Shown: piece after piece, positions 1 to 27,651 of the stretch | Numbering within the stretch: position 1 is the stretch's first letter | Layout of the letters: each line of letters begins with the position of its first letter | IMG/VR virus record: IMGVR_UViG_3300029448_000329 | Coordinates: 1 to 27,651 of that record | Reading direction: 5' to 3' (one strand) | Source: a virus | Length of the DNA: 27,651 bases | Notes under the pieces: model-generated | What the model saw: the letters and a program-made list of their open reading frames with translations, nothing else | Databases searched by the model: none | What the model was told of the DNA's origin: nothing | Translations under genes and position numbers: made by a program

Positions 1-55
1 TAAAATAATCGATTGTGTCGACAGTAAAGAAGCATTAAGAAGGAAGGTGGTGTAA
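1..55 (+). CDS. 3' end of a small protein, paralogue of the 27270-27461 gene (partial)
   Basis: Reading from base 2, the frame encodes KIIDCVDSKEALRRKVV and then TAA at 53-55. This is nearly identical to the C-terminus of the 63-residue protein at 27270-27461, which ends KIIDCVDSKEAVRRKVV. Bases 1-57 differ from 27407-27463 at only four positions (24, 35, 37 and 38). The gene is cut by the window edge. Its stop overlaps the next start as TAATG, as in the downstream copy. It is either a second allele of the same locus or an earlier unit of a tandem array. Function unknown. Confidence 0.75.
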   Translation, partial: KIIDCVDSKEALRRKVV

Positions 56-378
56 TGAGTGTAAACTTTGGTTTTGTTTATAACTGTCCTAAATGCGAAC
101 AAAACAAAATGTATAAAGTGTTTGCACAACAATACATAGATGAAAGTGATATTGAGTATTGCACAAATAAACAGTGCAACCACTTTAAACAGCTTGAAAC
201 TAAGTTTAATAAACTGCAAAACAAAATGTTTAAAAAATACAAACTTTTAATGACTGAGCCAAAAAAATTGCAAAAGTATCATTACAAAGATTGGTACAAG
301 TTGGCGGTTATGTATCAACAAAGAACAAAAAAAATAAAGTTTGTTAGCTCAATTGTTTTTGGCAAACCACTTACTTAA
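55..378 (+). CDS. small zinc-ribbon-like protein
   Basis: This 107-residue protein has two cysteine pairs near its N-terminus, C11-P-K-C14 and C36-x4-C41, a spacing that could bind one zinc ion. The rest is lysine-rich and probably helical (about residues 45-95). A strong Shine-Dalgarno (GGAAGG) lies just upstream, and the start overlaps the preceding stop as TAATG. The last codons run into the 79-base repeat at 367-445. It occupies the same slot as the unrelated 42-residue ORF at 27461-27589, between the same upstream gene and the same terminator. A nucleic-acid-binding role is plausible from the cysteines and basic charge, but no family was recognised. Confidence 0.7.
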   Translation: MSVNFGFVYNCPKCEQNKMYKVFAQQYIDESDIEYCTNKQCNHFKQLETKFNKLQNKMFKKYKLLMTEPKKLQKYHYKDWYKLAVMYQQRTKKIKFVSSIVFGKPLT

Positions 379-445
379 AATGAATTGAGTGAAAAATCGC
401 ACTTGCCGCCGCCTGTGGCAAACACGTTTTTTGGGGGTATATGCT
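367..445 (+). repeat. 79-bp direct repeat, left copy
   Basis: These 79 bases are identical to 27573-27651, the last bases of the window. The unit overlaps the end of the upstream ORF in both copies, but in different reading frames, so conservation is not at the protein level. It contains a terminator-like hairpin (403-432). An exact repeat that ends on the final base is what an assembler leaves when a path re-enters a shared segment. Joining 27651 to 446 would close a circle of 27,206 bp. Confidence 0.95.
403..432 (+). terminator. intrinsic terminator inside the 79-bp repeat
   Basis: TTGCCGC pairs with GTGGCAA (seven pairs, one G-U) around a five-base loop. Five bases later comes a run of six T (427-432). 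It lies directly after the plus-strand cassette gene. The identical hairpin is at 27609-27638. Confidence 0.6.
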
Positions 446-846
446 GTAAATCGGGCGGTACAATATGTAGTCAAAAAATCTTACAGGTGCGAGCCCAAAA
501 TCAAAAAGCATTCTGCACAATTTCTGCACAGTGCAATTCAACTCCATAATATGGAAACAATTTGCCATTGTGTGCCAACGTACACACAGTGCAAAAGACT
601 CCATAATCATTGGCTAAAACTGTCGTAACGTTGGTGTGCTGGTAATTGGTAAGCAAGTGTACATCTGAATGCTAGACTAGATATTGTGTCGGCGGCTTCG
701 CCACCGTCTTTTAAAGCCTTTCGGCTCACGCCTTCGGCGTGGCTAGTTCGATTGCTTCGTACGATGTTTAATTGCTTGTTTGTGCAAAGACAAAAACAGT
801 CTTAATACATTGTACCAACAATGTCTCTAACAGCACTGTACGTGCT
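446..846. other. non-coding region between convergent operons
   Basis: I see no convincing gene here. In the circular reading it separates the plus-strand cassette from the minus-strand scaffold operon. It holds a direct repeat TTCTGCACA at 511-519 and 522-530 (11-bp period), ACTCCATAAT at 541 and again near 599, and CCAACGT near 577 with its inverse ACGTTGG near 627. A possible pseudoknot has CTGTAA (444-449) pairing TTACAG (481-486) and GGGC (453-456) pairing GCCC (493-496). Three GC-rich hairpins lie at 691-741. Overlapping ORFs on both strands cross the 79-bp repeat and look like chance. Confidence 0.6.
691..741 (-). terminator. cluster of three GC-rich hairpins, probable terminator block
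   Basis: Three hairpins follow one another: GGCG/CGCC (691-702), AGCC/GGCT (715-726) and CACGCC/GGCGTG (727-741, three-base loop). On the minus strand the middle one has a GAAA loop and is followed by TTTAAAAG, so it could end the scaffold operon. The cluster is far more GC-rich than its surroundings and sits where two operons converge. Direction is uncertain. Confidence 0.45.
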
Positions 847-1050
847 TTAATTTAAGTCTGCTTGCATCAAATATGTAAACTCACTAAATCTATCTGTTCG
901 TGTTCGCAGTTTATCTTGTATGAACTTTATTCGAAGTAATCTGCTTGCCAGTTGCCATTCAGTGCCCATATGTCGTGCAAAGTCAGTGTCAGTAAAAACC
1001 AGTGTTTTAGTTGTGCTGTCACTCAGTTTGTATTCAACAGTAATGTACAT
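847..1050 (-). CDS. hypothetical protein, end of scaffold operon
   Basis: This 67-residue protein was not recognised. It begins MYITVEYKLSDSTTKTLVF, which looks like a beta strand pair, followed by a basic, probably helical part (LASRLLRIKFIQDKLRTR). It has no cysteines, signal peptide or membrane segment. It starts eight bases after the stop of the small cysteine-containing ORF at 1059-1181, and no clear Shine-Dalgarno is visible, so it may be translated by coupling. It is the last minus-strand gene before the convergent non-coding region. Confidence 0.5.
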   Translation of the reverse strand: MYITVEYKLSDSTTKTLVFTDTDFARHMGTEWQLASRLLRIKFIQDKLRTRTDRFSEFTYLMQADLN

Positions 1051-1058
1051 AAATTTAA

Positions 1059-1181
1059 TTATTTCAGCACCAGCACAGTACTTTTAAAACACGATCTGCA
1101 AGTATAGGTTTCTGTGCCAGTATCTGAATTTTTACGAAGGGGAACGTAAAACTTATTGTTGCACACGTTCCAACTGTTCAT
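1059..1181 (-). CDS. tiny cysteine-containing ORF overlapping the scaffold end
   Basis: A 40-residue ORF starts at ATG 1181, inside the last codons of the scaffold gene and one frame away. It reads MNSWNVCNNKFYVPLRKN, then a TYTCRSCFKS segment, and ends VLVLK. C7 and the C30-x2-C33 pair resemble a minimal zinc ribbon. Its stop is eight bases before the next start, so it fills an otherwise empty gap in a compact operon. No Shine-Dalgarno is seen. It could also be read as a frameshifted extension of the scaffold protein. Support is composition and spacing only. Confidence 0.4.
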   Translation of the reverse strand: MNSWNVCNNKFYVPLRKNSDTGTETYTCRSCFKSTVLVLK

Positions 1182-1947
1182 ACAAGTTGTACATTTTCTG
1201 TCTGTGTGCTTCACCAACAGGATCACCAGCTGGCAGTTTCATTTTGTCGTCTGCACGCATTTCGTTGATCTGTTCTCTAATTGTAATTGCATTGGCACTT
1301 TGGCTTTGTGCATTTACTATTGGATTTTGTCTGTTGTTCTGCATTAAACTTTGCAAAAATTGTATGCCTTCTGCTGTGTCAACAAGTGGATATTCCAACA
1401 TTCTTTTTGGCAGTGTTTCAGCATACTGTCTAACTGCTCTAATGTTGTTGTCGTAATCATCTTTCCAAACTGTTTTAAGTGCAGTCTGTTCTGTGTTCAA
1501 ATCAGTACGAGGTGCATTTTGTAACTGTTCAGTCAGTTTGTTTACTTGATCACTGTACAGTGCCATAACTTCTTTTGCTTGCTGGTCTGTAAGTTTTGCG
1601 TGTTTGAACGCAGTGTTAACTTCTGTTTTTAAAGTGTCGTCCATATCAGCAAGTCCAAATTCTTTTGTGTAACTAAAGTCGTATTCTTCGGGCACTTTAG
1701 GTGATTTGTCTGCAAGTGTTTTTTCTAACTCCACATAACTCTTTGCCAAATCTTCTGCTGATTTAAATTTTTCGGGCAACCATTCGGGTCTAGCAGTTTC
1801 AGCTGCTGGCTGTTCTGTTGTTGTTTCTACACTAGCATCTGCCAACAGACTGCTGTTTGGTTCTGCTGTTGTCGTTGTTTCTGCTGGTGCTTGTGGGGCG
1901 GCTTGTTTTGTTTCTGCAACTTCTGTTGCTGTGTTGTTTTCTGTCAT
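1153..1947 (-). CDS. capsid scaffolding protein
   Basis: This 264-residue protein has the profile of a T7-type scaffold: an acidic, Ala/Thr/Glu-rich disordered N-terminus (residues 1-50), then RPEWLPEKFKSAEDLAKSY, which is a recurrent scaffold signature (WLPEKF followed by a helix with SYxELE). A long charged, probably coiled-coil helix and a basic C-terminal stretch for binding the capsid shell follow. It would guide assembly of the HK97-fold capsid and then leave the prohead. It sits downstream of the portal gene, the usual position, but the capsid gene that normally follows is at the far end of the window, separated by the plus-strand cassette if the genome is circular. Confidence 0.85.
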   Translation of the reverse strand: MTENNTATEVAETKQAAPQAPAETTTTAEPNSSLLADASVETTTEQPAAETARPEWLPEKFKSAEDLAKSYVELEKTLADKSPKVPEEYDFSYTKEFGLADMDDTLKTEVNTAFKHAKLTDQQAKEVMALYSDQVNKLTEQLQNAPRTDLNTEQTALKTVWKDDYDNNIRAVRQYAETLPKRMLEYPLVDTAEGIQFLQSLMQNNRQNPIVNAQSQSANAITIREQINEMRADDKMKLPAGDPVGEAHRQKMYNLYEQLERVQQ

Positions 1948-1950
1948 TGT

Positions 1951-2172
1951 CTAGTCCTTTTTGTTAAGTTCCACAGTTTTCATTAAACACATATTTCGCA
2001 CACGTTTGATCAGCTGTTGTTGTGCAACAATGTATATTGCTGAATATGGATTTGGACTGTCGGCTGTAACACGTGTTGTGTTTGTGATACGTTCTAAATC
2101 TGCCAACACCACTTTGCCACTAGGTGTTTCAAATACACGTTTGTAATGCTCTTGTAGTTCTCTTTGTTTCAT
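1951..2172 (-). CDS. Bbp19-like small head protein
   Basis: This 73-residue protein lies between portal and scaffold. It has the features I associate with Bbp19-type phage proteins: an N-terminal helix (YKRVFETPSGKVVLADL), a middle segment with PNPYSAIYIVAQQQ, and a helix carrying IKRVRNM. These occur near portal genes in many podoviruses; their role is not well established. The gene is four bases from the scaffold start. The family call rests on remembered pattern and position. Confidence 0.55.
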   Translation of the reverse strand: MKQRELQEHYKRVFETPSGKVVLADLERITNTTRVTADSPNPYSAIYIVAQQQLIKRVRNMCLMKTVELNKKD

Positions 2173-2219
2173 TTCTGTTTTACAAAAATTGTAGTGTATT
2201 TAACTTCGGTATTCCTACC

Positions 2220-3737
2220 TTATGTTTGGTTATTTTGGTTATTACCTTGCTGAGATTCTTGTAAAATTTGTTGGGCAACTTGTTGAACATTTTGCTGTTG
2301 CTGTTGCTGTTCCATCATCAAATCAATTTCTGCTTCGTCACGTAAAACTTCGGGTGACATATCACCATCACGTAATATTTTACGTGCTAGTTTTGTGATG
2401 TTGATGTTTGCCAATGCTTGTTCGCCAAGTTGTGACACCACTTGCAGTATTTGTATGTCACGTGTTATTTCACTTAGTGCTATTCCTCTTTTTACAGCTG
2501 AATTAACAATTACTTCAAAAGCCTGTCTATCCAACACAAATTCGGGCACAGCACCTTTCATTTGTAGTCTTTTAACTAAGTTGCTGATTACTGGTCTTAA
2601 AAATTCTTGCTCTAAACGTAAGCCATATGGACCTAATCTTCTGTAAAATTCTGCTTGTCTTATTTGTATTTCTGTTGCTGTCATTGTAGGTGACTGTTCG
2701 GGCGGAAGTATTACATCGTTGAAAAGCATACGTCTTATTTGCTGTCTGTGGTCTTGTATTGTTGCATCTGTAATTGCAAAGTTGCCAGCAAATGGAATAG
2801 GTGACAATGGCTGATCAACAGTTACAACACTGCCTGGCTGAAGTTTTACGTTTCCAAAGTTTACACTTGTTTCTGAATTAACTTGCCACGCACCTAAACT
2901 TGCATAACTTGCCGCCTGTAATACAAGCATCTGTGCTTCGTTGATTGTTCTAATATGTGGTAGTGCCATTCTAACAGGTGACTCGCCCCAAACTTCGCCA
3001 ATTGTTCTGCCAAATCTAAAAACAACAAACATCTGTGTTGTCATTTTCTTTTGGAATATTGGAGTAAGTTCTTTGCCAATCATTACTGTGTAAGTAAACT
3101 CTTTGTCACCAGTCATTCTCATACAGCTTTCAGTAACTGTTACAGTTTTTTGTGGTGCTTCTTTTGACAGCTTCTTAATTTCATCGGGCACGTTTCTGTA
3201 ATTTTCTACAATGTATTGTGCACTGAGTGCGTGCTGTCTAAACACAGTGTCAACTTCACCTTTGTAATCATCTAAAAAATAAAGTTGGTATGTTGGTATT
3301 CCAATGAACTCAATATCAGTGTCTGTTTCATACAAGCCAATTGCTCCGCAACCACTTATGACAGCATCAGTTAAACTTTCCGAAGCTGCGATATAAAAGT
3401 TGCTATCTCTTATTGTTTTAAAAACAGTTCTGTTTGCTCTGTCTAAAAGTCTTTTTACATCACTAGCAATTTCTTCTTTTACATCTTCTCTAATGCTTAG
3501 TGTTGCCCATTGTTGATTTTGAGGTATTAATAAATTTAAAATTGTTGATACTAAGTTTTGCACACTGTCGGGTGCAGTAGAGTCAAATATTTTAGTTCTG
3601 TCTGTGTCACTTTCTCTGTTTCGCCAAATATCTCTGTTTGGTCTTGTGAACTTGTATGCTTCACTTATTTCATCTTCGTGTTTTTCACGTGCGGCTTTTG
3701 CAAGTCTAAAAGTTTGTTTTATGATTTCTATTGACAT
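2220..3737 (-). CDS. portal (head-tail connector) protein, T7 gp8-like
   Basis: This 505-residue protein matches podovirus head-tail connectors in length and pattern. It has an N-terminal helical stretch with YKFTRPNRDIW, then KIFDSTAPDSVQNLVSTILN, typical of the connector family. The central part contains a PTYQLYFLDD strand, and a later segment has GRTIGEVWGESPVRMALPHI. The C-terminus is glutamine-rich (MEQQQQQQNVQQVAQQ). The protein forms the dodecameric ring through which DNA enters and leaves the head and to which the tail tube attaches. The start overlaps the preceding stop as TAATG at 3735-3739, so translation is probably coupled to the upstream gene. Confidence 0.93.
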   Translation of the reverse strand: MSIEIIKQTFRLAKAAREKHEDEISEAYKFTRPNRDIWRNRESDTDRTKIFDSTAPDSVQNLVSTILNLLIPQNQQWATLSIREDVKEEIASDVKRLLDRANRTVFKTIRDSNFYIAASESLTDAVISGCGAIGLYETDTDIEFIGIPTYQLYFLDDYKGEVDTVFRQHALSAQYIVENYRNVPDEIKKLSKEAPQKTVTVTESCMRMTGDKEFTYTVMIGKELTPIFQKKMTTQMFVVFRFGRTIGEVWGESPVRMALPHIRTINEAQMLVLQAASYASLGAWQVNSETSVNFGNVKLQPGSVVTVDQPLSPIPFAGNFAITDATIQDHRQQIRRMLFNDVILPPEQSPTMTATEIQIRQAEFYRRLGPYGLRLEQEFLRPVISNLVKRLQMKGAVPEFVLDRQAFEVIVNSAVKRGIALSEITRDIQILQVVSQLGEQALANINITKLARKILRDGDMSPEVLRDEAEIDLMMEQQQQQQNVQQVAQQILQESQQGNNQNNQT

Positions 3738-4021
3738 TATTGATTAGAAAGTTGTGCAAAGTTTTCACCTAATGGTCTAAGCATACCTGTGCTTGTAGGT
3801 GTTTCATTTAAAATACCTAAACTTCCAGTGCCGCCACTTCGTGTTATTAAACTTGCTCTTCCTCTTCTTCTTCTTTGTAATCTTTTTGCAGTTGCACTTG
3901 CCTGTGCCATTTCAGCATTTCTTTGTGCCAACTGTTCTTCTTCTTTTTGTTTTGATAATGCTTCTTGTTGTGCTTTTATTTGTGCACTAACGTCTGGCAT
4001 TTTTGGTGTTGGAAAACACAT
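3737..4021 (-). CDS. small basic virion-associated protein candidate
   Basis: I chose the start at 4021, giving MCFPTPKMPDVSAQ and 94 residues, because it leaves only one base after the upstream stop; a start at 4036 would overlap the upstream gene. A charged Gln/Glu/Lys helix (about residues 13-50) is followed by RLQRRRRGRASLITRSGG and a Gly/Thr-rich tail. The arginine-rich stretch and following RASLI-RSG pattern resemble RGVLIRSRNPLGI in the neighbouring 95-residue protein, so the two may be distant paralogues. It sits between terminase and portal. Function unknown; the location suggests a head or tail joining role. Confidence 0.7.
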   Translation of the reverse strand: MCFPTPKMPDVSAQIKAQQEALSKQKEEEQLAQRNAEMAQASATAKRLQRRRRGRASLITRSGGTGSLGILNETPTSTGMLRPLGENFAQLSNQ

Positions 4022-4022
4022 A

Positions 4023-4310
4023 TTAGTAACCCCCAACTGTTACGTTCAATGGTTCAGTTGAAATTGAAATTGGAGTTAATAAACTTCGTCTTGTTCCTAA
4101 ATTTCTACTTTGTGTTCTGCTGATACCTAATGGATTTCTGCTTCTAATTAAAACACCTCTACCTCTTTGTGAAGCTGAACCCGATCTAAATGTTCTGCCA
4201 ACTCTTCTCGCAGTGTCCGTAGCTCCAGTTTGTCTACTTACTTCGGGTTGCGGTGCTGGTGCTGGTGCTGGCGGTGGCGAAGGTCTACTAACTATTGGTG
4301 GTGCACACAT
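4023..4310 (-). CDS. proline/arginine-rich small protein
   Basis: This 95-residue protein starts MCAPPIVSRPSPPPAPAPAP, a proline-alanine linker, and continues with an Arg/Ser-rich, low-complexity body (RTFRSGSASQRGRGVLIRSR) and a short hydrophobic end. A good Shine-Dalgarno (AAGGAG) precedes the start. It begins with Met-Cys-Ala-Pro, as does the gp14-like protein at 19393-20037. It has no recognisable domain. Since it is the first gene after an untranslated gap of about 110 bases, it may begin a portal-scaffold transcript. Function unknown. Confidence 0.7.
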   Translation of the reverse strand: MCAPPIVSRPSPPPAPAPAPQPEVSRQTGATDTARRVGRTFRSGSASQRGRGVLIRSRNPLGISRTQSRNLGTRRSLLTPISISTEPLNVTVGGY

Positions 4311-4423
4311 AAAATTTACTCCTTTTTAAAATCTCTTTCGCACGTGCGTGTGTATATATAAAAAAAATTTTTTATAAATAATCTTGTACAAAGTAAAAAT
4401 ATTTATTCCAAACCTCGTCTTTG
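4311..4423 (-). promoter_or_regulatory. intergenic gap with possible promoter and CGCACGTGCG palindrome
   Basis: On the minus strand this gap holds AT-rich stretches including TATAAA, with a weak TTTTAC box about 16 bases upstream. It then holds the perfect ten-base palindrome CGCACGTGCG (4339-4348) and AAGGAG before the start at 4310. A promoter separating terminase from the portal genes is plausible but weak. Confidence 0.3.
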
Positions 4424-5902
4424 TTATTGGATTCGTTTGTTAATTGAAAATGTTTGCAAAGCAGGTGAGAGTGGATTGTGAATTTTTGCGACTTTACTAA
4501 TATCAACTGCTAGTTCGGGTAAATGACTTATTGCTTCACTTGTTGCATCGATACAGTCGTCTTGTTTGGCACGTGGAAATGCTTGCAATTCATCTAAAAA
4601 AGGTGTGGTTTCAGCAACTCTTTTATGTACATATAATCTGCCTACTTTTATTATAGGTTCTAAAGTGTGTGCAATAAAATGCAGTTTGTTTTGATTACGG
4701 AAGTGAGGCACAACATTAATTGCAAGTTTCAATTTACGTGCTGTTCTTCTCAATTCGTTTGCCAATGCACTGCTAAAATTTTCTTCTACATAAACGTGTG
4801 ATATTTTGTGTTTTGCACAGGTAGCAATAATTTCAGCACATTGTGTTTCAAAGTTTCTATCATCATCTACTGCTGATAAAACTTTTACATCGTGTACAAA
4901 TACATTGTTTTGATCGTCTTTTGCACAAACACTAAGCACACTGTTATCTCTTCCTTTCAGTCCAGTTGCACTGTCCCAAGCCGCACATAATTTTTGTATT
5001 TTATGATCACCAAGTTTGCAGTCTGCAATATAGTTGCCAAGTGGTTGTGATACGTAGTTCCAAACAAAGTCATCATTGTAGTAGTTGATGTTTTCTAATT
5101 TAACCAAAGGTTGATAACTTGTTTGCGGTACTAACATATACTGCGAATTAAAATCACCTTCTGTTGTTTCGTTACGTTGTTGTTCTAACCATTTGTGTGT
5201 AAACATACCTTGTGGGTGATTTTGCCAAGCAAGATATTCTTCATCTTCCATACTGCTATCGGGTAAACTTTTTTGTCTAGTTCTAACAACAGGTATTTTT
5301 TTACTTTTGTATCCAACACCTTCTAAATGATTGTAAATTGTATCCTCAGTGTGTGGAGTTCCAACACATAATATTTGATTTGATAGTTTTCCAAATTCAC
5401 TTACACGTTCTTTAATTTTATCTCTTTGTGCTTGTGATACACAGTTGTCGGAAGTTTCAATGTCATCTGCAATAATCATATCTGCGTGATAACCTGTAAA
5501 ACTTGCACCTAAACTTGACACAGTTACAGACGGGTTCAACTGCATAACATCACGTTCAACTGTAAATGTTTCTGACTTCCAAGTGTATAGATCATTTTTT
5601 AGATGTTGTAACAGTGGGTGGTTTTCTATCATTGAACGTATAAACAAACTGTTACGTAGTGCTAAGTTTCTTTTCGCACTTATAAGCAGACAAGTCCAAT
5701 TAGGATTTTGCAACAAGTTCCAACAAACGTAAGCACCAATAATGTAACTTTTGCCGCCGTGCCTAAACACTTGCAACAAACGTCTGCTATCTTTGTTTGT
5801 TTGTTCTAACCAGTCGCAAAGTTCAACGTGAAAGGGTGGGGTCTTTTGTTGCGAGATAATGTTCTGCGTATCTAAAAATATTCTGAAAGGTATTGAAGCC
5901 AT
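4424..5902 (-). CDS. terL: terminase large subunit (TerL)
   Basis: This 492-residue protein is the DNA-packaging motor. The ATPase part has a Walker A-like FRHGGKS (residues 46-52) and a Walker B-like MIIADD (142-147), followed by I-E-T as in T7-type terminases. The nuclease part has AAWDSATG with catalytic Asp310, VYVEE near 370-374, and the final acidic cluster DDCIDA (448-453). ATP hydrolysis drives DNA into the prohead through the portal, and the RNase H-like domain cuts the concatemer. The order TerS candidate, TerL, head proteins, portal, scaffold is consistent. Start chosen at 5902, six bases after the upstream gene. Confidence 0.95.
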   Translation of the reverse strand: MASIPFRIFLDTQNIISQQKTPPFHVELCDWLEQTNKDSRRLLQVFRHGGKSYIIGAYVCWNLLQNPNWTCLLISAKRNLALRNSLFIRSMIENHPLLQHLKNDLYTWKSETFTVERDVMQLNPSVTVSSLGASFTGYHADMIIADDIETSDNCVSQAQRDKIKERVSEFGKLSNQILCVGTPHTEDTIYNHLEGVGYKSKKIPVVRTRQKSLPDSSMEDEEYLAWQNHPQGMFTHKWLEQQRNETTEGDFNSQYMLVPQTSYQPLVKLENINYYNDDFVWNYVSQPLGNYIADCKLGDHKIQKLCAAWDSATGLKGRDNSVLSVCAKDDQNNVFVHDVKVLSAVDDDRNFETQCAEIIATCAKHKISHVYVEENFSSALANELRRTARKLKLAINVVPHFRNQNKLHFIAHTLEPIIKVGRLYVHKRVAETTPFLDELQAFPRAKQDDCIDATSEAISHLPELAVDISKVAKIHNPLSPALQTFSINKRIQ

Positions 5903-5908
5903 TAAACA

Positions 5909-6214
5909 TTACTGTTCTTTTATTCTGTTTTCAGCTAGTTGTATTAACTTGCTTGCTTCTGTTTTTTCTTCTTGTGAATTTTCACCAGTTGGGTGTAGTG
6001 CACCACTTTTACTTTGTGCCAAATATTTCAGCATCTGTAACTTTGCTCTTTTAGCATTGTCTAAAAAAGTAGTTTTTTTAATGTAGTCTTTATCGTCTTT
6101 GTTTGGATATGATGTATCAAATAGGTCGTGTGCTTGTTCTATTTCATTGTCCCAATATACATCTGCAAATTGTTTTAAAACTTCTAACCATTGTTTTTCT
6201 ATTCTGTTTTTCAT
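5909..6214 (-). CDS. terminase small subunit candidate
   Basis: This 101-residue, charged, mainly helical protein is directly upstream of TerL with a six-base gap. Its start has a good Shine-Dalgarno (AAAGGA) and follows a structured leader. Residues about 45-65 (KKTTFLDNAKRAKLQMLKYLAQ) could form a long helix. Small terminases bind phage DNA and hand it to TerL, and are often this size in T7-like phages. I do not recognise a specific helix-turn-helix, so the call is from position, size and helical character. Confidence 0.6.
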   Translation of the reverse strand: MKNRIEKQWLEVLKQFADVYWDNEIEQAHDLFDTSYPNKDDKDYIKKTTFLDNAKRAKLQMLKYLAQSKSGALHPTGENSQEEKTEASKLIQLAENRIKEQ

Positions 6215-6218
6215 TCTG

Positions 6219-6336
6219 TTCCTTTGTTTAGTGCTGGCACTGAGATGTCAAAACCTTGCGGGAGAGTGAACACGCACAACAAATCAATATGGCAAGAGAT
6301 AGAGTTGTGCAGTGCCAGCTAGATATTTATTTTAGA
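6219..6336 (-). promoter_or_regulatory. structured leader and promoter of the terminase operon
   Basis: Read on the minus strand, a -10-like TAAAAT (6334-6329) is followed by a nine-base arm CTGGCACTG (6318-6310) that pairs with CAGTGCCAG (6242-6234). Inside, GCACAAC pairs with GTTGTGC (arms 6304-6310 and 6274-6280, seven pairs). The loop CTTGC (6296-6292) can pair with GCAAG (6259-6255) in the 3' junction, giving a pseudoknot. ACTAAA and AAGGA then lead into ATG at 6214. Base pairing was read by eye. The fold resembles a riboswitch-like or protein-bound leader; the ligand is unknown. A related layout precedes the 25-residue gene near 25842. Confidence 0.55.
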
Positions 6337-6342
6337 TAGTCA

Positions 6343-6378
6343 CAACAATGAAAGGTAATTTAATACCTTCCATTGTTG
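6343..6378 (-). terminator. long inverted repeat after the integrase stop
   Basis: CAACAATG (6343-6350) pairs with CATTGTTG (6371-6378). After one mismatch, AAGGTA pairs with TACCTT around a six-base loop. The dyad begins ten bases after the integrase stop codon. It probably ends integrase mRNA, but no U-tract follows on the minus strand, so a protein-binding or RNA-stability role is also possible. Confidence 0.5.
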
Positions 6379-6387
6379 CTGTTTCTA

Positions 6388-7614
6388 TTAGATAAAGTTT
6401 TCTTTAAAATTACTCGCCATTGCGTGCGAATAATGTTTGTGTATGATTTGTGGTGAATTGCCCATCACTGTCGCAAGCTGTTCAATTGGTGTTCCTTCTT
6501 CAATTTTCCACGTTGCGTAGCTGTGCCTTAAACTGTACATACAGTAGTTTTCACCATCAGCATTTGTCTTCATATTTGCCCACGTTAAAAACGTTCTAAA
6601 TGAACGTCTAAAATCACTGTCAAATACCTTAGTAATTGCAGACCATCTATCACTGCACTTTTCTTTCAATCTTAAAAAGTGCCAGTAAGCAATTTTATCT
6701 GCATACACTGTTCTTGCTTTGTCAGTTTTGCTAGCAGTTTGTCTAACAGTAAGTTTGACAAATTTCTTCTTTGTCTTCTTATCTGTGCCAAACTCAACAT
6801 CACTCCAACGTAAGCCTTTTGCCTGTTTTTCTGTATCAGGTAAAAGTTCGTGTGGTCGCATACCTGTTTTTGCAAGTATCGTTATCGCACTGTACATATT
6901 AGAACGTGTCTGCCTAATACTACCATTTGGCGAAGCATCAATAAAAGAGTTCAACTTACGCAATAACTGCTTAAACTCCTTTTTGGTAAAGTGCGGAAAA
7001 CGTGTACTCTTTATCTTTGTCTTTTTAAGAGTAGGCACTTCTTTGATGTATCCTTTGTCTTGTGCAAAGTTCAATAATCTGCACAAAACACCTTCTTCTT
7101 TATTAAGTGTTGCAGTGCTAGGCTTCGTAAATTTAGGATTTGCTAATCGCCATTTTTGGAAGTCTAACAATGTCTTGTTTGTAACAGTATCAATACTCAT
7201 CTTTTTTTCTGTTACAAAATATGGCTTGATATAGTTACGTGTTGTTTGCACGTAGAAAGCAAAAGTTGTTGCTTTCATATTACCAGTATCAACCTGTTGT
7301 TTGCAGTCTTTTACAAACTCGTCTGCTGCTTTTTCAAACGTTGTTTTGTGTACTGCATAACCGCCTTTTTGTTTGTGCTTAATTTCTGCAAGTTTTCCAA
7401 ATGCAAAAGTTTTAGCATCTTCAAAAGCAGTTTTACCAGTAGAGCATCTAACTGGTTTTTCGCCTTTTACAGCAATGTTCAAATGCCAAAAAGGGCTGTT
7501 TGGTCTTTGCACTAAAGTACAGCCTTTCTGCAATTTTACACGTTGCTGTTTACCAGTAGAAACTGCTGTTTCTTTAGCAGTATCTACCAGCTTCAGTTTT
7601 ACGTTTTGTTTCAT
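6388..7614 (-). CDS. int: tyrosine-family site-specific integrase
   Basis: This 408-residue protein would recombine the phage attP with a host attB. The N-terminal part (about 30-200) is a lysine-rich arm/core-binding region. The catalytic domain shows TGMRPHEL with Arg253, a KTDKART segment with the likely catalytic lysine (296 or 299), YSLRHSYAT with Arg363 and His364, and HKHYSH with nucleophile Tyr395. Two usual histidines are replaced (Tyr360 in the HxxR box, Asn386 in the LGHS box). I chose ATG at 7614 because AAAGGA precedes it; an upstream ATG at 7698 lies inside the leader hairpins. It sits beside a tRNA gene, the usual target class of such enzymes. Confidence 0.93.
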   Translation of the reverse strand: MKQNVKLKLVDTAKETAVSTGKQQRVKLQKGCTLVQRPNSPFWHLNIAVKGEKPVRCSTGKTAFEDAKTFAFGKLAEIKHKQKGGYAVHKTTFEKAADEFVKDCKQQVDTGNMKATTFAFYVQTTRNYIKPYFVTEKKMSIDTVTNKTLLDFQKWRLANPKFTKPSTATLNKEEGVLCRLLNFAQDKGYIKEVPTLKKTKIKSTRFPHFTKKEFKQLLRKLNSFIDASPNGSIRQTRSNMYSAITILAKTGMRPHELLPDTEKQAKGLRWSDVEFGTDKKTKKKFVKLTVRQTASKTDKARTVYADKIAYWHFLRLKEKCSDRWSAITKVFDSDFRRSFRTFLTWANMKTNADGENYCMYSLRHSYATWKIEEGTPIEQLATVMGNSPQIIHKHYSHAMASNFKENFI

Positions 7615-7652
7615 TACGTTTCCTTTTTTGTTGTGTGTGCTGAAATTATTTC

Positions 7653-7674
7653 GGCACACTGTTTTTTGTGTGCC
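7653..7674 (-). promoter_or_regulatory. GGCACAC-N8-GTGTGCC dyad in integrase leader
   Basis: A perfect seven-base inverted repeat with an eight-base spacer lies 39 bases before the integrase start. A second GCACAC-N8-GTGTGC dyad is centred 41 bp away at 7693-7716. Identical half-sites and spacers suit a dimeric DNA-binding protein, or alternative RNA hairpins in the leader. Confidence 0.55.
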
Positions 7675-7685
7675 ATTTTTAAGAT

Positions 7686-7716
7686 AAAAAAAAAGCACAC
7701 AATACGTAGTGTGCTT
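7686..7716 (-). terminator. intrinsic terminator within the integrase leader
   Basis: On the minus strand AAGCACAC and GTGTGCTT form an eight-base stem (7716-7693) around an eight-base loop, followed by nine T (7694-7686, two of them within the stem). It lies between the likely integrase promoter and the gene, so integrase mRNA must read through it. Its arms can also pair with those of the dyad at 7653-7674, which would allow attenuation. Confidence 0.6.
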
Positions 7717-7751
7717 CTTTTGTGCAGAATTACGACCAAAAACCTAATAAA

Positions 7752-7781
7752 ATTATAACATAATGCGGCTTTAAAAAGCAA
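7752..7781 (-). promoter_or_regulatory. probable integrase promoter
   Basis: On the minus strand TTGCTT (7781-7776), an 18-base spacer and a perfect TATAAT (7757-7752) preceded by TG (extended -10) point at the integrase gene. The start would be near 7745, giving a leader of about 130 bases. Confidence 0.55.
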
Positions 7782-8149
7782 GTTTTTATGGAGTCTTTTT
7801 ACCAAACCTTCCAATTTGCACTAGATCAACTGGTGTGCTAATTACTTTTAAGCACACGCACACCTTAAAAACCACCCTTTAAACACCATCAATTAACGAT
7901 GTTCTTTTAGTGTGTCGTTTTTGTGCTGTAAAAAATAGTGTGCAGTTCCCATTTTTTAAAATGCACACTGATTTTACTGTGCAGTTTTGTCATATAAACC
8001 CGCACACAAAACAGCACACTAGCAAGATCAAACTGTAAACAAAGCAAAAACAAAAAAGTAAAAGTGTTGAAAAATAAAGGTTAATTCATTATACAGTGCA
8101 CTTCCTTACAACTTTAAAATTTGTTATTTTTGTATTAGGAAAAAATTTT
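7782..8149. promoter_or_regulatory. non-coding control region with GTGTGC/GCACAC sites, probable attP neighbourhood
   Basis: I see no gene. The region holds GTGTGC at 7833 and 7938, and GCACAC at 7852, 7858, 7963, 8002 and 8014. Further copies flank it at 7635, 7654, 7668, 7695, 7709, 8256 and 8298. AGTGTGCA (7937-7944) and TGCACACT (7962-7969) form a perfect eight-base dyad. 8002 and 8014 are direct repeats 12 bp apart. Clustered short sites next to an integrase and a tRNA fit arm-type or excisionase sites, or repressor operators. Confidence 0.5.
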
Positions 8150-8225
<76 letters not shown>

Positions 8226-8231
8226 AAATTT

Positions 8232-8252
8232 AGATTTACCAATCTTTTTTTT
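8232..8252 (+). terminator. intrinsic terminator after tRNA-Lys
   Basis: AGATT pairs with AATCT around TACC, followed by eight T (8245-8252). It begins seven bases after the tRNA CCA. A wider CACCAAAA/TTTTGGTG pairing encloses it, using the CCA end. Confidence 0.75.
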
Positions 8253-8489
8253 GGTGTGTGCAATTTCCAAAACCCAAAATTAATTCTGCACAAAACTGCA
8301 CACAGAAAAAACTTGCATTTTCCAAACCTCATTTGTTACAATTATATTGTGAAGCAAGTTTGAGTATTATTCTAACGTTACGTTTCCGATAACATTAACA
8401 TACTACTTAGGAAGGCTTGCTTCACTTGAACAGGCACTTTTTTTTAGGCACATCACAGGCACATCTAAATAGATAAATAAAATTACAAT
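8253..8489. other. non-coding stretch with long inverted repeat and AGGCAC repeats
   Basis: GTGAAGCAAG (8349-8358) is a perfect inverse of CTTGCTTCAC (8416-8425), with 57 bases between. Inside, GTTA and TAAC can pair, and ACAAT-TAT-ATTGT lies just before. AGGCAC occurs at 8432, 8447 and 8458. TTCTGCACAA at 8284 recurs at 511 and, inverted, at 7720. I see no gene. A recombination site, operator group or RNA fold are all possible. Confidence 0.45.
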
Positions 8490-8630
8490 ATGGCTCACAC
8501 AGGCAATATAGCAACAATACAGTTGACAACGGAAAGAGTTGTAAATCTCAAAAATATTATCCGTAGTTGCAAAAACAAAAAACAAAACGATAGTGCTCTG
8601 CGAAACAGTAAGCAACACTTGATTAATTAA
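8490..8630 (+). CDS. possible 46-residue regulatory peptide
   Basis: An ORF beginning MAHTGNIATIQLTTERVV and ending KQHLIN has an alternating strand-like start (ATIQLT) followed by two short possible helices. This loosely resembles an Arc/ribbon-helix-helix repressor in length and order, but the resemblance is weak. There is no Shine-Dalgarno. It lies in the control region where a small repressor or excisionase would be expected. Treat as tentative. Confidence 0.28.
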   Translation: MAHTGNIATIQLTTERVVNLKNIIRSCKNKKQNDSALRNSKQHLIN

Positions 8631-8654
8631 AAGTTGTAACATTAGCTTTAATTA
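8624..8654. repeat. TAATTAAA/TTTAATTA inverted repeat
   Basis: A perfect eight-base dyad (8624-8631 and 8647-8654) with a 15-base spacer overlaps the end of the small ORF. It could be an operator or a weak terminator. Confidence 0.35.
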
Positions 8655-8733
8655 ATTTCCGTTATAGAAGCAGACGTAAAAGGTACAGGATAACCGCCTT
8701 GCTAAATTTTAGTTGTCTAATGTTGTATGTCGG

Positions 8734-8858
8734 AAGTCTGTAAAGACTTTGATTTGCTTTACCCAATTACGGGTGAAGTATGTCAAAAGAACTGTAAAGT
8801 AAACGAAAACAAAATACGAGTTTGCGAAAGCAAACGAGTAAATGCACGTAGTGCATTT
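8734..8858 (+). ncRNA. array of four hairpins in the leader of the 8878 gene
   Basis: Four separate stem-loops occur in 125 bases: AAGTCT-GTAA-AGACTT (8734-8749), CTTTACCC with GGGTGAAG (8757-8778), GTTTGC-GAAA-GCAAAC (8820-8835) and AAATGCAC-GTA-GTGCATTT (8840-8858). Two have GNRA loops. The last ends 19 bases before the ATG at 8878. The order and loop types suggest a folded RNA leader rather than chance. Strand assignment follows the loops and the adjoining gene. Confidence 0.5.
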
Positions 8859-8877
8859 CAAAACTGAAAGGAACACA

Positions 8878-9339
8878 ATGGAACAATTTGAGTATAATAA
8901 ACTACAAACACACAATACCACTGAGTATTATGTTATGAGTGATAAGGAGTATAGACGATTAACAAATCATATCCTCACTGTCACAAGTACACTGTTGGAA
9001 AGAAACACAATCAAAGGTAAAAGAGAAACGCAAAGTGACAGACAGACAAGATTGGATATTTTAACAAAAGATAGATACCATCGTAAAAGCAGTTTGCACA
9101 ATGAACCAATATCTATGTTAGATGCTATTTGTGGACTTTTGCAAAAAATCAATCGCAAAGCCAACAATGATCTCACAACAAAACAAGTTGCCTTTTTCAA
9201 TCAAATCTTAAAAGACTTTGGCAAAGATTGGATTGGTAATGATATGGCACTGAGTGGCGACTTCATTGATATGGTTACAATTAAAGATACAGCACAAAAT
9301 ACTGCGTTTGGAAATGGATTGTTTGAATTAGGTAGATAG
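8878..9339 (+). CDS. hypothetical protein beside the lysogeny region
   Basis: I chose ATG 8878 because AAAGGA lies a few bases upstream; an earlier in-frame ATG at 8842 is inside a hairpin. The protein has 153 residues. It is hydrophilic, with a basic central part (KGKRETQSDRQTRLDIL, KDRYHRKSS) and a helical C-terminal half (TKQVAFFNQILKDFGKDW). No known domain, cysteine pair or membrane segment is seen. It is on the opposite strand to all virion genes and follows the tRNA and a structured leader, so an early, regulatory or DNA-replication role is a guess from position only. Confidence 0.65.
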   Translation: MEQFEYNKLQTHNTTEYYVMSDKEYRRLTNHILTVTSTLLERNTIKGKRETQSDRQTRLDILTKDRYHRKSSLHNEPISMLDAICGLLQKINRKANNDLTTKQVAFFNQILKDFGKDWIGNDMALSGDFIDMVTIKDTAQNTAFGNGLFELGR

Positions 9340-9354
9340 TGTAACTTTTGCCAT

Positions 9355-9579
9355 ATGGCAGAAAACATTAGGTTGAACAGAGCTGTAAAATCATTTGTTC
9401 AAATACTTAAAAAATTAAAAAACAAAAATAAAAGTGTTTCTACAACTACGAAACATTGGAAGTTAACTTATAACGCAGTTGACTCAAAAAATAAAATAAC
9501 CGCAACTAATAACAAAACAAAAAAAGTTGTAAACTTACAATTCGATTTAGATAAAGAAAAATTAGAAATTAAAAACTAG
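9355..9579 (+). CDS. small basic hypothetical protein
   Basis: This 74-residue protein follows the 153-residue gene after 15 bases. It begins with a helix (LNRAVKSFVQILKKLKNKN), and the remainder looks like beta strands (HWKLTYNAVDSKNKITATNN, then VVNLQFDL). About a quarter of its residues are lysine or arginine. No Shine-Dalgarno is visible, so it may be coupled to the upstream gene. Its stop overlaps the stop of the convergent fibre gene within CTAG. Function unknown. Confidence 0.5.
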   Translation: MAENIRLNRAVKSFVQILKKLKNKNKSVSTTTKHWKLTYNAVDSKNKITATNNKTKKVVNLQFDLDKEKLEIKN

Positions 9580-10715
9580 ACTCTGCACTGTACAACACAC
9601 TCAATTGTGTGTTCATCATTTACAATTTTGTTTTGTAATACTCTGCCAATAACTCTTTCAGTTTTTGCAGTTTCGCCGTCTTTAAGTGTTCGTGCAACAC
9701 CATCAATTTCACTCATTACAAGTCTGTCGCCTTTGTTAGCAGTTCCAATTACTCTAACAGGTACTCTTCCAACCATTGCAACAAACGGGTGACTGTCATT
9801 GTTACCAGCACTTGCATTCATCATAAAAGCTGGTTGAGTTGAAACAACTCCAAATACATTTTCTGACATTTCACCTTTTGCAGTAGTAATTTCTTGCTCG
9901 CCGCCAATTTCAACAACTGTTCCACACGGCATAGATTCATCAGCAGCATATCTTTCTGCAACGTCTGAATATTGAGCACCAGTAGCTACTGCGTGTACGA
10001 TGTTTGCTCTTATGTCGACAAGTGTTGCGGCTGTTAATGGGTCGTTGGCACTTTTAAAAGCAGTCCACGCACCACCAGCATTTCCAAAAGTAGTTGTGCC
10101 GTCATCAGCAAAACTTTCGTCCCATACAAAAAATAGGTCTTGTTCTGTTGCTGTACTTGCACTTCCTCTGTTTACTTTCAATCCACTGTAAGTTGGCATA
10201 CCAGCATTTGAAGAAACGTTTCTGTTTACTTCGATAATATTATCCTCAACACTTAGTGTAGTAGTGTTAACAATCGTTTGTGTTCCATCGATAGTAAGAT
10301 TGCCGTGCACTCTAACACCATCATCGGTAACGGTCATCTCAGTGTTACCATCACATTGTATCGTAACAGTTCCGTTTGTGCCTGTGTCGGCGCAAGTAAC
10401 GTTGGTGTTAAGTTGTGATATAGATGTTGAGGATACGGAAATAGTGGCGAAGCTTAAATTGCCCGAGCCATCTGTTTGTAAAACTTGTTGGTTACTTCCA
10501 TCACTTGTTGGAAAACTTAATCCGTCAATTACAACAGCACCCGAACCATTTGGAGTAATGTTGATGTTGGAGTTGGAAGTGTACGTTGTGATATTGTTGT
10601 CTGTAACTTGAATATTGTCTGTTTTTAAAGTGTCTGCAAATAATGTTTGCCCACTAGGTACGTTTACTGTTGAACCTGTGCTACCATTTAAATTATCTAC
10701 TTTTAGTGTACTCAT
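9576..10715 (-). CDS. distal tail fibre / virion decoration protein
   Basis: This 379-residue protein begins MSTLKVDNLNGSTGSTVNVP, a common opening of marine phage fibre proteins, followed by beta-rich Thr/Asn/Gly repeats with two N-terminal NIT-T-NSNINI motifs. The C-terminal domain (about residues 245-379) has AQYSDVAERYAADESMP, then VFGVVSTQPAFMMN, then VGRVPVRVIGTANKGDRLV. This domain is shared by many phage structural proteins and resembles the autoproteolytic G2/intramolecular chaperone type. It sits directly downstream of the T7-like fibre gene and probably forms the host-contacting tip. Confidence 0.75.
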   Translation of the reverse strand: MSTLKVDNLNGSTGSTVNVPSGQTLFADTLKTDNIQVTDNNITTYTSNSNINITPNGSGAVVIDGLSFPTSDGSNQQVLQTDGSGNLSFATISVSSTSISQLNTNVTCADTGTNGTVTIQCDGNTEMTVTDDGVRVHGNLTIDGTQTIVNTTTLSVEDNIIEVNRNVSSNAGMPTYSGLKVNRGSASTATEQDLFFVWDESFADDGTTTFGNAGGAWTAFKSANDPLTAATLVDIRANIVHAVATGAQYSDVAERYAADESMPCGTVVEIGGEQEITTAKGEMSENVFGVVSTQPAFMMNASAGNNDSHPFVAMVGRVPVRVIGTANKGDRLVMSEIDGVARTLKDGETAKTERVIGRVLQNKIVNDEHTIECVVQCRV

Positions 10716-10738
10716 TTTTATATCTCCGTATGTATTTA

Positions 10739-12310
10739 CTAAATCAACCTTAAATCACTGCCGTTGGATATTGTTACTGTTTCACCACTTGAAATGGTTA
10801 TTGGAGCAATTAAAAAGTTAACGTGTCCTGCTGTTGTTGTTACTGTGCCAGTGTCTAATGTGCTTTTGTGCGAATAGTATCCGCCACTGCTTGTTATCCT
10901 TATTGGATTTGCAAATTCAGCTTCACCAGCTTCAAATTTGTAAAGAGTTGAACTTGCATTTACGATGTGTGTGTCGCCGTCTGATGAAACAACAGAAACA
11001 CTAGATGAACCATTTTGTATCGTTGAAGCAAAAGAACCAGCACCAACGTCAACACCAGCATTCGTCAATGTTGTGTTTACCCAACCTTTAGTCGCAGCAT
11101 CTGTGTTGTCAGTTGGGTCTGAAAGATTAACAATTCTGTTTGAGTTTGCATCGATGTGTGACGACGGATTGAGTGTTAAATTACCTGTCGATGTTGAAAT
11201 AGTGTTGCCGTCTAAAGTTATGTTATCGACTGTGAAAGTTGTTACGTTGCTTAAAGCCAAGTTGCCACTTGTTGCAGAAACTGTGTTGCCTTCAATTCTA
11301 ACATTGTCTACGTTTAACGTTGTCAGTGTTCCTAAACTTGTGACATTAGTTTGTGCCGCAGTTGTCAACGTTCCAGCTAAATTTGTAGCAGTCAACGTTC
11401 CGTTAACGTTTGTGTTATCGTCTAAAGCAATCGTGCTGTTGTCACTTGAAATAGTGTTTCCATTTAATGTTAAGTTGTCGACAGTAAGTGCAGTCAACGT
11501 TCCTAAACTTGTTACGTTACTTTGTGCGGCTGTGGTTAAAGTTCCAGCTAAATTTGTTGCAGTCACTGTGCCATTAACTGAAGTGTTGTCGTCTAAAGCA
11601 ATAGTGCCAGTCGATGAAGCAATTTGATTATTGTTAAGTGTTAAGTTGTCGACAGTTAAAGAAGTAAGTGTGCCTAAACTTGTAACGTTTGGTTGCGATG
11701 CAGTTGCCAGTGTACCAGTAATGTTGCCACTTGCTGTTATTGTTGAAACATTGGTAGCTCCAGTTACTGATAACTGTCCGCCCACTGATACGTCGCCAGT
11801 TGTAGAAATAGTTGAACCATCGAAACTTGTTGAAACTGTTACGTCACCGCCACTGTCAAATTTTAAGTAAGCATTGGCACGTGATGAAGGAATAGTAAAA
11901 TCTGTTGGTGTTGTTTGGAAGTTGTCTACACGTAAAGTTCTGTTTTCAACTTTGTCGTCAACTTCTTGCAAGCCTTGCATTAATCTGTCTAACGAACTGT
12001 TGATTGCGGCGGCTGTAAAACTACCACTTGTTTGAAAGTCTGTTGCTCTAACTAAGTGTGTATCTCTTTTTAAAATTACAGAAGCACCACTTGATGGGGC
12101 AGAGGTAAAAACAACTGTACCAGTGCCACTGTCGCCACTGTCAAACGTTACACTGTAATCTGCTGTTATTGATTTTTTAACGTTATCTACAAAAACAGCA
12201 ATACTGTTTGCATCAGCTATTTCAAAGTTAAAACTAAATCCAACTGTACTGTCGTCAGCTTGCGTAAAAGTTAATCTGTTTGCACTGTCTGTAAATGCAC
12301 CAACTGTCAT
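10739..12310 (-). CDS. T7 gp17-like tail fibre protein
   Basis: This 523-residue protein has a T7-fibre N-terminal domain (residues 1-150), which attaches the fibre to the tail. It continues with three repeats of 57 residues (197-253, 254-310 and a degenerate copy from 311) built on NVTSLGTLT-LTVDNLTL. Then comes NRIVNLSDPTDNTDAATKGW, a motif of podovirus fibre shafts, and a C-terminal beta region. It would form a trimeric shaft, with the distal tip likely supplied by the next gene. It is the end of the tail module, after the large internal virion proteins. Confidence 0.88.
   Translation of the reverse strand: MTVGAFTDSANRLTFTQADDSTVGFSFNFEIADANSIAVFVDNVKKSITADYSVTFDSGDSGTGTVVFTSAPSSGASVILKRDTHLVRATDFQTSGSFTAAAINSSLDRLMQGLQEVDDKVENRTLRVDNFQTTPTDFTIPSSRANAYLKFDSGGDVTVSTSFDGSTISTTGDVSVGGQLSVTGATNVSTITASGNITGTLATASQPNVTSLGTLTSLTVDNLTLNNNQIASSTGTIALDDNTSVNGTVTATNLAGTLTTAAQSNVTSLGTLTALTVDNLTLNGNTISSDNSTIALDDNTNVNGTLTATNLAGTLTTAAQTNVTSLGTLTTLNVDNVRIEGNTVSATSGNLALSNVTTFTVDNITLDGNTISTSTGNLTLNPSSHIDANSNRIVNLSDPTDNTDAATKGWVNTTLTNAGVDVGAGSFASTIQNGSSSVSVVSSDGDTHIVNASSTLYKFEAGEAEFANPIRITSSGGYYSHKSTLDTGTVTTTAGHVNFLIAPITISSGETVTISNGSDLRLI
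11291..11722 (-). repeat. tandem 171-bp repeats in the tail fibre gene
   Basis: The 57-residue protein repeat corresponds to a 171-bp DNA period. The two full copies (residues 197-253 and 254-310) remain clearly alike at DNA level; the third is partial and diverged. Repeat number could change by recombination and alter shaft length. Confidence 0.75.
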
Positions 12311-12332
12311 TTGTGAATTCCTTTACTTGTAC

Positions 12333-14963
12333 TTATCGTTGATTGGGTAAAAAGTTAGGTAGGCTTTCATACACAAAATTATTGTAATTGCTTTTGCCTT
12401 TTGTTTTTTGTGCTAATTTACGTAAATTACGTTCTCTTCTTCTGTAACCTTGTGGGTCAACTAACTGTGATAGATATTCGTGCAAATATTTTCTGTACAG
12501 CATTTTCGTGTACCACAAACTTTGACCCGGCACTAAGTCTAAAATTGTTTTAGTGCTGTTTCTAAAAAGTCTATTAAAATTATAATCATCATCGTAAGCA
12601 AGTTTTGAAAGTTGTATTGGAACGTCTGTAATTAAACTTGTTGTTTTAATAAAGTCACCAAACAATGGACCTAAAATATCTAATGCTTTTCTGTCTGCAC
12701 TTGAATATCTAGTGTTACCACCAAATGCGGCTCTTAAAACATCTTCGCCGCCAAACAACATAAACAAGTCAGTTACAATACCAATACTTCCACCTTGCCT
12801 AGTTGCTTGCACAAAAAATTCTGCATTAGGTTTGTAAGTTTCTTTGCCAGCTAAAAACTGTTTTAATTGTAAAATTAAAGCACCCATAAATGTCAAAGTT
12901 GCAGTTAGTGTTGCGGCAGAACTTACAGTGCTGTTTAAGCCTTCTGCTTTGTACATACGTGCATATATTTTTCTAAACATAGATATTGGGTGTGCTTTAA
13001 ACTGTGTAATTGATTTAATTACTTGTCCGCCAACACCTAATGGGTCGTTAAAAAGTGCGGCACTGTCTATGTCAAATTGAGAAGGAGTCATAACCATTGT
13101 GTCGACTGCATCGTGCATCGCAGCTGAAACTTTTTGTCTTAAACTTGCTTTGCCGTAACTAAATTCAAAAGTGTTTTCTGCAATAGCATATGGGTCAATT
13201 CTTCCTCTTTCATCAAGTGGTTGCATTCTTAACAACATTCGCCATTCTGCTTCACCACCTTTTTTAACTCCTCGTATTCCAAACTTTTCTAATTGCTTTC
13301 TAAATTTTGGATTTAAGTTTTCATATGGAGTTCGTGCTTTTATAAGTGTACCTAATTCTTTTGCATAGATACCAGCCGCCATTGCTTTACGACCTTCCGT
13401 CCACCAATTAAGACCACTTATTTTAAAAATAGTGTGTGCAGTTTTAACACTCGCACCTTCTAATCTTCCAAAGTTTGTTAAACTGTCTGATACATTAAAA
13501 CGTTCTTGCAAGTTACCTAAATAACTTTCGCAACCTTCTAAAATATATCTACTGTATTCTGTTAAATCTTTCGGAGCTCCGTTTTTTCCAAATTTAAAAA
13601 CACTGCTTAAAAGTTCACCCATCGGTAAACCAAATAGTTTTGCACCAGTGTGCACCATAATAGGTGTATCCATAAGTGCAGTAACAGAAGCAGAACCTAA
13701 TCTAGCCGCAGCTTCAAAATTTCTAAACGTAGTAAAGCCACTTGCAAGTTTAGAAGTTTCAGCAACAATTGGATTTACTTTTCTATCAATAAATCTTTTA
13801 ACAGCATCGACCTCGCCTAATTTGCCTTTTGTTCTAAAAGCATTTTCGTATTTTGGATTGTTTTCTAATTCACCAATAAATCTTTGTATTCCTCTTTTAA
13901 AGTCTGCACCAAAAAATTGTACAAGTGAAAGTTCACGTGCAGTTTCATTAAAATAGTTCATTAATAAAACACGTGCGTCTACATCTGAAAACTTACGTGA
14001 CACTGCATTAAAACTTGCACCATCTTTAAAAGTTAAACTTGGCACTCTGTCTTGTGGCATAAACTCAACAGGCGAACCTTCCTCACTATCAAAAATACCT
14101 TTTAGTTTAGTGTCGCCTTGCTCTCGCCAGTCGGGTGTTTGTTTTTGTGTGTAGTTGTCATAAATTCTAACAGCAATTTCTTGCCGTGTTTTTACATCGC
14201 CGTGCACACGTTCATCTAATGCTTCTGCTATTTCATTGATAAAGTCTTGTTTGTTAATTTTTTTAATTTTTGCTTGTGACCATCTTACTTTTATATTTTG
14301 ATCTAAAAGTATGTTGTTGTCGCCAGCTTGTTTTCTTCTTTCAAACAATTTGTATTTTGCATTAAAAAACTCTCTAGCCATAATAAAAGCATTTTGGTTT
14401 TTAGTTGTTGCTTTTATTGTGTTTGGATTTCTAAAAAATACAAAAAACTCTGTAAGCATATCATCAAAGTTTTGTTGATTTTGTATAAAGTTAATTGGGT
14501 CTGTGTTTATCTGTTTTCGTGTTTTAGCCAAAAACTCACCTAAACTATTTTGAAACAAAGTCTTTTCAATATCTTCCAACGGAATATCTGTTGTGTCGTT
14601 AGTGTTATAAATGAAACTTATAAATGCACGTTGATATGCTCTTTGTCTGCTAAGTTTGCCATCAGCTTGTTGTAACTTTTGTGCAATAGCATCTAGTTCT
14701 TCAAAACGTGTTTTAAGTTGTGTTTCAGTACTAAGTCTTCTTATAGTTTTATCAACTTCGTTTTTGACTTTGATATTGTATTCTCTGTCTAATCTTTGTT
14801 GTAAAGCAGTTTTGTCACCATCAATAGTAGTTTCAAAATCTTTACCTTCTGTTTTTAATTTTTCTTTATTTGATCTAACTTTTTGTAAAAGTGTTTCTTT
14901 CTCTTCACTAGATACAGTTCTTCCAATATTTTTACTAAAATCATCAAAACATTTTTTGCTCAT
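12333..14963 (-). CDS. large internal virion protein, C-terminal part (gp16-like)
   Basis: This 876-residue protein follows the 575-residue one with a single base between stop and start. The first 250 residues are charged and helical. A hydrophobic segment occurs near residues 680-705 (TLTFMGALILQLKQFLAG). The C-terminus has VPGQSLWYTKMLYRKYLHEYL and VDPQGYRRRERNLRK, which I associate with the end of gp16-like ejection proteins of marine podoviruses. Such proteins leave the head during infection and form a channel across the cell envelope. No lytic transglycosylase motif is visible. Confidence 0.75.
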   Translation of the reverse strand: MSKKCFDDFSKNIGRTVSSEEKETLLQKVRSNKEKLKTEGKDFETTIDGDKTALQQRLDREYNIKVKNEVDKTIRRLSTETQLKTRFEELDAIAQKLQQADGKLSRQRAYQRAFISFIYNTNDTTDIPLEDIEKTLFQNSLGEFLAKTRKQINTDPINFIQNQQNFDDMLTEFFVFFRNPNTIKATTKNQNAFIMAREFFNAKYKLFERRKQAGDNNILLDQNIKVRWSQAKIKKINKQDFINEIAEALDERVHGDVKTRQEIAVRIYDNYTQKQTPDWREQGDTKLKGIFDSEEGSPVEFMPQDRVPSLTFKDGASFNAVSRKFSDVDARVLLMNYFNETARELSLVQFFGADFKRGIQRFIGELENNPKYENAFRTKGKLGEVDAVKRFIDRKVNPIVAETSKLASGFTTFRNFEAAARLGSASVTALMDTPIMVHTGAKLFGLPMGELLSSVFKFGKNGAPKDLTEYSRYILEGCESYLGNLQERFNVSDSLTNFGRLEGASVKTAHTIFKISGLNWWTEGRKAMAAGIYAKELGTLIKARTPYENLNPKFRKQLEKFGIRGVKKGGEAEWRMLLRMQPLDERGRIDPYAIAENTFEFSYGKASLRQKVSAAMHDAVDTMVMTPSQFDIDSAALFNDPLGVGGQVIKSITQFKAHPISMFRKIYARMYKAEGLNSTVSSAATLTATLTFMGALILQLKQFLAGKETYKPNAEFFVQATRQGGSIGIVTDLFMLFGGEDVLRAAFGGNTRYSSADRKALDILGPLFGDFIKTTSLITDVPIQLSKLAYDDDYNFNRLFRNSTKTILDLVPGQSLWYTKMLYRKYLHEYLSQLVDPQGYRRRERNLRKLAQKTKGKSNYNNFVYESLPNFLPNQR

Positions 14964-14964
14964 A

Positions 14965-16692
14965 TTAACTTCCTATTGGTAAGCACGTATGCAATTCTTC
15001 AACTGCTGATCTTTCTTTTGTTAACGTGTCTTGTTTGTTTTTAAGTTCTACAAGTATTCTGCCTAACGGATCTCTGTTTGCTTTGTTTTGATCTGTTATT
15101 CTTAACGTGCCGTTTTTTTTATCAAAAATTATTCCTAAATCTTGTAAGTGTCTTTTTTTGAAAACTGGTTGCGATAGTACAGCAACAATCATTTGGTTTA
15201 CGTCTTTTGCTGATGCATTATAAAGACTTCCTCTGCTTTCGTCCGCAGCTGAAATAATATCTTTATCTCTGTAAGCATCTTTAGTTTTTAACAAGTCATC
15301 AGTACTTGCTCTGCCACCTCTATTTGCAATTAGTTGGTCATCAATATTTTTTACAGATAAGTCTTGTGTATCTCTGTTAAATTCTCTCTTCTTCAATTCA
15401 ACAGTATCTTTAAGTGTTCTTATTTTTTGATCTGCTTCTTTTTTTGGAAGTTTAGTAGTACGTCTGCCATTTTTAACATTAAACACACTTTTAATTTTGC
15501 CCGTAGCTTCATCTACTTCAATATCAAAACTTTCTTCTTCTACTTTTACACGTGTTCTTTCAACTTCTGTTTTTGACAGTTCTGCTTTTCTACCAGTCTG
15601 CTGTTCTAATAATTTTGTTCTTTGTGATATTCTTTCGTATGCAATTATTTCATCATCTAATGTGTCTGTAAATTTTAGTTCTATTTGTGGAAACTTATCT
15701 CTGCTTATACGTGATTGAAGAGTAGGCAACACTTTTACAATGTCAAAACTACTTCCTTCAACAACAAGTCTGTTATCGTCTTTTAATAACCTAATACCTC
15801 TGTCTTTAATATTAGTAGAAACAGTGCCGTCTGTTCTAACAACAATAGCATCAGTAATATTATCTAAACTTATATTTTTAAGTAAGTTGCTGTCAGCAGC
15901 ATCTGCCGTTCCTTTTATTCTTTGTGTTCCAATTAAAGTTTTTGTTGCAACTAAATCAACATCAGTTGTTGTTTTTGTATCGTCAAGTGGACTTTTTAAT
16001 TCGTCCATATCTTTTACAATGTTTGGGTCTGTTTTTATTTGTGCCGAACGTGCAATTCTAAAAGCACCTTTAGCACCATCAGCAAGTAATGATAAGCCAG
16101 CACCAGCACCAAAAGCAAAAGCAACATTAAGTGCAACATCATCAATGCCGTATTCAATGCCACGTGCTTCTTGTGCAAGTAAGCCAAGTGGAGCAATTGT
16201 AGTTGCTTCAATCAAACTGTTCGCAGCACCAATTCTGCTTGCACGTGCAAGTACACTTAAACTTTTGCCAGCACCAAAAGTAAATGGAATAAAGTTTACT
16301 GGGTCTAAAACAGCACCAGCAAACATACCGCCAACTCTCGCAACTTTTCCTAAACCAGTTGCACGTTCACCAATTGCATTTGCTTCTTCTTGCAAAGCAA
16401 GTTCATCTTGTATGTTACGTGCAATGTTCCAAGTTAAGTCTTCTTGCCAAGTAATGTCTTCTCTGTAATATGGATTTGTTTCGTTCCATTCATCAAAGTC
16501 AATTGTATCGTCTTGTCCGTTTTTAGCACGTTGTAATAAATTAATTTCTTTTGCATATGCAAGTGTTGTTTCTTGTAAACCTTGCCGTGTACCAACACCT
16601 AAGTTTTCAAACACAGAACTGTTTGGTATTTGAATATCGTTTGGTGTTTTTACTTTACTGAATGTAGTAGTAGGCGATAGGGGTCCAGCCAT
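14965..16692 (-). CDS. internal virion protein, N-terminal part of a gp16-like ejection protein
   Basis: This 575-residue protein has a Gly/Ala-rich hydrophobic region (about 118-175) with GAVLDPVNFIPF and ARASRIGAAN, then DDVALNVAFAFGAGAGL (about 184-200). In related podoviruses these segments lie in one very large internal virion protein. Here the ORF ends and a second of 876 residues starts one base later, so the 1,450-residue equivalent appears split in two. The C-terminal half is charged and helical. Likely role: part of the DNA-ejection channel. Confidence 0.7.
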   Translation of the reverse strand: MAGPLSPTTTFSKVKTPNDIQIPNSSVFENLGVGTRQGLQETTLAYAKEINLLQRAKNGQDDTIDFDEWNETNPYYREDITWQEDLTWNIARNIQDELALQEEANAIGERATGLGKVARVGGMFAGAVLDPVNFIPFTFGAGKSLSVLARASRIGAANSLIEATTIAPLGLLAQEARGIEYGIDDVALNVAFAFGAGAGLSLLADGAKGAFRIARSAQIKTDPNIVKDMDELKSPLDDTKTTTDVDLVATKTLIGTQRIKGTADAADSNLLKNISLDNITDAIVVRTDGTVSTNIKDRGIRLLKDDNRLVVEGSSFDIVKVLPTLQSRISRDKFPQIELKFTDTLDDEIIAYERISQRTKLLEQQTGRKAELSKTEVERTRVKVEEESFDIEVDEATGKIKSVFNVKNGRRTTKLPKKEADQKIRTLKDTVELKKREFNRDTQDLSVKNIDDQLIANRGGRASTDDLLKTKDAYRDKDIISAADESRGSLYNASAKDVNQMIVAVLSQPVFKKRHLQDLGIIFDKKNGTLRITDQNKANRDPLGRILVELKNKQDTLTKERSAVEELHTCLPIGS

Positions 16693-16693
16693 T

Positions 16694-19393
16694 TTATGCT
16701 CCAGTATCTAATGAAATTTGAACAGTATCTGTTGGTACTTCAATATCTCTTACAATGTCTGTTAAACTATGCAGTGGTGACATTAAAATAGATTCAACAT
16801 TTCTTGTTGTTCTAATTCTTTGTTTGTCGTCTTTCCAAATTTTTAAAACTTCATTTCTTACTTTTTCATTTCTAAGTTTGCCTAAGTAATCAAACGTACC
16901 TAAGTATTCTAAAATAAAAGGTTGAATATCGCCGTCTTTAATAAACAAACTAATTGCATTTAAGTTTTGTTGGTCTTGTGTTGTAACTGCTAAGTCACCA
17001 GCAAAAACATCTGCATAAGGAAAGCCATCTGTATCTGCAAATTCTTTGTAAGTTAATTCTTTTAATTGTGTAACTTTATCAATTGCAGTTGTAGGTATTT
17101 CTTGTGCTTCTGCTCCGCCAAAACCTTGTAAGTCTATTGTTGTTGTTTGTTTTATGTTTTTTAAAATTTTGTTGTTTACATTATTTGGTTTGTCAAAACT
17201 CCACGTTTCATCATAATCTAAAATACTTGTTTCAGTTTCTAATCCATCATCAGTGCTTACTAAAACATCACTGTAAACATATTCATTTGGTCCACTAGGT
17301 AGTTTTTGATAGATTTCACTTGCAAACAAAACGTTTGAATTTTGAATAAGTTTTGCAGTGCCACCTTCAACAACAACAGTGTACTCATCTTTGTTTTCAA
17401 CAATGTCTTGCAATGTAAATGTATTTGAACTTGTGATTGCATATTTGTGCGGGTTAGCAAGCATATCCTCAACATTTGCTTTTATTTGTGCACCATTTAC
17501 ATTTGGCGGAATAAACACTGGCTGTTCGTTGATATCTACGTAACTGTAAATGCCACCTTCATTGCCAAAAAGTTTAATTGTGTTTTGTATTGCTTTTTCG
17601 TTGTCACCAACTGTTGCAAGTGTTTTGTAATAGTAAGCAGAAGCCCCAGCAAATATTTCATTATATATTTCTTCGTTACCTCTAAATGAAGCACCTAAGT
17701 TTTCTTTAAACTTGTCAGCAAAAGTTTTTTCATCACCAGCAAAGTCTGATCTACTATTTTTTAATGCATCTTTATTTTGTTCAGCATCTTTTATTGATTG
17801 CCAAAGTACACCAGCATTTGATGGTTGTGCTTCTAAAAAGTCAAAAACAACACGACTGCCGTTTTCAAATTCAACATCACGTAAAAAGTTATTTGTGTAT
17901 TTTCCAAACTGTGCTTTGTACTTGCCAGCAGTTGCAAGTGCTTGTTCTTGTGTGCTAGCATTTTCATATTCTGTTTTGTACTGTTCTAAATTTTGTTTTG
18001 GAATAACAGTAAGTCTATCTGCACTTACACCAATATTTGTTTTTACAAGTTCGTGTGTTTTTCTTATTTCTTCTTCATTATCAAAACTGTAAGTAATGCC
18101 TTGTAAACTTAAAATTTTAAATGCATCGCCTTCATTTATGGCTTTTTGTTTTGTGTCAACAATACTTGCAAGTGCTGTTATTTTTTGTTCGTTAATTTTT
18201 AAGTCTTTGTTTCTTTCATCTGATGCTGGTTCACTTAATAATAATGCATTTTGTGTATTTGCTTCTTTTAATAATTTTTGACTTTCAGCAAGTGTTCCAA
18301 ATCTGCTTGAATTTAGATCGGGTGCTATTGCATTTACAATTTCTATTTTGTCGTTGTAGTCATCAATTTTTTCATCACTAAAAAATAAATTACGTGCTTT
18401 TGTTATATCGGGCTGTTCGCCAGCATCTAATCCTTTTAAACTTGTTTCGTACCACGTAGTAAATGTGTCGTTGTAGTTTTGTCTTTCTACTTTGCTGTTG
18501 TTTACATCGTATCTTAATATTGTGTTTAAGTTTGATGAAATACTGTTTGCTTCTGTTTGTGTAAGTGCTCTTTTAAATTCAAAGTTCTCAATGTTATAAG
18601 TGTCAGCAACATCATTTAAAATGTCACCAACTTTGCCTTTTTGTACATCAGCAATAAACTTCTGTTTGTCTTCTGATTGTTCATAAGCATATATTAATGA
18701 ACTTTTTATTATTTCATCTTGTAATTTAATTTTTAAGTTATTTGTAACTGTTGGATTAAACTTTGCTTCTTCCATTACTTTTATGTCAGTAAACAATTCA
18801 CCGTATAAGTTTATAGAAGTTGTGTTGTCGTTTCCGTCTTTCCTAATTGATGATGAAATCTCAGGTAAAAGTTTTTCAAATCTATTTGTTACACTTACTG
18901 CTTGTTCTTTTCTGTCGAATGCAATTTTATTTGCATTTACATTTCTTAATAATCTGTTTCCAATATTATCAATATAGTTTGTAACTTCGGGCAATAATAT
19001 TTGTGGAATGTTTTGTAATTTTTTTGTTTTAAAAGCTTCAAAGTTTTTTTTGTATTTTTCTGGCTCGTATTGATAATCTATTGCGTATTGATTAAGTTCA
19101 TTTTCAGTATCATTTTTTAAATCACTTACAAGTGCCGCACGTGCACCTTTTTGATAAGCCGCACCAGTAATAGAGTAAGCATCGTTATCGTCAGCAACAA
19201 AACTTGCACTTCCAACATCACTTTGTTGTTTAAATCCTTTTTCGTATGCTTTTATTTCTGCTTGTTCATCTGCAATCTTATTTGCAAAATTACTGATTGC
19301 TTCAACATTTTCTGCAACACCTCTTACTGATTGTGGCTTTGTAAAAGTTGGTGTTGGAGTAAGTTTACTTTTATATGTAGGTATTCTAACCAT
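16694..19393 (-). CDS. internal virion protein (gp15-like)
   Basis: This 899-residue, mostly helical protein lies between the gp14-like and gp16-like genes, the place of T7 gp15. The N-terminus MVRIPTYKSKLTPTPTFTKP and a following helix with IADEQAEIKAYEKGFKQ are typical of such proteins. There is no membrane segment, cysteine pair or enzyme motif. It would form part of the internal core and be injected into the host. The start overlaps the upstream stop as TAATG. Confidence 0.75.
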   Translation of the reverse strand: MVRIPTYKSKLTPTPTFTKPQSVRGVAENVEAISNFANKIADEQAEIKAYEKGFKQQSDVGSASFVADDNDAYSITGAAYQKGARAALVSDLKNDTENELNQYAIDYQYEPEKYKKNFEAFKTKKLQNIPQILLPEVTNYIDNIGNRLLRNVNANKIAFDRKEQAVSVTNRFEKLLPEISSSIRKDGNDNTTSINLYGELFTDIKVMEEAKFNPTVTNNLKIKLQDEIIKSSLIYAYEQSEDKQKFIADVQKGKVGDILNDVADTYNIENFEFKRALTQTEANSISSNLNTILRYDVNNSKVERQNYNDTFTTWYETSLKGLDAGEQPDITKARNLFFSDEKIDDYNDKIEIVNAIAPDLNSSRFGTLAESQKLLKEANTQNALLLSEPASDERNKDLKINEQKITALASIVDTKQKAINEGDAFKILSLQGITYSFDNEEEIRKTHELVKTNIGVSADRLTVIPKQNLEQYKTEYENASTQEQALATAGKYKAQFGKYTNNFLRDVEFENGSRVVFDFLEAQPSNAGVLWQSIKDAEQNKDALKNSRSDFAGDEKTFADKFKENLGASFRGNEEIYNEIFAGASAYYYKTLATVGDNEKAIQNTIKLFGNEGGIYSYVDINEQPVFIPPNVNGAQIKANVEDMLANPHKYAITSSNTFTLQDIVENKDEYTVVVEGGTAKLIQNSNVLFASEIYQKLPSGPNEYVYSDVLVSTDDGLETETSILDYDETWSFDKPNNVNNKILKNIKQTTTIDLQGFGGAEAQEIPTTAIDKVTQLKELTYKEFADTDGFPYADVFAGDLAVTTQDQQNLNAISLFIKDGDIQPFILEYLGTFDYLGKLRNEKVRNEVLKIWKDDKQRIRTTRNVESILMSPLHSLTDIVRDIEVPTDTVQISLDTGA

Positions 19394-20037
19394 TATACTA
19401 ATCCTCTTCGTGCTAGTGTTAATTCTGCATTTAACAATCCGCCAAGTTCTGCTTGTTGACCACTTGTTCGTAAATTACTTGCAGAAACATTTCTGCTTAC
19501 AATTCTGCCAGCAGTTCCATATCTGTCGTAAAAATCATCTTCTGCAAATGAACGTGCAGTAGAAGCAAAAATGTCTGTTGGAGTTTCTTCCAATCTTACA
19601 CCCGATATTCCATACAGTGCTCTTTGCTTACCTAATGCTTTTGCAAGTTCTCTTCTTCTTTGATCTTTTCTTAAAGCATATGTTTCTGTTTCTTGTGAAC
19701 TTTGAAAATTACTAAATGCCGCCTGTTGCTCTAAAATAGATTTTTGTATTTGCCCACTGTAAACTAAACCACTTGCACCAATAAGTGGGGCGGCAGTGTT
19801 TGCATATTTTAAACCTGTTTTTAATGCAGTCGATAAACTTCCTAATGTTGTGTTAGTGGAAAGTGCAGAACTTATTGTTGTGCCAGTTGTGAACGAGCCA
19901 CTAAGTGCGGCACTTGCTGTTGAAGCACTTGTTGCTGTTGTTGCAGATGAAGCCGCAGCACCAGCCCCCAAACCACCAGTTGCTAATGCTAAACCGCCAA
20001 TTGCTAAAATAGGTAATATATTACGAGGTGCACACAT
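19393..20037 (-). CDS. internal virion protein (gp14-like)
   Basis: This 214-residue protein starts MCAPRNILPILAIGGLALAT, an N-terminal hydrophobic segment, then a Gly/Ala/Ser/Thr-rich region. The C-terminal half has a helix with RKDQRRRELAKALGKQRALY, then GISGVRLEETPTDIF, which is typical of T7 gp14-type proteins. In T7 this protein is ejected and inserts in the outer membrane. It lies between the gp13-like and gp15-like genes and is linked to both by TAATG. Confidence 0.85.
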   Translation of the reverse strand: MCAPRNILPILAIGGLALATGGLGAGAAASSATTATSASTASAALSGSFTTGTTISSALSTNTTLGSLSTALKTGLKYANTAAPLIGASGLVYSGQIQKSILEQQAAFSNFQSSQETETYALRKDQRRRELAKALGKQRALYGISGVRLEETPTDIFASTARSFAEDDFYDRYGTAGRIVSRNVSASNLRTSGQQAELGGLLNAELTLARRGLV

Positions 20038-20513
20038 TAATTTTTATTCTCAACTATTAAAATTTTTTCTTTTCCTACAAAATAATGTTCAATAGGACTA
20101 AATTTTAAAATATTTAGCCAACCAACAGAACTTCTGTGACCCGACCAAACTTGCACTAGATGCTTCTTATCTTTGTGTTCTTTTTTCTTTTGTTGCACAA
20201 ACTTCTTTGCTTCTCGTGTAATTCTAAACCAATGTTCGTTAACAAGTGGTGTAGCAATAAACCAGTACCAAACCTCATCGTTAACAACCTGTGTGCCAGC
20301 AACTAAAAACGGAATATTGTTTTCTGTGCCAGTTAAGCCGTCTTCTAAGTGAGAAAACATTGCAATTAGATTTTGCTTGTTGTGACCTGTAAGTCCCATT
20401 TCAATTTCATCTGCTTTGCGGCAGTTATTGATAACGTATGAAAAATGTGGAAAGTTCAGTTTGTGTCTAACTGGTCTTACCCACGTGCGTACTTGCCTGT
20501 CGAAAAGTTGCAT
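20037..20513 (-). CDS. T7 gp13-like protein (DUF2833)
   Basis: This 158-residue protein lies between the tail tube protein B gene and the gp14-like gene, exactly the place of T7 gp13. It has an N-terminal VRPVR-KLNFPHF segment and a central VWYWFIATPLV strand. The region HWFRITREAKKFVQQ fits the GNAT-like fold proposed for this family. gp13-type proteins are needed for correct virion assembly. The start lies 37 bases inside the end of the upstream gene; no better internal start is seen. Confidence 0.75.
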   Translation of the reverse strand: MQLFDRQVRTWVRPVRHKLNFPHFSYVINNCRKADEIEMGLTGHNKQNLIAMFSHLEDGLTGTENNIPFLVAGTQVVNDEVWYWFIATPLVNEHWFRITREAKKFVQQKKKEHKDKKHLVQVWSGHRSSVGWLNILKFSPIEHYFVGKEKILIVENKN

Positions 20514-22543
20514 TCTGTTGTTAAACTTAACAAAGTAAATGCCAGTGGTTCGTCAACTTGTATTGTTACTTGTGGTTGCGAAGTGTAGCCGTTAAGTCTT
20601 ATCCTTTTTATACCTGTAAATTCTGCAATAGGTTGATCTAACAATCCACTTCCTAAAGTTCTAAATGAAACTGTTTTGTTGTCTACTTTTGCACTTTTGC
20701 TTTTATGCATTTGTAATTCAGCAAACAACTTTCTAACTTTTTCACCACTTACTAAACTGTTTCCTAAATTAAAAGTAATAGGCAACGTTTTTGCTGTTGA
20801 AGTGTAACCATATCCTATTTGTGTATTAGAACTAACCTCACTCAAAGTAAAATTGCCAGCCGCAGTTACAGTTATATCTGCGTGCGTGTTTCCATTAGCA
20901 ATTACTTTTACAGTCTGTCCTTGTAATCCGTTTGCACCAGTGTAAGAACTTGAAGTGCTTGATGACGTGTGATGACAGTCTAAGTAAACATCATCAGTTG
21001 TTAATTTTTCTAAAAACAATCCGTTAGTTCTTTCAACTAAACAATATAAACTGTCGTCAACTTCAACTATTTGTTTGAAAGTTCCATTTGTTGTCCAACG
21101 TGTCCAACCAACAACTTCTCTTTCAACATTAATACCCATAACACACAAATCACCATCATTAACCACAACAACGTAGTTTGTGTTGGTGTCTTTGTAATTT
21201 TTTAAGTATTCAATCTGTGTTGCATTGGTCAGCATTGTGTGATGAACAAGTGAGTAGTTTTTTGCACTAAATGCATCAGTGTTAAAATTGTAAACAAAAG
21301 CCCGCAACTGTTTATTACTTTTGTCTACAAACATTGTTTCGTTATCAACTACTTTTGGCTCACTTGTGCCTGTGCTTATTCCGTATCTTGTTTGTTGTCT
21401 TATTAAAACGTTTGAAGGTGTTATTGGCTCACCCGACATATCAAACTCACCATCAGACGTAAAAATGAAAAGTGATTGTTGCGATATTAAATGTTTAATA
21501 ATGTTTAGTTCGTCACTAGCAATTGTAAATGTAAAGCCAGCATCATCTGTAATTTCGCCAGTTGTTGAACTTCCACTTACAACTCTAGTTGTAGGTTTAA
21601 AATTAAAGAAGTCGCCCGACTGAGAAGCAAAAATTGTTTGTGGCTTATCTCTGCTTCCACCAAACACTAATCTGTTTTGATGAAAAGTTAATGAACGTGG
21701 ATACCCGCCACCACGTGTTGAATTTAAATTACTGAAAGCAGTTATTTCCCATTCGTTACCGCCAGCAGTCTGTGTGTCTGCAAGTTCTTCTTCAACAGTA
21801 GCTGTTGCCACTAAGTTAGTGCTGTCTATTGCTGTAATCTTACATAAACCAGCATTAAGTCTTACTCTCATATCAACGTGTCCGTTTGGATAACTTGCAT
21901 TTACCCACGTGTAATTTCCGTTGCTAAGTGTTAATGAAATACTGCCAGTTTTTGCACTAGGTGTTAAATCAGTTGCAAAACTAAAATTTGCAAGTGGAAG
22001 AAAGTCAAAAGTTAAATTACCTATACTCCAATCAGTGTGTTGTGAACCTCTAACAAGTTGAATTGGATTGAAGTCTTTGTGTGTCATAATCATTACATCA
22101 AAAGTTTGTGCAAATCTTATTTCACTGATGTTGTCTGTTGTAATATCAAACACATTGCCATCAACACCATTAGTTAAAACAGCAACTCTGCTATCCAAAT
22201 AATAAACGTGTATTTTTGCAGTTGAACTTATTGTGCTGTCTGCTGGCTCAAAAATTAAAACGTATTCTTGCCCTTCACCAAATTTAAAAGGAATAAGTCT
22301 GCTTTGTGAATGAAAAGAACCTGTTGTTATACTTGTACTTCCGTCTGCAAGTGTTGAACTATCTAAGTTACTTGATATAAATTTAAATCCTCTTCTTTTA
22401 TCTAATCCGCCTTGTGGAAGTAATAAAAAGTTTTCACAAGTTTCTAATCCAGCACGATAGATACCTAATTCAGCTCTGCCTTTAATAAAACTGCCAACTT
22501 CACCTTGTGTGAAAGAAGTTTGTGTGTATCTTCTTATTGTCAT
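20477..22543 (-). CDS. tail tubular protein B (T7 gp12-like)
   Basis: This 688-residue protein opens with RYTQTSFTQGEVGSFIKGR, then YRAGLETCENFLLLPQGG, followed by a KRRGF segment. This opening is characteristic of gp12-type nozzle proteins. The remainder is beta-rich, as expected for the tail nozzle that closes the tube and contacts the host. Length is within the usual range. It starts at TAATG with the gp11-like gene, so the two are coupled. Confidence 0.92.
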   Translation of the reverse strand: MTIRRYTQTSFTQGEVGSFIKGRAELGIYRAGLETCENFLLLPQGGLDKRRGFKFISSNLDSSTLADGSTSITTGSFHSQSRLIPFKFGEGQEYVLIFEPADSTISSTAKIHVYYLDSRVAVLTNGVDGNVFDITTDNISEIRFAQTFDVMIMTHKDFNPIQLVRGSQHTDWSIGNLTFDFLPLANFSFATDLTPSAKTGSISLTLSNGNYTWVNASYPNGHVDMRVRLNAGLCKITAIDSTNLVATATVEEELADTQTAGGNEWEITAFSNLNSTRGGGYPRSLTFHQNRLVFGGSRDKPQTIFASQSGDFFNFKPTTRVVSGSSTTGEITDDAGFTFTIASDELNIIKHLISQQSLFIFTSDGEFDMSGEPITPSNVLIRQQTRYGISTGTSEPKVVDNETMFVDKSNKQLRAFVYNFNTDAFSAKNYSLVHHTMLTNATQIEYLKNYKDTNTNYVVVVNDGDLCVMGINVEREVVGWTRWTTNGTFKQIVEVDDSLYCLVERTNGLFLEKLTTDDVYLDCHHTSSSTSSSYTGANGLQGQTVKVIANGNTHADITVTAAGNFTLSEVSSNTQIGYGYTSTAKTLPITFNLGNSLVSGEKVRKLFAELQMHKSKSAKVDNKTVSFRTLGSGLLDQPIAEFTGIKRIRLNGYTSQPQVTIQVDEPLAFTLLSLTTECNFSTGKYARG

Positions 22544-23157
22544 TAATTTTGCTCGTGTCTAAATCTATCTGACTCACTGCCCATTAAATGTGCTTCAATT
22601 AAACGTCCAGCTGGAACAATATTTTGCGGTGGATTTTCTTGCCCGTCTGCAATTCTGCTTGCTCTTAACTTTTGTTGAAAATCGTTTGCTAGTCTATTTG
22701 TTAATGCACCATTACCAGTAATTGCTTCATTTATTTCAGTAGCAATTTTTGTTACTAATGCTTCAACAAAAAAAGACGGCATATTAGTTTCGTCCATATT
22801 TTGCACATACTCTAAAATAACAGTGTCTAATGATGAAAAAATCTTTTGTCCTTCTTTTCTATACGTGTAGTTAGGTAAGCCGTTTTGATCTATAACTGCT
22901 TTTATTCTTATTACATCGCCGGGTAGACTGTGTGCACTTGTAAATTTTTTGTCAGTTGGAGTTTCTGATAATTTGTTTAATTGTTGCTTATCAATCGCAA
23001 AGTTCCAAAAAGTGTAGTAGAGGAGTGATTTTTTGATTGTGTCGTACATTACAGAACAAACGTTGCTTTCGTGTGTTCCGTCTGAAAATGAAGTAATTGT
23101 GTCAGCACCAACTTTTGTTAATGCTTGTGAACAGATATCGAATTTTGTTAATGCCAT
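22543..23157 (-). CDS. tail tubular protein A (T7 gp11-like)
   Basis: This 204-residue protein has the gp11 adaptor pattern: FDICSQALTKVGADTITSF, a helix with DTIKKSLLYYTFWNFA, a PGDVIRIKAVI strand segment, and a C-terminal helical region with KLRASRIADG. It forms the adaptor ring between portal and nozzle. It lies between capsid and gp12-like genes, with a terminator separating it from the capsid gene. Confidence 0.92.
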   Translation of the reverse strand: MALTKFDICSQALTKVGADTITSFSDGTHESNVCSVMYDTIKKSLLYYTFWNFAIDKQQLNKLSETPTDKKFTSAHSLPGDVIRIKAVIDQNGLPNYTYRKEGQKIFSSLDTVILEYVQNMDETNMPSFFVEALVTKIATEINEAITGNGALTNRLANDFQQKLRASRIADGQENPPQNIVPAGRLIEAHLMGSESDRFRHEQN

Positions 23158-23198
23158 TGTGTTAATCCTTTTTTAATATTTATTGATTTAAAAGAAGA

Positions 23199-23232
23199 AA
23201 GCCGACATCAAATCAATGACATCGGCTTTCAA
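23199..23232 (-). terminator. terminator after the capsid gene
   Basis: GAAAGCCGA and TCGGCTTTC form nine pairs, extended by four more pairs including two G-U. The minus strand then reads TTCTTTT. It lies between capsid and tail genes, so it probably reduces read-through and keeps capsid mRNA in excess. Confidence 0.8.
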
Positions 23233-23255
23233 CTGAGCTTGGTATTAAGTTAGTG

Positions 23256-24140
23256 TTACTCCGTTACGTTAACTCTCGCAATTGCTGTTACATCAATAGC
23301 AGTTGAACCAGCTGAAAATTCCCCAGCAACTAAGTGAGAAACTTTTTGTGGTACGTAGTTAATCATTGCAGTTACATCTTTACCAACTGCAAGTCCTACC
23401 GCATTTTTTTGGAATGCATAACATTTTCTTACACCTGTTGAAGCTTCGTTCAATAGGTTAGAAATGATTATGTTGAATCCTAAAAAGTTAGGTATGAAAC
23501 CAGTTGCTAATGCCGAGTTTGAAATCGGTCCATCAGCAGCAGTTGTTACACCACTGTCTGCTAACAAGTCAGTAAGAGCAGCTGGTGATATAACCATATA
23601 TCTTTCAGCTGTGTCTGCTGATTGAGAGTTTAAACCTTCAGCAACTTCTAAAAATTTTGCTTTAGTTAAACCGCCACTTGCAGTTACAGTAGTTGTAGGT
23701 GAAGATGAATCTAAAGCATCAACGATTTCAGTGTCGTATGCACGTGAAAGAGCCGCCGCAATAGATTCCGCATATGCTTGTCTAAAGTCGAAGTTAACTT
23801 TGAACATATCAAAGTCATCAACGTATTCGCCAGCAACGTAGTTGTTAAGTGTAGCTGTCGCCACTGCGTGTGCCGCAGTTCCACCTGTGTATGTTGCTGA
23901 ACCACCTAAAGATTTTGAAGAGTCAGACATTACTGTAATATCTTCAAATCTGTTTTTGTTTTTAATGTATCCACCTTTGCCTAGTGTATTAAATTTGTAA
24001 GTTGAACCTGTTACGTTTCTTACAGTTCTAATACTTCCAGCAAGTTTAGACATTTTTTGTTGGCTGAGATGTAAAACGTCATCTGCAAATTGTGTTACAA
24101 ATGCGTTTGATACAGTTGAGCCAGCATCTGATAAAGCCAT
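23256..24140 (-). CDS. major capsid protein (HK97-fold type)
   Basis: This 294-residue protein starts MALSDAGSTVSNAFVTQFAD and has the profile of small podovirus capsids: an N-terminal helix, an extended strand with KFNTLGKGGYIKN, a spine-helix region with DFRQAYAESIAAALSRAYDT, and a C-terminal domain with VISPAALTDLLAD and NFLGFNIIISNLL. It has no protease or decoration domain. AGGAG precedes the start. It would form the T=7 shell on the scaffold. The gene is isolated by a 141-base upstream gap and a downstream terminator, consistent with high expression. Confidence 0.9.
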   Translation of the reverse strand: MALSDAGSTVSNAFVTQFADDVLHLSQQKMSKLAGSIRTVRNVTGSTYKFNTLGKGGYIKNKNRFEDITVMSDSSKSLGGSATYTGGTAAHAVATATLNNYVAGEYVDDFDMFKVNFDFRQAYAESIAAALSRAYDTEIVDALDSSSPTTTVTASGGLTKAKFLEVAEGLNSQSADTAERYMVISPAALTDLLADSGVTTAADGPISNSALATGFIPNFLGFNIIISNLLNEASTGVRKCYAFQKNAVGLAVGKDVTAMINYVPQKVSHLVAGEFSAGSTAIDVTAIARVNVTE

Positions 24141-24281
24141 CTTTATCTCCTCTGTTTATAGTTTTTAATTAAAAATTATTTGCTGAATTGTGTTATTGTT
24201 TTTAGGCAGTAAAGTTATCTAAAAAACTTCTAACGTTCGAACTTGTTTTTTACGTGCACCACACGAACAAAATCTTGTTTG
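24141..24281 (-). promoter_or_regulatory. gap upstream of capsid with AT-rich palindrome
   Basis: It holds TTTTTAATTAAAAA, a perfect 14-base palindrome at 24162-24175, and TATAAA on the minus strand close to the capsid Shine-Dalgarno. GTTCGAAC, another palindrome, lies near 24235. A dedicated capsid promoter is possible but I find no clear -35 box. Confidence 0.3.
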
Positions 24282-24935
24282 TTACAAAGAAGGCTTTCGC
24301 AAGTTGTCTTCAAATTTATTTATTTTAATATTCTCAAAACTGTCTAACAATTGTTGAATACGATACTGTGTTTTTTTTAAATCTATATTGCTTACACCAT
24401 CAACTTCTCTGTGCACACATTCTGTGCCACCATCAAAAGCAATATATCTAACAACTCTAAATCCTAACAAGCAACCCATATACAATGCAAGTTCACCTGT
24501 TTTCCAACGGCTCATTTCAAACGTAGGAAAACGTATTGGATAAAAGTTTTCTATTTTTTTATTGTTATCTAATAACCAGTTGTATTTTAAGAGTGGGGCA
24601 CACACTGGTGTTTTAACTTTGTCTTTTGCTAAATCAAATAGAACTTTTGTGTCTTGTGCAACAATCAAATCAACATCAAATTCTTTGTAAATGTAATTAC
24701 AGCCAACAATAAAACTTCTTCTTTTGTATCGTTCTTTTGAACAATATCTTAGTTCATTCAAATCAAAGTTTTTTCTGCTTGTTCCATTGCCAACAACAAA
24801 ACACTGTTGTGATGGGTGTAACAAGTAGCCGTGCCAAACTTTTAAATGATCAGTTATTTCGTGTATGTTTTTGTTGTAGTAAAGTTCTAACTGTTTTCTG
24901 TTAGCAACAGAAACTGGAAACAACCTGTCAGCCAT
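24282..24935 (-). CDS. MAF/DUF115-like glycosyltransferase-type protein
   Basis: This 217-residue protein shows a Rossmann-like pattern: FVVGNGTSRKNFDL (46-59), FIVGCNYIYKEFDVDLIVAQD (75-95, split by eye into two strands), and TGELALYMGCLLGF followed by YIAFDGG (146-170). This order resembles motility accessory factor/DUF115 and related sialyltransferase-like proteins, which handle nonulosonic or other sugars. In this operon it could modify a virion protein or host surface sugar, or act as a fibre/capsid-associated factor. It is coupled to the upstream small gene by TAATG. The family call is by pattern, not alignment. Confidence 0.55.
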   Translation of the reverse strand: MADRLFPVSVANRKQLELYYNKNIHEITDHLKVWHGYLLHPSQQCFVVGNGTSRKNFDLNELRYCSKERYKRRSFIVGCNYIYKEFDVDLIVAQDTKVLFDLAKDKVKTPVCAPLLKYNWLLDNNKKIENFYPIRFPTFEMSRWKTGELALYMGCLLGFRVVRYIAFDGGTECVHREVDGVSNIDLKKTQYRIQQLLDSFENIKINKFEDNLRKPSL

Positions 24936-25081
24936 TATTTGTGTTTTTTAATAACTGGTATGCTTGCAGTTAGAGAAGCACCTCTGTGTTTTGTAAACTT
25001 CTTGCCGTGCTTCATTAATCTTAAATTTTTACCTTTACCCATAAAGTGAAAACCTTTTGGGGCTTTTATATTTTTCTTCAT
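24935..25081 (-). CDS. 48-residue basic protein
   Basis: A compact ORF begins MKKNIKAPKGFHFMGKGKNL and ends ASIPVIKKHK. Sixteen of 48 residues are lysine or arginine, with four histidines. Both ends overlap neighbours as TAATG, so it is almost certainly translated. It belongs to a run of five small basic proteins upstream of the capsid gene. Possible roles are DNA binding or capsid lining; no family recognised. Confidence 0.7.
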   Translation of the reverse strand: MKKNIKAPKGFHFMGKGKNLRLMKHGKKFTKHRGASLTASIPVIKKHK

Positions 25082-25329
25082 TATCTTTTCCTTCTTTTTG
25101 GTGTTCTTCTAAATATGTCTGCATCGGCTTTACGTGCACCACCTTTGCCCGTAACAAAACTGTTTATTCTTCCTCTTTGCCAAGCCGCCAAACTAACACG
25201 TCTACTGCCACTGCTGTAATAAGCACCAGCTGCTCTTCGTGCCACTTGTTTTAGTTGTCCTTCTGTAAATCTAGTTTTACTGGCTTTGTTTCTTATAAAA
25301 CTTGATAAACTACTTTTTCTTTTTTGCAT
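25081..25329 (-). CDS. 82-residue basic protein
   Basis: The protein starts MQKRKSSLSSFIRNKASKTR and ends FRRTPKRRKR. It is rich in Lys, Arg and Ser and also contains AYYSSGSRRVSLAAWQRGRI, which may form a short helix. Its start lies 20 bases inside the previous gene and its stop overlaps the next start as TAATG. No signal peptide or membrane segment. Function unknown; the charge suggests contact with nucleic acid. Confidence 0.7.
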   Translation of the reverse strand: MQKRKSSLSSFIRNKASKTRFTEGQLKQVARRAAGAYYSSGSRRVSLAAWQRGRINSFVTGKGGARKADADIFRRTPKRRKR

Positions 25330-25519
25330 TTCTTCTCTGTGTATCGCCAGCTCTAAACTTACTAATTCTGTTCATCATTGCTGGTGTCAACAGTCCCATT
25401 TTGTACAGTCTAGCTGTACGTTTTATTTCCTTTGCGGCACGTGTTTTATTACGTGAACCTTTTATATACTTACGTGCAACACCTTTTGATTTTGGTACTT
25501 TTCTAAATTTCATCGCCAT
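25310..25519 (-). CDS. 69-residue basic protein
   Basis: About 36% of residues are Lys or Arg. The sequence starts MAMKFRKVPKSKGVARKY and ends NAKKKK, with a central helix TRAAKEIKRTARLYKMGLL. Two starts are possible (25519 and 25513). It overlaps its upstream neighbour by ten bases and its downstream one by twenty, which is typical of a translationally coupled block. Function unknown. Confidence 0.7.
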   Translation of the reverse strand: MAMKFRKVPKSKGVARKYIKGSRNKTRAAKEIKRTARLYKMGLLTPAMMNRISKFRAGDTQRRNAKKKK

Positions 25520-25761
25520 TGCTTACAACTCCAATATCTTGCTGTTGTTCTGTCACGTGCAGTTTTGCAATTGTGTCTTGCTAAAAAACTCTTTTTTCTT
25601 GCGGGTATGTTTTTTTTGATCTTCATTTTGGGGTCACCAAATCGCACTTTTAAAGTGTTACCAGTACGTGGATTCTTCACATAAACAGCAAACTTTTTAG
25701 TTTGATTTGGTGTCCTAAAAGGCTTGTTTAATTTAACTTTTGTACCTTTGTATTCAGCCAT
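25510..25761 (-). CDS. small cysteine-containing protein with RARHNC/ARYWSC-type motif
   Basis: This 83-residue protein has a KKFAVYVKNPRTGNTLKV strand region (22-39), FGDP (41-44), KKSFLARHNC (56-65) and ARYWSC (74-79). I recall this motif order from many small or C-terminal domains of marine phage head-associated proteins, where it looks like a small metal-binding fold using His63, Cys65 and Cys79. The fold and ligand are inference. It follows the 25-residue gene by three bases. Confidence 0.7.
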   Translation of the reverse strand: MAEYKGTKVKLNKPFRTPNQTKKFAVYVKNPRTGNTLKVRFGDPKMKIKKNIPARKKSFLARHNCKTARDRTTARYWSCKQWR

Positions 25762-25764
25762 TAA

Positions 25765-25842
25765 TTATCTTCTTTTTTTGCCTTTTTTTGACTTGTACTT
25801 TTTGCCTTTTTTCATTGTCTTTCTTTTTGAGTGGTATGGCAT
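25765..25842 (-). CDS. 25-residue protamine-like peptide
   Basis: MPYHSKRKTMKKGKKYKSKK followed by GKKRR: 14 of 25 residues are Lys or Arg. A strong Shine-Dalgarno AAGGAG (25854-25849) precedes the ATG, and the gene lies right after a structured leader, so it is the first gene of the basic-protein/capsid operon. Its composition is that of DNA-condensing peptides or a ribosomal-protein-like tail. It could neutralise packaged DNA or bind RNA. Too short for family assignment, but context makes it very likely real. Confidence 0.65.
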   Translation of the reverse strand: MPYHSKRKTMKKGKKYKSKKGKKRR

Positions 25843-25848
25843 TTTGAG

Positions 25849-25923
25849 CTCCTTATTTTAGTCACTGGCAGAACAATTAGACGATGTAGAAAAAAATAAC
25901 TGCCAGTAACAATTTTATTTATA
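25849..25923 (-). promoter_or_regulatory. leader and promoter of the basic-protein/capsid operon
   Basis: On the minus strand a TATAAA box (25923-25918) is followed by ACTGGCAG (25907-25900) that pairs perfectly with CTGCCAGT (25871-25864) around a 28-base loop, then ACTAAA, AAGGAG and ATG. The arrangement, including ACTAAA between stem and Shine-Dalgarno, matches the terminase leader at 6219-6336, though the inner structure differs. Confidence 0.5.
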
Positions 25924-25947
25924 ATGAGTAATGTAGATGAATAAGTT

Positions 25948-26063
25948 GTGCCCCAACGTACGATAGGGTGATGCAATCTTAGTGTGGGGCACTTTGTTAT
26001 TTAAAGACAGAACTAACTGAATGTGTGTTTTTATTAAAAATTCTGTTTTAATAATGTGCCCCA
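25948..26063. promoter_or_regulatory. GTGCCCCA sites (dyad plus third copy)
   Basis: GTGCCCCA at 25948-25955 and its inverse TGGGGCAC at 25985-25992 form a perfect eight-base dyad, and GTGCCCCA recurs at 26056-26063. The first lies about 25 bp upstream of the -10 box of the basic-protein operon, so it could bind an activator of late transcription. It could also be an RNA stem. Confidence 0.45.
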
Positions 26064-26424
26064 AAATATTTACTGTTTTTGATGGTTGTTTTTTTATAAT
26101 TGGAAAATTACTATGCTTAAATTAGCCGCATAAAATAAGGTCTTTTTAGGGGTGGTTGACGTAATAGAGATCCGTGCTAGAATTTTATTATGATTTTGGG
26201 GTTTGCTAGTAAAATAAAAAGTTTTGTAACAATCTCTTTTTAATTACTTCCAAACACAAAGTCAAACATAAAAGTAAAAAAAATTATTTTTTTTTACTTT
26301 ATTAAAAGCTGATTGCAGTAGTGCACTCAGTAAACTGCACACGTATGTCTGCAGTTAACATTACGATCAAAAACCTATCGTAGTGTGTGCGATACGTGTG
26401 CCTAAAAAAAGGAAGGAAAAAAAG
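26064..26424 (+). promoter_or_regulatory. non-coding leader region of the plus-strand cassette
   Basis: No gene longer than 17 codons was seen. It contains the promoter at 26156-26183, GCACAC at 26337 and GTGTGC at 26385 and 26396. ATTACGATCAAAAACCTA at 26360-26377 recurs with one change at 7729-7746 near the integrase promoter. TACGAT (26362-26367) pairs ATCGTA (26377-26382), and TGCAGT pairs ACTGCA just upstream. The leader is about 235 bases long. Confidence 0.45.
26156..26183 (+). promoter_or_regulatory. sigma-70-type promoter of the plus-strand cassette
   Basis: TTGACG (26156-26161), a 16-base spacer and TAGAAT (26178-26183) give the best host-type promoter I found on the plus strand. 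It points at the 281-residue gene. It could be active from the prophage or immediately after infection. Confidence 0.6.
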
Positions 26425-27270
26425 ATGGAAAAAGGACTGTTAAAACAAGTAACACAAAAAAGAGCTACTATGTGGCAAGCACGTACTGATTTGGCTCAAC
26501 TTACAAAAGCAGAAAATATTATTACAAAAGTAATAGATAAAGTCACAAAAAATGTTGATTTAAAAGACATAACAAACAGCTATTTTGATGACATAATATT
26601 TGATGTAGGTAGACACATTTACGAATGTAAAAATGATGAGGTAAGCACTCCAAATCAAAAATCGCCATTTGCTAAATTTGTAGCAAACAAAAAAAAGGAA
26701 GAGCAAAATCAGTTGCTAATAAGTGAATTGAGAAAAGTAATAGACATACTCAATGACCACAGAAATAGTTGGTATAAGTCAAAAAGTTCAGATCAACAGC
26801 TAATAAAAAAATTAACTGATTTGAAATACACAATAAAAGAAAGGAAAGTAATTGATACTTCTGCTGCTAGTAATTGTTTGCGTGCACACAATATGGGGAC
26901 AAGTAAAAGAAATAGTATTTTAGAAGAGTTATATACTCAATCTAAAAAAACACGTTCTCAGTTTGTGGAAGAAATGAGAGAAATTGCTCGTAAGCAAAGT
27001 AATGCAAATGCAAGTATTGCACGTGTTATTAAGTTCGAACAATATCTTAAAAACAAAGAAGTTCCATTTGCATACAAAGGCAAAGGATACGAAGGCAATA
27101 AAATGATTGATGTAGAAGGTGTGATGTGGGCTCGAAGTGAAAAAGAAGCATACGACAGATTAGAAACTTACTCAGACCAATATCAATATAATGTGCAGAT
27201 GTATTGCAGTGATTTAACTGTAAAAGAATTGCCATCAACTTTTAGCAATAAACAAAAGGCGGCAGTGTAA
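26425..27270 (+). CDS. hypothetical cassette protein, highly charged
   Basis: I chose ATG 26425 because GGAAGG lies just upstream; an in-frame ATG at 26383 would place the ribosome site inside the protein. The 281-residue product is hydrophilic and helical, with many Lys and Glu. It has a central helix region (KKKEEQNQLLISELRKVIDI), a stretch with EELYTQSKKTRSQFVEEM, and a C-terminal part with VMWARSEKEAYDRLETYSDQ. That last part loosely resembles the Trp-Ile-Gly/Ala-Ser pattern of the next gene. No catalytic motif is visible. It is driven by its own promoter, opposite to the virion genes. Replication, repression and host takeover are all open. Confidence 0.75.
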   Translation: MEKGLLKQVTQKRATMWQARTDLAQLTKAENIITKVIDKVTKNVDLKDITNSYFDDIIFDVGRHIYECKNDEVSTPNQKSPFAKFVANKKKEEQNQLLISELRKVIDILNDHRNSWYKSKSSDQQLIKKLTDLKYTIKERKVIDTSAASNCLRAHNMGTSKRNSILEELYTQSKKTRSQFVEEMREIARKQSNANASIARVIKFEQYLKNKEVPFAYKGKGYEGNKMIDVEGVMWARSEKEAYDRLETYSDQYQYNVQMYCSDLTVKELPSTFSNKQKAAV

Positions 27271-27461
27271 TGGCAGAGCAGACATACAGAGTTGTTTGGA
27301 TTGGCGAAGAAGAAATCATTGCGTCAAATTCTAAACAGGCAAAACAGATTGCGTCAAAACAACTAGCCAGCACAATCGATGAAAGTGAACTTAAAATTAA
27401 AAAGTTTAAAATAATCGATTGTGTCGACAGCAAAGAAGCAGTGCGAAGGAAGGTGGTGTAA
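27270..27461 (+). CDS. 63-residue cassette protein (paralogue of the fragment at 1-55)
   Basis: The protein begins MAEQTYRVVWIGEEEIIASN, then has a basic helix with KQAKQIASKQLAST, a short strand with ELKIKKFKIIDCVD, and ends RRKVV. The strand-helix-strand order suggests a small alpha/beta fold. It is coupled to the upstream gene and to the downstream ORF by TAATG at both ends. Its last 57 bases, including the next start codon, are repeated at 1-57 with 93% identity. Function unknown; it is the constant gene just before a variable slot. Confidence 0.75.
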   Translation: MAEQTYRVVWIGEEEIIASNSKQAKQIASKQLASTIDESELKIKKFKIIDCVDSKEAVRRKVV

Positions 27462-27589
27462 TGATAATTGTTAAACGTAAAAAAAATGAAACAGCAAAGC
27501 AAGCAATGAAAAGAGTAAGAAAACTTTTTATAAAAGATATGCGGAGTATTGCAAAACAAATTAAAAAAAGCCCCACTTACTTAAAATGA
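27461..27589 (+). CDS. 42-residue basic peptide in the variable slot
   Basis: MIIVKRKKNETAKQAMKRVR, a middle helix with KLFIKDMRSIAKQI, and end TYLK. Over a third of residues are basic. It shares the strong GGAAGG ribosome site and TAATG overlap of the upstream copy, but its protein is unrelated to the 107-residue zinc-ribbon-like protein found there. It ends inside the 79-bp repeat. Probably translated; function unknown. Confidence 0.6.
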   Translation: MIIVKRKKNETAKQAMKRVRKLFIKDMRSIAKQIKKSPTYLK

Positions 27590-27651
27590 ATTGAGTGAAA
27601 AATCGCACTTGCCGCCGCCTGTGGCAAACACGTTTTTTGGGGGTATATGCT
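27573..27651 (+). repeat. 79-bp direct repeat, right copy
   Basis: Identical to 367-445 and cut by the window end. It includes the terminator-like hairpin (27609-27638). The sequence beyond is not in the window; if the genome is circular it continues at 446. Confidence 0.95.

Follow-up and report, generated by a model that had tools for sequence, protein, structure and literature searches.

The window analysed here is a complete IMG/VR virus record of 27,651 nucleotides, classed as 'linear'. Our analysis makes it very probable that the window represents one turn of a circularisable genome of ~27.2 kb (446–27651) plus a 366-bp alternative allele joined on the left by the assembler, and that both ends belong to one accessory-gene slot with cassette exchange. 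'Circular' here denotes a circularisable gene order, not the physical form of the virion DNA, and the junction in the sample is a predicted one. The phage is a temperate podovirus of SAR11 without a close isolate. New are this temperate podovirus lineage of SAR11, the precise borders of the slot and its conserved noncoding flank. More generally, population-level gene swapping can leave a near-complete phage genome classed 'linear'.

Two probable alleles at the ends of the contig

Because the window is the whole record, its ends are those of the assembled contig and not of a cut-out. The following features make up the two ends:

1–57, plus strand: upstream flank of the left allele, the 3' end of a 63-aa gene
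55–378, plus strand: left-hand cassette, a 107-aa zinc-ribbon-like protein (zn107), its stop supplied by the flank
367–445, plus strand: constant downstream flank, left copy, with a predicted terminator hairpin at 403–421 (TTGCCGCCGCCTGTGGCAA) and a T run
27270–27461, plus strand: constant gene 2, 63 aa, upstream flank of the swap slot
27451–27463, plus strand: linker AGGTGGTGTAATG, a ribosome-binding site (RBS) with overlapping stop and start; second copy at 45–57
27461–27589, plus strand: right-hand cassette, a basic 42-aa peptide, its stop supplied by the flank
27573–27651, plus strand: constant downstream flank, right copy, 76 bp of it identical in contig L087

An earlier note on this DNA had described an exact 79-bp repeat of 367–445 at the window's end, a 93% copy of 27407–27463 at the other end, and unrelated ORFs between these flanks, and its coordinates all hold. 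Bases 367–445 and 27573–27651 agree at 79/79 positions, the right copy stopping at the record's final base, and bases 1–57 differ from 27407–27463 at four of 57 positions (93% identity). At this base composition the chance expectation for 79-bp direct repeats is ~1e-36, and the longest chance repeat is ~15 bp. The flanks enclose 309 bp (58–366) at the left end and 109 bp (27464–27572) at the right. The protein encoded by the left insert carries the pattern CPKC...CTNKQC. Both cassette ORFs run into the common flank and terminate there in different frames, with TAA at 376–378 and TGA at 27587–27589. No direct terminal repeat was found in the record, as its last 79 bases equal 367–445 and not 1–79. 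We infer, as the simplest reading of these ends, that the contig is a side branch plus a loop that re-enters the same 79-mer in a k=79 assembly graph.

It is very unlikely that the left 366 bp are instead an assembly chimera derived from an unrelated virus, with no real alternative allele behind them. The sample is a mixed community, and no relative of zn107 was found in IMG/VR, phage records or PHROGs, both of which a chimera would accommodate. However, bases 1–57 represent the 3' end of that 63-aa gene, its linker included, the zn107 frame enters the flank and stops there, and variation of the slot is proven by other contigs. We also regard it as rather improbable that the contig stops at a physical end of the genome (cos, pac or a terminal repeat) and not at a break caused by population variation. 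Two contigs of the species do end 3 bp apart (27648 and 27651) in the conserved noncoding block, and the P2/P4 hotspots adjoin cos (PMC9122126). Nevertheless, the left allele and contig L004 read straight through this position, and other contigs stop elsewhere, at 27376 (L086/L126) or before 710 and 432 (the L005 and L007 contigs). The missing terminal repeat further argues against a physical end, as does the location expected for a packaging site, the small gene upstream of the terminase (5909–6214), which lies far away.

Probable circular closure restores the late gene order

Two late genes on the minus strand served as anchors for the gene order:

1153–1947, minus strand: scaffold protein gene, anchor on one side of the island, placed by its position between portal and capsid
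23256–24140, minus strand: major capsid protein (MCP) gene, anchor beyond the island's other side, phrog_3437

The Pelagibacteraceae single cell AG-916-B03 (hereafter SAG) holds an integrated prophage of the window's lineage, with 83% identity in the portal and 84% in the MCP. The prophage contig begins inside the terminase gene and continues through portal, scaffold, island, capsid, tail genes, fibres and tRNA-Lys into host genes. The scaffold and capsid genes, which lie at the two far ends of the open window, are separated by 5.4 kb in the prophage, and the island is located in this interval. Portal, scaffold, island and MCP thus occur in one molecule, in the order that results from closing 27651 onto 446. 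L004 likewise has scaffold gene, noncoding block, flank and island genes in one uninterrupted stretch. Comparison of the closed window with the SAG prophage gives a single homology block that extends from 27573 across the 27651/446 join to 771, and the homology with L004 also crosses the join (368–504). The earlier proposal that closure at 27651/446 restores the late gene order is therefore supported by the gene orders of the prophage and L004 and by unbroken homology over 27573–771. The scaffold protein matches phrog_3742 (unknown function) and phrog_458, with 71–78% identity in near relatives.

If the slot breaks assembly, contigs carrying the MCP gene are expected to stop before the scaffold gene. 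This was the case for 7/7 MCP contigs of at least 12 kb (P ~1.4e-4, assuming uniform and independent ends).

A temperate podovirus lineage of SAR11

SAR11 are the ocean's most abundant bacteria and dominate the surface ocean; to our knowledge, few of their temperate phages have been described. PHROGs profiles identified terminase, portal, capsid, tail tubes, internal virion proteins, tail fibre and integrase in the window. Replication genes (polymerase, primase, helicase) were not recognised among the proteins scanned, a set that covered part of the small ORFs. The best matches in phage records were 28% for the portal (EXVC032P Baldr), 34% for the capsid (EXVC031P Hodr) and 28–30% for the terminase, and a blastn search of 22500–27651 against these records gave no match. 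The lineage is one of ~27 kb that integrates at tRNA-Lys, shows 28–34% identity to isolates in portal, terminase and capsid, and is linked to its host via a single cell. Among 397 host-family genomes sampled, one carried a prophage of the lineage and six others had distant portal matches only.

The attachment site carries the following tRNA, which alone reached its threshold in Rfam searches:

8150–8225, plus strand: tRNA-Lys(TTT), at the attachment site, adjoining the integrase

The 46 bp at 8143–8188 are identical to the truncated host tRNA-Lys at the SAG prophage junction. There the host tRNA-Lys is split after the anticodon and the prophage supplies a complete tRNA-Lys of its own, apparently as a replacement for the split host copy (SAG contig, L132/L133, 26729–26804 and 27090–27135). 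The integrase belongs to the phage families phrog_1/phrog_216 and sits at attP. The integrated prophage, together with its tRNA-Lys junction, indicates that the phage is temperate and infects SAR11.

Several further observations were made in these regions. The complete tRNA-Lys at the window's attachment site (8143–8228) is the same as the host tRNA-Lys in its 5' half. The prophage's own tRNA-Lys is 90% identical to that of the window and has an encoded CCA. Contig L126 (19.2 kb, 99.7% identical) ends within the window's tRNA-Lys, at 8172. The tail-fibre gene contains 171-bp direct repeats with 71–75% identity at 11277–11718.

Architecture of the island

The island is a small operon that opposes the late genes and lies between the scaffold gene and the capsid operon. 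Its order is a conserved promoter, the gene at 26425, the 63-aa gene at 27270, one or more variable cassettes, and the constant flank with its terminator. Besides the elements given above, it comprises:

26156–26183, plus strand: predicted sigma-70-like promoter TTGACG-16-TAGAAT, with TG before the -10 (score 10/12)
26425–27270, plus strand: constant gene 1, 281 aa, with a possible GTG start at 26383
446–790, no strand assigned: conserved noncoding block between island and scaffold gene, aligned in several relatives

The promoter match alone is not above chance for the region (2 found, 2.7 expected). The SAG prophage, L100 and L102 also have the core TTGACR-16-TAGAAT, within a conserved block that precedes the island, making four loci with the window. 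An own promoter (26156–26183) and terminator (403–421), as in moron loci, are thus both predicted.

Homologs of constant gene 1, of 142–150 aa and 246 aa, occupy the same place in L004, SAG, L111 and L106. An AF2 model of the SAG homolog (pLDDT 86.6) consists of four helices and a b-b-a-b-a domain. A fold search with this model returned no match in PDB or BFVD at E <= 0.001; part of it weakly resembles small phage proteins and ribosomal protein LX. L004 and the SAG prophage have homologs of the 63-aa protein at this position, likewise 63 aa long (40–41% identity), and L087 has one with 100% identity. The AF2 model of the 63-aa protein, with a pLDDT of 46, gave no usable fold.

The short motif AGGYGGYRTAATG, allowing at most one mismatch, matched ten times in the sequences scanned, nine of them at island gene junctions, with 0.2 expected per ~100 kb of shuffled sequence. 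DNA pattern matches at L136–L138 were rejected as chance. Within the downstream flank, CACTTACTTAAAA and AAAATCGnACTTGCCGCC are kept in SAG and L004. Further on, in the noncoding block, the element GGCTCACGCCTTCGGCGTGGCTA at 723–745 has a core that SAG, L004, the L005 contig, L141 and L142 share without change, with variation in L007; it is almost invariant in relatives with 70–80% protein identity. Candidate roles for the block are an origin, a packaging site or a terminator. In RNAalifold its covariation term was about zero, and no structure is claimed for it.

Contents of the slot differ among relatives

The number of genes in the slot differs from locus to locus: one in the window's left allele, one in its right allele, none in L087, two in L004 (112 aa and 94 aa) and about four to five in the SAG prophage (127, 83 and 226 aa plus about two more small ORFs). 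L087 is 98.7% identical to the window over 6.8 kb and differs in the slot. SAG and L004 share 82% identity up to the end of the 63-aa gene, no homology in the cassette and 78% from the flank onward. In independent comparisons, downstream homology restarts at the same base (27573 = 367, CCACTTACTTAAAA). The SAG 127-aa and L004 112-aa proteins are distant homologs (33%); among the loci compared, each of the remaining cassette proteins of the window, SAG and L004 occurs in a single contig. The 42-aa peptide likewise matched nothing in PHROGs, nothing at cut-off in Pfam and nothing among these loci. The empty allele of L087 (6651–6749) contains a 14-bp hairpin; the flank's CCCCACTTACT forms its right arm, and its left arm is absent from the alleles of the window.

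The earlier note had read the locus as a possible swap site and suggested a search of relatives for other ORFs between the flanks. That search yielded the two genes of L004, the four to five of the prophage and the empty slot of L087; with the two window alleles, five contents now stand between the same two flanks, in addition to the contig pair L110/L111 described below. As in hotspots of the P2/P4 type, the locus is bracketed by conserved genes, namely the scaffold and capsid-operon genes in the SAG prophage, L018/L124, L017 and the closed window, and there is turnover inside and conservation outside, the flanks in the near clade being 78–100% identical.

The alternative offered by the earlier note, a true tandem array of cassettes, fared poorly. 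It would have the genome continue past 27651 into more copies, with 1–366 as another copy on the same molecule, and two copies of both flanks are indeed present in one contig. These copies, however, are at opposite contig ends and not adjacent. Moreover, the other slot-spanning loci (L004, L087 and the prophage, 3/3) each carry one upstream and one downstream flank, and the single prophage slot holds several genes without repeated flanks. We therefore consider such an array extremely unlikely. An integron-like arrangement implies a repeated recombination site for each cassette in one molecule; the prophage, L004 and L087 show only one pair of flanks each.

Proposed exchange of cassettes

Returning to the reading of one slot with exchanged cassettes, two contigs from one sample bear on the exchange. 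L110 and L111 are 84.7% identical over 8.7 kb on the capsid side, have different island genes, and are 98.4% identical over the 183 bp beyond (binomial P 4e-10 against the core rate); the two show a similar swap, possibly in the very slot of the window, and both contigs end there. This pattern would be a sign of recent segment exchange between two phage species.

Such identity patterns suggest that phages exchange cassettes through homologous recombination within the conserved flanks, which might occur when phages and prophages meet in one cell. The short RBS/TAATG linkers between genes are perhaps further recombination points. AGGYGGYRTAATG could provide short homology at gene junctions; it is also a ribosome site with a stop/start overlap, and selection for translation may explain it. 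As the operon has its own predicted promoter and terminator, production of the cassette proteins probably takes place in the lysogen or at an early stage of infection, and they may act on the host or on competing phages.

A more specific mechanism, which we think unlikely, would make the downstream border a dedicated breakpoint. The exchange would start from a site that is cleaved or nicked during the phage cycle, and the RBS/TAATG linkers would provide the second crossover. The idea builds on the restart at the same base in independent comparisons and on the two cassette genes being cut in different frames. The cleaved site could be a packaging end, a replication origin or the target of a specific nuclease. 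If true, this would be a phage cassette-exchange system without a recombinase of its own.

Comparison with known accessory loci

The slot is an accessory-gene hotspot, a kind of locus already known from P2/P4 phages and marine genomic islands, in a new host lineage and with unusually clear borders. Like the P2/P4 hotspots, it is small (~1–5 kb there, ~2–4 kb here) with rapid gene turnover between conserved temperate-phage genes, and flanking recombination, as we suggest here, has been proposed for those hotspots (PMC9122126). P2/P4 cargo has been shown to be anti-phage (PMC9122126), whereas no defence family was recognised in the slot of the window. In addition, the P2/P4 loci adjoin cos and the present slot adjoins a conserved noncoding block, and the host here is SAR11, infected by a podovirus that has no close isolate.

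Metaviromic or viral genomic islands of pelagic phages are also variable at the population level and break short-read assembly (Mizuno et al. 2014, PMC3909814; Warwick-Dugdale et al. 2019, PMC6487183); for 25/66 islands of marine phages, populations were reported to contain alternative arrangements of genes (PMC6487183). Such islands under-recruit reads of their own habitat, and the contig breaks at the present slot would be consistent with this. Those islands were delimited by how reads recruit to them, and host-recognition genes are among their contents, whereas the present slot is an operon of its own, directed against the late genes and with defined borders. Compared with phage morons and lysogeny accessory loci (PMC7067206), the slot similarly places accessory genes outside the lytic programme, with a predicted promoter and terminator among late genes. 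It differs from morons in that replacement is confined to the content in between, while the first two genes and the two ends of the locus stay conserved.

No cassette function was recognised at convincing scores in Pfam, PHROGs or PADLOC; PADLOC gave weak partial matches only, the best of them (E 9e-4) covering a 120-aa stretch of a 1283-aa model. If the P2/P4 hotspots (PMC9122126) and the genomic islands of marine phages (PMC3909814; PMC6487183) are taken as a guide, competition with other phages or adjustment to host strains would be the likeliest roles of the cassettes. With the slot mapped, its accessory genes can be collected by their flanks.

The island in more distant phages

Around the capsid gene of the isolate EXVC031P Hodr, all annotated genes share one direction, with no opposite-strand island. 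Distant relatives among L008–L028 carry opposite-strand ORFs of varying number and size in the same interval. These relatives also have a ~190-aa gene directly after the scaffold gene, which is absent from the window; its copy in L018 (5773–6348) encodes a 2OG-Fe(II) oxygenase (PF13640, E 1e-18).
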